Below are positions 1-64,000 of a stretch of DNA of 64,000 bases, piece by piece; position 1 is the first letter of the stretch; each line of letters starts with the position of its first letter. The DNA lies in assembly GCF_029893635.1 (NCBI RefSeq), contig NZ_JARXYR010000002.1:2579001-2643000 (forward strand). Reading direction: 5' to 3'. The DNA comes from Variovorax sp. TBS-050B (GTDB lineage: Bacteria; Pseudomonadota; Gammaproteobacteria; Burkholderiales; Burkholderiaceae_C). The position numbers and the translations under genes were made by a program. The notes under the pieces were generated by a model. The model saw only the letters and a program-made list of their open reading frames with translations, ran no database searches and had not been told where the DNA came from.

Positions 1-10
1 CCGCGCGCCA

Positions 11-2164
11 GTGGACGGGGCTTTGACCGCCATGCCGCACGCCATCAATCGAAGCCAGCGGCTGCCCCCGCTGCGCCAGGATCTCCGGCTCATCGAAGGC
101 GGTGCGCACGGGTCCGCATCCGACGGCACCGCGCAGTGGCGCATTCACGATCCGCTCGCGCAGCGCTTCTACAGCGTCGGTTCCGACGTGGTGGACATGC
201 TGGCGCACTGGGGCGAAGGCAGCGCCGGCGCGCTGCGCGCGGCCATGCTGCGCGAGCGCGGCCGCGCCGCGAGCGACGAGAAGATCGCCGCGCTCTGCGA
301 GTTCCTGCAGCGCAACGAGCTGCTGCGTCCCGTGCCGCAGCAGACCTTCGCGCGCGTGCGCCGGCAGGTCGGGGCGGCCAGGCGTTCGCCAGGCAGCCGC
401 GTGCTGCACGGCTATCTGTTCTTCAAGCTGCCGCTCGCGCGGCCCGATGCCTTTCTGCGCCGCACGCTGGCCTGGGTGCAGGTGTTCTTCGCGCCGGCGC
501 TCTGGTGGACGGCCGCGTTGCTGGGGCTCGTCGGCCTCTATCTGGTGTCGCGGCAATGGGAGCGCTTCGTCGCCACCTTCCCCGACATGCTGTCGGCCGG
601 CGGCATCGCCACCTTCGGCTTGAGCCTGGTGCTGGTCAAGGCGCTGCACGAGCTCGGCCACGGCTACGCGGCCGTGCACATGGGCGCGCGCGTGACCACC
701 ATGGGCATGGCCTTCGTCGTGATGGCGCCCATTCTCTACACCGACACCACCGATGCCTGGCGCCTGCCGCACCGGCGCCAGCGCGTGCTGATCGACGCCG
801 CGGGCATGCTGGTGGAGCTGCTGGTGGCCGTGGCCGCGACGCTGGCCTGGGTGTTCCTGCCCGACGGGCCGATGCGCCATGCGGCCTTCGCGCTGGCCAC
901 CACCGGCTGGGTGCTCAGCCTGGCGGTGAACCTCAATCCGTTGATGCGCTTCGACGGCTACTACCTGTTCAGCGACCTGCTGGGGCAGCCCAATCTGCAG
1001 GAGCGCGCCTTCGCGATGGGGCGCTGGTGGCTGCGCGAGCTGCTGTTCGGCTTCGGCGACGCCGCACCCGAGCCCGCGCGCGGGCGCCGCCGGTTGCTGC
1101 TGGTCGGCTTCGCCTATGCCACCTGGCTCTACCGCTTCTTCCTGTTCCTCGGCATCGCGCTGCTGGTCTATCACTACTTCTTCAAGATGCTCGGTATCTT
1201 CCTGTTCGCGGTGGAGTTGGGCTGGTTCATCGCGCGGCCCGTCTGGCGCGAACTCCGGATCTGGGCCGTCCGGCGGCGCGAGGCGGGGCCGCGCGGGCGC
1301 ATCACCGCGCTGCTGCTGCTGGGCCTGCTGGTGGCGCTGCTGCTGCCCTTTCCCTACACGGTGCGCATTCCCGCCATGCTGACCGCGGCGCGAAAGGCGG
1401 CGGTCTTCTCGCCACGGGCGGGGCGCATCGAGGCCGTGCACGTGCGGCCGCGCGAGCAGGTCCGCGCGGGGCAGGTTTTGATCGACATGGCCGCACCGGA
1501 GATCGAGCAGCGGCTGCACAGCGCGCGCGCGAACCTGGCGCTGCTGCGGGAGCGCCTGGCGCGGCGGGGTGTGGACGAAAGCGACCTGTCGGCCAGCATG
1601 GTGCTCGCGCACGAACTCGGGCTCGAGCACGAGCGCATCGAAGGCCTGGAACGCGAGCGCGACCGCCTGCAGGTGCGCGCGCCAATGGACGGCGTCATCG
1701 CCGAGCTTGCGGAGGAACTCGGACCCGGGCACTGGATCGGCGAGGGCACGCAACTCGCGCTGATCGCCGCGCCGGGCGGCCTCTCGGCGCGCGGCTACGT
1801 CGCCGCCCACGACCTGCGGCGCATCGCCGAGGGCGACGAAGGCCGCTTCGTCGACGAGCTCCGCATGCAGCCCGCCCGCGCGCTGCGCCTCGAGCGCGTG
1901 GCCACGGCCGCCAGCGAGCACATGGACCACTGGCTGCTGGCGTCGACCCACGGCGGGCCGGTGGCCGCGCGCGCGCAGGGCGGCAGGACCGTGCCCGAGC
2001 ATGCGGTCTTCGAAGTGACGGCGCTGGCCGCAGCCGCGGGTCCGGCGCATCTGTCGATGACCGAGCTTCGCGGCGAGCTCCGCATCCGCGGTCGTCCCGA
2101 GAGCCTGGGCGCGCGGATGTTCAGGCGCGTCGCGCATGTGCTGGTGCGCGAGGCCGGGGCCTGA
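11..2164 (+). CDS. M50 zinc-protease-like / HlyD-like membrane fusion protein
   Basis: A 717-residue membrane protein with three parts. Residues about 15-110 resemble the N-terminal domain of 'putative peptide zinc metalloprotease' proteins. Residues about 150-400 carry several membrane segments, an HELGH zinc motif (213-217) and a downstream NPLMRFDG motif (309-316), as in site-2/M50 proteases. After a further membrane segment (about 430-448), residues about 463-620 form a HlyD-like lipoyl/hairpin adaptor with a charged coiled-coil section. The GTG at 11 has no visible Shine-Dalgarno and the frame is open to the window edge; ATG at 32 is an alternative, so the true start may lie upstream. 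It ends 64 bases before a giant repeat protein in the same direction. I infer a role in exporting or processing that protein; family membership is clear, the function is not. Confidence 0.85.
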   Translation: MDGALTAMPHAINRSQRLPPLRQDLRLIEGGAHGSASDGTAQWRIHDPLAQRFYSVGSDVVDMLAHWGEGSAGALRAAMLRERGRAASDEKIAALCEFLQRNELLRPVPQQTFARVRRQVGAARRSPGSRVLHGYLFFKLPLARPDAFLRRTLAWVQVFFAPALWWTAALLGLVGLYLVSRQWERFVATFPDMLSAGGIATFGLSLVLVKALHELGHGYAAVHMGARVTTMGMAFVVMAPILYTDTTDAWRLPHRRQRVLIDAAGMLVELLVAVAATLAWVFLPDGPMRHAAFALATTGWVLSLAVNLNPLMRFDGYYLFSDLLGQPNLQERAFAMGRWWLRELLFGFGDAAPEPARGRRRLLLVGFAYATWLYRFFLFLGIALLVYHYFFKMLGIFLFAVELGWFIARPVWRELRIWAVRRREAGPRGRITALLLLGLLVALLLPFPYTVRIPAMLTAARKAAVFSPRAGRIEAVHVRPREQVRAGQVLIDMAAPEIEQRLHSARANLALLRERLARRGVDESDLSASMVLAHELGLEHERIEGLERERDRLQVRAPMDGVIAELAEELGPGHWIGEGTQLALIAAPGGLSARGYVAAHDLRRIAEGDEGRFVDELRMQPARALRLERVATAASEHMDHWLLASTHGGPVAARAQGGRTVPEHAVFEVTALAAAAGPAHLSMTELRGELRIRGRPESLGARMFRRVAHVLVREAGA

Positions 2165-2214
2165 GGCCGCCGCGCCCGACGAACTCGCCGCCATCCGATC
2201 CACCCCCGTCCGTC

Positions 2215-2220
2215 AGGAGG
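2215..2220 (+). promoter_or_regulatory. Shine-Dalgarno fixing the start of the giant repeat gene
   Basis: A perfect AGGAGG lies eight bases before the ATG at 2229. The frame is open further upstream into the preceding gene, but no comparable site precedes the earlier candidates, so 2229 is chosen as the start. Confidence 0.8.
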
Positions 2221-2228
2221 CCTCAGCG

Positions 2229-5200
2229 ATGAGATCGACGCTTTTTGGTTTTGGTGCTGCTCGGCACGGCAGGGCCGTGGTGCGGGCTGCCCCGCAGGGT
2301 CTCGGGATCCAGGCGCTCGAACCGCGGGTGCTGCTCGACGCGGCCGCGGCGCAGACGGTGCAGGAGGCCGCGCAGGAAGCCGCCCCGGCGAACGACGCGG
2401 AACTCCCGCCGGTCGATGCGCGCGAGCACGAAGAACTCCTGGCCGCGATGGGTGCGCTCGACCCGCCCGAGGCGGCGCACGCCGCGCCCGCGGCCGGCGG
2501 CATCTACTTCATCGACCTCGCATTGCCCGACGCCGACCAGCTTGCCGCGAGTCTGCCCGCGGGTGCGGAGGTGCACTTCATCGGGGCCGATGCCGACGGC
2601 GTGGCCTGCATCGCCGAAGCACTGCGTGGACGCAGCGACGTCGGCGCCGTCCACATCCTCGGCCACGGCGAGGCCGGCGCGCTGCGCCTCGGCGCGACGA
2701 CCCTGACGCTGCAGAGCATGCAGAGCATGCAGGGCGAGCATCGCGACGAACTGGTGGCGATCGCCTCCTCGCTCTCGCAAGAGGCCGACATCCTGATCTA
2801 CGGCTGCGATTTCGGCGCCGGCGAGACCGGCGCGCGCGCCGTCGAGATGCTCGCGGCGCTGACCGGCGCCGACGTCGCGGCGTCCAGCGACGCCACCGGC
2901 GCGGAACGGTTCGGCGGCGATTGGGTGCTGGAAGTGCAGACCGGCGCGATCGAAGCGAAAGCGGCCTCGGCGCCGGAATGGGACTATCTGATGGCGCCGG
3001 CGAACCTCAGTATCGGCAGCAATGCCGTCGTGGACGGCTCGTTCGAAGGCGCTTCCTCCGGCTGGACGGTAGGAGGCGGCACCGAGGGGGCGGAAACGCG
3101 TCCCGCCTCGTCCTACGGCCTGAACACCGTCGTCGACGGTACTTACGCCGCCGAGGTCGAAGGCCCGATCGGCTCCAGCTATATCGAGCAATCCGTCACC
3201 GGGTTGACCCCGGGCGAGACCTACGTACTGAGCTGGTACGGGCATACCCGCCTCGGTCGCTCGACGGGCGCGGACCTCGGCCGCGCCATCGTGAGCAGCG
3301 GCGGTACCGAGATCGCGTCGCTGAACTTCCAGACCAGCCGCAGCGGCTGGACGCGGTTCTCGCTGAGCTTCACGGCGCCGGCCGATGGCACCGTGAACCT
3401 GCGTTTCCAGTCGCGCGGCAGCACGGGCGCGGACACGGGCTCGGACAGCAACGACGGACGAGGCCTGATCCTCGATGCGGTGCGCCTGGAACCGCAGCAT
3501 CATGAGGTCGGCTATACCGAGAACGCGGAGGGCGTCGCCATCGCGTCGGCCGACAGCACGCTGATCGACCTGGACAGCACCGACCAGCACTCGCTGACCG
3601 TGCGCATCGCCAACGCGCAGGCCGGCGACCTGCTGAGCGTCAGCGGCGCCCTGCCGGCGGGCATTACCGCGAGCTACGACGCCGCCACCACCACCCTCAC
3701 GCTCAGCGGCAGTGCCAGCGGCGCGGACTACCTCACCGCCCTGCAGGCGGTGCGCTACAGCTCGACGTCGGAGTCGCCATCGGAGGTCACGCGCATGATC
3801 GAAGTGGTGGCCAACGACGGCAGCGCCGATTCGAACACGGCCATGACCCGGGTCGCCGTCACAGCGCGCAACGATGCACCCACGCTCGACAGTGCCGTCG
3901 ACCTGCGTCACTCGGCGCAGGAGGACGCGCCTGCGCCTGCGAACGGCACGGCGGTCGGCGTGCCGGTCTCGACCTTCACCGGCGGCATCGCCGATGTCGA
4001 TGACGGCGCGAGCAGGGGTGTGGCCATCACGGGCAATGCGCCCAGCAACGGCGTCTGGTGGTACACCACCGACGGCGGCGCCACCTGGCGGCAGGTCGGA
4101 ACCGTTTCCGACAGCAATGCACTGCTGCTGGCCGACAACGCGCTGACCCGGCTCTACTTCCAGGCCACCACCGCCGACTACAACGGCTCCGGCGGCGCGA
4201 GCGCGCTGACGATGCGCGCCTGGGACCAGACCCAAGGCAGCAACGGCAGCTATTTCGATGTCGCCGCCAACGGCACGGGCGGCACCACCGCCTTCTCGAC
4301 GGCCGCCGATACCGTGACTCTGACCATCGACGCGGTCGCGGACATCGCCGCTGACACCGCGAGCACGTCCGAAGACTCGGCGGTGGTGATCGACGTGCTG
4401 GGCAACGACAGCTTCGAGGATGCGCGCCGCACGATCGCGCGGGTGAACGACCAGGCCATTGCGAGCGGCGGCTCGGTCGCGATCGAAAACGGCGCCGTGA
4501 CGCTCATGGCCGACGGCAAGCTGCGCTTCACACCCGCGGCCGACTTCCACGGGCCCGCGAGCTTCAGCTACACGGTCAGCTCCGGCGGTGGGAGCGAGAC
4601 CGCCAACGTGCGCGTCAACGTGGGCGCCATCAACGATCCGCCCGTGCCGCGCAATCCCGACGCACCGCCACAGGGGCAGACTTTCGATTCCGCGACCGGC
4701 CGCTACACGGCCACCACGCAGGAAGACACGGCCTTTGCGGGGCGGGTGGCCGCCGGCGATGTGGACGGCGACGCGCTGACCTACACCGTGAGCGCGCAGC
4801 CGTCGCACGGCGCAGTCACCCTCGACGCGGCCACCGGCGCCTACACCTACACGCCCACCGCCGACTACCACGGTGCGGACAGCTTCGAAGTGAGCATCAG
4901 CGACGGCCGGGGCGGCACGACGCGCAGCACGGTGAACCTGACGGTCACGCCGGTGGCCGACATCGCCGCCGACACCGCCACGACCCGCGAGGACACGCCG
5001 GTCGACATCGCGGTGCTCGGCAACGACAGCTTCGAGAACACCGGTCGCCGCGTGACGGCGATCAACGGCACGGCCGTGACGGCGGGCACGCCCGTGGCGG
5101 TTGCCAATGGCATGGTGACGCTGCAGGCCGATGGCACGCTGCGCTTCGTTCCAACGACGGATTTCCACGGCGCCCTGAGCTTCAGCTACACCGTCGGCTC

Positions 5201-8200
5201 GGGTGGCGCGAGCGAGACGGCCAACGTCACGGTCGAAGTGACGCCCGTCAACGATGCGCCGGTGGCTCGCGATTCCGCGATGGCCACCACGCAGGAAGAC
5301 ACGGCCTTCGAAGGTCGCGTGGTTGCCAGTGACGTGGACGGCGACACGCTCACCTACATCGTGAGTGCGCAGCCGGCGCACGGCACGGTGACGCTCGATG
5401 CCGCCACCGGCGCCTACACCTACACACCCGCCGCCGACTACAACGGCGCGGACAGTTTCGAGGTGACCATCAGCGACAGCCGGGGCGGGACGACGCGCAG
5501 CACGGTGCGCATGAACGCCACCCCTGTGGCCGACATTGCTGCGGATCGGATCAGCACACGCGAAGACACGCCGGTCGACATCGCGGTACTCGGCAACGAC
5601 AGCTTCGAAAACGCCGGCCGCCGCGTGACGGCGATCGACGGCACGGCCGTCACGGCGGGCACGGCGGTGGCGGTCGCCAACGGCACCGTGACGCTCCAGG
5701 CCGATGGCACCTTGCGCTTCGTGCCGGCAGCCAACTTCAACGGCACCGCCCGTTTCAGCTACACCGTCAGTTCGGGCGGCGTGAGCGAGACGGCCGATGT
5801 GCACGTCAACGTGGGCGCCACCAATGATCCGCCGGTGCCGCGCGAGCCTGCTCCGCCCATACCCGGTCAGACATTCGACCCCGCGACCGGCCACTACACG
5901 GCCAGCACGCAGGAGGACACGGCCTTTGCAGGGCGGGTGGCAGCCGGCGATGTGGACGGCGACACGCTGACCTACACCGTGAGCGCGCAGCCGTCGCACG
6001 GTACGGTGACGCTCGACGCGGCGACCGGTGCCTACACCTACACACCCGCCGCCGACTACAACGGTGCGGACAGCTTCGAGGTGAGCATCAGCGACGGTCG
6101 AGGCGGCACGGCGCGCAGCACCGTGAACATGACCGTCACGCCCGCGGCCGACATCGCCGCCGACACGGCCACGACCCGCGAGGACACGCCGGTGGACATC
6201 GCCGTGCTCGGCAACGACAGCTTCGAGAACACCGGTCGCCGCGTGACGGCCATCAACGGCACGGCCGTGACGGCAGGTACGCCGGTGGCGGTCTCCAACG
6301 GCATGGTGACGCTGCAAGCCGATGGCACCTTGCGCTTCGTTCCAACGGCGGATTTCCACGGCGCCCTGAGCTTCAGCTACACCGTCAGCGCGGGTGGCGT
6401 GCGCGAGACGGCCAGCGTCACGGTCGAGGTGACGCCCGTCAACGATGCGCCGGTGCCGCGTGAGCCGAATCCGTCCACACCGGGCCAGACCTTCGATCCC
6501 GCAACCGGCCGCTACACGGCCACCACGCAGGAGGACACGCCCTTTGCGGGGGGCGTGGCCGCGAACGACGTGGATGGCGACACGCTCACCTACACCGTGA
6601 GTGCGCAGCCGGCGCACGGCACGGTGGTGCTCGATGCCGCCACCGGCGTCTACACCTACACACCCGCCGCCGACTACCACGGCGCGGACAGCTTCGAGGT
6701 GACCATCAGCGACAGCCAAGGCGGCACGGCGCGCAGCACGGTGAACCTGACGGTCACCCCGGTGGCCGACATCGTCGCCGACACCGCCACGACCCGCGAA
6801 GACACGCCGGTCGACATCGCAGTGCTCGTCAGCGACAGCTTCGAGGATGCGGGCCGCGCGATCATCGCGATCGATGGCATGCCGATCACGTCCGGAGGGC
6901 CGGGCATCGACGTCGCCAACGGCAGCGTGACGCTGCAGGCCGATGGCACCTTGCGCTTCGTGCCGACAGCCAACTTCAACGGCACCGCCCGTTTCAGCTA
7001 CACCGTCAGTTCGGGCGGCGTCAGCGAGACGGCCAACGTGCAGGTCAACGTGGGTGCCACCAACGATCCGCCGGTGCCGCGCGAACCCAACCCGCCCGCA
7101 CCCGGCCAGACCTTCGACCCGGCGACCGGCCACTACACGGCCACCACGCAGGAAGACAGCGCCTTCGAGGGTCGCGTGGCCGCCAACGACGTAGACGGCG
7201 ACACGCTCACCTACACCGTGAGCACGCAGCCGGTGCACGGCACGGTCACCTTCGACGCGGCCACCGGTGCCTACACCTACACGCCGACCGCCGACTACAA
7301 CGGTGCGGACAGCTTCGAAGTGACCATCAGCGACAGCCGGGGCGGCACGGCGCGCAGCACGGTGAACATGACCGTCACGCCCGTGGCAGACATCGCCGCG
7401 GATCGGGTCAGCACCCGCGAGGACACGCCGGTCGACATCGCGGTACTCGGCAACGACAGCTTCGAGGACACCGGGCGCCGCGTGACCGCGATCAACGGCA
7501 CGGCCGTGACGGCGGGCACGCCGGTGGCCGTCTCCAACGGCATGGTGACGCTGCAGGCCGATGGCACGCTGCGCTTCGTGCCGACGGCCGACTTCCACGG
7601 CGCCTTGAGCTTCAGCTACACCGTCAGCGCGGGCGGCGTCAATGAGACGGCCGACGTCACGGTCGAGGTGACGCCCGTCAACGATGCGCCGGTGCCGCGC
7701 AACCCCGACACACCGCCACCGGGCCAGATCTTCGATCCGGCGACCGGCCACTACACGGCCACCACACAGGAGGACACGGCCTTTGCGGGGCGCGTGGCTG
7801 CGAACGATGTGGACGGCCACACGCTCACCTACACCGTGAGCACGCAGCCGACGCACGGCACGGTGACGCTCGATGCCGCCACCGGTAGCTATACCTACAC
7901 ACCCACCGCTGATTACAACGGCGCGGACAGCTTCGAGGTCACCATCAGCGACAGCCAAGGCGGCACGGCGCGTAGCACGGTGAACATGACCGTCACGCCG
8001 GTGGCCGACATCGCTGTGGATCGGGTCAGTACCCGTGAGGACACGCCGATCAATATCGCGGTGCTCGGCAACGACAGCTTCGAGGATGCGGGCCGCGCGG
8101 TCAGCGCAATCGACGGCATGCCGATCACGTCCGGAGGCCCGGGCGTCAACGTCGCCAACGGCACCGTGACGCTGCAGGCCGACGGCACCTTGCGCTTCGT

Positions 8201-11200
8201 GCCGACGGCCAACTTCAACGGCACCACCCGCTTCAGCTACACCGTCGATTCGGGCGGCGTCAGCGAGACGGCCGACGTGCGCGTCAGCGTGACGGCAGCC
8301 AACGATCCGCCCGTGCCGGCGGACCCTGGTGGCCAGCCGGGCCAGCGCTTCGATGCGGCCAGCGGCAGCTACGCCGGCACCACGCCGGAGGACACCGCCT
8401 TCAACGGCCGGGTGGCTGCTAGCGACGTGGACGGCGACACGCTCACCTACACCATGCGCACGCCGCCGGCACATGGCACGGTCACCCTCGATGCGGCCAC
8501 CGGCGCCTACACCTACACGCCGGCCGCCGACTACAACGGCATGGACAGTTTCGTGGTGGCCATCAGCGACGGCGCATTCACGGTCGAATCCACGGTGACG
8601 ATGACGGTCACACCGGTGTCGGACATCGCGGTCGACACCGCCACGACCCGCGAAGACACGCCGGTCGACATCGCGGTGCTGGGCAACGACAGCTTCGAGG
8701 ACACGGGTCGCACCATCACGTCGATCAATGGCACCGCACTGACGCCCGGTACGGCGGTCGCGGTGCCCAACGGCATGGTGACGCTGCAGCCCGACGGCAC
8801 CCTGCGCTTCGTGCCGGCAGCCAACTTCAACGGCACCACCCGCTTCAGCTACACCGTCAGCGCGGGCGGCGTGAGCGAGACGGCCGACGTCACGGTCGAA
8901 GTGGCCTCCGTCAACGACGCGCCGGTGCCGCGCGAGCCCAACCCGCCCACACCGGGGCAAACCTTCGATCCCGTCACCGGCCGCTACACGGCCACCACGC
9001 AGGAAGACACGGCGTTCGCCGGCCGAGTGATAGCCGACGACGCGGACGGCGACGCGCTCACCTACACCGTGAGCGCGCAGCCGACGCATGGCACGGTGAC
9101 GCTCGATGCGGCCACCGGCGCGTACACCTACACGCCGACCGCCGACTACAACGGTGCAGACAGCTTCGAGGTGAGCATCAGCGACGGGCAGGGCGGCACG
9201 ACGCGCAGCACGGTGCGCATGAGCATCATCGCCGTGGCCGACATCGCCGCGGATCGGATCAGCACGCGCGAGGACACGCCGATCGACATTGCGGTGCTCG
9301 GCAACGACAGCTTCGAGGACACCGGCCGCCGCGTGACGGCCGTCAACGGCACGACCGTGCCCGTGGGTACGCCGGTGGCGGTCTCGAACGGCATGGTGAC
9401 GCTGCAGGCCGATGGCGCCTTGCGCTTCGTTCCGGCGGATGACTTCCACGGCGCCTTGAGTTTCAGCTACACGGTCGATGCGGGCGGCGCGCGCGAGACA
9501 GCCAACGTCACGGTCGAGGTGACGCCGGTCAACGACCCGCCGGTGGCTCGCGATGTCGCGATGGCCGCCACGCAGGAGGACACCGCCTTCGAGGGTCGCG
9601 TGGCTGCCGACGACGTGGACGGCGACATGCTCACCTACGCCGTGAGCACGCAGCCGACGCATGGCACGGTGATGCTCGATGCGGCCACGGGTGCCTACGT
9701 CTACACACCCGCCGCGGACTACAACGGCGCGGACAGCTTCGAAGTGAGCATCAGCGACGGCCAAGGCGGCGCGACGCGCAGCACCGTGAACATGACCATC
9801 ACGCCCGTGGCCGACATTGCCGCGGATCGGATCAGCACCCGCGAGGACACGGTGGTCGGTATCGCGGTTCTGAGCAACGACAGCTTCGAAAACACCGGCC
9901 GCCGCGTGGCGGCGATCAACGGCACGGCCGTGACCGCAGGCACGCCGGTGACGGTCTCCAACGGCTCGGTGACGCTGCAGGCCGATGGCACGCTGCGTTT
10001 CGTCCCGTCGGCCGACTTCCACGGTGCCTTGAGCTTCAGCTACACGGTCGATGCGGGCGGCGCGAGCGAGACGGCCAATGTCACTGTCGAGGTGACGCCC
10101 GCCAATGATGCGCCGGTGCCGCGTGAGCCGATCCCGCCCACGCCCGGTCAGATCTTTGACCCGAGAACCGGCCACTACACGGCCTCCGCGCAGGAAGACA
10201 CGGCCTTCGAAGGCCAAGTGGCCGCCAACGACGTCGACGGCGATACGCTCACCTACACCGTGAGCGCGCCGCCGGTGCATGGCACGGTCACCCTCGATGC
10301 CGCCGCCGGTGCATACACCTACACGCCCGCCGCCGACTACAACGGCACCGACAGCTTCGAGGTCATCATCAGCGACAGTCAAGGCGGCACGACGTGCAGC
10401 GCCGTGAACATGACCGTCACGCCCGTGGCCGACATCGCCGCCGACACCATCACGACCCGTGAAGACACGCCGCTCGACATCGCCGTGCTCGGCAACGACA
10501 GCTTCGAGGACACCGGCCATCGTGTGACGGCCATCAACGGCACGGCCGTGACTGCAGGCACGCCGGTGGCGGTCTCCAATGGCATGGTGACGCTGCAGGT
10601 CGATGGCACGCTGCGCTTCGTTCCAACGGCGGATTTCCACGGCGCACTGAGCTTCAGCTACACCGTCGCCTCCAGCAGCGCGAGCGAAACCGCCAACGTC
10701 ACGGTCGAGGTGACGACCGTGAACGACGCGCCCGTGCCGCGCCACCTCGAGACGCCGCCACCGGGCCAGCACTTCGATCCCGCGACCGGCCACTACACGG
10801 CCACCACACAGGAAGACACGCCGTTCGCCGGCCGGGTGACCGCCAGCGACACGGACGGCGACCCGCTCACCTATGCCGTGCACACACAACCAGCGCACGG
10901 CACGGTCACCCTCGATGCGAACACGGGCGCCTACACCTACACGCCCACCTTCGACTACAACGGCACCGACAGCTTCGAGGTGAGCATCAGCGACGGCCGC
11001 GGCGGCACGACGCGCAGCACGGTGACCCTGACCATCACCCCCGTCGCCGACATCGCCGTCGACACTGCCACGACCGACGAAGACACGCCCGTCGACATCG
11101 CCGTGCTCGGCAACGACAGCTTCGAAAACCCCGGCCGCCGCGTGACGGCCATCGATGGCACGGCCGTCGCGCCCGGCACGCCGGTGGCGGTCTCCAACGG

Positions 11201-12173
11201 CACGGTGACGCTGCAGCCCGACGGCACCCTGCGCTTCGTTCCGGCGGCCGGCTTCCACGGCACGCTGAGCTTCGGCTACACGGTCGGCGCGGGCGGGGCC
11301 AGCGAGACTGGTCAGGTGACCGTCGACGTGACCCCTGCCGTTCCCGACGCGCCGGCGCCCGCCCAGCCGCCGGTGCAGCCTGCACCGGTGGTGCTGGCGC
11401 CGCCGCCCCCCGTGCCCACGACCGCGCCCGCGCCCGCGCCCGCGACGGCGCCGGCTCCCGCGCCGGCCGCAGCCGGAACCGGCCTGCGCGCCGAGCCGGT
11501 GCTGCTCGGCGCCGTCGACGGCGCCGAGTCGTTGCAAGGCACCACCGGGCTGGACGGCGCCGGGGTGGTGGTGCTGGCGGCCAACGGCATCGACTCCCTC
11601 GACGGCACCGCGGCGCTCGACGTGGACGGCGTGGTGCTGCGCGCGGTCAATGCCGTGGATTCACTGCGCGGCCTCGACGCGGGCGGCGACGGTCGCGCCC
11701 CCTCGTGGCGGTCGACCCCCGTGGCCTCGAGTGCCGACGCGGCGGCGCCGCAGCCGATCGCGGCGCAGGCTCTGCGCACGGCCGACGGCGTGCGGCTCGA
11801 ATTCGAACAGCAGGGCGACCGCGCGTGGATTTCGGTCGGCGTGGCCGACGGGGTGCGCGGCCTGCGCGTCACGCTCGACGACGGCCGCCCGGCGCCTGCG
11901 TGGCTGCGCGTGGACCCGAGCGGCTTCGTGCGCATCGACCGGCCGGCCGGCGTCGATCAGCTGCGCCTGCGCGTCACGCTCATCGACGAGCACGGAACGG
12001 CCCGCAGCGAACGGGTCGAGATCGATTTCAGCACCGGACAGGTCCGGCGGCTGACCGATCCCGCACCGGACGGGCCGCGGGCCGCCGCGCCCAGTTTCTC
12101 CGAACAGCTCCAGCGGGCGGCGCGGCCCGCGGTGGCGCCGCGCGAGACCCAACTCTCTGAGCGGGTGGGCTGA
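2229..12173 (+). CDS. Giant LEPR-XLL / DUF4347 / tandem Ig-cadherin-repeat protein
   Basis: A 3,314-residue protein. Residues 30-38 read LEPRVLLDA, the LEPR-XLL type motif found at the N-terminus of very large bacterial surface or secreted proteins; no ordinary Sec signal peptide is obvious. Residues about 88-255 match DUF4347 (conserved HILGHGEAG and IYGCDFG). A lectin-like beta domain follows (about 260-425), then two unique Ig-like domains, then a tandem array of two alternating module types (about 700-3035). A Pro/Ala-rich linker, three short 22-residue repeats and a final beta-rich domain end the protein. I see no RTX nonapeptides, LPXTG or outer-membrane barrel. The 5' neighbour with a HlyD-like domain suggests a dedicated export route. 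Likely a large adhesin or matrix protein (inference). Confidence 0.88.
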   Translation: MRSTLFGFGAARHGRAVVRAAPQGLGIQALEPRVLLDAAAAQTVQEAAQEAAPANDAELPPVDAREHEELLAAMGALDPPEAAHAAPAAGGIYFIDLALPDADQLAASLPAGAEVHFIGADADGVACIAEALRGRSDVGAVHILGHGEAGALRLGATTLTLQSMQSMQGEHRDELVAIASSLSQEADILIYGCDFGAGETGARAVEMLAALTGADVAASSDATGAERFGGDWVLEVQTGAIEAKAASAPEWDYLMAPANLSIGSNAVVDGSFEGASSGWTVGGGTEGAETRPASSYGLNTVVDGTYAAEVEGPIGSSYIEQSVTGLTPGETYVLSWYGHTRLGRSTGADLGRAIVSSGGTEIASLNFQTSRSGWTRFSLSFTAPADGTVNLRFQSRGSTGADTGSDSNDGRGLILDAVRLEPQHHEVGYTENAEGVAIASADSTLIDLDSTDQHSLTVRIANAQAGDLLSVSGALPAGITASYDAATTTLTLSGSASGADYLTALQAVRYSSTSESPSEVTRMIEVVANDGSADSNTAMTRVAVTARNDAPTLDSAVDLRHSAQEDAPAPANGTAVGVPVSTFTGGIADVDDGASRGVAITGNAPSNGVWWYTTDGGATWRQVGTVSDSNALLLADNALTRLYFQATTADYNGSGGASALTMRAWDQTQGSNGSYFDVAANGTGGTTAFSTAADTVTLTIDAVADIAADTASTSEDSAVVIDVLGNDSFEDARRTIARVNDQAIASGGSVAIENGAVTLMADGKLRFTPAADFHGPASFSYTVSSGGGSETANVRVNVGAINDPPVPRNPDAPPQGQTFDSATGRYTATTQEDTAFAGRVAAGDVDGDALTYTVSAQPSHGAVTLDAATGAYTYTPTADYHGADSFEVSISDGRGGTTRSTVNLTVTPVADIAADTATTREDTPVDIAVLGNDSFENTGRRVTAINGTAVTAGTPVAVANGMVTLQADGTLRFVPTTDFHGALSFSYTVGSGGASETANVTVEVTPVNDAPVARDSAMATTQEDTAFEGRVVASDVDGDTLTYIVSAQPAHGTVTLDAATGAYTYTPAADYNGADSFEVTISDSRGGTTRSTVRMNATPVADIAADRISTREDTPVDIAVLGNDSFENAGRRVTAIDGTAVTAGTAVAVANGTVTLQADGTLRFVPAANFNGTARFSYTVSSGGVSETADVHVNVGATNDPPVPREPAPPIPGQTFDPATGHYTASTQEDTAFAGRVAAGDVDGDTLTYTVSAQPSHGTVTLDAATGAYTYTPAADYNGADSFEVSISDGRGGTARSTVNMTVTPAADIAADTATTREDTPVDIAVLGNDSFENTGRRVTAINGTAVTAGTPVAVSNGMVTLQADGTLRFVPTADFHGALSFSYTVSAGGVRETASVTVEVTPVNDAPVPREPNPSTPGQTFDPATGRYTATTQEDTPFAGGVAANDVDGDTLTYTVSAQPAHGTVVLDAATGVYTYTPAADYHGADSFEVTISDSQGGTARSTVNLTVTPVADIVADTATTREDTPVDIAVLVSDSFEDAGRAIIAIDGMPITSGGPGIDVANGSVTLQADGTLRFVPTANFNGTARFSYTVSSGGVSETANVQVNVGATNDPPVPREPNPPAPGQTFDPATGHYTATTQEDSAFEGRVAANDVDGDTLTYTVSTQPVHGTVTFDAATGAYTYTPTADYNGADSFEVTISDSRGGTARSTVNMTVTPVADIAADRVSTREDTPVDIAVLGNDSFEDTGRRVTAINGTAVTAGTPVAVSNGMVTLQADGTLRFVPTADFHGALSFSYTVSAGGVNETADVTVEVTPVNDAPVPRNPDTPPPGQIFDPATGHYTATTQEDTAFAGRVAANDVDGHTLTYTVSTQPTHGTVTLDAATGSYTYTPTADYNGADSFEVTISDSQGGTARSTVNMTVTPVADIAVDRVSTREDTPINIAVLGNDSFEDAGRAVSAIDGMPITSGGPGVNVANGTVTLQADGTLRFVPTANFNGTTRFSYTVDSGGVSETADVRVSVTAANDPPVPADPGGQPGQRFDAASGSYAGTTPEDTAFNGRVAASDVDGDTLTYTMRTPPAHGTVTLDAATGAYTYTPAADYNGMDSFVVAISDGAFTVESTVTMTVTPVSDIAVDTATTREDTPVDIAVLGNDSFEDTGRTITSINGTALTPGTAVAVPNGMVTLQPDGTLRFVPAANFNGTTRFSYTVSAGGVSETADVTVEVASVNDAPVPREPNPPTPGQTFDPVTGRYTATTQEDTAFAGRVIADDADGDALTYTVSAQPTHGTVTLDAATGAYTYTPTADYNGADSFEVSISDGQGGTTRSTVRMSIIAVADIAADRISTREDTPIDIAVLGNDSFEDTGRRVTAVNGTTVPVGTPVAVSNGMVTLQADGALRFVPADDFHGALSFSYTVDAGGARETANVTVEVTPVNDPPVARDVAMAATQEDTAFEGRVAADDVDGDMLTYAVSTQPTHGTVMLDAATGAYVYTPAADYNGADSFEVSISDGQGGATRSTVNMTITPVADIAADRISTREDTVVGIAVLSNDSFENTGRRVAAINGTAVTAGTPVTVSNGSVTLQADGTLRFVPSADFHGALSFSYTVDAGGASETANVTVEVTPANDAPVPREPIPPTPGQIFDPRTGHYTASAQEDTAFEGQVAANDVDGDTLTYTVSAPPVHGTVTLDAAAGAYTYTPAADYNGTDSFEVIISDSQGGTTCSAVNMTVTPVADIAADTITTREDTPLDIAVLGNDSFEDTGHRVTAINGTAVTAGTPVAVSNGMVTLQVDGTLRFVPTADFHGALSFSYTVASSSASETANVTVEVTTVNDAPVPRHLETPPPGQHFDPATGHYTATTQEDTPFAGRVTASDTDGDPLTYAVHTQPAHGTVTLDANTGAYTYTPTFDYNGTDSFEVSISDGRGGTTRSTVTLTITPVADIAVDTATTDEDTPVDIAVLGNDSFENPGRRVTAIDGTAVAPGTPVAVSNGTVTLQPDGTLRFVPAAGFHGTLSFGYTVGAGGASETGQVTVDVTPAVPDAPAPAQPPVQPAPVVLAPPPPVPTTAPAPAPATAPAPAPAAAGTGLRAEPVLLGAVDGAESLQGTTGLDGAGVVVLAANGIDSLDGTAALDVDGVVLRAVNAVDSLRGLDAGGDGRAPSWRSTPVASSADAAAPQPIAAQALRTADGVRLEFEQQGDRAWISVGVADGVRGLRVTLDDGRPAPAWLRVDPSGFVRIDRPAGVDQLRLRVTLIDEHGTARSERVEIDFSTGQVRRLTDPAPDGPRAAAPSFSEQLQRAARPAVAPRETQLSERVG
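4330..11334 (+). repeat. In-frame tandem array, about 610-bp period, 11 A-B pairs plus a final A
   Basis: Within the giant gene two modules alternate. A modules begin around VADIAAD and contain VLGNDSFE and TLRFVP; I count twelve. B modules contain DVDGDTLTYTVS and TYTPAADYNGADSFEV; I count eleven. Most pairs are joined by a Pro-rich linker with GQTFDPATG; two (near 5.27 and 9.55 kb) have a shorter linker. A modules near 6.82 and 8.06 kb share a variant loop (IDGMPITSGGPG). DNA identity between copies is visibly high over long stretches, so the array can recombine and could be miscounted in a short-read assembly. Confidence 0.93.
11499..11693 (+). repeat. Three degenerate 22-residue repeats in the C-terminal region
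   Basis: Three consecutive units of about 22 residues share the pattern VL-x-A-(V/N)-(D/N)-x-(A/I/V)-(E/D)-S-L-x-G, followed by a short Asp/Gly stretch. They lie between the Pro/Ala linker and the terminal beta domain. The spacing resembles stacked beta-strand repeats but does not match the calcium-binding RTX consensus. Confidence 0.6.
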
Positions 12174-12185
12174 GCGGCCGCAGGC

Positions 12186-12578
12186 TCAGCAGCGGCCCTT
12201 CTTCGCCTGCCCGGGCGGGCAGTGGTGGCCGCCGGGGTGGTCGCCGCCCGGATGTGCCCGCTCCGCGCGGCGCCAGTCGCCTTCGACCCAGCGCCAGCCG
12301 CCGTCGGCCTGGATCCAGCGGCCCGGTGCGTAGCTGTAGTCGGGCCTTGCCGTCACCCAGTGACCCGCGCGCCACACGTAGGCGCGGTCGTTCCACTGCC
12401 AGTGGCCCGGCACCCAGACGAATCCCGCGCGCGGGCCCGGCATCGCTTCATAGCGCGGTGCCGGCGGCGCCACCTGCACCACGCCCGGCACGTTGATGTT
12501 GATCGAAACCTGCGCGGCGGCAGGCAGGGCGCATGCGGCGAGCGCCATCGCGGCGGCAAGCACGGCTGTTGTTCTCAT
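12186..12578 (-). CDS. YXWGXW-repeat-type exported protein
   Basis: 130 residues with an N-terminal signal sequence. LAAC at 13-16 could be a lipobox; otherwise cleavage after AAAQ (about residue 23) is likely. The mature part has repeated Trp/Gly motifs (VWVPGHWQW, VWRAGHW, APGRW, GWRWVEGDW) as in the small YXWGXW family of Burkholderiales exported proteins. The C-terminus is rich in His, Gly and Pro. The start was chosen because a near-perfect Shine-Dalgarno precedes it; the longer open frame has none. It converges on the giant gene with only 12 bases between the stop codons. Function of the family is unknown; envelope localisation is expected. Confidence 0.85.
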   Translation of the reverse strand: MRTTAVLAAAMALAACALPAAAQVSININVPGVVQVAPPAPRYEAMPGPRAGFVWVPGHWQWNDRAYVWRAGHWVTARPDYSYAPGRWIQADGGWRWVEGDWRRAERAHPGGDHPGGHHCPPGQAKKGRC

Positions 12579-12582
12579 GGGA

Positions 12583-12590
12583 ACCTCCTT
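12583..12590 (-). promoter_or_regulatory. Shine-Dalgarno fixing the YXWGXW gene start
   Basis: Read on the minus strand this is AAGGAGGT, four bases before the ATG at 12578. It favours this start over the longer open frame reaching 12674. Confidence 0.75.
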
Positions 12591-12677
12591 GAACATGTGA
12601 ACGGATCTGCACAACGCGGATCGACGCGAAGTGTAGTCAGCACATTCCCGGAGGGGCCGCGGCAGCCCCCGCACCGC

Positions 12678-13697
12678 TCACATCACGCCCACGCTCCCCG
12701 TCACCGGCAGCACGATGCCCGTGATGTAGCTCGCGCAGCTCGGCGCGGCCAGGAAGACGTAGGCGGGCGACAGCTCCTCCGGCTGCGCGGGGCGCTGCAT
12801 GTCGGTGGCCTTGCCGAAGTCCTTCACCTTCTCGGGCGGACTGTCCGCGGGGTTCAGCGGCGTCCACACCGGTCCGGGCGCGATCGCGTTCACGCGGATG
12901 CCCTTGGGCAGCAGGTTGCTCGCGAGCGACTTGGTGAACGCATGGATCGCGCCCTTGGTCGTCGAGTAGTCGAGCAGGTGCGCGCTGCCCTCGAGCCCGG
13001 TGACAGAGCCGGTGTTGATGATCGAGGCGCCGCGCCCCAGGTGCGGCACCGCGGCGCGCGCCATCTGGAAGTAGCCGAAGACGTTGGTGCGCAGCGTCAG
13101 CTCGAAGCGCTCGTCGGTGATGTCCTCGATCGCGTCGGCATGCAGCTGGAAGGCGGCGTTGTTGACGAGGATGTCGAGCTTGCCGAAGGCCTGCACCGTC
13201 TGCTCGACCGCATCGCGGCAGAACGCCGGGTCGCAGACGTCGCCCTTGATCATGATGCAGCGCGTGCCTTCGGCCTCCACGTGGCGCCGTGTTTCCTCGG
13301 CGTCCTCGTCTTCCTCGAGGTAGGCGATGGCCACGTCCGCGCCTTCGCGCGCGTAGAGCACCGCCACGGCGCGTCCGATGCCGGAATCGCCGCCCGTGAT
13401 CAGGGCGGCCATGCCTTCGAGCTTGCCGCTGCCCTTGTAGTCGGGCGCCTCGAAACGCGGTCGCAGCGCGAGGTCGGCTTCGTCGCCCGGTTTCTCGAGG
13501 TGCTGCGCCGGCATCGGGTTGGCCGGCTGGGCGCGCTTGCCCATCTGGGCCGGCTGGCTGCTCTTGCTCTTCTTGGCGGCGGGCTTGGCGCTGTCCTTGG
13601 CGTCCTGCGCATGCTGGACGGCGCGTTGGCGGGAGGCGGTGTGGGCCGTGCCGCGCGACTTGGCGGATTTCGCGGCGGAGGCGGTGGTCGATTTCAT
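12678..13697 (-). CDS. Short-chain dehydrogenase with Lys/Ala-rich N-terminal extension (YhdF-like)
   Basis: 339 residues. A Rossmann nucleotide-binding motif TGGDSGIG lies at 101-108, NNAA follows strand 4 and the catalytic YSTTK gives the Tyr-Lys pair; the C-terminal PVTG fits. This is the classical SDR fold of the YhdF/general-stress type, which is NAD(P)-dependent. The first ~65 residues are an unusual Lys/Ala/Ser-rich, low-complexity extension, probably disordered and possibly nucleic-acid binding. It lies divergent to a DUF1003 gene. Substrate unknown; stress association is inferred from related proteins. Confidence 0.88.
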   Translation of the reverse strand: MKSTTASAAKSAKSRGTAHTASRQRAVQHAQDAKDSAKPAAKKSKSSQPAQMGKRAQPANPMPAQHLEKPGDEADLALRPRFEAPDYKGSGKLEGMAALITGGDSGIGRAVAVLYAREGADVAIAYLEEDEDAEETRRHVEAEGTRCIMIKGDVCDPAFCRDAVEQTVQAFGKLDILVNNAAFQLHADAIEDITDERFELTLRTNVFGYFQMARAAVPHLGRGASIINTGSVTGLEGSAHLLDYSTTKGAIHAFTKSLASNLLPKGIRVNAIAPGPVWTPLNPADSPPEKVKDFGKATDMQRPAQPEELSPAYVFLAAPSCASYITGIVLPVTGSVGVM

Positions 13698-13889
13698 GGT
13701 GCTGTGGCTCCTTGCATGTGAAGACCACCGTAAATCGCCCTCGCTGCGCCCGCGTAGGAATGCGTCCCGAATGCGCGCCCGCCGTGTCGCGCGAGTTCCG
13801 CTTTGCTTGCAAGGAGTGACGACGCACGCCTACGCCCCGGCGGGCGCGGCCTGGGCATGCTCGGCCCTCTCGACTCTGGAGTACGGGCG

Positions 13890-14519
13890 ATGGGGCCTGA
13901 CAAGAAGGACACGGCCGGCAAGGCCGGCAACGGCAACGGCGGCAATCACGGCAACGGCGGCAATCACGGCGACCGCGGCGGCAAGGCGCGCCATCCGACG
14001 CGCCGCAGGCATCCCTCGCTCCAGGCCCTGACGCACCAGAACATCGAGTCGATCCTCCAGCTCGAGGACGAGAATCTCCGTGCCAAGCCGCCGCTCTATC
14101 GCCTCGTGTCGCGCGTGGCGGGCTTCTGCGGCACCGTTGCCTTCCTTTGGTGGAACCTCGCGTTCTTCGCCGTGTGGATCGCGCTCAACGAGCTGGTCTG
14201 GCGCATCGATCCCTATCCCTTCACCTTCCTGCTCTTCCTCGTGTCGATCGAGGCGATCGTGCTGGCGATCCTGATCCTCATCAGCCAGAACATGTCGGCC
14301 GAAGCCAGCGAGCGACGGCACCACCTGGACCTGCAGGTCGACCTGCTCAACGAGCGCGAGATGACGGCGCTGCTGCGCCTCGTGACCCGCATGGCCGAAA
14401 AGATGGAGCTCCCGCCCGAGACCCACGGCGAGGTGAAGGCGCTGACCGAACGCACCGATCCGAGCAAGGTGCTGCACCAGATCGTCGAAGCCGAAGCCAC
14501 GCACCGCGAACGCGGCTGA
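13890..14519 (+). CDS. DUF1003 membrane protein
   Basis: 209 residues from the ATG at 13890, preceded by TGGAG at suitable spacing; longer starts at 13803 (TTG) or 13857 (ATG) cannot be excluded. The N-terminus is Gly/Asn/His-rich with basic stretches. Two membrane segments (about 77-104 and 111-132) are separated by a short RIDPYPF turn, followed by a cytoplasmic, charged helical tail. This is the layout of the DUF1003 family of small inner-membrane proteins of unknown function. The gene is divergent from the SDR gene and convergent with recJ. Confidence 0.85.
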   Translation: MGPDKKDTAGKAGNGNGGNHGNGGNHGDRGGKARHPTRRRHPSLQALTHQNIESILQLEDENLRAKPPLYRLVSRVAGFCGTVAFLWWNLAFFAVWIALNELVWRIDPYPFTFLLFLVSIEAIVLAILILISQNMSAEASERRHHLDLQVDLLNEREMTALLRLVTRMAEKMELPPETHGEVKALTERTDPSKVLHQIVEAEATHRERG

Positions 14520-14559
14520 CGGCTGAACAGGCGCAGGCCAGAGCACCCGCGGATCGGGC

Positions 14560-14634
14560 TCTGCCCGTCCGCCGGGTGCGCCCCCCAGTGGGGGGAGGCG
14601 GCTACACGAAGTGAGCCGCTTCGGGGGGCGTCAA
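14560..14634. repeat. Interspersed GC-rich repeat, family A, copy 1
   Basis: A partial copy of a Comamonadaceae-type repeat recognised by GCGCCCCCCAG/GGGGGG and GCCGCTTCGGGGGGCG blocks. It can fold into G/C-rich hairpins. Related copies are at about 43776-43870 and 54997-55085. Here it fills the gap between two convergent genes and could serve as a transcription stop for both. Confidence 0.6.
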
Positions 14635-16370
14635 AGTTCTGCGCCCTCAATCAGGAAGCGCAGCCGCCGCACGCCCTGCCATTCGTCGGCATCGAGCCGG
14701 AACGCCAGCTTCACGCGCGGCGGCAGCGGCTCGGTGTGGCCGAACCAGATGCCGTCGACCGGCTGCCCCTGGTGCCGCAGCTTGAGCGCGAGATGCTTCT
14801 CGCCCACCAGCCGCTGGGACACCACCTCGACCTCCTCGCTGAAGGTCGGCGGTGCGAAGCCCTGGCCCCACACCTCGCGGTGCAGCGTGTCGACCAGGTC
14901 GATGCGCATGTACTCGCGCGCGATCGGCCCGTCGGTCTCGATCTGGCGCGTGAGCGCCGAGGCCGCGAGCCATTCGTTCGCCACCTCGGCCAGCGCCCGC
15001 TCGAAGACCTCGAACCGGTCGCGCGCCACCGTGCAGCCGGCCGCCATCGCATGCCCGCCGAAGCGCAGCAGCACGCCCGGATGCCGCTTGGCCACCAGGT
15101 CGAGCGCATCGCGCAGATGAAAGCCCGGGATCGAGCGGCCCGAGCCCTTGAGCTCGTGTTCCTTGCCGGGCGCGCCGCTGGCGGCAAAGACGAAGGTCGG
15201 CCGATGGAAGCGGTCCTTGATGCGCGAGGCCACGATGCCGACCACGCCTTCGTGGAAGTCGGCGTCGAACACGCTGATGGCGGCGGGCGGCGTCTCGGCG
15301 CCATCGGCGTCGGGGCCGAACAGCGATTCGGCGAGCAGCAGCGCCTGCTCGCGCATGCCGCCCTCGATGTCGCGCCGCTCGCGGTTGATGCCGTCGAGCA
15401 GGCGCGCGAGCTCGTCGGCGCGGCCCGCGTCGTCGGTCAGCAGGCATTCGATGCCCAGCGTCATGTCGGCCAGCCGGCCGGCCGCGTTGATGCGCGGGCC
15501 GAGCGCAAAGCCGAAATCGAAAGTGGTGGCGGCGGCCGCGTTGCGCCCGGCCGCCTTGAACAGCGCCGCGATGCCCGCGGGCATCGCGCCTGCGCGGATG
15601 CGCCGCAGCCCCTGCGCCACCAGGCGCCGGTTGTTGGCATCGAGCCTGACCACGTCGGCCACCGTGCCCAGCGCCACCAGCGGCAGCAGCACGTCGAGCT
15701 TGGGCTGCGGATTGCCTGCCCCCCGGCTTGCCACTTCGAACACGCCGCGCGCGCGCAGCTCGGAGCGCAGTGCCAGCAGCACGTAGAACATCACGCCCAC
15801 GCCCGCGATGCTCTTGCTCTCGAAGCCGCAGCAGGGCTGGTTGGGATTCACCAGCACGTCGGCGGCCGGCAGCTCGGGGCCGGGCAGGTGGTGATCGGTC
15901 ACCAGCACCTGCAGGCCGCGCGCCTTGGCGGCGGCCACGCCCTCGACGCTCGCGATGCCGTTGTCGACCGTGATCAGCATGTCGGCGCCGCTGTCGGCCA
16001 CGCGCTCGGCAATCGGCGGCGTGAGGCCGTAGCCGTCCACCACCCGGTCGGGCACCAGGTAGCTCACGTGCTGCGCGCCCAGCAGCCGCAGGCCACGCAC
16101 CGCGACCGCGCAGGCGGTGGCGCCGTCGCAGTCGTAGTCGGCCACGATGCACAGGCGCTTGCCCGCGGCCATCGCATCGGCCAGCAGCACCGCGGCCTCG
16201 CGCGTGCCGTGCAGCGTGTCGGGCGGGAGCAGCCGGGCCAGCCCGTCGTCGAGCTCGTCGCTCGCGCGCACGCCGCGCGCCGCGAACAGGCGCGCGAGCA
16301 GCGGATGCACGCCCGCCTGCTCCAGCGCCCAGGCGCTGCGGGGCGGAATCTCCCTGGCGATGATCTTCAT
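14631..16370 (-). CDS. recJ: Single-stranded-DNA-specific exonuclease RecJ
   Basis: 579 residues, the normal RecJ length. Metal-binding motifs of the DHH family are present: DYDCDG (78-83), VDNG (about 136-139) and DHH (159-161), with GGHAMAAG in the DHHA1 domain. RecJ degrades single-stranded DNA 5' to 3' in recombination and mismatch repair. The ATG at 16370 overlaps the stop of the upstream gene by four bases (ATGA), so the two are translationally coupled. The open frame extends farther upstream but without homology to RecJ. Confidence 0.95.
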   Translation of the reverse strand: MKIIAREIPPRSAWALEQAGVHPLLARLFAARGVRASDELDDGLARLLPPDTLHGTREAAVLLADAMAAGKRLCIVADYDCDGATACAVAVRGLRLLGAQHVSYLVPDRVVDGYGLTPPIAERVADSGADMLITVDNGIASVEGVAAAKARGLQVLVTDHHLPGPELPAADVLVNPNQPCCGFESKSIAGVGVMFYVLLALRSELRARGVFEVASRGAGNPQPKLDVLLPLVALGTVADVVRLDANNRRLVAQGLRRIRAGAMPAGIAALFKAAGRNAAAATTFDFGFALGPRINAAGRLADMTLGIECLLTDDAGRADELARLLDGINRERRDIEGGMREQALLLAESLFGPDADGAETPPAAISVFDADFHEGVVGIVASRIKDRFHRPTFVFAASGAPGKEHELKGSGRSIPGFHLRDALDLVAKRHPGVLLRFGGHAMAAGCTVARDRFEVFERALAEVANEWLAASALTRQIETDGPIAREYMRIDLVDTLHREVWGQGFAPPTFSEEVEVVSQRLVGEKHLALKLRHQGQPVDGIWFGHTEPLPPRVKLAFRLDADEWQGVRRLRFLIEGAEL

Positions 16371-17335
16371 AGGGCCTCGAGCACCGCGGCGGCGTGCGTG
16401 CGGTCGAACAGGCTGCGGGCCCAGCCCAGCAGGCCGCGCTGCTGCACGGCATAACGCTGCGCCGCGCGGTCGCCGCAGAGCGTGAGCGACACCTCCGCGC
16501 CCGCCGTGTAGGCGGCCAGCAGCGTCGCCACGGCACCCGCATCGAGCGCCTGCCAGGCCTCGGCCCAGCCTGCGCCGTCGTCGCGCAGCGCGCACACGCG
16601 CAGCGCCTCGCTGACTTCGGGCGTGGGGCCGGTCGCCGCCGGCGCATCGGCTGGCAGCGCGCCGGTGCCGCTGAGCCAGAACGAATTGATCGGCGGCACG
16701 CCGCGCGCGGCGCGTTCGTCGTTCACGCGCTGGGTGTAGAGCAGCATCTGCATTTCGTTCTGCAGCCGGCGCAGCGGCCGGGCCGCATCGGCCAGCGGCG
16801 ACCACTGCGAGATCGGATGGCCCACCGCGCGGTCGATCGATGCGGTGGCCAGCCCTTCGAAGATGCGCCCGCGCGCCAGCCAGCGGCCCGGGGTGGGGGA
16901 GGCATGCAGCGCGATGCCGTCCTCCTCGAAGAAGGGGCGGGCGGCGTCCAGCAGCGCGGCCGATTCGGCCGCGTCGATCTCGATCGCGGACGGGTCGCCG
17001 AGCACCACGTCGTCGATGCCCACCTGCCAGTGGCACAGCGAGACCAGGCCCCAGGCCTCGCGGTCGCCGGCCTCGGCGATGCCGGCCTGCCGCGCTTCGA
17101 GCGCGGCCCAGGGGATGCAGCCGTCTTCCGCGGCGATGCCGAGCGCGCTGGCGAGTGCCCTTTCATGGGGCGGCGAGCGCGTGCCTTCGTCCTGCGCATC
17201 GCGCTCGGCCAGCGAGAGCCGGGACAGCAGCGATTCCAGGTTCGGCAGCCGCAGCGTCGCCAGGGCCGCGCGGCATGCCGGGGAACCGCGGCCGGCAAAG
17301 GGGATCAACAAATGACGGGGGGGAGCTTCGGCCAT
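16367..17335 (-). CDS. Phosphoglycerate-mutase-like protein co-transcribed with recJ
   Basis: 322 residues from the ATG at 17335. The N-terminus (HLLIPFAG), the SPPHERALA segment, the CHWQVG segment and the late block RLQNEMQMLLY...INSFWLSG match a conserved Burkholderiales protein usually labelled phosphoglycerate mutase; the alkaline-phosphatase-type metal ligands of true mutases are not evident. It overlaps recJ by four bases, and that pairing is often seen in betaproteobacteria. Role unknown; it could be a regulatory or nucleotide-processing partner. Divergent from lolC with 65 bases between. Confidence 0.7.
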   Translation of the reverse strand: MAEAPPRHLLIPFAGRGSPACRAALATLRLPNLESLLSRLSLAERDAQDEGTRSPPHERALASALGIAAEDGCIPWAALEARQAGIAEAGDREAWGLVSLCHWQVGIDDVVLGDPSAIEIDAAESAALLDAARPFFEEDGIALHASPTPGRWLARGRIFEGLATASIDRAVGHPISQWSPLADAARPLRRLQNEMQMLLYTQRVNDERAARGVPPINSFWLSGTGALPADAPAATGPTPEVSEALRVCALRDDGAGWAEAWQALDAGAVATLLAAYTAGAEVSLTLCGDRAAQRYAVQQRGLLGWARSLFDRTHAAAVLEAL

Positions 17336-17400
17336 GTCCCGTATTGTCCGGGATGCCACAATCCCGCACGACCGCCGCGGCGCGGCGAACCACTCACACC

Positions 17401-18657
17401 ATGCGACTTCCTTATGAACTGCAGCTCGGCTGGCGCTACACGCGCGCAGGCCGGGCCACACGGCGCAACGGCTTCATCTCCTTCATCTCCGGCGTGTCGA
17501 TGCTCGGCATCGCGCTCGGCGTGGCGGCGCTGATCATCGTGCTGAGCGTCATGAACGGCTTCCAGAAAGAGGTGCGCGACCGCATGCTCGGCGTGGTCTC
17601 GCACATCGAGATCCTCTCGCGCGACGGCCAGGCGCTGCCGGAGATCGACGCCATCATGGCCGCGGCGCGCAAGAACCCCGAGGTGGTCGGCGCCGCCCCC
17701 TTCATCGCCACCCAGGCGCTGATCGCGCGCGGCGAGGACATGAAGGGCACGCTGGTGCGCGGCATCGTGCCGAAGCTCGAACCCGAGGTCACCGACATCG
17801 CCACCACGGCGCAGAAGGGCACGCTCGACAAGCTGGTGCCGGGCGAGTTCGGCATCGTGCTCGGCGGCGAGCTCGCGCGCTCGCTCTTCGTGCAGCCCGG
17901 CGACCAGGTCACGCTGGTGGCGCCGGGCGGCCAGGTCACGCCGGCCGGCGTGGTGCCGCGGCTCAAGCAGTTCACCGTGGTCGGCACCTTCGAGTCGGGC
18001 CATTACGAATACGACTCGGCGCTCGCGATGATCCATGCCGAGGACGCGCAGCGCGTGTTCCGGCTCGAAGGCCCCACCGGCATCCGCATCAAGCTCAAGG
18101 ACCTGAACGAGGCGCGCGAGGTGGCCGACCAGATGGCCGTCACGCTGCCCGGGCAGTTCCTGATCCGCGACTGGACGCGGCAGAACAAGACCTGGTTCGC
18201 GGCCGTGCAGGTCGAGAAGCGCATGATGTTCATCATCCTCACGCTGATCGTCGCTGTCGCGGCCTTCAACCTCGTGTCCACGCTCGTGATGACCGTGACC
18301 GACAAGCGTGCCGACATCGCGATCCTGCGCACGCTCGGCAGCTCGCCGCGCAGCATCATGGGCATCTTCGTGGTGCAGGGCGCGATGGTGGGCGTGATCG
18401 GCACCGTGGCGGGCCTCGTGCTCGGGCTCTCGATCGCCTACAACATCGACGTGATCGTGCCCTTCCTCGAGCAGCTGTTCCATGCGAGCTTCCTGCCCAA
18501 GGACATCTACCTGATCAGCAAGATGCCGAGCGATCCGCAGCGCAGCGACATCATGCCGATCGCCATCATCTCGCTGGTGCTCGCCTTCCTGGCGACGCTC
18601 TATCCCAGCTACCGCGCGAGCCGCGTGAACCCCGCGGAGGCCTTGCGCTATGAGTGA
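17401..18657 (+). CDS. lolC: Lipoprotein-releasing ABC transporter permease LolC/LolE type
   Basis: 418 residues with the MacB/FtsX-type topology: an N-terminal membrane segment after the conserved WRYTRA and NGFISFIS motif, a large periplasmic domain (about 45-265), then three membrane segments near the C-terminus (about 275-405). The family moves mature lipoproteins from the inner membrane to LolA. Only one permease gene is seen beside lolD, so the exporter may be a homodimeric LolF-like type; this is inferred from the neighbourhood. The ATG at 17401 fits the conserved [14 protein letters not shown] beginning although no clear Shine-Dalgarno is seen. Confidence 0.92.
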
Positions 18658-19327
18658 AGTCGTATTGAAGGCCCGCGGCCTCACCAAGCGCTTCCACGAA
18701 GGCCGCATCGACCTGACCGTGCTGCATGGCGTCGACCTCGACGTGCATGCGGGCGAAACGCTCGCGATCGTCGGCGCCTCGGGCTCGGGCAAGAGCACGC
18801 TGCTGCACCTGATGGGCGGGCTCGACGAGCCGACGGCGGGCAAGGTCGAGCTGCTCGGCAAGGACATCGCGCATGCCGATGCGGCCGAGCAGGGCCGGCT
18901 GCGCAACCAGCACCTGGGCTTCGTCTACCAGTTCCACCACCTGCTGCCGGAGTTCAGCGCGCTCGACAACGTGGCGATGCCGCTCAAGATCCGGCGCGTC
19001 GAATCCTCGCAGGCCCATGCCGCGGCCGCGAAGATCCTCGACAGCGTGGGCCTGGGCCAGCGCCTGCACCATCGCCCGGCCGAGCTCTCGGGCGGCGAGC
19101 GCCAGCGCGTGGCGATCGCGCGCGCGCTGGTCACGCAGCCGGCCTGCGTGCTGGCCGACGAGCCCACCGGCAACCTCGACCGCAGCACCGCCGACACCGT
19201 GTTCGCGCTGATGATCGAACTCGCGCACAAGCACCGCACGGCCTTCGTGATGGTCACGCACGACCAGGAACTCGCGAAGCGCTGCGACCGCGTGCTGCAG
19301 CTGGTGGCGGGCCGGCTCGCGGGCTGA
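18650..19327 (+). CDS. lolD: Lipoprotein-releasing ABC transporter ATPase LolD
   Basis: 225 residues: Walker [10 protein letters not shown] (about 43-51), the signature [15 protein letters not shown], Walker [12 protein letters not shown] and the H-loop THD. This is a typical LolD that powers lipoprotein release with LolC. It overlaps the end of lolC by eight bases, indicating one operon with coupled translation. Confidence 0.94.
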
Positions 19328-19337
19328 CGCGGTCTTT

Positions 19338-19450
19338 CTCCCTCCCCTCTCGGGGGAGGGCAGGGGTGGGGGCGCGCGGCCTCCGACGCCGCGCCGCCTC
19401 GAAGGCCGCGCGTGCCCCCATCCCGACCTTCCCCCGGAGGGGGAAGGAGC
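19338..19450. repeat. Interspersed palindromic repeat, family D, copy 1
   Basis: About 115 bp. The outer ends are CTCCC/GGGAG hairpins and the inner part pairs GGGTGGGGGCGCGCGGC with GCCGCGCGTGCCCCCATCCC across the element. Two further copies are at 34566-34683 and 38396-38510. It occupies most of the gap between lolD and the ClpP-like gene. Such elements can stop transcription or protect mRNA ends; no transposase is linked. Confidence 0.85.
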
Positions 19451-19515
19451 CATGCAATGCGACACTGTGGCCTTGTTCGTCAAGACAGTTCAACCGCAAG
19501 GAGCGCTTCACCACC

Positions 19516-20112
19516 ATGGAAAACGACGACGACACCACCCCCGCCGCCACCGCCGAGCCGCGCAACTCCTACCTCGAAGAGAAAGCCTTCAAGTCGCGCA
19601 CGCTGCTGATCTTCGGCAGCATCACCGATTCGGTGGCCGCCGACGTCACGCGCCGCCTCATCGCACTCGATGCCGACAGCACCGAGAAGCCGATCGACAT
19701 CCTCGTGAGCTCGCCGGGCGGGCACCTCGAGTCGGGCGACGCGATCCACGACATCGTTCGCTTCATCAGCGCGCCGGTGAACATGATCGGCACCGGCTGG
19801 GTCGGCAGCGCCGCCACCCACCTGTTCCTCGCCGCGCCGCGCGAGCGCCGCGTGTGCCTGCCCAACACCCGCTTCCTGATCCACCAGCCGAGCGGCGGCG
19901 CAGGCGGCCAGGCCACCGACATCGCGATTCAGGCGCAGGAGATCATCAAGGCCCGCCACCGCATCGCGCACGAGATCGCCCGCGAGACCGGCAAGCCGAT
20001 CGACGTGGTGCTGGCCGACATCGAACGCGACCGCTGGCTCTCGGCCGAGGAGGCGGTGGGCTACGGGCTGGTCTCGCGGATCATCCAGCGCAAGACCGAG
20101 TTGCACGGCTGA
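19516..20112 (+). CDS. ClpP-family serine protease
   Basis: 198 residues. Aligning to ClpP gives catalytic Ser98 (in WVGSAAT instead of the usual AASMGA), His123 in LIHQPSGG, and an Asp in the ERDRWLSAEEA block, with the correct 24-residue spacing between Ser and His. CLPNTRFLIHQP and GQATDI are standard ClpP features. The altered nucleophile region suggests a secondary ClpP paralogue. There is no adjacent clpX, so it is not the classical tig-clpP-clpX locus. AAGGAG precedes the ATG at 19516. It would form a barrel protease with an unknown unfoldase partner. Confidence 0.85.
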   Translation: MENDDDTTPAATAEPRNSYLEEKAFKSRTLLIFGSITDSVAADVTRRLIALDADSTEKPIDILVSSPGGHLESGDAIHDIVRFISAPVNMIGTGWVGSAATHLFLAAPRERRVCLPNTRFLIHQPSGGAGGQATDIAIQAQEIIKARHRIAHEIARETGKPIDVVLADIERDRWLSAEEAVGYGLVSRIIQRKTELHG

Positions 20113-20115
20113 AGA

Positions 20116-20245
20116 GATCGGATACCGAACGCAGAGGGCGCGAAGGTTTCGCAGAGGTCGCAGAAGGCAAACCCAAAAAAGTCTTCTGTTCCTTCTGCGA
20201 CTTCTGCGTAATTTTTGTCTTCCTTCTGCGTTCGGCTGTCCGATT
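20116..20245. repeat. Interspersed long-stem palindrome, family R, copy 1
   Basis: About 130 bp beginning GATCGGATACCGAACGCAG and ending with CTGCGTTCGGCTGTCCGAT. The two halves are imperfectly complementary, giving a stem of roughly 50 bp with a short A/T-rich loop. Other copies are at 22430-22556 (variant), 23529-23669 and 47894-48029. It sits between the convergent clpP-like and ridA genes. Confidence 0.88.
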
Positions 20246-20256
20246 GCGCTTTCGAA

Positions 20257-20646
20257 TCAGCCCTTCGGCTTGTACGCCACCACGTCGATTTCGACCTTCG
20301 CATCGACCATCAGCCGCGCCTCGGTCGTCGAGCGCGCGGGCTTGTTCTCACCAAAGTAGCTCATGTAGACGCGGTTGAAGGCACCAAAGTCGCGCGCGTC
20401 GTGCAGCCACACGGTGCTCTTGCACACATCGTCGAGCGTGGCGCCGGCCAGCGCCAGCACCTTCTGGAGGTTCTCCATCACCTGGCGGGTCTGGGCCTCG
20501 ATGCCACCGGCGACGATCTCGCCCTCGGCGTTCGCGGGCACCTGGCCCGAGACGTAGATGAAGTCGCCCGCGCGCACGGCCGGGGAGAAGGGACGCGCCT
20601 GGCGGTCCGAGGCGACGGGCGGGGCACCGAGGTATTCGAGCGGCAT
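20257..20646 (-). CDS. ridA: RidA-family enamine/imine deaminase
   Basis: 129 residues, the usual length. Conserved RidA features are visible: VSGQVP near residue 33, ENLQKVLA in the helix, and the Arg in ARSTTEARL that binds the substrate carboxylate. RidA hydrolyses reactive enamines such as 2-aminoacrylate made by PLP-dependent dehydratases. It is divergent from the transport operon that encodes such a PLP enzyme six kilobases downstream, so it probably protects that pathway (inference). A clear Shine-Dalgarno (AGGAG on the minus strand) precedes the ATG. Confidence 0.9.
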   Translation of the reverse strand: MPLEYLGAPPVASDRQARPFSPAVRAGDFIYVSGQVPANAEGEIVAGGIEAQTRQVMENLQKVLALAGATLDDVCKSTVWLHDARDFGAFNRVYMSYFGENKPARSTTEARLMVDAKVEIDVVAYKPKG

Positions 20647-20709
20647 GTGAACTCCTGAAAGCAGTGGGTAAAAAAAAGAGGTTGGCGAGCCGCAAGTATC
20701 GAGCCAATC

Positions 20710-20724
20710 TGAAAATCTATTTCA
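20710..20724. promoter_or_regulatory. Inverted repeat TGAAA-N5-TTTCA, candidate RpiR-type operator
   Basis: A perfect inverted repeat in the AT-rich region between ridA and the transport operon. GAAA/TTTC half-sites are common for RpiR-family repressors, and one is encoded in the operon. A second GAAA/TTTC palindrome lies 66 bases downstream. Assignment is inference. Confidence 0.45.
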
Positions 20725-20758
20725 AGAATCCAGGAAAACAAGGGTAAACACGGATGAT

Positions 20759-20776
20759 TTGGCATGAATGCTGCTT
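20759..20776 (+). promoter_or_regulatory. Possible sigma-54-type promoter of the D-amino-acid operon
   Basis: TTGGCATG-N4-CTGCT places GG and GC twelve bases apart, the -24/-12 spacing of sigma-54 promoters, with two departures from the consensus. Transcription would begin near 20786-20790, about 50 bases before the start codon. No enhancer-binding protein is encoded nearby, so the match may be fortuitous. Confidence 0.35.
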
Positions 20777-20790
20777 CAAAGTGCGGACCG

Positions 20791-20807
20791 GAAAGAAAAT
20801 TTCTTTC
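20791..20807. promoter_or_regulatory. Perfect 17-bp palindrome GAAAGAAA-A-TTTCTTTC
   Basis: A perfect inverted repeat 30 bases before the first gene of the operon. Its position at or just after the predicted transcription start suits a repressor operator, and the operon encodes an RpiR-family regulator. Confidence 0.5.
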
Positions 20808-20836
20808 ACAACCCGTCTGCCCACGAAGGAGTTCCC

Positions 20837-22417
20837 ATGCCTCACGCCGGTCTTGCCCAGCGCCTGCCGCACCCCACGATGTCCAAGCGCAGCCTGCTCG
20901 GCGCCGCCTTGCTCGCGCTGCTCGGCGCGGCGCTGCCGTCGGGCCAGGTGCAGGCCCAGGGTTCGCGCAACCACGCGACGCTGGCCATGGTGGCCGAGCC
21001 GCAGACGCTCGATCCGATGGCCTCGACCGCCGACCTGGTCGGCACGATCATGCAGCACGTCTACGAGACGCTCTACACCTTCGACGGCAAGTGGAACGTG
21101 GTGCCGATGCTGGCCGAATCGATGCCGAAGATCTCGGCCGACGGCAAGACCTACGCGATCACGTTGCGCAAAGGCGTGATGCTGCACAACGGCCGCGAAC
21201 TCAACGCCGAGGACGTGGTCGCGAGCCTGCAGCGCTGGATGGACCAGTCGCCGCGCGGCAAGGCCGTGGCCAAGGAGGTCGAGAGCCTCAAGGCCAAGGG
21301 GCCGCTGGCGGTGGAGATCGTGCTCAAGGCGCCGTATGCGCCGCTGCTCTCGCAGCTCGCGCTTCCGAGCGGCATGGCCGCGATCATGGCCAAGGATTCG
21401 ATCGCCTCGCCGCTGAAGGACTTCGTCGGCACCGGCCCCTACAAGTTCAAGGAGCGCCGGCCCGACCAGTTCGTGCTGCTCACGCGCTTCGACAAGTACG
21501 CGGCGCGCAAGGAGCCCGCGAGCGGCTACGGCGGCAAGCGAGAGGCGGCCATCGAGGAACTGCGCTTCGTGCCCGTGCCCAACGCGAGCACGCGCGTCGA
21601 GGGCGCGCTCGCGGGCCAGTACGACTTCGCGGACCTGCTGCCGGTGGAGGCGCTGCCGCGGCTCGAGAAATCGGGCGGCAAGACGGTGCCTATCATGACC
21701 CCTTCGTTCGGCTTTCCTTACCTGGTGCTCAACACCAGGGAAGGCGTGGCCGCCAGCCAGCCGCTGCGCCAGGCGATCCAGACCGCGCTCGGCGAGGGCG
21801 AGATGCTCGCCGCCGGCTTCGGCGACACGCGCTTCTTCGTGGCCGAAGCCAACCATTTCCCCAAGGGCTCGCCGTTCTACTCGACGGCGGGCGCCGACCA
21901 GTACAACCAGCGCAATGCCGCCAAGGCCAAGGACGCCGCGGCCAAGGCCGGCTACAAGGGCGAGCCGGTCCGCGTGCTCACCAGCCGGCAGTACGACTTC
22001 CACTACAACATGTCGCTGCTGATGGCCGAGCAGCTCAAGCGCGCGGGCTTCAAGGTCGACCTCAACGTGGTCGACTGGGCCACGCTGGTGCAGCGGCGCA
22101 ACGACCCCAAGCTCTGGGACATCTACGTGACCCATTCGGGCCAGTTCCCCGAACCCATGCTCTCGCCGCCGCAGCTCGGCGACGGCGCGCCCGGCTGGTG
22201 GGACACGCCCGCCAAGAAGGCCGCATTGACCGCCTTCAACGTCGAGAGCGATCCCGCCAAGCGCGGCGCGCTCTGGGGCAAGGTGCAGCAGGTGGTGTAC
22301 GACGAGGTGCCGTACATCAACGTCGGCAAGTTCAACGGCCTCTCGGCCAAGAGCCCCGCACTCGACAACTACCAGCCGGCGACTTGGCCCTTCTTCTGGA
22401 ACGCCCGGGTCAAGTAA
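20837..22417 (+). CDS. Peptide/nickel-type ABC transporter substrate-binding protein (SBP family 5)
   Basis: 526 residues. A twin-basic-free signal sequence (hydrophobic stretch about 19-34, cleavage near VQAQ) is followed by the family-5 binding-protein fold, with early block [13 protein letters not shown] and TGPYKFKE typical of DppA/OppA-like proteins. It would capture peptides or related compounds in the periplasm. AAGGAG at 20826-20831 sets the ATG at 20837; an internal ATG at 20879 would also give a signal peptide. First gene of an operon that encodes the whole importer and D-amino-acid enzymes. Confidence 0.92.
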
Positions 22418-22429
22418 CAGCGTTGCTGA

Positions 22430-22556
22430 ACACGGATACAGGACGCAGAGGACGCGAAGGTTCCGCGAAGTACGCGAAAGAACAGCCAAAGAATTATTTT
22501 TGATGAATTCCTTTCGCGCCCTTCGCGGAACCTTCGCGTCCTTCGCGTACGGCTGC
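22430..22556. repeat. Interspersed long-stem palindrome, family R, variant copy 2
   Basis: A diverged member with arms GACGCGAAGGTTCCGCGAAG and the near-complement CTTCGCGGAACCTTCGCGTC, around an A/T-rich loop. It lies between the binding-protein gene and the first permease gene, so the transcript would carry a strong stem there. This could stabilise the upstream message and lower expression of the membrane genes. Confidence 0.8.
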
Positions 22557-22585
22557 CCGCTCCCGCACCCCACAACGACCACTTC

Positions 22586-23527
22586 ATGATCCGCTACATC
22601 GCCTCCCGCGCCGCCGGCATGCTCGTCGTGCTCGCCATCGTCGCGGTGCTCGTCTTCGTGCTCACGCGCGCCGCCTCGGGCGACCCGGTCTCGGTGCTGC
22701 TGGGCGACCAGGCCACTGCCGCCGACATTGCGCGCGTGCAGAAGGAATACGGCCTCGACAAGCCGCTGCCGGTGCAGTTCGGCTACTGGCTGCGCGAGGT
22801 GGTGCAGGGCAACCTCGGCACCTCGATCTTTCTGCAGCGGCCGGTGACGCAGGCGCTGTGGGAGCGCGCCGAGCCCACGGCGCTGCTCGCGCTGATGGCC
22901 GTGGCCATCGCGGCGCTGATCGGCGTGCCCTGCGGCATCGTCTCGGCAGTGTTCCGCGGCCGCGTGGTCGACCAGCTGTTCACCGGCATCGCGATGCTGG
23001 GCGCGAGCATCCCGAGCTTCTGGCTCGGCATCGTGCTGATCCAGCTCTTCGCGGTGTCGCTCGGCTGGTTCCCGGTCTCGGGCTACGGCGCGCCCGATGC
23101 GGCGCTCGCCGAGCGGCTGCATGCGCTGGTGCTGCCGGCCGCCGTGCTCGGCCTGCTGAACTCGGCGCTGATCATCCGCTTCACGCGCGCCTCGATGCTC
23201 GACGTGCTCGGCGAGGACTATGTGCGCACCGCGCGCTCCAAGGGCCTGGGCGAAGGCGTGGTCGTGCTCAAGCATGCGCTGCGCAACGCGCTGGTGCCGA
23301 TCGTCACGGTCATCGGCCTCACGGTCGCGCTGATGATCGGCGGCGCGGTCATCACCGAGACCGTGTTCGGCCTGCCGGGCGTGGGCAACCTCGTGGTGAA
23401 CGCGGTGCTGCGGCGCGACTATCCCGTGATCCAGGGCGCGCTGCTCGTCATCGCGGCGATCTACGTGCTCATCAATTTCTCCATCGACCTGCTGTATGCG
23501 GTGGTCGATCCGCGGGTGAAGGTATGA
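22586..23527 (+). CDS. ABC transporter permease, DppB-like
   Basis: 313 residues with six predicted membrane segments. The start [20 protein letters not shown], the [11 protein letters not shown] block before the periplasmic loop, the cytoplasmic EAA-type loop ([13 protein letters not shown]) and the end [12 protein letters not shown] are hallmarks of DppB/OppB permeases. It forms the channel with the DppC-like product encoded 163 bases downstream across repeat R3. Confidence 0.93.
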
Positions 23528-23528
23528 C

Positions 23529-23669
23529 GCGGGATCGCACGGCCGAACGCAGAGGTCGCGAAGGTTTCGCAGAAGTCGCAGAACAAAAACCAAAAAATTG
23601 TCTTCATTCTTTTCTGCGACTTCTGCGTAGTTTTTGTCTTCCTTCTGCGTTCGGCTGTCCGATCCCGCA
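23529..23669. repeat. Interspersed long-stem palindrome, family R, copy 3
   Basis: The most regular copy: GCGGGATCG at the left end is matched by CGATCCCGC at the right end, with CCGAACGCAGA and CGCAGAAGTCGCAGAA repeated as inverted arms. It starts at the stop codon of the first permease gene and ends about 20 bases before the second. Confidence 0.9.
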
Positions 23670-23689
23670 TTCCTTCTGAAGAGCGCCTC

Positions 23690-24529
23690 ATGCAAATGCC
23701 AAGAATGCTCCGCCAGCTGATGCACCGCCGCATCGTCATGATCGCCGCGCTGGTGCTGATCGCGATCGCCACCCTCGCCATCGGCGCGCCGCTGTTCGCC
23801 TCCATCGATCCCAACGACACCGCCGTGCTGCAGCGGCTGAAGGCGCCGAGCGCCGAGCATCTGCTGGGCACCGACGAGCTGGGCCGCGACCTCTATTCGC
23901 GCATCGTGCACGGCGCGCGCTATTCGCTCGCCATCGCGGCGCTCACCGCGCTCGGTGCGGTGGTCGCGGGCACGGTGCTCGGGCTCGCGGCCGGCTTCTT
24001 CCGCCGGCTCGACGCGCCGCTGATGCGCGTGGTCGACGCGATGATGTCCTTGCCCGACATCCTGCTCGCGATCGCGCTCGTCGCGATCCTCGGGCCCTCG
24101 CTGGTCAACACCGTGCTCGCGCTGGTGCTGGTCTACACGCCGCGCGTCGCGCGGGTGGTGCGCGCTTCCACGCTGGTGGTGCGCGAGCTGCTGTTCGTGG
24201 AAGCGGTGCGTGCGCTCGGCGTGCGCACCTCGCGCATCCTGTGGCGGCACATCCTGCCCAACCTGATGTCGCCGATCCTGGTGCAGGTGTCGTTCATCTT
24301 CGCCTATGCCATCCTCGCGGAGGCGGGGCTTTCCTTCCTCGGCGTGGGCGTGCCGCCCGAGATCCCGACCTGGGGCACCATGGTCGCGGGCAGCCAGCAG
24401 TACGCGCACCAGGCCTTCTGGGTGGTGCTGTTCCCGGGGCTCGCCATCATCTTCACCGCGCTGTCGCTGCAGCTGCTCGGCGACGGCGTGCGCGACCTGC
24501 TGGACCCCAAGCTGAAGAAAACGGCATGA
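23690..24529 (+). CDS. ABC transporter permease, DppC-like
   Basis: 279 residues with an N-terminal OppC-type cytoplasmic start, [15 protein letters not shown] after the first membrane segment (the conserved GTDxxGRD block of DppC proteins), an EAA loop with [14 protein letters not shown], and [17 protein letters not shown] at the end. Partner of the DppB-like permease. The next gene begins 31 bases after its stop. Confidence 0.93.
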
Positions 24530-24560
24530 ACGCACCTCCCCAGGGAAAGGCCGCACCGAG

Positions 24561-25594
<1,034 letters not shown>

Positions 25595-25598
<4 letters not shown>

Positions 25599-26578
25599 TG
25601 ACCGCCGCCGCTTCCCCTCTCATCGAAGTCCGCGGACTCAAGAAGTACTTCGGCAGCGGCGACCGCCCGGTGCGCGCCGTGGACGACGTGTCGTTCGCGA
25701 TCCAGCCCGGCGAGACGCTGGGCCTCGTCGGCGAATCGGGCTCGGGCAAGAGCACCATCGGCCGCACCGTCCTGCGGCTGCTCGAACGCACCGGCGGCGA
25801 GGTGCGCTACCGCGGCGACGACATCGGCGCGCTGTCGGGCGAGCGCATGCGCAGGCTGCGCAGCAAGCTGCAGATCATCTTCCAGGACCCGTACGCGAGC
25901 CTCAATCCGAAGATGCGCATCGGCGCGATCCTCGGCGAGGCGCTGTCCACGCACGGGCTGCACAAGGGGGCCGCCGCGCGCGAGAAGCGCATTGCCGAGC
26001 TGCTCGAGACCGTGGGCCTGCGCGCCGAGCATGCGAGCCGCTTTCCGCACGAGTTCTCGGGCGGTCAGCGCCAGCGCATCGGCGTGGCGCGCGCGCTGGC
26101 CGTCGAGCCCGAGTTCATCGTCGCCGACGAGCCGCTGTCGGCGCTCGACGTGTCGATCCAGTCGCAGGTCATCAACCTGCTGGCCGACCTGCGCGAGCGG
26201 CTCGGCCTCACCATGCTCTTCATCTCGCACGACCTCGACGTGGTCGAGTACCTGTGCGACCGCGTGGTGGTGCTGTACCTCGGCAAGGTGATGGAAGTGG
26301 CGAGCACCGACGAACTCTTCGCGCGCCCGTCGCATCCCTACACGCAGGCGCTGCTGGCCGCGAGCCCGAAGCCCGATCCCGAGACGCCGACCGAGCGCAT
26401 CGCGCTCAGGGGCGACATCCCGAGCCCGATCGCGCCGCCCTCGGGCTGCGTGTTCCGCACCCGCTGCCCGCATGCCATCGACGCCTGTGCGCAGACCGTG
26501 CCGCCGCTGGACCAAGTTTCGCCCGGACACTACAGCGCCTGCATCCGCAAGGAACTGCTCTCCCACATCGCCGCATGA
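25595..26578 (+). CDS. ABC transporter ATPase, DppF-like
   Basis: 327 residues: Walker [14 protein letters not shown]-loop [14 protein letters not shown], signature [15 protein letters not shown], Walker [15 protein letters not shown], and the extension [14 protein letters not shown] typical of DppF. The start codon lies in ATGATG directly over the upstream TGA; either ATG is possible. It overlaps the next gene by four bases as well, so the ATPases and the following enzyme are translationally linked. Confidence 0.94.
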
Positions 26579-27882
26579 CCATGACCGCCAACGCAACCAA
26601 CGACTTCATCGACCCGCTGCTCGACGGCGGCTTCAAGGGCTACCCGCGCACCCAGCCGCCGCGCCGGCGCAGCGAGATCGGCGCGGCCGGATGGAACGTG
26701 CTCGCGGGCGACCTGCCGCTGCCGCTGGCGCTGCTCAAGCGCGAGGCGCTCGAGCACAACCTCGCGTGGATGCAGTCGCGCGTGCGCGCCTGGGGCATCG
26801 ACCTTGCGCCGCATGGCAAGACGACGATGTCGCCGCAGCTGTTTCAGCGGCAGCTCGATTCCGGCGCCTGGGGGCTGACCTTCGCCACCGTCACGCAACT
26901 CGCGGTGGGCGTGGCGGCCGGCGCACGGCGCACGCTGATCGCGAACCAGGTCGTGAGCGACGAGGACCTCGCCGGCATCCAGCTGCTGCTGGGCGCCCAT
27001 GCCGGGCTGCGCGTGGTGTTCCTGGTCGATTCGCTGGCGCAGCTCGCGCTGATCGAAGACTGGTCGCGGCGCCATCCCGAGAGTGTGCCGTTCGAGGTGA
27101 TGCTCGAGATCGGCGTCGAGGGCGCGCGCACCGGCTGCCGCACGCACGAGGAAGCGGTCGCGCTCGCCAGGGGGCTGCGCGCGAGCGACGCGGTCAAGCT
27201 CGTCGGCATCGAGACCTACGAGGGGCAGGGCGCCACCGGCGCCAGCGAGCCCGACACCGCCTATGCGCGGGCGCTGATGGACCGCGTCGAGGCCATTGCG
27301 CGCCAGTGCGACACCGAGGCGCTGTTCGAGACCGACGAAGTGCTGCTCTCCGCAGGCGGCTCGGCGATCTTCGACCTCGTGGCCGGCCGGCTCAAGCCCG
27401 CGCTCGGCGCGCCGGTGCGCGGCCTGCTGCGTTCCGGCTGCTACGTCACGCACGACCATGGCTTCTACAAGCGCATGGTGAGCGCGGTCGACCAGCGCCT
27501 GGGCTGCGACTGCGGCGAGAGCCTGGTGCCCGCGATGGAAGTCTGGGCCACGGTGCAGTCGCGCCCCGAGCCGAGCCTGGCGATCCTCGCAGTGGGCAAG
27601 CGCGACATCTCCTTCGACCTGTCGCTGCCGGTGCCGATCGCGCGCGCGGCCCGCGGCGCCTTGCAGCCGCAGGGGGTGCCCGCCGGCTGGAAGATCACCG
27701 CGCTCAACGACCAGCATGCCTACCTGCGCTGGGAGGCGCCCGAGGAAGCCGAGGCGCCGGCCGTGGGCGACCGCGTGGGCCTGGGCATCTCGCATCCCTG
27801 CACCACCTTCGACAAATGGCACTGGATGCCGATCGTCGAGGCGGACTACCGCATCAGCGATGCGGTCGCCATGCACTTCTGA
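26575..27882 (+). CDS. Fold-III PLP enzyme, D-serine-dehydratase/D-threonine-aldolase family (amino acid deaminase)
   Basis: 435 residues. [10 protein letters not shown] supplies the PLP lysine (Lys82), as in the alanine-racemase-like fold. Near the end, [10 protein letters not shown] carries the His-x-Cys metal site; from memory, D-threonine aldolases have Asp at the second position and eukaryotic-type D-serine dehydratases have Cys, so dehydratase (deaminase) chemistry is favoured here. The product of D-serine would be 2-aminoacrylate, then pyruvate and ammonia. The gene overlaps the importer ATPase by four bases and precedes an RpiR regulator and an N-acyl-D-amino-acid deacylase. Exact substrate is inferred. 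Confidence 0.85.
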
Positions 27883-27890
27883 AATTGCCG

Positions 27891-28808
27891 ATGACGCCTT
27901 CACTGCTCCAGCGGATCGCGGACCTGCGCAGCGACGCCTCGGCCACGCGGCGCGCGATTCTCGACCTGATCCTCGAAGACCCCGACCGCGTGCTCGAGGA
28001 GAGCTTCGAGCAGCTGGCCGAGCGCTCGCGCAGCTCGGTGCCCACGATCATGCGCACCTGCCGCGACCTCGGCTTTGCGGGCCTGCGCGAGTTCAAGCTC
28101 GCGCTCGCGCAGGAGCTCGCGCTCGGCGGCTCGCCGCTGCACCGCCGCGTGAACATCGAGGACGCGGCCGACGAAGTGGTCGGCAAGATCGCGCGCAGCG
28201 CCGCCGCCTCGGTCTCGGGCGTGCGCAGCCAGCTCGACATGCAGGTGCTCGAAGGGGCGGTGGCCGCCATCGCCGCCGCGCCGCACGTCGACCTGTACGG
28301 CGCCGGCGCCACCTCCTGGTTCATGGCCAACGACCTGCAGGCGCGGCTGTTCCGCCTCGGCCTGTCGGCCAACGCCTGGGCCGACTACCACCTGCAGCAG
28401 GTGGCCGGCGCCGCGCAGCGCCCGGGCGGCGTGGTGATCGCCATCTCGCACGTGGGCGGCATGCCCTCGCTGCTCGACGCAGTGGACATCGCGCGCGGGC
28501 AGGGCGCGAAGGTGGTGGCGCTCACGCGACCCGGCACCGCGCTCGCGGCCAGGGCCGACTTCCTGCTCGGGCTCTCGGTGCCCGACGATGCGGTCATGCA
28601 CGTGGGCATCGATGCCTACCTCACGCACCTCACCGCGATCGAGATCCTCACCGTGCTGGTGGCGCAGCGCCGCGGCGAACCCGCGGTGCAGCGCCTGCAG
28701 CGCGCGCGCGAAGCCTTCCAGCGCCACGGCATCGATGCGAGCACGCATCCGCTGCAGAGCTGGGACGGCGGCGGCATCAACCAGGACAAGGGAGGGCGCG
28801 CATCGTGA
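27891..28808 (+). CDS. RpiR/MurR-family transcriptional regulator
   Basis: 305 residues. The first ~80 residues form the HTH_6 domain (SVPTIMRTCRDLGFAGLREFK as recognition helix and following turn). A SIS sugar/phosphosugar-type domain follows (about 110-250) with DLYGAGATSWFMANDL and AISHVGGMPSLLDAV. RpiR proteins usually sense a pathway intermediate through the SIS domain. It starts eight bases after the deaminase gene and overlaps the deacylase by four bases. Likely controls its own operon through the GAAA/TTTC palindromes upstream of 20837 (inference). Confidence 0.9.
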   Translation: MTPSLLQRIADLRSDASATRRAILDLILEDPDRVLEESFEQLAERSRSSVPTIMRTCRDLGFAGLREFKLALAQELALGGSPLHRRVNIEDAADEVVGKIARSAAASVSGVRSQLDMQVLEGAVAAIAAAPHVDLYGAGATSWFMANDLQARLFRLGLSANAWADYHLQQVAGAAQRPGGVVIAISHVGGMPSLLDAVDIARGQGAKVVALTRPGTALAARADFLLGLSVPDDAVMHVGIDAYLTHLTAIEILTVLVAQRRGEPAVQRLQRAREAFQRHGIDASTHPLQSWDGGGINQDKGGRAS

Positions 28809-30280
28809 GCGAGCCGCAAGCCGTACTGCTCGAAGCCGGCCTCGTGGTCGACGGCACGGGCGGACCTTCATGGCCCGGCGACCTGCTGCTGCAGGGCGAC
28901 CGCATCCTCGCGCTCGGCGAAGGCCTGCGCGGGCGGCTGCCCGCAGGCCTGGCGCCCGCGGCGGTGGAGATCGTCGACTGCCGCGGCAAGGTCATCGCGC
29001 CCGGCTTCATCGACGCCCACACGCACGACGACGCCATCGTGCTGCGCGATCCGCTGTGCCTGCCCAAGCTGTCGCAGGGCATCACCACCGTGGTCACGGG
29101 CAACTGCGGCATCTCGCTGGCGCCCTACCGCACGCCGCGCTCCCTGCCCCCGCTCACGCTGCTCGGCGCCGATTCGTTCAGGCACGCGAGCATGGCCGCA
29201 TACCGCGCCGCCGTCGACGCGGCACGGCCAGCGCTCAACGTGGCCGCGCTCGTGGGCCACACCACCCTGCGCTTCGCCGCCATGCAGGCGCTCGACCGGC
29301 CGGCCAGCGCCGACGAACTCGCGCACATGGCGGCGCTGCTCGACGGCTGCATGGCCGAGGGCGCGCACGGCATGTCCTCGGGCCTCTTCTACGAAGAAGC
29401 CTTTGCCGCGCCGGCCGAGGAAGTGACCACGCTCGCACGCGTGGTCGCGCGCCACGGCGGCGTGTACGCCACCCACCTGCGCAGCGAGATGCAGCAGATC
29501 ATCGAAGCGCTGCACGAGGCCGGCGACTCGGCCTTCGCGGCCGGCGTGCCGCTGGTGATCTCGCACCACAAGTGCGCGGGCCCGGCGAACTGGGGCCGCA
29601 CCCGGGAGACGCTGCCGCTGATCGAGACGCTCGCCAAGCGCCAGCAGATCGCGATGGACGTCTATCCCTACGTGGCCGGCTCGACCGTGCTGCGCGAGGA
29701 CCTCGTCGACGGCGTGATCGACGTGCTGCTGACCTGGTCCGACCCGCACCCCGAGATGACCGGCCGCCTCGTGGCCGACATCGCGCGCGAATGGGGCGTG
29801 AGCGAGAAGGAGGCCTGCCTGCGCCTCAAGCCGGGCGGCGCCTGCTATTTCCAGATGCAGGAAGAGGACGTCGAACGCGTCATCGCGCATCCGCTCACCA
29901 TGATCGGCAGCGACGGGCTGCCGCACGACCGCCATCCGCACCCGCGCCTGTGGGGCGCCTTCCCGCGCGTGTTCGCGCGCTACTGGCGCGAGCGCGGGCT
30001 CTTCACGCTCGAGCAGGCGGTGCACAAGATGACCGGCATGACCGCGCGCAACCTGCGCATCGCCGACCGCGGCCTGCTGCGCGCCGGTGCGATGGCCGAC
30101 GTGGTGGTGTTCGACCCCGCCACCATCGCCGACACCGCCACCTACGACCGGCCGCACGGCCTGAGCCTGGGCATCGAGCGGGTGTTCGTGAACGGCGTGC
30201 TGGCCTACCGCGGCGGCACCGGCGACGAGGCGGCGACGATCGCGCGCGCGGGGCGCATGCTGACGCGCGCGGGCGCCTGA
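28805..30280 (+). CDS. N-acyl-D-amino-acid deacylase (D-aminoacylase)
   Basis: 491 residues, GTG start overlapping the upstream stop (GTGA). An amidohydrolase: GFIDAHTHDD at the first metal site, then GITTVVTGNCGIS with the Cys that bridges the metals in D-aminoacylases. Later SHHK, GSDGLPHDRHPHPRLWGAFPR and MTGMTARNLRIADRG are family signatures. It releases D-amino acids from N-acylated forms in the cytoplasm. Coupled to the importer and the PLP enzyme, it completes a route from imported N-acyl-D-amino acids or D-peptides to keto acids. Confidence 0.92.
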   Translation: MSEPQAVLLEAGLVVDGTGGPSWPGDLLLQGDRILALGEGLRGRLPAGLAPAAVEIVDCRGKVIAPGFIDAHTHDDAIVLRDPLCLPKLSQGITTVVTGNCGISLAPYRTPRSLPPLTLLGADSFRHASMAAYRAAVDAARPALNVAALVGHTTLRFAAMQALDRPASADELAHMAALLDGCMAEGAHGMSSGLFYEEAFAAPAEEVTTLARVVARHGGVYATHLRSEMQQIIEALHEAGDSAFAAGVPLVISHHKCAGPANWGRTRETLPLIETLAKRQQIAMDVYPYVAGSTVLREDLVDGVIDVLLTWSDPHPEMTGRLVADIAREWGVSEKEACLRLKPGGACYFQMQEEDVERVIAHPLTMIGSDGLPHDRHPHPRLWGAFPRVFARYWRERGLFTLEQAVHKMTGMTARNLRIADRGLLRAGAMADVVVFDPATIADTATYDRPHGLSLGIERVFVNGVLAYRGGTGDEAATIARAGRMLTRAGA

Positions 30281-30321
30281 CGCGCAGGACGGGCGCCGGG
30301 ACCGGCACAGCCTGCCGCGGC

Positions 30322-31128
30322 TCAGGGCGCCGGACCGCGCAGCACCACCGGCGCCACCAGCATGTGCCGCAGCGCCAGCGCCCCGCATGCGCCCGCGAAC
30401 AGCGCCAGCAGCAGTGCGAGCAGGGCGTCGGCGGCCGAGAAGGCGTCGGGCATGTCGGCCAGAAAGATCGTGCCGCTGTTGTAGGCCGCATGCAGCGCGA
30501 TGCAGGGAATCAGCGAACGCGTGCGCTCGTAGAGCCAGCCGAGCACGGTGCCCAGCACGAGGCCGACCGCGAACTGGTAGATGTTCATGTGCGCCGCACC
30601 GAAGACCAGCGCCGAGCCGACGATCGCCTGCCATCGCCCGTAGCGGCGCAGAAACCCGCGCAGCACGATGCCGCGGAACAGCATCTCCTCGAGCAGCGGC
30701 GCCATCACGCAAACCGCGAGCGTGGCCGCGATGCTGCCGTCGGCCATGCGGCTGAACATCGATTCCTCCCAGGCCGAGAGCGGCGCCACCCGCACCAGCA
30801 GGTAGAGCACGGCGCTCATCAGCAGCATCAGCCCCGGCACCAGCAGCAGCGTGGGCGGCACCACGAGCACCAACGTGGCGCGCGCGGAGACCGGGGACTG
30901 GTGGAAGAGTTCGCGGTAGGTGAGCTGCTGCCAATGCATGACGCCGGCGAACACGCAGCCGTTGGCCAGCACCACCGCGAGCACGCCGAGCTGCATGTCG
31001 CCCAGGCCGAGCCAGCGGTTGGCATCGCGCAGCGCGGCGGCGATCAGGTATTCGCAGAGGAACAGCGCCACGAAGAGCAGAACCGCCTGCGTCGCGCTCG
31101 GAAATGCCTCGTTCGTGCGGGAGCGCAT
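30322..31128 (-). CDS. CPBP-family intramembrane metalloprotease
   Basis: 268 residues with about seven hydrophobic segments. The CPBP/Abi motifs are present: LLEEMLFRGI (EExxxR), FGAAHMNIYQ and LHAAYNSGT. Members include prokaryotic relatives of the Rce1 prenyl-protein protease and often provide self-protection against peptides; substrate here is unknown. Convergent with the D-aminoacylase operon and 13 bases downstream of an ICMT-like methyltransferase gene, a notable Rce1/ICMT-like pairing. Confidence 0.87.
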   Translation of the reverse strand: MRSRTNEAFPSATQAVLLFVALFLCEYLIAAALRDANRWLGLGDMQLGVLAVVLANGCVFAGVMHWQQLTYRELFHQSPVSARATLVLVVPPTLLLVPGLMLLMSAVLYLLVRVAPLSAWEESMFSRMADGSIAATLAVCVMAPLLEEMLFRGIVLRGFLRRYGRWQAIVGSALVFGAAHMNIYQFAVGLVLGTVLGWLYERTRSLIPCIALHAAYNSGTIFLADMPDAFSAADALLALLLALFAGACGALALRHMLVAPVVLRGPAP

Positions 31129-31141
31129 GGCGGGTCTCCGG

Positions 31142-31702
31142 TTACAGGACGAAAGGCACGAAGCGCTTGGTGCGCTGCATGTAGCGGCGGTACGCCTCGC
31201 CGAAGTGGGCGATGCATTCCTTCTCGTCGCGCAGCGCGGTCATCACGAGCAGCGCCGTGGCCGCGAGCACCAGCGCGAGCGTGAGCCAGGTGAACTGTTT
31301 CAGGAAGGCGCCCCAGGCCAGCAGCATCAGGGCCGTGTACATCGGATGGCGGATGTAGCGGAAGGCGCCCGTGCTCACGATCGAAGAGGTCTTCTCGAAG
31401 GCATAGAGCGCCGGGTCGTCGCTGCGCGCCTCGGTGGGCTTGCCCTGCGCCTTGAGCAGCCGCACCGCGTGGATCGGCAGCCAGATCGACAGCGCGAGCA
31501 GCACGCAGGAGAGCAGTTGCGTGAAGGAAAGCGGATCGACGTGCCACACCGGCAGGTTCAGCACGATCAATGCCAGCATGCATTCCCACGCGAAGAAGCG
31601 GTAGAAGCCATGCGAGCCCGGCTGGCGCAGCGGGCCGCGCGACACGTACGCCAGCGCTGCCGAACCGGCTACAAAGAGAAAGATCTGAAACCAGAAGAGC
31701 AT
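31142..31702 (-). CDS. Isoprenylcysteine-methyltransferase-like membrane protein
   Basis: 186 residues with about five membrane segments. The motif GAFRYIRHPMYTALML followed by a late EKECIAHFGEAYRRYM block is the signature of the ICMT/PEMT membrane methyltransferases, which bind S-adenosylmethionine with the RHPxY segment and the terminal Glu/Arg. Substrate unknown. It lies immediately upstream of the CPBP protease gene. Confidence 0.83.
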   Translation of the reverse strand: MLFWFQIFLFVAGSAALAYVSRGPLRQPGSHGFYRFFAWECMLALIVLNLPVWHVDPLSFTQLLSCVLLALSIWLPIHAVRLLKAQGKPTEARSDDPALYAFEKTSSIVSTGAFRYIRHPMYTALMLLAWGAFLKQFTWLTLALVLAATALLVMTALRDEKECIAHFGEAYRRYMQRTKRFVPFVL

Positions 31703-31732
31703 GGCGGCCGAATTTACACGGACCGCCCGCCT

Positions 31733-32491
31733 TCAGCCAGAGATGGAGAATCCCCCGTCCACCGGAATGGCCGTGCCCGTGACGTAGTTGGAGGCGGCGC
31801 TCGCCAGGAACACCGCGGTGCCCGCGATGTCGGCCGGCTGGCCCCAGCGGCCGGCGGCGGTGCGGGCCACCACGCGGTCGTACAGCGTCGGGATCAGCGA
31901 GCGCGCGCCGTCGGTCAGCTCGGTCTCGAACCAGCCCGGCAGGATGGCGTTGACCTGGATGTTGTCGGGCGCCCACGAAAGCGCGGTCGACTTGGTGAGC
32001 TGCACGATGCCCGCCTTGCTCGCCGCATAGGCGGGCGCATAGGGCGCGCCGAAGATCGACATCATCGAGCCGATGTTGATGATCTTGCCGCCGCCCGCAC
32101 GCTTCAGGTGCGGATGCGCGGCGCGGCTGCACAGGAAGGCGCTGGTCAGGTTGGTGTTCATGACCTGGTGCCATTCGTCCAGCGAGAGCTGGTCGACCGG
32201 CTTGCGCACCGTGGTGCCGGCGTTGTTGAGCAGGATGTCGAGCCGGCCGCAGCGCGCCGCGGCTTCGTCGACCGCCTTCTGCACCGAGGCTTCGTCGGCC
32301 ACGTCGACTTCGAGCGCGAAGCTGTCGCTGCCCAGCGCGCGCAGCGCCTCGACCGCGGCGGCCGACTTGGCCGCATTGCGCGCGGCGATCACGACCCGCG
32401 CGCCGGCTTTTGCAAGACCCTGGGCCATGCCGAGGCCGATGCCGCCGTTGCCGCCGGTGACGAGCGCTGTTTTTCCCGTGAGATCGAACAT
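31733..32491 (-). CDS. Short-chain dehydrogenase coupled to paaZ
   Basis: 252 residues: TGGNGGIG cofactor motif (about 13-20), NNAG, a Ser in the IINIGSM strand and the catalytic YAASK, ending in PVDGGFSISG. Resembles KduD/gluconate-dehydrogenase-type SDRs. Its start overlaps the paaZ stop by one base (TGATG), so it is the last gene of the paa operon. It is not a PaaH-type 3-hydroxyacyl-CoA dehydrogenase by family. A role in phenylacetate or a related side substrate is inferred from position only. Confidence 0.88.
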   Translation of the reverse strand: MFDLTGKTALVTGGNGGIGLGMAQGLAKAGARVVIAARNAAKSAAAVEALRALGSDSFALEVDVADEASVQKAVDEAAARCGRLDILLNNAGTTVRKPVDQLSLDEWHQVMNTNLTSAFLCSRAAHPHLKRAGGGKIINIGSMMSIFGAPYAPAYAASKAGIVQLTKSTALSWAPDNIQVNAILPGWFETELTDGARSLIPTLYDRVVARTAAGRWGQPADIAGTAVFLASAASNYVTGTAIPVDGGFSISG

Positions 32492-34545
32492 CAGGTGGTG
32501 GTTTCCGGTTTCTTGGCGACGAGGGTCAGGATATCGTAGCTGGCGACCAGCTCGCCGTCCTGGTTCGTCACCTCCACGTCCCATGCCACCACGCCCTGGC
32601 CCTGGCCGCTCGCGTCGCGGCGGTTGCGGTCGATCTTGCGCTTGCAGGTCAGGCGCGCGCGGATCGTGTCGCCGATGCCCACCGGCTTGACGAAGCGCAG
32701 CGTGTCGAGCCCGTAGTTCGCGAGCACCGGCCCGGGCGAGGGCGAGACGAACAGCCCCGCCGCGGCCGACAGCACGAAGTAGCCGTGCGCGATGCGCTTG
32801 CCGAAGGGCGACTGCCTGGCCGCGACCTCGTCGAAGTGCATGTAGAAGTAGTCGCCCGAGATGCCGCCGAAGGCCACGATGTCGGCCTCGCCGACGGTGC
32901 GGCGGTGCGTGAGCAGCGAGTCGCCGATCTGCAGGTCCTCGAAGTGGCGGCGGAAGGGGTGCACCTCGCTCTCGCGCACGGCCGCACCGCGCACATGCTC
33001 GCGCGCGATGGCGGCGAGCATGGTGGGCGAGCCCTGCACCGCGGCGCGCTGCAGGTAGTGCTTGACGGCGCGCAGGCCGCCGAGCTCCTCGCCGCCGCCC
33101 GCGCGGCCCGGGCCGCCGTGCTTGAGCTGCGGCAGCGGCGAGCCGTGGCCGGTCGATTCGGCCGCGGCCTCGCGGTCGAGCACCAGCAGCCGGCCGTGCC
33201 AGGCGGCCGCCGCGGGAATCGCCTTCGCGGCCACGGCCGGATCGCGCGTGACCAGCGTGCCCACGAGGCTGCCGCGCCCGCGCGCGGCGAGCGCGAGCGC
33301 CTCGTCGATGCCTTCGTACGGCATCAGCGTGCTGACCGGGCCGAAGGCCTCGACGTCGTGCGCCGCGTCGTGCGCGAGCGGGTCGCGGCTCAGGAGCAGC
33401 GTGGGCGCGAAGAACGCGCCTTCGGCCACGCCGTCGCCGAGCGGCGCGAAACCGTCGCGCTCGCCGTACACCAGCTCGGCGCCCTGCAGCAGCGTGGCCA
33501 CGCGCGCGGCCACGTCGGCCTGCTGCGCATGCGAGGCCAGCGCGCCCATGCGCACGTCCTCGCGCGCGGGGTCGCCGATCACGGTCTTCGCGAGCCGCGC
33601 GCGCAGGCGTTCGGCCACCGCGTCGAGGTGCCGGCGCGGCACGATCGCGCGGCGGATCGCGGTGCACTTCTGCCCCGCCTTGATGGTCATCTCGCGCGCC
33701 ACCTCCTTCACGAAGAGATCGAACTCCTCGTCCTCGGGCGTCACGTCGGGCGCGAGGATCGCGCAGTTGAGCGAGTCGGCCTCGGCATTGAACGGGATCG
33801 CGCGCGCGACGAGGTTCGGATGCACGCGCAGCTTCGCCGCGGTGTCGGCGGATCCGGTGAAGGTGACCACGTCGGGCTCCAGCAGGCGGTCGAGCAGGTC
33901 GCCCGTGCTGCCGATCACGAGCTGCAGGCTGCCTTCGGGCAGGATGCCCGACTGCGTGATGAGCCGCATCAGCGCCTCCGTGACGAAGCTCGTCGCGGTC
34001 GCCGGCTTGCCGATGCACGGCATGCCCGCGAGGAAGCTCGGCGCGAACTTCTCGAGCAGGCCCCACACGGGGAAGTTGAAGGCGTTGACGTGCACCGCCA
34101 CGCCGCCGCGCGGCACCAGGATGTGCGTGCCCGCGAAGCCCCCCTTCTTGCCGAGCGGAAAGGCCGGCCCTTCGTGCACGAGGTTGCCCGAGGGCAGCTC
34201 GTTGGTGCCGATGCCCGCATAGGCGGCCAGCGTGCCGGCGCCGCCCTCGATGTCGATCCAGCTGTCGGTGCGCGTGGCGCCGGTGTGGGCGGCGATCGCG
34301 TAGAGCGTCTCCTTCTGCGCGGCGAGGTACTTGGCGAGCGCCTTCAGCCGCTCGGCGCGCTGCTGGAAGTCGAGCGCCATCAGCGCGGGCAGGCCGACGC
34401 GGCGCGCATGGTCGAGCGCCTCGCCGAAGTCGATCGCCTCGGCATGCGTGCTCGCGACGGGGCGGCCGTTGACGGCGCTGCGCAGCGGCTGCGCAGCCTG
34501 GGTGCCGAGCCAGCGGCCGGCGATGTAGCTTTGGAGTGTGGTCAT
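32491..34545 (-). CDS. paaZ: Bifunctional oxepin-CoA hydrolase / aldehyde dehydrogenase PaaZ
   Basis: 684 residues. The N-terminal ~520 residues form an aldehyde dehydrogenase with VTFTGSADTA, the general-base Glu in FNAEADS and the catalytic Cys in GQKCTAIRRA. The C-terminal ~140 residues are a MaoC-type hydratase with FGGISGDYFYMHFDE and HGYFVLSA. PaaZ opens the oxepin-CoA ring and oxidises the resulting aldehyde. AAGGA precedes the ATG at 34545. Separated from livF-like gene by a palindromic repeat (family D), so it may have separate expression control. Confidence 0.95.
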   Translation of the reverse strand: MTTLQSYIAGRWLGTQAAQPLRSAVNGRPVASTHAEAIDFGEALDHARRVGLPALMALDFQQRAERLKALAKYLAAQKETLYAIAAHTGATRTDSWIDIEGGAGTLAAYAGIGTNELPSGNLVHEGPAFPLGKKGGFAGTHILVPRGGVAVHVNAFNFPVWGLLEKFAPSFLAGMPCIGKPATATSFVTEALMRLITQSGILPEGSLQLVIGSTGDLLDRLLEPDVVTFTGSADTAAKLRVHPNLVARAIPFNAEADSLNCAILAPDVTPEDEEFDLFVKEVAREMTIKAGQKCTAIRRAIVPRRHLDAVAERLRARLAKTVIGDPAREDVRMGALASHAQQADVAARVATLLQGAELVYGERDGFAPLGDGVAEGAFFAPTLLLSRDPLAHDAAHDVEAFGPVSTLMPYEGIDEALALAARGRGSLVGTLVTRDPAVAAKAIPAAAAWHGRLLVLDREAAAESTGHGSPLPQLKHGGPGRAGGGEELGGLRAVKHYLQRAAVQGSPTMLAAIAREHVRGAAVRESEVHPFRRHFEDLQIGDSLLTHRRTVGEADIVAFGGISGDYFYMHFDEVAARQSPFGKRIAHGYFVLSAAAGLFVSPSPGPVLANYGLDTLRFVKPVGIGDTIRARLTCKRKIDRNRRDASGQGQGVVAWDVEVTNQDGELVASYDILTLVAKKPETTT

Positions 34546-34565
34546 GTGCGTGTGTCCTTGTATTG

Positions 34566-34683
34566 GCTCCTTCCCCCTTTGGGGGAAGGTTGGGATGGGG
34601 GCGTGCGGCGCTCGTTCCAGAAGCGGCGCTTCGTCGAACGCCGCGTGCCCCCACCCCAACCCTCCCCCCGGAAGGGGAGGGAG
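34566..34683. repeat. Interspersed palindromic repeat, family D, copy 2
   Basis: CTCCTTCCCCCTTTGGGGGA opens the element and CCCCGGAAGGGGAGGGA ends it; GGGATGGGGGCGTGCGGCG pairs with CGCCGCGTGCCCCCACCCC across the centre. It occupies the gap between livF-like and paaZ inside the paa operon. Confidence 0.88.
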
Positions 34684-34691
34684 AAAAACGA

Positions 34692-35422
<731 letters not shown>

Positions 35423-35426
<4 letters not shown>

Positions 35427-37324
35427 CGCGCCGGCTCCCGCAGGTCGTCGTCGGCGCTGCCGAGATAGGCTTCGAGCACGCGCGGATCGGCCTGCACTTC
35501 GGCCGGCGTGCCGCTGGCGATGACGGTGCCGAACTCGAGCACGGTCACGCGGTCTGCAAGGTTCATGACGAATTCCATGTCGTGTTCCACCACCAGGATG
35601 CCGAGGCCTTCGGCGCGCAGCTGGTCGAGCAATGCGGAAAGGGCGCGCTTCTCCAGATGGCGCAGGCCCGCGGCCGGTTCGTCGAGCAGCAGCACCGAGG
35701 GCTGGGCCGCCAGTGCGCGCGCGATCTCGACCACGCGCTGCTGCCCCAGCGACAGCGAGGCCGCGGGCGCATCCGCATGCGCGCCCAGGCCGCAGCGTTC
35801 GATCTGGCGCCGTGCCTCGGCCAGCAGCGCGGCCTCTTCGGCGCGGTCCAGCCGCAGCATGGCCGCGAGCCAGCCGCGCCGGGCGCGCAGGTGGGCGCCG
35901 AGCGCCACGTTCTCGACCACGCTGCGCTGGCCGAGCAGCCGCACGTGCTGGAAGGTGCGGCCCAGGCCGAGCGCAGCGAAGGCGCGCGAGGGCTTCTGGG
36001 CCATGGGCTGGCCGGCGAGCCGCACCTCGCCCGCGCTCGGGTCGTCCACGCCCGAGATCATGTTGAAGAAGGTGCTCTTGCCGGCGCCGTTCGGTCCGAT
36101 CAGCGCGTGGATCTCGCCGGCATGCAGCGTCATCGAGATCGCGTTGTTGGCGACCAGCCCGCCGAAGCGCTTACTGACCTCGCTGGCCTGCAGCAGCAGT
36201 TCGCCGCGCGCGGGCAGGGTGCGCTGCGACAGCCGCGCCTGCGCCGCCGATGGCGCCGGCGAAGTACCGGACGCGCGCGGCGTGTCGCGCACCCACCGGC
36301 GCGCGAGCCGCGCGAGCGTGGGCCAGAGGCCGTCGGCAAAGCGCTGCAGCACGAACAGCATCAGCAGGCCAAACACGATGACCTCGAAGTTGCCGCTGCT
36401 GCCGAGCAGCGAGGGCAGCAGGTCCTGCAGCTTCTCCTTCAGCAGCGTGATGAGCGCCGCGCCGAGCACCGCGCCCCACAGGTGGCCCGCGCCGCCCACC
36501 ACCGCCATGAACAGCAGCTCGATGCCGATGTTGAGGTTGAAGGGCGTGGGGTTCACGAAGCGCTGCAGGTGCGCATAGAGCCAGCCCGACACGGCCGCGA
36601 GCAGCGCGGCGAGCACGAACAGCTTCACGCGGTGGCGCGCGGTGTCCACGCCCATCGATTCGGCCATCAGCCGGCCGCCCTTGAGCGCGCGGATCGCGCG
36701 GCCTTCGCGCGAGTCGAGCAGGTTGTGCATGGCCCAGAGCGCCAGCAGCAGCACCGCCCAGATCACCACGCCCAGGGCGCGCGGCGTGGCGAACGAATAG
36801 CCGGCGACCGCGAGCGGCGGCACGCCCGTGATGCCGGTCTGCCCGCCGAGGAACTCCATGTTGCCGAACAGGTAGTACAGGCTCAGCCCCCAGGCGATGG
36901 TGCCGAGCGGCAGGTAGTGCCCCTGCAGCTTGAGCGTGACCGCGCCCAGCGCCCAGGCGAGCGCGAAGGTCAGCACCAGCCCCAGCAGCAGCCCCGCCCA
37001 TGGCAGCAGCGCGGGGCTCGCGAAGCCGCCCAGCCAGGCCGCGGCCGTGGGCGAGGTGCAGATCCATGCCGTCGCGTAGGCGCCCATGCCGACGAAGGCG
37101 GCCTGGCCGAAGGAGGTCATGCCGCCCACGCCGGTCAGCAGCACCAGGCCGACCGCGACCAGCGCATAGAGCCCGATGTTGCTGAGCACCGAGACCGTGA
37201 ACTCCGGCAGCAAGCCCCAGGCCAGCGCGAGCGCGACCACGCAGGCGAGCGTCAATTGCCTCGGCGTCACCAGCGCACGGCTCTCGGGCGGCGCCACGGC
37301 GTTGTCGGAAGCCGCGTGGTTCAT
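35423..37324 (-). CDS. Fused ABC permease-ATPase (LivM-LivG)
   Basis: 633 residues as one open frame. Residues about 1-335 are a LivM permease with eight or more membrane segments (TGVGGMTSFGQAAFVGMGAY is the LivM signature). A Pro/Ala linker (about 335-370) leads to a LivG-type ATPase: GPNGAGKSTFFNMISG (about 408-423), LSLGQQRVVEIARAL and LLLDEPAAGL. No stop codon or internal Shine-Dalgarno separates them, so this looks like a true fusion, as in other Burkholderiales. The start overlaps the livH-like stop by four bases. Confidence 0.92.
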
Positions 37325-38349
37325 TCCTCGTCCTCCACATGGTGGCTGTGCAGCGAACGCCACCACAGCACGGGGATGATCAGCGTGAAGACCAGCACCT
37401 CCTTGAACGGGCTGGCCCAGAACGAGGCGAAGGCTTCGAGCTGGCCCACCATCAGCGCGCCCGCCAGCGCCATCGGATAGCTCGCGAGCCCGCCGACGAT
37501 CGCCGCGACAAAGCCCTTGAGGCCGATCAAAAAGCCGGTGTCGTAGTAGACCGTGGTGAGCGGCGCGATCAGCAGGCCCGAGACCGCGCCGATCAGCGCC
37601 GCGAGCGCGAAGCTCAGGTCGCCCGAAAGCCCGGTCGGAATGCCCGACAGCCGCGCACCCACGCGGTTGATCGCGGTCGCGCGCAGGGCCTTGCCGACCA
37701 TCGAGCGGCCGAAGAACAGGAACATCGCCACCACCAGCAGCAGCGTGATGCCCACCACCACCAGCGACTGGCCGCTGACCGGAATGCCGCCGAGCTCGAA
37801 GCGCGCTTCGGAGAACGCGGTGGTGCGGTAGCCCTCGGCACCGAAGAACAGCAGCCCCAGGCCCACGAGCACGCCGTGCAGCGCCACCGAGACGATCAGC
37901 AGCATCAGCACGCTCGCATCGGCCAGCGGCCGGTAGGCGAGCCGGTAGAGCAGCGGCCCGAGCGGCGCGATCAGCACCAGGGTGGTGACGGCCTGTGCGG
38001 CCATCGAGGTGGGCCGCAGCCCCAGCACCAGCGCGCATGCCGCGGCCGGCAGCGCCACGCACCAGGCGAGCGTGGAGCCCCACTCGACCACCGCGCCGCG
38101 CTTCCAGCGCCAGGCCTCCACCGCCAGCACCAGCGCGGCGAGCGTCAGCAGCAGCCACAGCGTGGCCGGCAGGCGGCCGGTCTGCAGCATCGCCATCGAC
38201 AAGGCCCCGAAGGCGACGAACTCGCCCTGGGGAATGAAGATGACGCGCGTGACCGAGAACACCAGCACCAGCGCGAGCGCCATCAAACCGTAGACGGCGC
38301 CGTTGACGATGCCGTCCTGCCCGAGCAGCAGGGCGATCTGCAAATCCAT
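37321..38349 (-). CDS. ABC transporter permease, LivH type
   Basis: 342 residues from the ATG at 38349, where the LivH-type sequence begins (MDLQIALLLGQDGIVNG); the longer open frame upstream reads through repeat D3 and is not coding. About eight membrane segments. GLALVLVFSV-like and GAEGYRTTAF segments and the final region match LivH permeases. A slightly long central region (WRWKRGAVVEW) departs from E. coli LivH. Partner of the fused LivM-LivG protein. Confidence 0.91.
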   Translation of the reverse strand: MDLQIALLLGQDGIVNGAVYGLMALALVLVFSVTRVIFIPQGEFVAFGALSMAMLQTGRLPATLWLLLTLAALVLAVEAWRWKRGAVVEWGSTLAWCVALPAAACALVLGLRPTSMAAQAVTTLVLIAPLGPLLYRLAYRPLADASVLMLLIVSVALHGVLVGLGLLFFGAEGYRTTAFSEARFELGGIPVSGQSLVVVGITLLLVVAMFLFFGRSMVGKALRATAINRVGARLSGIPTGLSGDLSFALAALIGAVSGLLIAPLTTVYYDTGFLIGLKGFVAAIVGGLASYPMALAGALMVGQLEAFASFWASPFKEVLVFTLIIPVLWWRSLHSHHVEDEE

Positions 38350-38395
38350 GGAAGAAAACCTTCGGGCGGGGCCCGTGAGTGGATACCGGTGCATT

Positions 38396-38510
38396 GCTCC
38401 TTCCCCCCTTGGGGGAAGGTTGGGATGGGGGCAGGCGCGGCCTCCAAAGCGGTGCGGCTTTCGACGGCCGCGTGCCCCCACCCCAGCCCTCCCCCGAAAG
38501 GGGAGGGAGC
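38396..38510. repeat. Interspersed palindromic repeat, family D, copy 3
   Basis: Near-identical to copy 2 over the outer hairpins (GCTCCTTCCCCCCTTGGGGG and CCCCCGAAAGGGGAGGGAGC) with a diverged centre. It separates the binding-protein gene from the permease genes of the same importer, so the transcript would carry a strong stem directly after the binding-protein message. Confidence 0.88.
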
Positions 38511-38520
38511 AAGAAGCGAA

Positions 38521-39669
38521 TCAGGGCTGGAATTTCCAGGCGCCGTTCTCGATCTTCACCATCACGCGCGCGCGCTGGTCGAGCCCGAGATGGTCCTTCT
38601 CGGTCATGCTGAACACGCCGTGCGCACCCGAGACTTCCTTGACCTGCTCCAGCGCATCGCGCAGCGCGGCGCGGAACTCCGGCGTGCCGGGCTGCGCCTT
38701 CTTGAGCGCGACCGGAACGGCCGAGGTCATCAGGAGGCCGGCGTCCCAGGCGTGCGCGCCGAAGGTCGAGACCGAGTTCTTGCCGTGCGCGGCCTCGTAG
38801 GCGCTCACATAGGCCAGGGCCGACTTCTTCACCGGATGGCTCGCTGGCAGCTGCTCTGCGACCAGCACCGGGCCGGCAGGCAGGAAGGTGCCGTCCACGT
38901 CCTTGCCGCCCACGCGCAGGAAGTCCGCGTTCGCCACGCCGTGGGTCTGGTACATCTTGCCGGTGTAGCCGCGTTCCTTGAGCGTCTTCTGCGGCAGCGC
39001 GGCCGGCGTGCCCGAGCCCGCGACCAGCACCGCATCGGCCTTGGCCGCCATGATCTTGAGCGCCTGGCCGGTGACCGAGGTGTCGGTGCGCGCATAGCGC
39101 TCGTTGGCGACGATCTTGAGCTTCTTCAGGTCGGCCGCCTTCGCGAATTCCTGCGCCCAGCCTTCGCCGTAGGCGTCGGAGAAGCCGATGAAGGCCACCG
39201 TCTTCACGCCGTTGGCGGCCATGTGCTCGGCGATCGCGAGCGACATCATGATGTCGTTCTGCGGCGTCTTGAAGACCCACTTCTTCTTGTCGTCCATCGG
39301 GTCGACGATGCGCGCCGAGGCGGCGATCGAGATCATCGGCGTCTTCGCCTCGCTCACCACATCGATCATCGCGAGCGAATTGGGCGTGGTGGTGGAGCCC
39401 AGCACGATGTCGACCTTGTTCTCGGCGATCAGCTTGCGCGTGTTGGCCACGGCCGCGGTGGTGTCCGAGGCGTCGTCGAGCACGATGTAGTTGATCTTCT
39501 GGCCGCCGATGGTCTTGGGCATCAGCGCGATGGTGTTCTTCTCGGGAATGCCCAGCGAGGCGGCCGGGCCCGTGGCCGAGAGCGTCACGCCGACGTTGAC
39601 GTCGGCCCAGGCGAGGACGGCGGCGGCGCACAGGGCGGCGGTCAGCAGGGGCTTGAAGAAGAATTTCAT
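38521..39669 (-). CDS. ABC transporter substrate-binding protein, LivJ/HAAT type, paa-linked
   Basis: 382 residues. Signal peptide MKFFFKPLLTAALCAAAVLAWA, then a type-I periplasmic-binding fold with VGVTLSATGPAASLG and AFIGFSDAYGEGWAQEF. The ATG at 39669 has GGAG at good spacing, favoured over 39696. Located between paaE and the permease genes, it is the probable receptor for phenylacetate or a related aromatic acid; the binding site cannot be judged by eye. Confidence 0.9.
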   Translation of the reverse strand: MKFFFKPLLTAALCAAAVLAWADVNVGVTLSATGPAASLGIPEKNTIALMPKTIGGQKINYIVLDDASDTTAAVANTRKLIAENKVDIVLGSTTTPNSLAMIDVVSEAKTPMISIAASARIVDPMDDKKKWVFKTPQNDIMMSLAIAEHMAANGVKTVAFIGFSDAYGEGWAQEFAKAADLKKLKIVANERYARTDTSVTGQALKIMAAKADAVLVAGSGTPAALPQKTLKERGYTGKMYQTHGVANADFLRVGGKDVDGTFLPAGPVLVAEQLPASHPVKKSALAYVSAYEAAHGKNSVSTFGAHAWDAGLLMTSAVPVALKKAQPGTPEFRAALRDALEQVKEVSGAHGVFSMTEKDHLGLDQRARVMVKIENGAWKFQP

Positions 39670-39719
39670 TGGTCTTGTCTCCGGTTGAAAAATCATTGTC
39701 GTGGTGCGGGGTGTGGCCG

Positions 39720-40808
39720 TCAGCGCTCGTCGAAGGACAGCGTGACGCGCTCGGTGAGCGGATGCGCCTGGCAGGTGAGCACGAAGCCCGCGGCGACTTC
39801 ATTCTTGTCGAGCGCGAAGTTCCTTTCCATGCGGACTTCCCCCTCCACCAGCTTGGCGCGGCAGGTGCCGCACACGCCGGAGGTGCAGGAGAACGGCACT
39901 TCGAGTCCCGCGGCGGAAGCGGCATCGAGGATGCTCGGCTGGCCCTCGTCGAACGCGATCTCGCGCTGCAGGCCGTCGCGCACGATCGTGATGCGCGCCC
40001 GCTTCGCATCGCCGGGCTTCGATTCGTGCACCACCGCGCCGACCGCGCCGCCCGCGGAGGGCAGCGCGACGCCGAAGCGCTCGATGTGGATGCGGTCCTC
40101 GGCCACGCCCGCGGCGAGCAGCGCGGCCTCGGCCTCGTCGTTCATCTGGAACGGCCCGCACACGTAGACATGATCGATGCCGGCGGCCGGCACCACGCTG
40201 CGCAGGAACTCGCCGATCTTCTCGCGGTTCATCACGCCCGCGCCCAGCGGCGATTCGGTGTGCTCGTCGGAGAACACATGGTGCAGCACCAGCCGCGTCA
40301 TGTAGCGGTTCTTCAGGTCCTCGATCTCTTCCTTGAACATCGTGGACTGCAGTTGGCGGTTGCCGTAGATCAGCGTGAAGCGGCTCTTCGGCTCGCGCGC
40401 GAGCACGGTCTTCATGATCGAGAGGATCGGCGTGATGCCGCTGCCGCCCGCGATGCCGACGTGGTGCCGCGCGGCCTGCGGCTCGATCGGCACGAAGAAG
40501 CGGCCCTGCGGCGCCATCACCTGCACCGTGTCGCCGGGCTGCAGGTGGGCGTTGATCCAGTTCGAGAACACGCCGCCGCGCACCTTGCGCACGCCCACGC
40601 GCAGCTCGCCGTCGTCGAGGCCGGCGCAGATCGAGTAGGAGCGGCGCAGGTCCTGGCCGTCGATGTCCTTGCGCAGCGTGAGGTACTGGCCCTGGGTGAA
40701 GCCGAAGACCTCGCGCAGTTCGCCGGGCACCTCGAACGAGACGATCACGGCCTCGGGCGTGTCGGGCTCGACGGCCTTCACGCGCAGCGGATGGAAGAGG
40801 GTGCTCAT
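39720..40808 (-). CDS. paaE: Phenylacetyl-CoA epoxidase reductase subunit PaaE
   Basis: 362 residues. FAD-binding domain with RSYSICAG, NAD-binding domain with GGSGITPILSI and YVCGPFQM, and a C-terminal plant-type ferredoxin with CTSGVCGTC plus a distal Cys in VLTCQAHPL, which ligates a 2Fe-2S cluster. PaaE passes electrons from NADPH to the PaaA di-iron site. Six bases after paaD. Confidence 0.96.
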   Translation of the reverse strand: MSTLFHPLRVKAVEPDTPEAVIVSFEVPGELREVFGFTQGQYLTLRKDIDGQDLRRSYSICAGLDDGELRVGVRKVRGGVFSNWINAHLQPGDTVQVMAPQGRFFVPIEPQAARHHVGIAGGSGITPILSIMKTVLAREPKSRFTLIYGNRQLQSTMFKEEIEDLKNRYMTRLVLHHVFSDEHTESPLGAGVMNREKIGEFLRSVVPAAGIDHVYVCGPFQMNDEAEAALLAAGVAEDRIHIERFGVALPSAGGAVGAVVHESKPGDAKRARITIVRDGLQREIAFDEGQPSILDAASAAGLEVPFSCTSGVCGTCRAKLVEGEVRMERNFALDKNEVAAGFVLTCQAHPLTERVTLSFDER

Positions 40809-40814
40809 CGGGGT

Positions 40815-41333
40815 CTAGATCGGCTTGAAGTGTTCGAAGGGTTCGCGGCAGGCGAGGCAGCGGTACAGCGCCTTGCAGGCGGTGGAGCCGAAGGCCGAGA
40901 GGCGCTCGGTGCGCTCGCTCGCGCAGCGCGGGCAGGCGATGCGCTCGCCCGCGATGCGGCCGAAGAGCCTGATCGGCATGGCGGTGTTCGAGGCGGCCTG
41001 CGCGGGCGGCGCGATGCCGTAGGCCTTGAGCTTCGCGCGGCCTTCGTCGCTGATCCAGTCGCTCGACCACGCGGGCGCGCGGCGCAGCGTGGCGCGCGCC
41101 CGGCCGAGGCCCGCCTGCTCGACGGCGGCCAGCACGTCGTGTTCGATGGCCTCGGTCGCGGGGCAGCCGGAGTAGGTGGGCGTGAGCACGATCTCCAGGC
41201 CGTCGTCGTGCGCGATCACCTCGCGCACGATGCCGAGGTCGCACACCGACACGGCCGGCACCTCCGGGTCGGGCACGGTGTGCAGCACGGCCCAGGCCGC
41301 CGCCACGCGCGATGCCGCCGCCACGGCATTCAC
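40815..41333 (-). CDS. paaD: Phenylacetyl-CoA epoxidase maturation/assembly subunit PaaD
   Basis: 172 residues from the GTG at 41333, which overlaps the paaC stop (GTGA) with GGAGG eight bases upstream. The MIP18/DUF59 domain holds DPEVPAVSVCDLGIV and TPTYSGCPATE; the C-terminal tail has two CxxC pairs (CPRC and CLAC with a nearby CK), the PaaD-type metal site. Needed for assembly of the epoxidase complex. Confidence 0.94.
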   Translation of the reverse strand: MNAVAAASRVAAAWAVLHTVPDPEVPAVSVCDLGIVREVIAHDDGLEIVLTPTYSGCPATEAIEHDVLAAVEQAGLGRARATLRRAPAWSSDWISDEGRAKLKAYGIAPPAQAASNTAMPIRLFGRIAGERIACPRCASERTERLSAFGSTACKALYRCLACREPFEHFKPI

Positions 41334-42103
41334 CACACGCCTCCGGGGTAGGTGCGCTGCAGGTGCTGCATCTCGGCCAGGATGTAGCCCATGTGCTCGC
41401 TGTGCACGCCCTGCTTGCCGGTGCTGCGGAAGGCGGCTTCCTTGGGCATCGCGAGGTCGGCGGCGTCGAGCACCTGCTGCATCTCGGCCAGCCAGGGCGC
41501 GCGCAGTTCGCTCCATGCGGGACCGAGGCCGTTGGCGCTGGCCTCGGCTTCCACGGCGTCGCTCTCGAACAGTTCGGGCACGTAGAGCCACAGCTGCGCC
41601 AGCGCGCGTTCGGTGCGGCGGCGCGATTCCTCGGTGCCGTCGCCGAGCCGCACCACCCAGTCGCCCGAATGCTGCTGGTGGTAGCGCGCTTCCTTCACGG
41701 CCTTGGCGGCGATGGCGGCCACTTCGGCATCGTTCGAGGCCGCGAGGCGCTGCCACAGCAGCTTGAGCAGCGTGGCGACCATGGTGTTGCGCAGCACCGT
41801 GAAGGCGAAGTCGCCGCGCGGCAGCTCCACCAGCGTGAGGTTGAAGTAGTCGCGCTCGTCGCGCAGGTAGGCGAGCTGGTCCTCGTCGTGGCCGCGGCCT
41901 TCGAGCGTGCCCGCGTGCGTGAGCAGCGCGCGCGCCTGGCCCACGAGGTCGAGCGCGATGTTGGCCATGGCGATGTCTTCCTCGAGCACGGGCGCATGGC
42001 CGCACCATTCGCCCAGGCGCTGCGCGAGCACGAGGCTGGTGTCGGCGATGCGCAGCAGGTACTGCACGGCGGGGGTGCGGTTCAGTTCGATCGATGCTTG
42101 CAT
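41330..42103 (-). CDS. paaC: Phenylacetyl-CoA epoxidase structural subunit PaaC
   Basis: 257 residues, helical ferritin-like protein. LEEDIAMANIALDLVGQAR, DYFNLTLVELPRGDFAF and EARYHQQHSGDWVVRLGDG match PaaC, the non-catalytic partner of PaaA. Downstream of a 344-base gap with a double palindrome; it may start a new transcript segment. Confidence 0.95.
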   Translation of the reverse strand: MQASIELNRTPAVQYLLRIADTSLVLAQRLGEWCGHAPVLEEDIAMANIALDLVGQARALLTHAGTLEGRGHDEDQLAYLRDERDYFNLTLVELPRGDFAFTVLRNTMVATLLKLLWQRLAASNDAEVAAIAAKAVKEARYHQQHSGDWVVRLGDGTEESRRRTERALAQLWLYVPELFESDAVEAEASANGLGPAWSELRAPWLAEMQQVLDAADLAMPKEAAFRSTGKQGVHSEHMGYILAEMQHLQRTYPGGVW

Positions 42104-42145
42104 GTCGGTGCCTTATCTGTGCGCTCTTGGTTTGCGCTGTCGTTC

Positions 42146-42390
42146 GGGGCGTGTGCACAGGGCACCGGGTACTCCCCTCCGCGAATGTCCCCCGCCTTCG
42201 GCTCCTCCTTTATTTCGCTGCGGGGAGCACCCGGTGCCCTGTGCACGGGGCACGCGGCTGGTTTGCGGCTGATCAACCAGTGCTCTGATGCGATCACGTC
42301 GATGGGGTGCCTTGCGCAGCGAAATAAAGGAGGAGGCCGCAGGCCGGGGGACATTCGCGGAGCAAGGTACCCCGTCGGCGTGATCGGGCC
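42146..42390. repeat. Pair of inverted palindromic units between paaB and paaC
   Basis: This 344-base gap (42104-42447) holds no gene. Unit 1 (about 42151-42245) has perfect arms GTGCACAGGGCACCGGGT / ACCCGGTGCCCTGTGCAC around a core. Unit 2 (about 42292-42385) has different arms, GATCACGTCGATGGGGTGCC / GGTACCCCGTCGGCGTGATC, around the same core in reverse orientation. The shared core includes GCGAATGTCCCCCG and CTCCTCCTTTATTTCGCTGC. Arms differ between units but remain complementary within each. No transposase or integrase is adjacent. Confidence 0.85.
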
Positions 42391-42447
42391 CTGAACAGCA
42401 GCGCGCATGCACCCCACGGAGCAGGGAAAAGCCAAGCTGTCCCATGG

Positions 42448-42744
42448 CTACATGTGGTCCACGGACTTCGGCAACGCATAGAAGGTCGGATGCCGATAGA
42501 CCTTGTCCTCCGCCGGATCGAAGAACATGTCCTTGTCGCCCGGGTCGCTCGCCACGATCTGGTCGGAGCGCACCACCCAGATGCTGCTGCCTTCCTGGCG
42601 GCGCGTGTACACGTCGCGCGCCATCTGGATCGCCATCTTCGGATCGGCCGCGTGCAGGCTGCCGCAATGCTTGTGGTCCAGACCCGCCTTGCTGCGGACG
42701 AACACTTCCCACAGCGGCCATTCCTGTTTCTGTTCGACGCTCAT
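42448..42744 (-). CDS. paaB: Phenylacetyl-CoA epoxidase subunit PaaB
   Basis: 98 residues, the normal size. [20 protein letters not shown] at the start and [18 protein letters not shown] later are PaaB signatures. Bridges the PaaAC dimers. The ATG overlaps the paaA stop by four bases. Confidence 0.96.
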
Positions 42745-43751
42745 GCCGCCTCCTTCACCGGTTGCTTGTTCGCATGGGCCAGCGCCGCCTCGCGTACCCA
42801 GGCGCCTTCTTCCCAGGCGTCCACGCGGGCCTGCAGCCGCTCGCGGTTGCACGGGCCGTCGCCGCCCACCACGCGCCAGAACTCGCGCCAGTCGATCGCG
42901 CCGAAGTCGTGCGCCTGGCGTTCCTCGTTCCACTTCAGGTCCGGATCGGGCAGCGTCACGCCCAGGATGCGCGCCTGCTCCACCGCGGCATCGACGAACT
43001 TCTGGCGCAGCTCGTCGTTGCTGAAGCGCTTGATTCCCCACCGCATCGACTGCGCGCTGTTCGGCGACTGGTCGTCGGGCGGGCCGAACATCATCAGCGA
43101 CGGCCACCACCAGCGGTTCACGGCGTCCTGAACCATCGCCTTCTGCGCATCCGTGCCGTGGGTCATCATCGTCAGCAGCGACTCGAAGCCCTGGCGCTGG
43201 TGAAAGCTCTCCTCGCGGCAGATGCGGATCATCGCGCGCGCATAGGGCGCGTACGAGCAGCGGCAGATCGGCACCTGGTTCATGATCGCCGCGCCGTCCA
43301 CCAGCCAGCCGATGGTGCCCATGTCGGCCCAGGTCAGCGTCGGGTAGTTGAAGATCGAGCTGTACTTGGCCTTTCCGCTGTGCAGCGCGTCGAACATCTG
43401 GTCGCGCGAGGTGCCCAGCGTCTCGGCCGCGGCATAGAGGTAGAGCCCGTGGCCGCCCTCGTCCTGCACCTTCGCGAGCAGGATCGCCTTGCGCTTGAGC
43501 GTGGGCGCGCGGCTGATCCAGTTGCCCTCGGGCAGCATGCCCACGATCTCCGAATGCGCATGCTGGCTGATCTGGCGCACCAGCGTCTTGCGGTAGTGCT
43601 CGGGCATCCAGTCCTTGGCCTCGATGAAGTCGCCGGCGTCGATGCGCGCCTCGAAGCGCTCCTCGAGCCGCATCTCCTCGGCCGAGCGCACGGCCTTCGG
43701 CTTGCCGTCGCCGGGCTCCTTGCCCATGGTGTCCATGGCTTGCGTATACAT
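42741..43751 (-). CDS. paaA: Phenylacetyl-CoA epoxidase catalytic subunit PaaA
   Basis: 336 residues. Di-iron ligands fit the ferritin-like pattern: Glu in [10 protein letters not shown] and in [20 protein letters not shown] and [17 protein letters not shown] are typical PaaA blocks. It inserts one oxygen atom into the ring of phenylacetyl-CoA. AAAGGA precedes the ATG. Confidence 0.97.
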
Positions 43752-43775
43752 CAGCGTGTCCTTTCTTCAACTGGG

Positions 43776-43870
43776 CTTTCCGGGGCAGCCGCGGAACCGG
43801 CTTTGCCGGGCCGCTGGCTGCGCCCCCCTCGCGCAGCAGAGGGGGGAGACGCGAAGCGGCTTGGGGGGTG
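43776..43870. repeat. Interspersed GC-rich repeat, family A, copy 2
   Basis: CCGGCTTTGCCGGGCCGCTGG then GCGCCCCCCTCGCG and AGAGGGGGGAG, ending in GAAGCGGCTTGGGGGG. The first part is the reverse complement of the copy at about 54997-55085. It fills the gap between paaK and paaA. Confidence 0.75.
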
Positions 43871-43872
43871 TT

Positions 43873-45189
43873 TCATTTCGGTCTTGTGTCGATCACGCGC
43901 CGGGCCTTGCCGGTCTGCGTGCGTTCGATCGAGTCGGGGTCGAACACGCGCACCGTGGTCGAGATGCCGACCAGCGTCTTCACGCGCTCCTGCACCCAGC
44001 CCGCGATCGCGCGGCGCTCGGCCTCGTCGACCTGCGCGTTGCGGTGCTCGAGTTCGCAGTGCACCTCGACCTCGTCGAGCAGGCCCTCGCGGCGCACATG
44101 CACCTGGTAGAGCCCCGAGAGCCGCTCGTGCGCGAGCACGATCTCCTCCACCTGCGTGGGAAACACGTTCACGCCGCGGATGATCATCATGTCGTCGCTG
44201 CGCCCGACGATCTTGCCCATGCGGCGGAAGGCGCGCGAGGTCGGCGGCAGCAGGCGCGTGAGGTCGCGCGTGCGGTAGCGGATCACCGGCATCGCTTCCT
44301 TGCTGAGCGAGGTGAAGACCAGTTCGCCCTCTTCGCCGTCGGGCTTCGGCTCGCCGGTCTCGGGGTCGATGATCTCGGGATAGAAGTGGTCTTCCCAGAT
44401 CACCGGGCCGTCCTTGCTCTCGACGCATTCGCTCGCCACGCCCGGGCCCATCACTTCGGAAAGGCCGTAGATGTCGACCGCGTCGATGCCCGCCTTGGCC
44501 TCGATGTCGCGGCGCATCGCCTCGGTCCAGGGCTCGGCGCCGAAGATGCCGATGCGCAGCGAGCTCGCCTTCGCATCCAGCCCCTGGCGCTCGAACTGCT
44601 CGATGATCACCTGCATGTAGCTGGGCGTGACCATGATGATGTCGGGCCGGAAGTCCTGGATCAGCTGCACCTGCTTCTCGGTCTGGCCGCCCGACATCGG
44701 CACCACGGTGCAGCCCGCGCGCTCGGCGCCATAGTGCGCGCCCAAGCCGCCGGTGAAGAGGCCGTAGCCGTAGGCCACGTGGACCATGTCGCCGGGGCGG
44801 CCGCCGGCCGCGCGGATCGAGCGCGCCACGAGGTCGGCCCAGGTGTCGATGTCCTTCAGCGTGTAGCCGACCACCGTCGGCTTGCCCGTGGTGCCCGAAG
44901 AGGCATGGATGCGTGCCACCTGCGTACGCGGCACCGCGAACATGCCGAAGGGATAGTTGTCGCGCAGGTCGCTCTTGACCGTGAACGGAAACTTCGAAAG
45001 GTCGGCCAGCGTCTTCAGGTCGTCGGGGTGCACGCCCTTGGCGTCGAATGCCCTGCGGTAGTGCGGCACGTTCTCGTAGGCGCGCCGCAGCGTGGCGCGC
45101 AGGCGCTCGATCTGCAGCGCCGTGATCTCGTCGCGGCTCGCGGTCTCGATCGGCTCGAGTTCGCCGGGGGCGGGCTGTCTGGCGGTCAT
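43873..45189 (-). CDS. paaK: Phenylacetate-CoA ligase PaaK
   Basis: 438 residues. Adenylating-enzyme motifs: SSGTTGKPTVVGYT (about 95-108), IYGLSEVMGPGVA, and GRSDDMMIIRGVNVFPTQ at the C-terminal hinge. Activates phenylacetate to its CoA ester with ATP, the entry step of the pathway. GAGGAG precedes the ATG, which overlaps the paaI stop by four bases. Confidence 0.97.
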   Translation of the reverse strand: MTARQPAPGELEPIETASRDEITALQIERLRATLRRAYENVPHYRRAFDAKGVHPDDLKTLADLSKFPFTVKSDLRDNYPFGMFAVPRTQVARIHASSGTTGKPTVVGYTLKDIDTWADLVARSIRAAGGRPGDMVHVAYGYGLFTGGLGAHYGAERAGCTVVPMSGGQTEKQVQLIQDFRPDIIMVTPSYMQVIIEQFERQGLDAKASSLRIGIFGAEPWTEAMRRDIEAKAGIDAVDIYGLSEVMGPGVASECVESKDGPVIWEDHFYPEIIDPETGEPKPDGEEGELVFTSLSKEAMPVIRYRTRDLTRLLPPTSRAFRRMGKIVGRSDDMMIIRGVNVFPTQVEEIVLAHERLSGLYQVHVRREGLLDEVEVHCELEHRNAQVDEAERRAIAGWVQERVKTLVGISTTVRVFDPDSIERTQTGKARRVIDTRPK

Positions 45190-45647
45190 GGGGTGGTGTC
45201 TCCTCGTTCGGCGACGGCCGGGCGGCCCCTGGCCGTGTACGAACGGCCGCGGAACATCGCGATGCGCTCGCCGCGCTGGTTGGTGATCTCGGTGTCGTAG
45301 ACGCCGGTGCGGCCGGCCTTCGAGACCTCGAAGCAGCGCGCCGTCAGCAGGTCGCCCTCGCGCGCGGGCGCGATGAAATCGATCGCGAAGCCCGAGGCCA
45401 CGGTCAGCTCGTTGTACGAGTTGCAGGCGAAGGCGAAGGTCGAGTCGGCCAGCGTGGCCATGAAGCCGCCGTGGCAGATCGCATGGCCGTTGAGCATGTC
45501 GGCGCGCACGCGCATCTCGATCGTGGCCTGGCCGGGGCCGACCTCGACGATGCGCATGCCCAGGCCCTTGCTCGCGTTGTCGTTCGCGAACATGCCGTCG
45601 CGCACGTGCTCGGCGGTCTGCTGCGGGGTGCGTGGCGGTTGTGGCAT
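45186..45647 (-). CDS. paaI: Acyl-CoA thioesterase PaaI
   Basis: 153 residues, hotdog fold. GHAICHGGFMATLADSTFAF contains the HGG motif and the Asp of the catalytic site. Thought to rescue CoA from dead-end ring-hydroxylated or epoxidised intermediates. Four-base overlap with paaK and three bases after paaG. Confidence 0.94.
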   Translation of the reverse strand: MPQPPRTPQQTAEHVRDGMFANDNASKGLGMRIVEVGPGQATIEMRVRADMLNGHAICHGGFMATLADSTFAFACNSYNELTVASGFAIDFIAPAREGDLLTARCFEVSKAGRTGVYDTEITNQRGERIAMFRGRSYTARGRPAVAERGDTTP

Positions 45648-45650
45648 GGC

Positions 45651-46454
45651 TCAGCGGTCCTTGAAGACGGGGGCGCGCTTGGCGCGGAAGGCTTCGACGC
45701 CTTCACGGTAGTCGTGGGCCCGGCCGAGTTCGCGCTGGATGCGCGCTTCGTTCGCGAGCGCTTCCTCGATGGTCATGCCCTGGGCGGCTGCCATCGCCGC
45801 GCGCGTGGCGACCAGCGCCTGCGTCGGCATGGCCGCGAGCCGCGACGCGAGCGCGGCGGCCGTCTCGGCCAGCGCCGCATCGTCCACGCACTCCCAGATC
45901 AGGCCGATGCGCGCGGCTTCCTCGGCCGGCAGCTTGTCGCCGAGCAGCGCGAGGCCCAGCGCCCGCGCCGGTCCGACCAGCCGCGGCAGCAGCCAGGTGC
46001 CGCCGGTGTCGGGCACGAGTCCGATCTTGGTGAAGGCCTGGATGAAGCTTGCCGATCGCCCGGCCACGACGAGGTCGCAGCAGAGCGCCAGGTTCGCGCC
46101 CGCGCCGGCCGCCACGCCGTTGACGGCCGCGACCACCGGCACCGGCATCGTGCGGATGCGCGCGACCAGCGGGGCGTACCAGGTGGCGATGACCTCGCCC
46201 AGGTCCTTGGGCGCGGCGCCGGGCGTGGTGTCGGGCGCGACCGCGGGGTCGGCCAGGTCCTGGCCGGCGCAGAAGGCGCGGCCCGCGCCCGTGAGCACCA
46301 CGCAGCGCACGGCCGTGTCATTGGCCGCGCGTTCGAGCGCGGCCATCAGCTCGGCATGCATCGCGGTCGTGAAGCTGTTGAGCGCCGCGGGCCGGTGGAG
46401 GCTCAGCGTGCGGACCGCACCGGCGTCGCCGGTGAGAACCAAAGGTTCCGCCAT
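45651..46454 (-). CDS. paaG: 1,2-epoxyphenylacetyl-CoA isomerase PaaG
   Basis: 267 residues from the ATG at 46454. Crotonase family with GAGRAFCAGQDLAD (oxyanion hole) and VNGVAAGAGANLALCCDLV; the Asp in IGLVPDTGGTW is the PaaG-type catalytic residue. Converts ring-epoxide-CoA to oxepin-CoA. First gene of the long paa transcript, facing the shared regulatory region. Confidence 0.93.
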   Translation of the reverse strand: MAEPLVLTGDAGAVRTLSLHRPAALNSFTTAMHAELMAALERAANDTAVRCVVLTGAGRAFCAGQDLADPAVAPDTTPGAAPKDLGEVIATWYAPLVARIRTMPVPVVAAVNGVAAGAGANLALCCDLVVAGRSASFIQAFTKIGLVPDTGGTWLLPRLVGPARALGLALLGDKLPAEEAARIGLIWECVDDAALAETAAALASRLAAMPTQALVATRAAMAAAQGMTIEEALANEARIQRELGRAHDYREGVEAFRAKRAPVFKDR

Positions 46455-46503
46455 GGGGTTGTCTCTCGTGGTTGTGGCCGGTCGATGAGGATCGCAAACA
46501 CTA

Positions 46504-46532
46504 TTGACCGACCGTTCGGTTGATTTTAGGAT
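46504..46532 (+). promoter_or_regulatory. Promoter with embedded inverted repeat controlling paaY/paaR side
   Basis: TTGACC and TAGGAT are 17 bases apart (five of six and four of six to consensus). The spacer holds ACCGA-N4-TCGGT, an inverted repeat suited to a TetR dimer. The 154-base region 46455-46608 also serves paaG on the other strand. The regulator encoded at 47291 is the natural candidate to bind here (inference). Confidence 0.6.
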
Positions 46533-46608
46533 CGTCCCCGGTGCCGGCACAAGGCGCCGCCGCCTCGGGCAAACCCTGAGCCGCGGCCATCCGCAGGAGA
46601 CCCATCGA

Positions 46609-47211
46609 ATGCCCAGCTATTCCATCGACGGCGTGATCCCCGTCGTCGACCCCACGGCCTACGTGCATCCGAGCGCGGTGCTGATCGGCGACGTGATCGT
46701 CGGCCCGCGCTGCTACGTGGGCCCGTGCGCGAGCCTGCGCGGCGATTTCGGCCGCATCGTGCTGGAGGAGGGCTCGAACGTGCAGGACCACTGCTGCGTG
46801 CACGGCTTTCCCGACCAGGACACGGTGGTCGAGGTCAACGGCCACATCGGCCACGGCGCGATCCTGCACAGCTGCATCGTGCGGCGCGATGCGCTCGTCG
46901 GCATGAACGCGGTGGTGATGGACGAGGCCGAGATCGGCGAGCAGGCCATCGTCGCCGCCTGCGCCTTCGTGCCGGCGGGCATGAAGGTGCCCGCGCGCAC
47001 GCTCGTGGCCGGCATTCCCGCCCGGGTGAAGAAGACGCTGAGCGAGGAGGAGATCGCCTGGAAGCTCGAAGGCACGCAGACCTACCAGGCGCTCACCGAA
47101 CGCAGCCTCGCGAGCCTGCGCGAGGTGGCGCCGCTGCCGCGCATGGAGCCCGACCGCCCGCGCCTGCCCGAGTTCGACGTGCGTTCGCTGATCGCGACGC
47201 GGCGCGGCTAG
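46609..47211 (+). CDS. paaY: PaaY-type hexapeptide-repeat protein
   Basis: 200 residues from the ATG at 46609 with AGGAGA upstream. A left-handed beta-helix of gamma-carbonic-anhydrase/transferase type: [37 protein letters not shown], and [11 protein letters not shown], with His residues placed as metal ligands. PaaY is a thioesterase assisting phenylacetate breakdown in E. coli. Divergent from the main operon and followed by the regulator gene. Confidence 0.92.
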
Positions 47212-47290
47212 GTGCGAGGGGCGCCCGCGCGCTTCATGCAAGATCGCGGGTTGTCCGCAAACCGCCTCCCAGGAAGAAAGAAGAAGACCG

Positions 47291-47959
47291 ATGCCGCGTG
47301 GAAGATCCGCCACCTACGACGACCAGCGCGAATTCATCCTCGCGCGCGCGGCCGGGCTGTTCGCGCGCCGCGGCTACCCCGCCACCTCGATGAACCAGGT
47401 GGCCGAGGCCTGCGGCCTCTCGAAGGCGACGCTCTACCACTACTACAGGGACAAGAGCAGCCTGCTCATCAGCATCGCCGAGACGCATGTCTCGCGCCTC
47501 GCGGCGCTGGTGGCCGAGGAAGAGGCTTCGCCCCACACCGACGAGGAGCGGCTGCGCCGCTTCATCTACCGCATCGTCGAGGAATATGCCGGCGCGCAGG
47601 ATGCCCACCGGGTGCTGACCGACGACGTGCGCTTTCTGGAAGACGCGGACCGCGAGCGCGTGCTCGACCAGGAGCGCGAGGTGGTGGCGGCCTTCGCGCG
47701 CGCGGTCTCGGCGCTGCGCCCCGGCGCGCCGAGCGACGACCTCGCCAAGCCGCTGACCATGCTGCTGTTCGGCATGATCAACTGGATGTTCACCTGGATG
47801 AAACCCGGCGGCCGCCTCGACCACGCCTCGATCGCGCCGATCGTGGCGGATCTGTTCCTGGGGGGGATCGGGGCGGTGAAGGCGCCGGGGGGGAGCGGGA
47901 GCGGACGGCCGAACGCAGAGGTCGCGAAGGTTTCGCAGAAGTCGCCAAAGAAAACCTAG
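47291..47959 (+). CDS. paaR: TetR-family regulator, probable PaaR
   Basis: 222 residues. N-terminal HTH (about 12-60) with SMNQVAEACGLSKATLYHYY; the ligand domain has FGMINWMFTWMKPGG, as in phenylacetyl-CoA-responsive TetR regulators of betaproteobacteria. The last ~18 residues ([14 protein letters not shown]...) are encoded by a copy of repeat family R, so the original C-terminus seems to have been replaced. Probably represses the divergent paa promoters until phenylacetyl-CoA binds; inferred from position and family. Confidence 0.82.
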   Translation: MPRGRSATYDDQREFILARAAGLFARRGYPATSMNQVAEACGLSKATLYHYYRDKSSLLISIAETHVSRLAALVAEEEASPHTDEERLRRFIYRIVEEYAGAQDAHRVLTDDVRFLEDADRERVLDQEREVVAAFARAVSALRPGAPSDDLAKPLTMLLFGMINWMFTWMKPGGRLDHASIAPIVADLFLGGIGAVKAPGGSGSGRPNAEVAKVSQKSPKKT

Positions 47960-48029
47960 AAAAGTTTTCTCTTCTGCGACTTCTGCGTAGTTTTTGTCTT
48001 CCTTCTGCGTTCGGCTACTCGATCCCGCT
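47894..48029. repeat. Interspersed long-stem palindrome, family R, copy 4, overlapping paaR 3' end
   Basis: Begins GCGGGAGCGGACGGCCGAAC and ends CTGCGTTCGGCTACTCGATC. The left arm is translated as the tail of the TetR regulator, which stops at 47959 in the loop; the right arm runs to the stop codon of the convergent VWA gene. As a strong stem it may end both transcripts. Confidence 0.88.
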
Positions 48030-49067
48030 TCAAAGAATCCGGTTGAACCAAAGCAGCGACAGCCCCGCCGACAGCAGCGTGAGGATCGCCGCGCCGAGCG
48101 CGAACAGCGCCGAGATTTCGGTTTCCTTCTTCTCGACCGTGAGGCGCGAACTCAGCGTTTCGTAGACCTTCTTGAGGTCGCTCGCGGTGCCGGCGTAGAA
48201 GTATTCGGCCTGGGTCTTGTTGGCCACGGCCTTCAACGTTTCCTCGTCGAGCCGCACGCGCATCGACCAGCCCTCGAAGCCGATGGTCTCGCCGTCCACC
48301 GTGCCCACGCCCACCGTGTAGATGCGCACGCCGCGGTCCGCGGCCGCCTTGGCGGCGTCGAGCGGATCGACGCCGGTGGTGCGCTGGCCGTCGGTCAGCA
48401 TGATGATCGCGGCCGAGGTGAAGGAGCCCGGCGCGACCGGCGTGAACGCCTTCGCCTGCTTCTCGGTCTGGTCGATCGGCGTGCCGCGCTGGCGGCTCGG
48501 CGCGCTGAACTGCGAGACGTCGATGCCGGCGTCGGGGAACAGCGTGGCGAGCGAGACGACGATGGCGTTGCCGGTGGCCGTGGCGCGCTGCAGCTGGAAG
48601 CTGTCGATCGCGGTCACCAGGTCGTCGTGGTTGGTGGTGGGCAGCTGCGCCACCTGCGCGCTGCCCGCGAAGGCCACGATGCCGACCTTCACATGGCGCG
48701 GCAGGTCCTTGATGAAGCTCTTGGCCGCCTCCTGCGCGGCGACGAGCCGGTTGGGCTGCACGTCGGCCGCGCGCATGCTGCCCGAGACGTCCATCGCGAG
48801 GATGATGGTCTGCTGGTTCGACGGCAGCAGCACCACCGCCATCGGCCGCGCGGCCGCGACCAGCATGGCTGCCATCGCGAGCAGGAACAGCAGCGGCGGG
48901 ATGTGTCGTCGCAGGCTCTGGCCGGCACCCATGGCCTCGCGCACGATCGACAGGCTGGCATAGCGCACCGCGATCTTCTTCTTGCGGCGGATCAGCCAGA
49001 CGTAGAGCAACACCAGCAGCGGCAACGCCGCCAGCAACCAGAGGAATTGAGGCCAGAGGAATGTCAT
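48030..49067 (-). CDS. BatA-like von Willebrand A domain membrane protein
   Basis: 345 residues. Two membrane segments near the N-terminus (about 6-26 and 58-74), a VWA domain with the MIDAS motif DVSGS (93-97) and MLTDGQRTTG, and a C-terminal membrane segment (about 317-340). Fits the BatA proteins found with MoxR ATPases and DUF58 proteins. Four-base overlap with the DUF58 gene. Probably part of a MoxR-type chaperone or envelope-maintenance complex. Confidence 0.9.
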   Translation of the reverse strand: MTFLWPQFLWLLAALPLLVLLYVWLIRRKKKIAVRYASLSIVREAMGAGQSLRRHIPPLLFLLAMAAMLVAAARPMAVVLLPSNQQTIILAMDVSGSMRAADVQPNRLVAAQEAAKSFIKDLPRHVKVGIVAFAGSAQVAQLPTTNHDDLVTAIDSFQLQRATATGNAIVVSLATLFPDAGIDVSQFSAPSRQRGTPIDQTEKQAKAFTPVAPGSFTSAAIIMLTDGQRTTGVDPLDAAKAAADRGVRIYTVGVGTVDGETIGFEGWSMRVRLDEETLKAVANKTQAEYFYAGTASDLKKVYETLSSRLTVEKKETEISALFALGAAILTLLSAGLSLLWFNRIL

Positions 49068-50056
49068 GCTGCCACCGCCTTCTTGCTGCTGCCCGGACCG
49101 ACGCGCGTGCGGCGCTTGCGCATGTCGGCGAAACGAACGATCGCCTCGACCAGGTCGTCGCTGGTCGACAGCTCGAGCGCATCGACGCCGGCCTTCGCGA
49201 GCGCGGCGCGCAATGCCTGTTCGCGCTCCGCGGCCAGCCGCGCGAAGCGCCTGCGGAAGCCCGCGTCGTGCGTGTCGACCCAGAGCTGCTCGCCGGTCTC
49301 GGCGTCGCGCAGCGGCACCAGGCCGAGGTCGGGCAGCTCGAGCTCGAGCGGGTCGAACAGCCGCACCGCGACCACCTCGTGCCGCTGCACCAACTGGCCG
49401 AGCGGGCGCTCCCAGCCGGGCTCGCTGAGGAAGTCGGACACCACGAACACCGTGGAGCGGCGCGGCATCAGCATCGCGGCCGACTGGAGCAGGTCGGCCA
49501 GCCGCGTCATGCCCTTCTGCGCGGGCACGGCCGCGGCCTTGTCGGCGCGGCGTTCCATCGCATGCAGCAGGTGCAGCACGTGCCGGCGGCCGCTGCGCGG
49601 CGGGATCACCGCTTCGAGGTCGCTGCCGTAGACCAGCGCGCCCACGCGGTTGCCGTGGCGCGTGAGCAGGCGCGCGAGCACGCCGACGAAGCCGGCCGAG
49701 ATCTCGCGCTTGGCCTTTTGGCCCGAGCCGAAGTCGACCGAGCGGCTCAGGTCCAGCACGAACCAGGCCGCCATCTCGCGGTCTTCGGTGAAGACGCGCA
49801 CATAGGGCGTCTGCAGCCGCGCGGTGACGTTCCAGTCGATGTGGCGCACGTCGTCGTGGTGCTGGTATTCGCGCAGGTCGGCCAGGTCGAGGCCGGTGCC
49901 GCGCATCAGCGTGCGGTAGTTGCCCTGCAGCAGGCCGTCGAGCCGGCGGATCACCGTCCATTCGAGCCGGCGCAGCGCGCGCTCCGCGCCGCCCGCCTGC
50001 GCGAGGAGGCGTTCGTCGTTCGCGGCTGCAGGGGCCTTACGCCACCAGCTTTTCAT
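49064..50056 (-). CDS. DUF58 domain protein
   Basis: 330 residues, soluble. The DUF58 block RTLMRGTGLDLADLREYQHHDD and IDWNVTARL is followed by a VWA-like fold with FVLDLSRSVDFGS. Partner of MoxR ATPases in many bacteria, probably substrate recruitment. Overlaps the MoxR gene by 20 bases and the VWA gene by four. Confidence 0.9.
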   Translation of the reverse strand: MKSWWRKAPAAANDERLLAQAGGAERALRRLEWTVIRRLDGLLQGNYRTLMRGTGLDLADLREYQHHDDVRHIDWNVTARLQTPYVRVFTEDREMAAWFVLDLSRSVDFGSGQKAKREISAGFVGVLARLLTRHGNRVGALVYGSDLEAVIPPRSGRRHVLHLLHAMERRADKAAAVPAQKGMTRLADLLQSAAMLMPRRSTVFVVSDFLSEPGWERPLGQLVQRHEVVAVRLFDPLELELPDLGLVPLRDAETGEQLWVDTHDAGFRRRFARLAAEREQALRAALAKAGVDALELSTSDDLVEAIVRFADMRKRRTRVGPGSSKKAVAA

Positions 50057-51050
50057 GTTCGAGGGGTTTCGGGGGAGCGGGCACGGCCTTCATGATCTTC
50101 TCGATCAGCCCGTCGGGCGTGAGGCCTTCCGACAATCCTTCGTAGGAAAGCGTCACACGGTGCCGCAGCACGTCGGGCACGAGCGCCGTCATGTCCTCGG
50201 GCAGCGCGTAGCTGCGGCCGCGCAGCAGCGCGAGCGCGCGGGCGCCCTCGGTCAGGCTGATGCTCGCGCGCGGGCTCGCGCCGAAGGTGATGAAGCGGCG
50301 CATGTCCTTCAGGCCGTGCTTGTCGGGCGTGCGCGTGGCGGACACCAGCTTGACCGCGTACTGGATCAGCGAAGGATCGACGTAGACGCGCCGCGCCTCG
50401 GCCTGCAGCGCCGCGAGCTGCTCGGTGGTGGCGACCGGGTTGGCCTCGACCGGCGCGCCGATCACGCGCTGGACGATGACGAATTCCTCCTCGTCGCTCG
50501 GATAGTCGACCAGCACCTTCATCATGAAGCGGTCGACCTGCGCCTCGGGCAGGGGGTAGGTACCCTCGGTCTCGATCGGGTTCTGCGTGGCCATGACGAG
50601 GAAGGGGCGCGGCACGCGGTGCGTCTCGCCGGCGATCGTGACCTGGCGCTCCTGCATCACCTCGAGCAGCGCGCTCTGCACCTTGGCGGGCGCGCGGTTG
50701 ATTTCGTCGGCCAGCAGCAGGTTCGCGAACACCGGGCCGAGCGAGGTGCTGAACTCGCCAGTCTTCTGGTTGTAGATGCGCGTGCCCACGAGGTCCGCCG
50801 GCACCAGGTCGGGCGTGAACTGGATGCGCTTGAACTGGCCGCGCACGGTGTCCGACAGGGTCTTGACGGTGAGCGTCTTCGCGAGCCCCGGCACGCCCTC
50901 GACCAGCAGGTGCCCGCCCGCGAGCATCGCGACCATCACGCGCTCGAGGAAGCGGTCCTGGCCCACCACCACGCGCTTGACCTCGTAGAGGATCTGCTCC
51001 ATCAGCTCGGCCGTGGCGGTAGAGGTGGAATAGGGGGAATCGGTGCTCAT
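50037..51050 (-). CDS. MoxR-family AAA+ ATPase
   Basis: 337 residues from ATG 51050 (the longer frame has no support). Walker A GVPGLAKT (52-59), Walker B LLLADEINRAP, sensor MATQNPIETEGTYPLPEAQ and the C-terminal AAA lid. MoxR ATPases act as chaperones that assemble complexes or insert metals with VWA partners. Lies 47 bases after the protease gene, probably one operon of four. Confidence 0.93.
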   Translation of the reverse strand: MSTDSPYSTSTATAELMEQILYEVKRVVVGQDRFLERVMVAMLAGGHLLVEGVPGLAKTLTVKTLSDTVRGQFKRIQFTPDLVPADLVGTRIYNQKTGEFSTSLGPVFANLLLADEINRAPAKVQSALLEVMQERQVTIAGETHRVPRPFLVMATQNPIETEGTYPLPEAQVDRFMMKVLVDYPSDEEEFVIVQRVIGAPVEANPVATTEQLAALQAEARRVYVDPSLIQYAVKLVSATRTPDKHGLKDMRRFITFGASPRASISLTEGARALALLRGRSYALPEDMTALVPDVLRHRVTLSYEGLSEGLTPDGLIEKIMKAVPAPPKPLEHEKLVA

Positions 51051-51097
51051 GCGATGGCCTCTTGCTGGATGGACGGATGGTCGCGGCGGATGGCGGT

Positions 51098-52078
51098 TCA
51101 GAACGGCGGCGAGCCCGCGGCCGATGCCGCGTTCTCGATCGGCACCGCGAAGCCGATGCCGATGAAGGTGCGCTGCTGCGTCGGGTTGAGGATGGCGGTG
51201 ACGATGCCGAGCACCTCGCCATCCATGTTGACCAGCGGCCCGCCCGAATTGCCGGGGTTGGCCGCGGCGTCGAACTGGATCAGGTTGCCGAGCTCCTGCT
51301 TGCCCTCGGGCGAGCGGAACGAGCGCTTCAGGCCCGAGACCACGCCGGCCGAGACCGAGGGCCCGATGCCGAACGGAAAGCCGACCGCGGCCACCTGGTC
51401 GCCGGGCTGCAGGTCGGCGGTCGAGCGCATGACCGCGGGGATCAGATCGTCGGGAATCTTCTGGGCCTGCAGCACCGCGAGGTCGTTCTCGGGCTGCACG
51501 CCGGTGATGGTGGCCGTGGCCTCGAAGCCGTCGGAGAAAGTGACCTTGATCGTCTCCGAGCCTGCGACCACGTGCAGGTTGGTGAGGATCACGCCCTTGT
51601 CGACGATGACCACGCCGGTGCCCACGCCGCGCTCGACCTGGCCGGGCGGCGCTTCGTCGCTGGGCGCCTCGGGCGGCTTGCCTTTGGCGAGGTTGCGGCC
51701 GCGCTTCTGCACCTTGGCTTCGGGCGTGGCCTTCTCGGGGCCGTAGCCGACCACGCGCACCACCGAGGGCCGCACGATCTCGGCCGCCTTGGCCGCGGGA
51801 GAGGGCAGTGTCTGCGTCTGCAGCGTGCGCAGCACGGCGGCGTCGATGTCCTTCTGCGTGAGGGTCTTCGCGCCCGGGTGCGGCCACCAGGCGGCGCCGG
51901 CCACGAGCGCGGCGCTCAGCACGATCAGCAGCGCGAAGCTGCGGCGGCCGGGCTGCCAGGGCGCCTTGGCGGGCGCGGGGTTCGACGAAGCGGGCGGCGC
52001 GCCGGCCTCGTCGACCGCGGGTTCGGCCGCTTCAGGCAGCGTGCGGGGCGAACGGCTGTAGAGAGCGGGCCTGCGCAT
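51098..52078 (-). CDS. Trypsin-like serine protease, membrane-anchored, no PDZ
   Basis: 326 residues. One membrane segment near residues 46-66; the rest is periplasmic. Catalytic triad His169 (TNLHVV), Asp199 (PENDLAVL) and Ser278 (NPGNSGGPL), as in DegP/HtrA, but the protein ends without a PDZ domain. A Lys/Pro-rich insertion (about 113-145) precedes the protease core. Upstream of the MoxR-DUF58-VWA genes in the same direction; it may cleave or be assembled by that system. Confidence 0.88.
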   Translation of the reverse strand: MRRPALYSRSPRTLPEAAEPAVDEAGAPPASSNPAPAKAPWQPGRRSFALLIVLSAALVAGAAWWPHPGAKTLTQKDIDAAVLRTLQTQTLPSPAAKAAEIVRPSVVRVVGYGPEKATPEAKVQKRGRNLAKGKPPEAPSDEAPPGQVERGVGTGVVIVDKGVILTNLHVVAGSETIKVTFSDGFEATATITGVQPENDLAVLQAQKIPDDLIPAVMRSTADLQPGDQVAAVGFPFGIGPSVSAGVVSGLKRSFRSPEGKQELGNLIQFDAAANPGNSGGPLVNMDGEVLGIVTAILNPTQQRTFIGIGFAVPIENAASAAGSPPF

Positions 52079-52167
52079 CGAAGCACCTCCGGCAAAAGGA
52101 TGACGGGAGAGGGAGCCACAGTAGCACGCTTTGTTCTGCCTTGCATCCCTTCGGGCATCATGCGGCG

Positions 52168-53028
52168 ATGGCTGTGTTCATCGATACCCACTGTCACCTC
52201 GACGCGCCCGAATTCGGTGCGGAAATGCCCCTCATCCGCGCCCGCGCGGCCGCGCGCGGCGTGGCGCTGTGCGTGATCCCGGCGGTCGGCGTCTTCAACT
52301 TCGAGGCCGTGCGCGCGCTCGCCGAGGCGCAGGGCGATGCCTATGCGCTGGGCATCCATCCGCTGTGCACCGGCGATGCCAGGGAGGCCGACCTCGAGAC
52401 GCTCGACGCCGAGCTCGCGGCGCGGCGCGACGATCCGCGCCTGGTGGCGGTCGGCGAGATCGGGCTCGACTATTTCGTCGAGGGGCTCGACAGCGACAAG
52501 CAGCAGCACTTTTTTCACACTCAGTTGCAACTTGCGCGCAAGCACGGGCTGCCGGTGCTCATCCATGTGCGCCGTTCGGTCGACAAGGTGCTCAAGCATC
52601 TGCGCCAGACGGCGGGCGGTCGGCCGTGGCAGGGAATCGCGCACGCCTTCAACGGCAGCGAGCAGCAGGCGAAGGCCTGCATCGAGCTCGGCCTCAAGCT
52701 GGGCTTCGGCGGCGCCGTGACCTTCGAGCGCGCGCTGCAGCTGCGGCGGCTCGCGGCCACGCTGCCGCTCGACGCGATGGTGATGGAGACCGATGCGCCG
52801 GACATCCAGCCGCACTGGATCTACCGCACGCAGGCGCAGCGCGCGGCCGGCGAGCCGCAGGGCCGCAACGAGCCCGGCGAGTTGCCGCGCATCGCCGAAG
52901 TGGTGGCGCAGTTGCGCGGCATCGGCGTCGACGAACTGGCCGACGGCACCACGCGCAATGCGCTCGCGGCGATGCCGCGGCTCGAAAGTCTGCTCGCCGT
53001 GTCGGAGGGCCGGCCGCCGCCCGCGTAG
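52168..53028 (+). CDS. TatD-family metal-dependent hydrolase
   Basis: 286 residues from ATG 52168. DTHCHLDAPEFG (first metal site), VGEIGLDYF, HVRRS, HAFNGSEQQA and METDAPDIQP are the TatD motifs. These enzymes act as deoxyribonucleases or D-aminoacyl hydrolases; the exact substrate is not known. A slightly longer start at 52141 is open but lacks support. Confidence 0.92.
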   Translation: MAVFIDTHCHLDAPEFGAEMPLIRARAAARGVALCVIPAVGVFNFEAVRALAEAQGDAYALGIHPLCTGDAREADLETLDAELAARRDDPRLVAVGEIGLDYFVEGLDSDKQQHFFHTQLQLARKHGLPVLIHVRRSVDKVLKHLRQTAGGRPWQGIAHAFNGSEQQAKACIELGLKLGFGGAVTFERALQLRRLAATLPLDAMVMETDAPDIQPHWIYRTQAQRAAGEPQGRNEPGELPRIAEVVAQLRGIGVDELADGTTRNALAAMPRLESLLAVSEGRPPPA

Positions 53029-53161
53029 GCCGGAATCCCGACTTGCGCCAGCGCGCGCGGGACGCGCTTTTTTGCTGTCATCCTTGCCGTGCGAAGTGAC
53101 GTTGCCTGAGCAGTGGCAACCCCGTCACTCCCGATCGACAACTGCAAGAAGGAGTCTTCCA

Positions 53162-53620
53162 ATGACCACATCCAAGATCCGCACCCTGCCTGCCGCGCTG
53201 GCCCTGGCGCTCGCTGCCGTCGGCGTGTCCGCCGTGGCGCAGACCGCCGCGCCGGCCACCGCCGAACCCACGCTCACCGAGCGCGCGAAGGAGACCGGCA
53301 GCGATGCCGTGGACGCGACCAAGCGCACCACCAAGAAGGCCGTGAACGCCACGGAAAACGGCGCCGAGAAGGCCTGGGACGCCACCAAGCGCACCACGAA
53401 GAAGGCCGTGAACGCGACCGAGCAGGGCACCGAGAAGGCGTGGGACGCGACCAAGCGCACCACCAAGAAGGCGACCCACGCCACCAAGAACGTGGCCGCG
53501 AAGACCGGCGATGCGGTCGAGACCGCCGGCCACAAGACCGCCGACGGCATGCGCAGCGCCGGCCATGCGATCGGCGAGAAGGTGCCCGGCACCGCCGAGC
53601 ACGAAGCGGCCAAGAAGTAA
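53162..53620 (+). CDS. Secreted Lys/Thr/Ala-rich repeat protein of unknown function
   Basis: 152 residues. A signal peptide ends near AVAQTAA. The mature chain repeats WDATKRTTKKAVNATE with short linkers three times (the first copy begins VDATKRTTKK), giving amphipathic, highly basic and acidic alternating helices reminiscent of LEA-like or apolipoprotein-type proteins. AAGGAG lies nine bases before the ATG. A strong terminator follows. No known domain is recognised; periplasmic stress protection or nucleic-acid/envelope binding are guesses. Confidence 0.8.
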   Translation: MTTSKIRTLPAALALALAAVGVSAVAQTAAPATAEPTLTERAKETGSDAVDATKRTTKKAVNATENGAEKAWDATKRTTKKAVNATEQGTEKAWDATKRTTKKATHATKNVAAKTGDAVETAGHKTADGMRSAGHAIGEKVPGTAEHEAAKK

Positions 53621-53643
53621 GCAGGCTTCGACCGGCCCTCCCG

Positions 53644-53670
53644 AAAAGACCCGCTGCGGCGGGTTTTTTC
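53644..53670 (+). terminator. Rho-independent terminator after the repeat-protein gene
   Basis: ACCCGC-TGCG-GCGGGT stem-loop preceded by AAAA and followed by six T residues, 24 bases after the stop. Confidence 0.9.
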
Positions 53671-53702
53671 ATGGGCGCGCGGCAATGCCAAGATCAGGCC
53701 CC

Positions 53703-54230
53703 ATGAACCCATCCACCGCATCCGGCCAGGGCAGCCCGGTGCTCACCGGCCTGGCGCCGATCGTCTCGAGCGAAACCGTGGTGCTGATCCTCGGCAGCTT
53801 CCCGGGCGTTCGGTCGCTCGAACTGCAGCAGTACTATGCGCATCCCCAAAACCAGTTCTGGAAGATCTTGCAAGCCGTCTGGCCCCACCACCCGCTGCCG
53901 ATGGGCGCGGACAGCTATCCCGAAAAGAAGGCCTGGCTGCTCGAACGCGGCCTGGGCGTGTGGGACGTCTACGCGGCCTGCGAGCGCGAGGGCAGCCTCG
54001 ATTCGGCCATCCGCGCCCCCGTGGTGAACGACATCGCGGGGCTGCACCTGCCGAAGCTCGCCGCCATCGCGCACAACGGCGGCGAGAGCTTCAAGCACGC
54101 ACGCCACACGCGCACGCTCGGCGTGCCGGTCTACCCGCTGCCGTCCACCAGCCCCGCCAACGCGTCCTGGCGCTTCGAGCGCAAGCTCGCGGCCTGGCGC
54201 GAGGTCTTCGCCGCCCACCACCTTCTTTGA
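53703..54230 (+). CDS. Deoxyinosine-type (hypoxanthine) DNA glycosylase, UDG superfamily
   Basis: 175 residues from ATG 53703. LILGSFPGVRSLELQQYYAH followed by PQNQFWKIL is the family-6 (hypoxanthine-DNA glycosylase) signature of the uracil-DNA-glycosylase fold; PLPSTSPANAS near the end fits the second motif. Removes hypoxanthine from DNA. Overlaps the next gene by one base. Confidence 0.88.
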   Translation: MNPSTASGQGSPVLTGLAPIVSSETVVLILGSFPGVRSLELQQYYAHPQNQFWKILQAVWPHHPLPMGADSYPEKKAWLLERGLGVWDVYAACEREGSLDSAIRAPVVNDIAGLHLPKLAAIAHNGGESFKHARHTRTLGVPVYPLPSTSPANASWRFERKLAAWREVFAAHHLL

Positions 54231-54991
54231 TGGCCACGAGCAAAAGCAAAATCACCGCGCTCCCCGAAGTCAACTTTTCCGACTGGGGCGACATCCGCTA
54301 CCTGCACCTGGGCACCGAATGGGTCCAGGGCTCGATGAAGCTCGACGCGCCGTTCGAGATCGAACTCGAATACGTGCAGCGCATGATGGCCTGGCTGCTG
54401 TTCGCCGAGCCGAAGAACGTCGCCAACCTGCATGCGATGCAGCTCGGCCTGGGCGCGGCCACGCTCACCAAGTTCTGCCGCAAGACATTGCGCATGCGCA
54501 CCACGGCGATCGAGCTCAACCCGCAGGTGGTGTCGGCCTGCCGCGGCTGGTTCAAGCTGCCGGCCGACGACGCGAAGCTGCGCGTGGTGATCGCCGATGC
54601 GGCGTTGGAGATCCGCCGGCCCGAATGGCAGGGCAGCGTCGATGCGCTGCAGGTCGACCTGTACGACCACGAAGCCGCCGCGCCGGTGCTCGACAGCGAG
54701 GACTTCTATGCCGACTGCCGCGCATTGCTCACCGAGGAGGGCTGCATGACGGTCAATCTCTTCGGCCGCTCGTCGAGCTACGAGCGCAGCCTCGAGAAGA
54801 TCGCCGGTGCCTTCGGCGCCGATGCGGTCTGGGCCTTCAAGCCGACGCGCGAAGGCAACACGGTGGTGCTGGCGCAGCGCACGCCGGTCCGGCCGAAGCG
54901 CGAAGCCCTTGCCGAGCGCGCCCAAACGATCCAGACTCGATGGGGCCTGCCCGCGCCCAAGTGGCTGCGGGTCTTCAAGCCGCTGGAATGA
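54230..54991 (+). CDS. Spermidine-synthase-like methyltransferase-fold protein
   Basis: 253 residues. A Rossmann-like methyltransferase fold with LGLGAATLTKFCRK, AIELNPQVV and VDLYDHEAAAPV; this is the polyamine-aminopropyltransferase-like family that lacks the N-terminal beta domain of true spermidine synthase. The decarboxylated-SAM site cannot be confirmed by eye. Translated from TGATG overlapping the DNA glycosylase stop. Confidence 0.82.
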   Translation: MATSKSKITALPEVNFSDWGDIRYLHLGTEWVQGSMKLDAPFEIELEYVQRMMAWLLFAEPKNVANLHAMQLGLGAATLTKFCRKTLRMRTTAIELNPQVVSACRGWFKLPADDAKLRVVIADAALEIRRPEWQGSVDALQVDLYDHEAAAPVLDSEDFYADCRALLTEEGCMTVNLFGRSSSYERSLEKIAGAFGADAVWAFKPTREGNTVVLAQRTPVRPKREALAERAQTIQTRWGLPAPKWLRVFKPLE

Positions 54992-54996
54992 GCACG

Positions 54997-55085
54997 CCCC
55001 CAGGCTTGCCCACTTCATGTGGCCGTCAACCCCCTCGCCGGGGGCGGCACCAGCGGCCCGGCAAAGCCGGCCCCGCGGTGTTTCT
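54997..55085. repeat. Interspersed GC-rich repeat, family A, copy 3
   Basis: Holds CCCCCTCGCCGGGGG and CAGCGGCCCGGCAAAGCCGG, the latter shared in reverse with the copy at 43776-43870. Lies between the spermidine-synthase-like gene and the PulE-type gene. Confidence 0.7.
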
Positions 55086-55104
55086 GCAATGAATTCGCCT
55101 TGAT

Positions 55105-56895
55105 ATGACTGCCGTGCCCACCGTTTCCGCCCCCCTGGACGCCCGCCACGAAGGCCCGCTCGACCTGCGCCGCCTGATCGAGTGGCTCGCGGCCGACGGC
55201 GTGATCTCCCCCATGGAGGCCAAGCGCACCATCGCGCGCTGCGCCCAGGCCGAGAGCCGGCAGGCGCCGCTGGTGCGCCTCGCCAACGTCGCGATGACGC
55301 GCGAGAGCGACGGCAAGCCGCTCGACCTCGAGATGCTCACGCAATGGCTCGCGGGCCGCGCGGGGCTGTCGTACCTGCGCATCGATCCGCTCAAGGTCGA
55401 CGTGGGCAAGGTGGCCGACACCATGAGCGCGGCCTACGCCGAGCGCCACAAGGTGCTGCCGGTGCAGGTGCTGCCCAACGAGGTGGTGGTGGCCACGGCC
55501 GAGCCCTTCCTGACCGACTGGATCGCCGAGGTCGAGCGCCAGTCGCGCCGCACGGTGCGCCGCGTGGTGGCGAACCCGGCCGACATCCAGCGCTACACGG
55601 CCGAGTTCTTCGCGCTGGCCAAGTCGGTGCGCGCCGCGCAGAAGGCCGGCGGCAACACGGGCGGCGCGAGCTTCGAGCAGCTGGTCGAGCTCGGCAAGAG
55701 CACCAAGCAGCTCGACGCCAACGACCAGAGCGTGGTGCAGGTGGTCGACTGGCTCTGGCAGTACGCCTTCGACCAGCGCGCGAGCGACATCCATCTGGAA
55801 CCGCGCCGCGAGCAGGGCGTGATCCGCTTCCGCATCGACGGCATCCTGCATCCGGCCTACCAGATGCCCATGGGCGTGATGAATGCGATGGTGTCGCGCA
55901 TCAAGCTGCTGGGCCGCATGGACGTGGTCGAGAAGCGCCGCCCGCTCGACGGCCGCATCAAGACGCGCAACATGCGCGGCGACGAGATCGAGATGCGCCT
56001 GTCGACGCTGCCGACCGCCTTCGGCGAGAAGATGGTGATGCGGATCTTCGACCCCGACACCGCGGTCAAGGACCTCGATGCGCTCGGCTTCTCGCAGCAC
56101 GACGCGCAGCGCTGGGAACAGCTCGTCACGCGGCCCAACGGCATCATCCTCGTGACAGGACCGACGGGCTCGGGCAAGACCACCACGCTCTACTCCACGC
56201 TCAAGCGCGTGGCGACCGAGGAGGTCAACGTCAGCACGGTGGAGGACCCGATCGAAATGATCGAGCCCTCGTTCAACCAGACGCAGGTGCAGCCGCAGCT
56301 CGACTTCGGTTTCACCGAGGGCCTGCGCGCGCTGATGCGGCAGGACCCGGACATCATCATGGTGGGCGAGATCCGCGACCTCGCCACCGCCGAGATGGCG
56401 GTGCAGGCCGCGCTCACCGGCCACCTCGTCTTCAGCACGCTGCATACCAACGATGCGCCGAGCGCGATCACGCGGCTGATGGAGCTCGGCGTGCCCTCGT
56501 ACCTCATCAACGCCGTGATGCTCGGCGTGCTGGCGCAGCGGCTGGTGCGCACGCTGTGCCCCAACTGCAAGCAGCCCGACGAGGGCATCACGCGCGAGAA
56601 GCTCGAGACCATCGTCAAGCCGTGGCAGATCACCGGCTCGGTGCGCGCCTACAAGCCCGTGGGCTGCGTGGACTGCCGCATGACCGGCTACATGGGCCGC
56701 ATGGGCCTGTACGAGCTGCTGAGCATCAGCGAGGACTTCAAGGGCCAGGTCACCAAGGAGCCGAACCTCGCCGGGCTGCGCCGGCAGGCGGTGATCGACG
56801 GCATGCGCCCGCTGCGCCTGGCGGGCGCGCTGCGCGTGGCCGAGGGCGTCACCACCATCGAGGAAGTGCTCAGCGCCACGCCGCCGCTGGAGTAG
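55105..56895 (+). CDS. GspE/PulE/PilB-type secretion or pilus ATPase (orphan)
   Basis: 596 residues. N-terminal domain of the MshEN type (about 20-150), then the ATPase with Walker A GPTGSGKTTTLYS (about 351-363), Asp box SDIHLEPR, Walker B IIMVGEIRDLATAEMA, His box VFSTLHTNDA, and a four-cysteine zinc site (CPNC and CVDC). Powers pilus or pseudopilus assembly. No pilin, platform or secretin gene is beside it, so its machine is elsewhere. Confidence 0.92.
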   Translation: MTAVPTVSAPLDARHEGPLDLRRLIEWLAADGVISPMEAKRTIARCAQAESRQAPLVRLANVAMTRESDGKPLDLEMLTQWLAGRAGLSYLRIDPLKVDVGKVADTMSAAYAERHKVLPVQVLPNEVVVATAEPFLTDWIAEVERQSRRTVRRVVANPADIQRYTAEFFALAKSVRAAQKAGGNTGGASFEQLVELGKSTKQLDANDQSVVQVVDWLWQYAFDQRASDIHLEPRREQGVIRFRIDGILHPAYQMPMGVMNAMVSRIKLLGRMDVVEKRRPLDGRIKTRNMRGDEIEMRLSTLPTAFGEKMVMRIFDPDTAVKDLDALGFSQHDAQRWEQLVTRPNGIILVTGPTGSGKTTTLYSTLKRVATEEVNVSTVEDPIEMIEPSFNQTQVQPQLDFGFTEGLRALMRQDPDIIMVGEIRDLATAEMAVQAALTGHLVFSTLHTNDAPSAITRLMELGVPSYLINAVMLGVLAQRLVRTLCPNCKQPDEGITREKLETIVKPWQITGSVRAYKPVGCVDCRMTGYMGRMGLYELLSISEDFKGQVTKEPNLAGLRRQAVIDGMRPLRLAGALRVAEGVTTIEEVLSATPPLE

Positions 56896-57013
56896 GCGGG
56901 GCGGCATGCAGTATTTCGGGTTATCCCTAACTTTCTGGTTAGTGGAACCCACATCAACCTGACCTCTGGCTGACCGGACAATCCCGCATCGAAATCTTTC
57001 GAGGAGACTGTTC

Positions 57014-57499
57014 GTGAAAATCAAAAGTCAGAAGGACTTTTTCTCGGGCCTGATGTTTGCGGTCGTGGGCGTGGCATTCGCATGGGGCGCCACCACCTAC
57101 AGCGTAGGCACCGGCGCCCGCATGGGACCCGGCTACTTCCCGCTGATGCTCGGCATCCTGATGGCCGTCATCGGCCTGGCAATCATGTTCAGCGGCCTCA
57201 CCGTCGAGACCACCGACGGCGAGCCGATCGGCAAGTGGGCCTGGAAGCAGGTGGTGTTCATCCTGGGCGCCAACCTCGCCTTCGGCGTGCTGCTCGGCGG
57301 CCTGCCGGCCTTTGGCATCCCCGCCATGGGCATGATCATCGCCATCTACGCGCTCGTGATCATCGCGAGCCTCGCAGGGCATGAGTTCAAGCTCCCCACC
57401 GTGCTGATCCTGGCCACCGTGCTCGCCGTCGGCAGCTACGTGGCCTTCATCTGGGCACTCAAGCTCCAGATCCAGGTCTGGCCGACCTTCATCGGTTGA
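57014..57499 (+). CDS. tctB: Tripartite tricarboxylate transporter small membrane subunit TctB
   Basis: 161 residues, GTG start with GAGGAG upstream. Four membrane segments and the early GTGARMGPGYFPLMLG block are typical of TctB. Second subunit of an ion-coupled importer using periplasmic Bug-type binding proteins. Nineteen bases before tctA. Confidence 0.9.
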   Translation: MKIKSQKDFFSGLMFAVVGVAFAWGATTYSVGTGARMGPGYFPLMLGILMAVIGLAIMFSGLTVETTDGEPIGKWAWKQVVFILGANLAFGVLLGGLPAFGIPAMGMIIAIYALVIIASLAGHEFKLPTVLILATVLAVGSYVAFIWALKLQIQVWPTFIG

Positions 57500-57518
57500 G
57501 AAGAAGAAAGCTGCGTTC

Positions 57519-59030
57519 ATGGAACTGTTTGAACACCTCTCGATGGGTTTTGGCGTTGCCTTTACCTTCACCAACCTGCTCTACTGCCTCGCCGGCTGCA
57601 TCCTGGGCACGCTGATCGGCGTGCTGCCGGGCATCGGCCCGGTCGCGACCATCGCGATGCTGCTGCCCGCCACCTATGCGCTGCCGCCCGTGTCGGCGCT
57701 GATCATGCTGGCCGGCATCTACTACGGCGCGCAATACGGCGGCTCGACCACCGCCATCCTGGTCAACCTGCCGGGCGAATCGTCCTCGGTGGTGACCGTG
57801 ATCGACGGCTACCAGATGGCGCGCAAGGGCCGTGCAGGTCCTGCCCTCGCGGCGGCCGGCCTCGGTTCGTTCTTCGCCGGTTGCGTGGGCACGCTGATCC
57901 TCGCGGCCTTCGCGCCGCCGCTGACCGAGCTGGCCTTCAAGTTCGGCCCGGCCGAATACTTCTCGCTGATGATCCTGGGCCTGATCGGCGCGGTGGTGCT
58001 GGCTTCGGGCTCGCTGCTCAAGGCCATCGGCATGATCGTGCTCGGCCTGCTGCTCGGCCTCGTCGGCACCGACGTGAACTCGGGCGTCGCGCGCTTCAGT
58101 TTCGACATTCCCGAACTGACCGACGGCATCGGCTTCGTCGCGATCGCCATGGGCGTGTTCGGCTACGGCGAAATCATTGCCAACCTCTCGCGCCCCGACG
58201 ACGAGCGCGAAGTGTTCACCGCCAAGGTCTCGGGCCTGTTCCCGACCAAGGACGACTTCAAGCGCATGATCCCCGCCGTGCTGCGCGGTACCGCGCTGGG
58301 CTCGTCGCTGGGCATCCTGCCGGGCGGCGGCGCACTGCTGTCGGCCTTCGCGGCCTACACGATCGAGAAGAAGACCCGACTGCAGCCCGGCGAAGTGCCC
58401 TTCGGCAAGGGCAACATCCGCGGCGTGGCGGCCCCCGAGGCGGCCAACAACGCCGGTGCGCAGACTTCCTTCATCCCGCTGCTGACGCTGGGCATTCCGC
58501 CCAACGCGGTGATGGCGCTGATGGTGGGCGCGATGACCATCCACAACATCCAGCCCGGCCCGCAGGTGATGACCAGCAACCCCGAGCTGTTCTGGGGCCT
58601 GATCGCCTCGATGTGGATCGGCAACGCGATGCTCGTGATCCTGAACCTGCCGCTGATCGGCCTGTGGATCAAGCTGCTGACGGTGCCCTACAAGTTCCTG
58701 TTCCCGGCCATCGTGCTGTTCTGCGCCATCGGCGTGTACTCCACGAACAACAACACCTGGGACATCTGGATGGTCGGCATCTTCGGCTTCGTGGGCTACA
58801 CCTTCTTCAAGCTGGGTTGCGAGCCGGCGCCGCTGCTGCTGGGCTTCATCCTCGGGCCGATGATGGAAGAGAACCTGCGCCGCTCGCTGCTGCTGTCGCG
58901 CGGCGACTGGAGCGTGTTCGTCACGCGCCCGATCTCGCTCGGCCTGCTGCTGGCCGCGGCACTGCTGCTCGTGATCGTGCTGCTGCCGGCCGTCAAGGCC
59001 AAGCGCGAAGAAGCCTTCGTCGAGGATTGA
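57519..59030 (+). CDS. tctA: Tripartite tricarboxylate transporter large membrane subunit TctA
   Basis: 503 residues with about twelve membrane segments. GVLPGIGPVATIAMLLP and GILPGGGALLSAFAAYTIEKK, then FGKGNIRGVAAPEAANNAGAQ, are the conserved TctA blocks. Forms the channel with TctB. The gene ends in a strong stem-loop that borders the convergent LysR gene. Confidence 0.95.
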   Translation: MELFEHLSMGFGVAFTFTNLLYCLAGCILGTLIGVLPGIGPVATIAMLLPATYALPPVSALIMLAGIYYGAQYGGSTTAILVNLPGESSSVVTVIDGYQMARKGRAGPALAAAGLGSFFAGCVGTLILAAFAPPLTELAFKFGPAEYFSLMILGLIGAVVLASGSLLKAIGMIVLGLLLGLVGTDVNSGVARFSFDIPELTDGIGFVAIAMGVFGYGEIIANLSRPDDEREVFTAKVSGLFPTKDDFKRMIPAVLRGTALGSSLGILPGGGALLSAFAAYTIEKKTRLQPGEVPFGKGNIRGVAAPEAANNAGAQTSFIPLLTLGIPPNAVMALMVGAMTIHNIQPGPQVMTSNPELFWGLIASMWIGNAMLVILNLPLIGLWIKLLTVPYKFLFPAIVLFCAIGVYSTNNNTWDIWMVGIFGFVGYTFFKLGCEPAPLLLGFILGPMMEENLRRSLLLSRGDWSVFVTRPISLGLLLAAALLLVIVLLPAVKAKREEAFVED

Positions 59031-59054
59031 ACGGCCCCCGTCCCTCGCACAACC

Positions 59055-59087
59055 AGCAACGGCGCCTTCGGGCGCCGTTGCTGTTTT
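59055..59087 (+). terminator. Rho-independent terminator between tctA and the LysR gene
   Basis: AGCAACGGCGCC-TTCG-GGCGCCGTTGCT, a 12-bp perfect stem with a TTCG loop, followed by GTTTT. It ends tctBA transcripts; the short T-run on the other strand is less clear for the LysR gene. Confidence 0.9.
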
Positions 59088-60019
59088 CAGGGCTTGTTGT
59101 TGTTCGCTCTCGGGGGCTTCATGTGCTGCCTTGCCATCGCGAGGAAGGCCATCGCCGCGGGCGTGAGCGGATGCTTGGCGAGGCGGATCGCGACCACCGG
59201 GTATTCGAGCACCGGCCGGGTCACGGCCACGGCGCGCAGGTTGCCGGGCATCAGCACTTCCACGTAGCGCGGCAGCAGCGCCACGCCGGCGCCGGCCTGG
59301 ATCAGGCCGAAGGCGGTGGAGAGCATCGAGACGTGATGCACCACGCGCGGGTACACGTTGGCCATGCTCGAGAGCTGACGGCTCACGGCGCGCCACACGT
59401 TGGCATCGGGATTGACGTGGATGAAGGGCAGCGCCTCCAGGTGGCGCGCATCGACCACCACGCGCTGCGCGAGCGGATGGTCGTCGCGCACGAACAGCGC
59501 CATGCGCTCGGTGAAGAGCGGCTCGGTCGCGAGCTCCGAATGCTTCTGCCCGATGTCGGAGCCGAAGCCGAGGTCGGCCTCCTGCGACAGGATGCGCGAG
59601 ATCATCTGCTCGGCCGTACTGTCGAGCAGGGTCGCGGCAAGGGTGGGATGCGCGTGCGAGAAGCGCTCGAGCATCGGCGGCAGCAGCGCACCCGCGGTCA
59701 GGTGGCCGACCGCAAGCACCACGCGGCCCTCGCGCAACTGCGACTGCGAACGGCACGCCTCGACCGATTCATCGATGAGCCGCAGCGCGCGCACGGCGGT
59801 CTCGGCCATCAGCTGGCCGGCGCCGGTGAGCTGGATGCGGCGCCCCCGCACCACCAGCGGCTGCCCGAGCTCTTCCTCCATGCGCTTGACGAGGTGGCTG
59901 ATCGCCGGCTGCGTGAGCTGCAGGGTCTCGGCCGCGCGCGTGAAGCTGCCCGATTCGGCCACCGCCGCGAGCGCCCGGAGCTGCTGCAGCGAGACCGCTT
60001 CCGTCGCGAGTCTTGTCAT
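59087..60019 (-). CDS. LysR-family transcriptional regulator
   Basis: 310 residues. HTH at about 9-68 (ALAAVAESGSFTRAAETLQL then TQPAISHLVKRMEEELG), substrate domain to the C-terminus. Divergent from the tctC-like gene, with 96 bases between; candidates for a T-N11-A type site (ATAAGCGTTGCTCAT region) lie there. Probably controls tctC and the gamma-glutamyltransferase gene (inference). Confidence 0.92.
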   Translation of the reverse strand: MTRLATEAVSLQQLRALAAVAESGSFTRAAETLQLTQPAISHLVKRMEEELGQPLVVRGRRIQLTGAGQLMAETAVRALRLIDESVEACRSQSQLREGRVVLAVGHLTAGALLPPMLERFSHAHPTLAATLLDSTAEQMISRILSQEADLGFGSDIGQKHSELATEPLFTERMALFVRDDHPLAQRVVVDARHLEALPFIHVNPDANVWRAVSRQLSSMANVYPRVVHHVSMLSTAFGLIQAGAGVALLPRYVEVLMPGNLRAVAVTRPVLEYPVVAIRLAKHPLTPAAMAFLAMARQHMKPPRANNNKP

Positions 60020-60115
60020 AAGCGTTGCTCATAGTTGAATAAGGTGGATTATCTGGCTTGATGTGCAAGGGCTGCATAGCATGGAAGGTTTCTCCAACGG
60101 TCCAGAATCAGCACC

Positions 60116-61093
60116 ATGAAAAGAATCCAGTTCCTCCATGGCCTCGCGGCGGCGTTCTGCATGGCCGCATCGACGGCCAGCCTGGCGCAGCAGGGCTACC
60201 CGGCCAAGCCGGTGCGGCTGATCGTGCCGTTCCCGGCCGCCGGTGCCACCGATCTCTTCGCGCGCACGCTGGGCCAGAAGATGAGCGAGAAGCTCGGCAC
60301 CACGCTGGTCGTCGACAACAAGCCCGGCGCCGGCGGCGCCATCGGCTCCGACCTGGCGGCGAAGGCACCGGCCGACGGCTACACGCTGCTGCTGGCCACC
60401 ACCAGCACCCATTCGATCGGCCCGGCCATCACGAGCCGGCTGCCCTACGACACGGTGCGCGACTTCACGCCCATCGCCCACGTGGGCGAGGCGCCGAGCA
60501 TCATGCTGGTGCCGGTCAATTCGCCCGCGAAGAACGTGCGCGAATGGGTCGACTACGCGAAGAAGAACCCCGGCAAGCTCAACTACGCATCGAGCGGCAA
60601 CGGCACCATCGTGCAGCTCACGGCGGAGCTCTTCAAGTCGCAGGCCGGCGTGTTCGTGACGCACATTCCGTACAAGGGCACCGCGCTGGCCATTCCCGAC
60701 CTGATCAGCGGCAAGGTCGACGTGCTGTTCGACTCGCTGCCCACGGGCATGCCGCACGTGCGCGACGGGCGCCTCCGTGCGCTCGGCGTGACCAGCCTCA
60801 AGCGCAGCCCGCTCGCGCCCGAGCTGCCGGCCATCGCCGAGACCCTGCCGGGCTTCGAGTCGAACACCTGGTTCGGCTTCTATGGCCCGAAGGGGCTGCC
60901 CGCCGACGTCGTGGCGCGCGTCAACAAGGCGGCCAACGAGGCGCTGGCCGATCCCGAAGTGAAGGAGAAGCTCTCGCGCCTGGGCATCGAGCCCGCGACG
61001 CCCGGCACGCCCGAGCAGTTCGCGAAGATGGTGGCGACCGACGCCGCCAAGTGGAAGAAGATCGTGGTCGAACGCAAGATCACGAATGACTAG
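60116..61093 (+). CDS. Bug-type tripartite transporter substrate-binding protein (TctC-like)
   Basis: 325 residues. Signal peptide ends near SLAQQ; YPAKPVRLIVPFPAAGATDLFART is the Bug-family start, and SSGNGTIVQLTAELF with HIPYKGTALAIPDLI follow. Periplasmic receptor for a carboxylated ligand. The ligand is unknown; the next gene suggests a gamma-glutamyl or glutathione-like compound (inference). It is separated from tctBA by the LysR gene, so it may or may not feed that channel. Confidence 0.93.
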   Translation: MKRIQFLHGLAAAFCMAASTASLAQQGYPAKPVRLIVPFPAAGATDLFARTLGQKMSEKLGTTLVVDNKPGAGGAIGSDLAAKAPADGYTLLLATTSTHSIGPAITSRLPYDTVRDFTPIAHVGEAPSIMLVPVNSPAKNVREWVDYAKKNPGKLNYASSGNGTIVQLTAELFKSQAGVFVTHIPYKGTALAIPDLISGKVDVLFDSLPTGMPHVRDGRLRALGVTSLKRSPLAPELPAIAETLPGFESNTWFGFYGPKGLPADVVARVNKAANEALADPEVKEKLSRLGIEPATPGTPEQFAKMVATDAAKWKKIVVERKITND

Positions 61094-61135
61094 CGCGCCG
61101 CAGGCCGCCCGTTCAAAGACTTTTGGAGACACCCC

Positions 61136-62749
61136 ATGAACTTCGATTTCGCCAATCCCTATCCCACCACCCGCATCCCCGTCTTCGCGCGCAACGTGGT
61201 GTCGACCTCGCATCCGCTCGCCTCGCAGGCCGGGCTGCGCATGCTGCAGCAGGGCGGCAATGCCGTCGATGCGGCCATCGCCACGGCCGCGGTCATGACG
61301 CTGGTCGAGCCGGTGAGCAACGGCCTCGGCAGCGATGCCTTCTGCATCCTGTGGGACGGCAAGGAGCTGCACGGCCTCAATGCCTCGGGCCGGGCGCCCC
61401 AGGCGTGGACCCCCGAGTACTTCAAGGCCAAGTACGGCGCCGACGCCACCACGCCGCCGATGCGCGGCATCGATTCGGTCACGGTGCCGGGCGCGGTGCG
61501 CGGCTGGGTCGCGCTGAGCGAGCGCTTCGGCAAGCTGCCGTTCGCGGACCTGCTCGCGCCGGCCATCGACATCGCCGAGCGCGGCTACCTCGTGCCGCCC
61601 GTGGTGCAGCAGAAGTGGGCCGCCGCCACGCCGGTGCTCGAAGGGCAGGCGGGCTTCGCGCAGGCCTTCATGCCGCGCGGCCGTGCGCCCGAGGTCGGCG
61701 AACTGTTCCGCTTCGCGGCGGCCGCGCGCGCGCTCAAGGCCATCGCCCGCACCAAGGGCGAGGCCTACTACAGCGGCGAGATCGCCGAGGCGCTCGCGAA
61801 GTTCTCGAAGCAGCAGGGCGGCGCGCTGACGGTGGCCGACCTCTCGGCCTACCAGCCCGAGTGGGTCCAGCCGATCTCGCGCGACTACCGCGGCCACACG
61901 CTGCACGAGATCCCGCCCAACGGCCAGGGCATCGCGGCGCTGATCGCGCTCGGCATCCTCGAGAAGTTCGACATCGCTTCGCTGCCGGTCGACTCGGTGG
62001 CCTCGCAGCATCTGCAGATCGAGGCGATGAAGCTCGCCTTCGCCGACGTGTACCGCTACGTCTCGGAGCCATCGTCGATGACGGTGACCCCCGCGCAAAT
62101 GCTCGATGACGCCTACCTCGCCTCGCGTGCGAGACTCATCGACGTGAAGAAGGCACAGGATTTCAAGGCCGGCAATCCCGTGAAGGGCGGCACCATCTAC
62201 CTCACGGCCGCCGACGAGCGCGGCATGATGGTGAGCTTCATCCAGAGCAACTACATGGGCTTCGGCTCGGGCTGCGTGGAGCCCGAATTCGGCATCAGCC
62301 TGCAGAACCGCGGCCACGGCTTCAGCCTGAACGCCGAGAGCCCCAACGTGGTGGCGCCCGGCAAGCGGCCGTTCCACACGATCATTCCGGCCTTCCTCAC
62401 CAAGGACGGCCAGCCGGTGATGAGCTTCGGCGTCATGGGCGGCAACATGCAGCCGCAGGGCCACATGCAGACGCTGGTGCGCATGCTCGACTACCGCCAG
62501 AACCCGCAGGCCGCCTGCGACGCGCCGCGCTGGCGCTTCAACGCCGGGCTCGAGATCAACGTCGAGGCCGCGATGAACCCCGCCACCGTGCAGGGCCTGC
62601 GCGAACTCGGCCACCAGCTCGAGGTGATCAACGACTCCTACCAGGACTTCGGCGCGGGCCAGTTCATCTGGCTGGCGGGCGATGCCTCGGTGGAAGGCTA
62701 CGTGGCCGCGAGCGACGCGCGCCGCGACGGCCAGGCCGCAGGATACTGA
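61136..62749 (+). CDS. Gamma-glutamyltransferase-family (Ntn-hydrolase) protein
   Basis: 537 residues. HPLASQAGLRMLQQGGNAVD at the start and GSDAFCILWDG match the family. Aligning by distance, the nucleophilic Thr is in GGTIYLTAADERG, replacing the TTH of classical enzymes, as in YwrD-type members. Later NYMGFGSGCV and MGGNMQPQGHMQTLVRM are conserved. No signal peptide is seen, so it may act in the cytoplasm. It hydrolyses or transfers gamma-glutamyl groups, or a related amide; GGAG precedes the ATG. Confidence 0.86.
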   Translation: MNFDFANPYPTTRIPVFARNVVSTSHPLASQAGLRMLQQGGNAVDAAIATAAVMTLVEPVSNGLGSDAFCILWDGKELHGLNASGRAPQAWTPEYFKAKYGADATTPPMRGIDSVTVPGAVRGWVALSERFGKLPFADLLAPAIDIAERGYLVPPVVQQKWAAATPVLEGQAGFAQAFMPRGRAPEVGELFRFAAAARALKAIARTKGEAYYSGEIAEALAKFSKQQGGALTVADLSAYQPEWVQPISRDYRGHTLHEIPPNGQGIAALIALGILEKFDIASLPVDSVASQHLQIEAMKLAFADVYRYVSEPSSMTVTPAQMLDDAYLASRARLIDVKKAQDFKAGNPVKGGTIYLTAADERGMMVSFIQSNYMGFGSGCVEPEFGISLQNRGHGFSLNAESPNVVAPGKRPFHTIIPAFLTKDGQPVMSFGVMGGNMQPQGHMQTLVRMLDYRQNPQAACDAPRWRFNAGLEINVEAAMNPATVQGLRELGHQLEVINDSYQDFGAGQFIWLAGDASVEGYVAASDARRDGQAAGY

Positions 62750-62776
62750 GGCCGTCCCACCCACTTTCGCGACCCC

Positions 62777-63689
62777 TTGAGCACCGAAAAGAAGAACCTC
62801 GTCCCCGGCCTCGTTCTCGCATCGCTCGGTGCGGTCGCGTTCAGCGGCAAGGCCATCATCGTCAAGCTGGCGTACCGCTACGGCGTCGACGCCATCACGC
62901 TCATCATGCTGCGCATGCTGTTCGCGCTGCCGCTGTTCGCGCTGATGGCGTGGTGGGCGGGGCGGGGCAAGCCGGCGCTCACGCTGCGCGACTGGCTCGG
63001 CGTCGTGGTGGCTCGGCTTCTCGGGCTACTACCTCGCGAGCTTCCTGGACTTCGCGGGGCTGGCCTACATCTCGGCCAGCTTTGAGCGGCTGATCCTCTA
63101 CCTCAACCCGACGCTGGTGCTGCTGTTCGGCTGGCTGCTGTACCGCCGTCGCGCCACGCGGCCGCAGGTGCTCGGCATGGTCGTGAGCTATGCCGGCGTG
63201 CTGCTGGTGTTCGGCCACGAGCTCTGGACCGGCGGCGACGGCAAGGGCGGCGGGGCGGCGGCCTGGGGCGCCTTCCTGGTGTTCCTGAGCGCGGTGAGCT
63301 ATGCGGGCTACCTCGTCTACAGCGGCGAATTCGTCAAGCGCCTCGGTTCGCTGCGGCTGGTGGGGCTGGCCACCACCGTGGCCTGCGTGCTGTGCATCCT
63401 GCAGTTCGTGCTCACGCGGCCGATGAGCGCGGCGATGCAGCTCGCGCCGCAGGTGCTGTGGCTGTCGGTGCTCAACGCCATACTGTGCACCGCGGTGCCG
63501 GTGCTGATGGTCATGATGGCCATCGAGCGCATCGGGCCCGCGATGGCGGCGCAAACGGGCATGATCGGCCCGCTGTCGACGATCCTCATGGGTGTCGTCA
63601 TACTCGGCGAGCCGTTCACCGCGTGGATCGCGGCCGGCACGGTGCTCGTGATCGCGGGCATCTTCGTTTTCACACGCTCGGGGCGCTAG
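62777..63689 (+). pseudogene. EamA/DMT-superfamily transporter, broken by a frameshift near 63010
   Basis: The first frame begins at TTG 62777 (start uncertain) and encodes the first membrane segments to DWLGVVV; after the GTGGTGG at 63005-63011 the rest (LGFSGYYLASFLDF, AYISASFERLILYL, and the second EamA domain up to FVFTRSGR) continues in the next frame, with one base too many in the first. Together they would form a ten-helix DMT transporter of ordinary length. It could be a real inactivating mutation or a base-call error; not reliably separable here. Confidence 0.75.
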
Positions 63690-63726
63690 CGCGCGATCCC
63701 GGGCAGACCAGGACAGGAGCAAGGAC

Positions 63727-64000
63727 ATGGATTTGGGCATTGCAGGCAGGACCGCGCTGGTGTGCGGCGCGAGCAAGGGGCTGGGCTACGGTTGCGCCGA
63801 GGCGCTGGTGCGCGAGGGCGTGAACGTGGTCATCGTGGCGCGCGGCGCCGAGGCGCTGGAGGCGGCTGCCAAAAAGCTGGCCGAGGCGGCCGGCCCGGGC
63901 GGCCCCTTCGTCAAGCACGTGGCCGCCGACATCACGACCGAGGCCGGCCGCGCCGCCGTGTTCGCGCTCGGCCACGACTTCGACATCGTCGTCACCAACG
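63727..64000 (+). CDS. Short-chain dehydrogenase, N-terminal fragment at window end
   Basis: Reads MDLGIAGRTALVCGASKGLG, then AAKKLAEAAGPGG and the start of the VVTN strand; an SDR with the cofactor motif GASKGLG, cut by the end of the window (91 residues visible). A Shine-Dalgarno (CAGGAG) lies upstream. The gene continues outside. It probably belongs to the same direction of transcription as the preceding genes. Confidence 0.88.
   Translation, partial: MDLGIAGRTALVCGASKGLGYGCAEALVREGVNVVIVARGAEALEAAAKKLAEAAGPGGPFVKHVAADITTEAGRAAVFALGHDFDIVVTN

Follow-up and report, generated by a model that had tools for sequence, protein, structure and literature searches.

A giant LEPR-tagged protein and its PqqD-like/M50/HlyD neighbour in Variovorax sp. 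TBS-050B: candidate parts of an export and processing system without its own ABC exporter

INTRODUCTION

The closest described system is the SecA_DEAD, or type-I-related, locus of Kamneva, Poudel and Ward (2015, PMC4452313). In the parts of that article devoted to it, GAF-HlyD, M50-HlyD and HlyD proteins are encoded together and no ABC exporter was found; SecA_DEAD was proposed to be the ATPase and the M50 protein the pore, the broader role being called completely unknown. These parts name no cargo and no tag, and a term search of the main text returned none of LEPR, DUF4347 and giant. The locus analysed here, from Variovorax sp. TBS-050B, likewise has a GAF-type adaptor and an M50-HlyD fusion; it differs in having its own TolC-type channel, in a genome without a SecA paralog.

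Three other systems invite comparison. Type I secretion (HlyB-HlyD-TolC) shares with our locus adaptors, a TolC-type channel and a very large cargo, but here there is no co-encoded ABC exporter, the tag is N-terminal and a protease is fused to an adaptor. Among M50 maturation proteases, those of daptides (NF041824) and the YydH/LiaK type (NF058609) are the relevant ones: our fusion matches the daptide model over residues 45-405 with 165.6 bits, below its cut-off of 300 bits, and differs in that its protease is joined to an adaptor and its partners are giant proteins. Finally, the accessory SecA2 systems of Gram-positive bacteria devote a second SecA to large repeat adhesins. They would parallel the SecA-bearing loci described below, which are, however, Gram-negative and adaptor-coupled; that paralog is absent from the genome studied here.

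In the openly licensed PubMed Central literature, no export route for LEPR-XLL proteins was found in the passages retrieved. The same literature gave no work joining DUF4347 with HlyD, or giant proteins with SecA and HlyD, and no paper joining SecA_DEAD-type machinery with LEPR/DUF4347 tagged cargo. The retrieved passages on tandem-95 and DUF4347 include one on a T6SS effector.

RESULTS

The fusion and the giant protein are the last genes of a five-gene locus

The initial annotation of the window (the whole stretch of DNA that was analysed, 64,000 nucleotides) had placed a fusion of an M50 protease (HELGH, NPxxxxDG) and a HlyD-type adaptor next to a 3,314-residue LEPR protein, and both were found where it put them. 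It had taken the two for a two-gene unit, which is ruled out by an outer-membrane channel gene (OEP) and two further adaptor genes upstream. The locus starts some 3.8 kb ahead of the window and consists of five genes on the same strand, in the order OEP, small adaptor, larger (GAF-like) adaptor, M50-HlyD fusion and giant (Table 1); the larger adaptor overlaps the beginning of the fusion frame. Of the upstream partners that the annotation had envisaged, a TolC-type channel is present and an ABC exporter was not found among the five genes. The genome contains no second fusion of this kind and a single LEPR match above the cut-off. A promoter scan of the upstream region found 0 promoters versus 0.2 expected.

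Three features of the surroundings were recorded in passing. A tRNA-Thr gene (tgt; L005 12882-12957) lies some 750 bases ahead of the OEP gene and is a possible integration point. Genes for a MacB_PCD/FtsX permease and an ABC ATPase occupy window positions 16840-19327. Opposite the repeat array, an antisense frame of 3,104 codons is open on the minus strand (window 2223-11537); it is probably a by-product of high G+C content and repeats.

Table 1. Features of the locus; positions refer to the window unless the upstream stretch L005 is named
Feature	Position	Strand	Basis
TolC-type OEP	L005 (upstream stretch) 13712-15307	same strand as fusion	PF02321
Small adaptor	L005 15312-16136	same strand as fusion	RND_mfp 104.2 bits, cut-off 94.9
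Larger adaptor, GAF-like	L005 16142-17527	same strand as fusion	HlyD_3 (in longer frame scanned)
PqqD-like / M50 protease / HlyD-type adaptor fusion P0002	11..2164	+	Pfam M50, HlyD_3, HlyD_D23; ATG at 32 possible true start
PqqD-like domain of fusion, residues 42-105	134..325	+	profile-profile; predicted structure
HELGH zinc-binding motif of M50, residues 213-217	647..661	+	HExxH in 99/99 aligned fusions
NPLMRFDG second M50 motif, residues 309-316	935..958	+	Asp in 99/99
Periplasmic adaptor domain of fusion, residues 446-695	1346..2095	+	
Giant LEPR / DUF4347 / tandem-95 protein P0001, 3,314 aa	2229..12173	+	translation, families, AGGAGG before ATG
N-terminal tag LEPRVLLDAA of giant	2316..2345	+	tag of relatives; LEPR-8K 22.2 bits
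DUF4347 domain, predicted caspase-like fold	2502..2969	+	PF14252 E 2.7e-45; Foldseek, VIA-align
DUF4347 candidate catalytic codons	His 2664-2666, Cys 2805-2807	+	conserved residues
Tandem-95 / Big_9 repeat array of giant	3912..11345 (approximate limits, from translation)	+	23 stretches

The gene order recurs in distant bacteria

Using 40 fusion homologues as queries, we collected 80 loci with flanks of up to 10 kb, the best 80 of 593, and the counts in this paragraph refer to these. The loci come from Achromobacter, Halomonas, Rhizobiales, Pseudomonas, Pectobacterium, Nitrospira, Desulfonema and Pelagibacteraceae. In all loci with sufficient room (75/75) the larger adaptor is encoded on the same strand, no more than 1.5 kb upstream; the small adaptor is so placed in 67/72, and an OEP is found anywhere in the locus in 56/80. 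A simple motif scan of the flanks detected an ABC ATPase frame in 11/80, one of them of fused-exporter size. A conserved ABC exporter in the flanks was dropped as a candidate: the recurrent ABC family there (14 loci) has an oligopeptide-transporter-like example. The MacB-like pair of the window is not a recurrent neighbour in these loci.

Fusion scores separate the relatives into a close group (19 genomes, >400 bits) and a distant one (a further 37 genomes). The larger adaptor of the Variovorax locus matched the GAF adaptor of the distant group at 95.4% in a profile-profile comparison. Four loci (L170, L175, L176, L180) are arranged differently, as OEP, tagged protein and fusion; their tags have the form LE(K/N/Q/E)R(I/V)VLD, and they possibly constitute a third class.

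The giants carry a short tag near their start

The frame of the giant is open from 2136, and the ATG directly following AGGAGG gives the length noted above. The protein contains 23 stretches each of tandem-95 and Big_9; TRF reported no repeat array because the array has diverged at the DNA level. With the LEPR-8K / LEPR-XLL model NF012209 (cut-off 17), the whole protein scored 16.1 bits and the genome frame search 22.2 bits.

Among the best 80 of 593 loci, giants form a single-linkage cluster covering 55. The motif LExRxx(F/L)D(A/G/S)(A/G/S) is present in 33 of the 34 cluster giants with a readable 5' end, the exception being that of L039, and in 28 of them it lies at most 60 residues from the frame start. 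Counted inside the first 160 residues, the tag occurs in 32/34 giants, as compared with a mean of 0.02 and a maximum of 4 for 200 permuted patterns. Only 3 of 4,452 other ORFs (length at least 100 aa) carry it (two in L047, one in L085), and these three may be partner proteins too. The two of L047 (222-6031) adjoin one another beside a Micavibrio fusion; they bear the tag LEKRLMLDAS and have no DUF4347 match. Fourteen further giant starts (L109-L121, L123) are also tagged; they are no independent proof because they were fetched at LEPR matches.

Five fusions came from genomes without an LEPR match, and the stretches beside them contained a tag in L160-L162 (LEPRIVYEAS, LEPRIVYDGS, LEPRMMFDGA) and none in L163 and L164. 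NF012209 was consequently dropped as the only tag detector, since it misses these three. Sizes can be extreme: the longest open frame among LEPR matches reaches 14,112 aa, and a single genome (G280) has five such matches in frames of 5,806 to 14,112 aa.

The initial annotation held that the giant lacks RTX repeats, LPXTG and a Sec signal, and this agrees with our results. No RTX or LPXTG model appears in the family listings for the giant, and no Sec-type hydrophobic core is visible round the tag in the 33 tagged giants. Hydropathy over 15 residues round the tag was 0.52-1.71 in 33/33 tagged relatives, versus at least 2.0 in 38/53 OEP N-termini. As for a conserved C-terminal domain in the giants, one strong match was obtained (L010), the others being weak or repeat-type, in 5 ORFs. 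The short start tag of most giants is probably an export or cutting signal.

Predicted domains of the fusion and of DUF4347

The fusion P0002 scored 27.7 bits against Peptidase_M50 (Pfam cut-off 27.2), and the catalytic residues, HExxH and the Asp, are invariant in the 99 aligned fusions. Its N-terminus matched PqqD at 90.4% and 96.2% in profile-profile comparisons, with 23 control slices at 0.0-1.1%; the Pfam PqqD model matches 2/40 fusions and not P0002 itself. In the structure model this region consists of strands followed by three helices and sits ahead of the first predicted membrane helix. On its sequence profile, the N-terminus looks like a PqqD-like, leader-binding fold. VIA-align applied to the whole fusion returned the adaptor fold, mainly over residues 433-700; it named no PqqD or M50 chain and is uninformative either way on those parts.

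In the giant, DUF4347 (PF14252) scored 154.5 bits for a cut-off of 24.6, and structural matches by Foldseek and VIA-align were of the caspase/CHAT/legumain type. Candidate residues are conserved across DUF4347 domains (Cys 31/31, Gly 31/31, His 28/31), with the His-Gly and the Cys at the ends of strands 123-129 and 167-176, a clan CD-type arrangement. In the predicted structure, DUF4347 looks like a caspase-fold cysteine protease. The candidate His is replaced by Glu in L041, L048 and L064, where the Cys is kept; judging from this substitution, these three domains are possibly inactive. No DUF4347 match was found in 7/38 tagged close-group frames, one of them just 164 aa long.

Fusions and LEPR proteins co-occur

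Co-occurrence was examined in 369 independently drawn genomes of the class, of which 56 have the fusion and 58 have LEPR. Both are present in 37 genomes, the fusion only in 19, LEPR only in 21 and neither in 292, giving an odds ratio of 27 (p 4e-22, genome relatedness ignored). A fusion accompanies LEPR matches at E 0.001 or better in 26/28 genomes and those in frames of at least 900 aa in 27/29, as against 1/16 for weak matches in short frames. An LEPR match at E 0.1 or better was obtained in 26 of the 40 genomes to which the selected loci belong. Fusion and giant families adjoin one another in many genera and share an LEPR-type tag. Because of this strong co-occurrence and side-by-side placement, the objection that the two genes might not be conserved together, raised in the initial annotation against its own proposal, does not hold.

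The association has exceptions. In the surroundings of the fusions of the 19 fusion-only genomes, 7 have a tagged neighbour overlooked by the LEPR model and 12 have none in view. Several of these 12 are on short contigs, and beside the loci of L171 and L173 a long frame is cut off by the contig end; L165, L166, L168, L178 and L179 have no tagged neighbour despite room and are counterexamples. No tagged protein was seen round the fusions of L046 and L065 in the stretches examined. In some genomes most giants are on contigs other than that of the fusion.

A SecA paralog accompanies part of the distant group

We examined 18 distant-group neighbourhoods, about half of them chosen for a nearby LEPR match. 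Ten of the 18 loci encode a SecA paralog (650-760 aa) with both SecA_DEAD and preprotein-crosslinking domains; the other 8 have none in the stretch. At E 1e-190 the SecA-paralog model matched 23 of the 369 genomes, 22 of them with a fusion and 19 with the fusion within 1 kb. The 23rd match, from G385, has the lowest score and a length of 901 aa, and probably represents an ordinary SecA. Of the 8 loci, L091, L093, L094, L095 and L101 come from genomes outside the 23. In the 80 close-group loci (best 80 of 593), the only match to the paralog reached 24.9 bits. The SecA-like ATPase envisaged by the initial annotation is therefore found in part of the distant group (22 genomes with both) and not in the genome of the window, whose one SecA is of ordinary length (947 aa).

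In the close group, all 55 tagged ORFs have D or E after LExRxxx; in the distant group, all 13 have S or A. Most of these 13 were picked near LEPR matches; those of L181-L183 were not, and also have S. The four loci with the other gene order have D; they were set apart post hoc, and three have fusion scores in the distant range. Adding the four to the close group gives 59/59 versus 13/13 (p 1.4e-14, post hoc and uncorrected). This pattern in the sequences suggests that tag and machine may be matched to each other.

DISCUSSION

Sequence comparison shows that the channel, the small adaptor, the GAF-like adaptor and the fusion are encoded together and that they travel with giants tagged LExRxx(F/L/Y) followed by D or S. 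We infer tag recognition, cutting and the energy source or motor in the genome of the window. With moderate confidence, we propose that two parts of a dedicated export and processing system lacking an ABC exporter of its own are encoded in the window: its cargo and its inner-membrane subunit. In this scheme the fusion would bind the tag in the cytoplasm through its PqqD-like domain, and the giant would pass the inner membrane unfolded and enter the adaptor/TolC duct with no ABC exporter dedicated to it. Clipping at or near the tag would fall to the M50 site, and the caspase-like DUF4347, where present, would later make a further cut, perhaps in cis. The likely motor would be the SecA paralog in loci where the fusion has one as a neighbour, the ordinary SecA being the likeliest in the genome of the window. 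The export/processing pair of the initial annotation is partly supported in this form.

Other routes across the envelope have to be weighed. Were this ordinary type I secretion, with the ABC exporter encoded elsewhere (e.g. by the MacB-like pair) and the M50 domain a side function, one would expect the adaptors and TolC-type channel that are indeed present, and a permease and ABC ATPase do lie about 4.7 kb past the giant; however, the scarcity of ABC ATPase frames in the flanks by a simple pattern (just 11 of the best 80 of 593 loci), the N-terminal position of the tag and the lack of an RTX match make it very unlikely. The giants might instead cross by SecYEG through a cryptic signal, the locus serving the outer-membrane step only and M50 and DUF4347 trimming in the periplasm or at the surface. 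A genome without a dedicated motor would suit this, and the SecA paralogs of the distant group are a hint of a Sec-type step, but the hydrophobic core is absent in 33/33 tagged giants. A PqqD-like domain placed before the first predicted membrane helix would, moreover, have no task, and we consider this route distinctly unlikely.

The role given to the M50 domain can also be questioned. M50 proteins often cut regulators, and fusions without a visible tagged neighbour exist, as would be expected of a regulatory site-2 protease or a small-molecule efflux adaptor for which the giant is merely a frequent neighbour; the co-occurrence and tag statistics and the conserved five-gene setting render this highly improbable. 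DUF4347, not M50, might cut the tag: its predicted caspase fold and the Arg of the tag would suit self-cutting after LExR. The structural matches and the conservation of the Cys and His fit, and a preference for Arg occurs among such enzymes, yet some tagged frames have no DUF4347 match, three domains lack the His and the M50 residues never vary, so that this assignment appears unlikely.

Coming back to dedicated export with M50 clipping, the parts might define a distinct Gram-negative secretion system, with a duct lacking an ABC exporter of its own, a PqqD-like reader of a short N-terminal E-x-R tag, clipping by an intramembrane M50 protease that is fused to the adaptor, a SecA-type motor for threading very long polypeptides, and final maturation by a caspase-like domain of the cargo; this we advance tentatively, at slightly less than an even chance. 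With respect to the parts of PMC4452313 that treat the SecA_DEAD locus, our analysis adds a tagged cargo family, the PqqD-like domain, the caspase-like DUF4347 and a variant that lacks the SecA paralog and has a TolC-type gene of its own. Among the best 80 of 593 loci, this variant spans Pelagibacteraceae to Rhizobiales, Pseudomonas and Nitrospira. Linking the 2015 locus, for which those parts give no cargo, with LEPR-XLL proteins, for which the passages retrieved give no route, provides both with a testable function. If true, this would be a secretion route easily overlooked by annotation, since its components are listed there under efflux adaptors, a site-2 protease and domains of unknown function.
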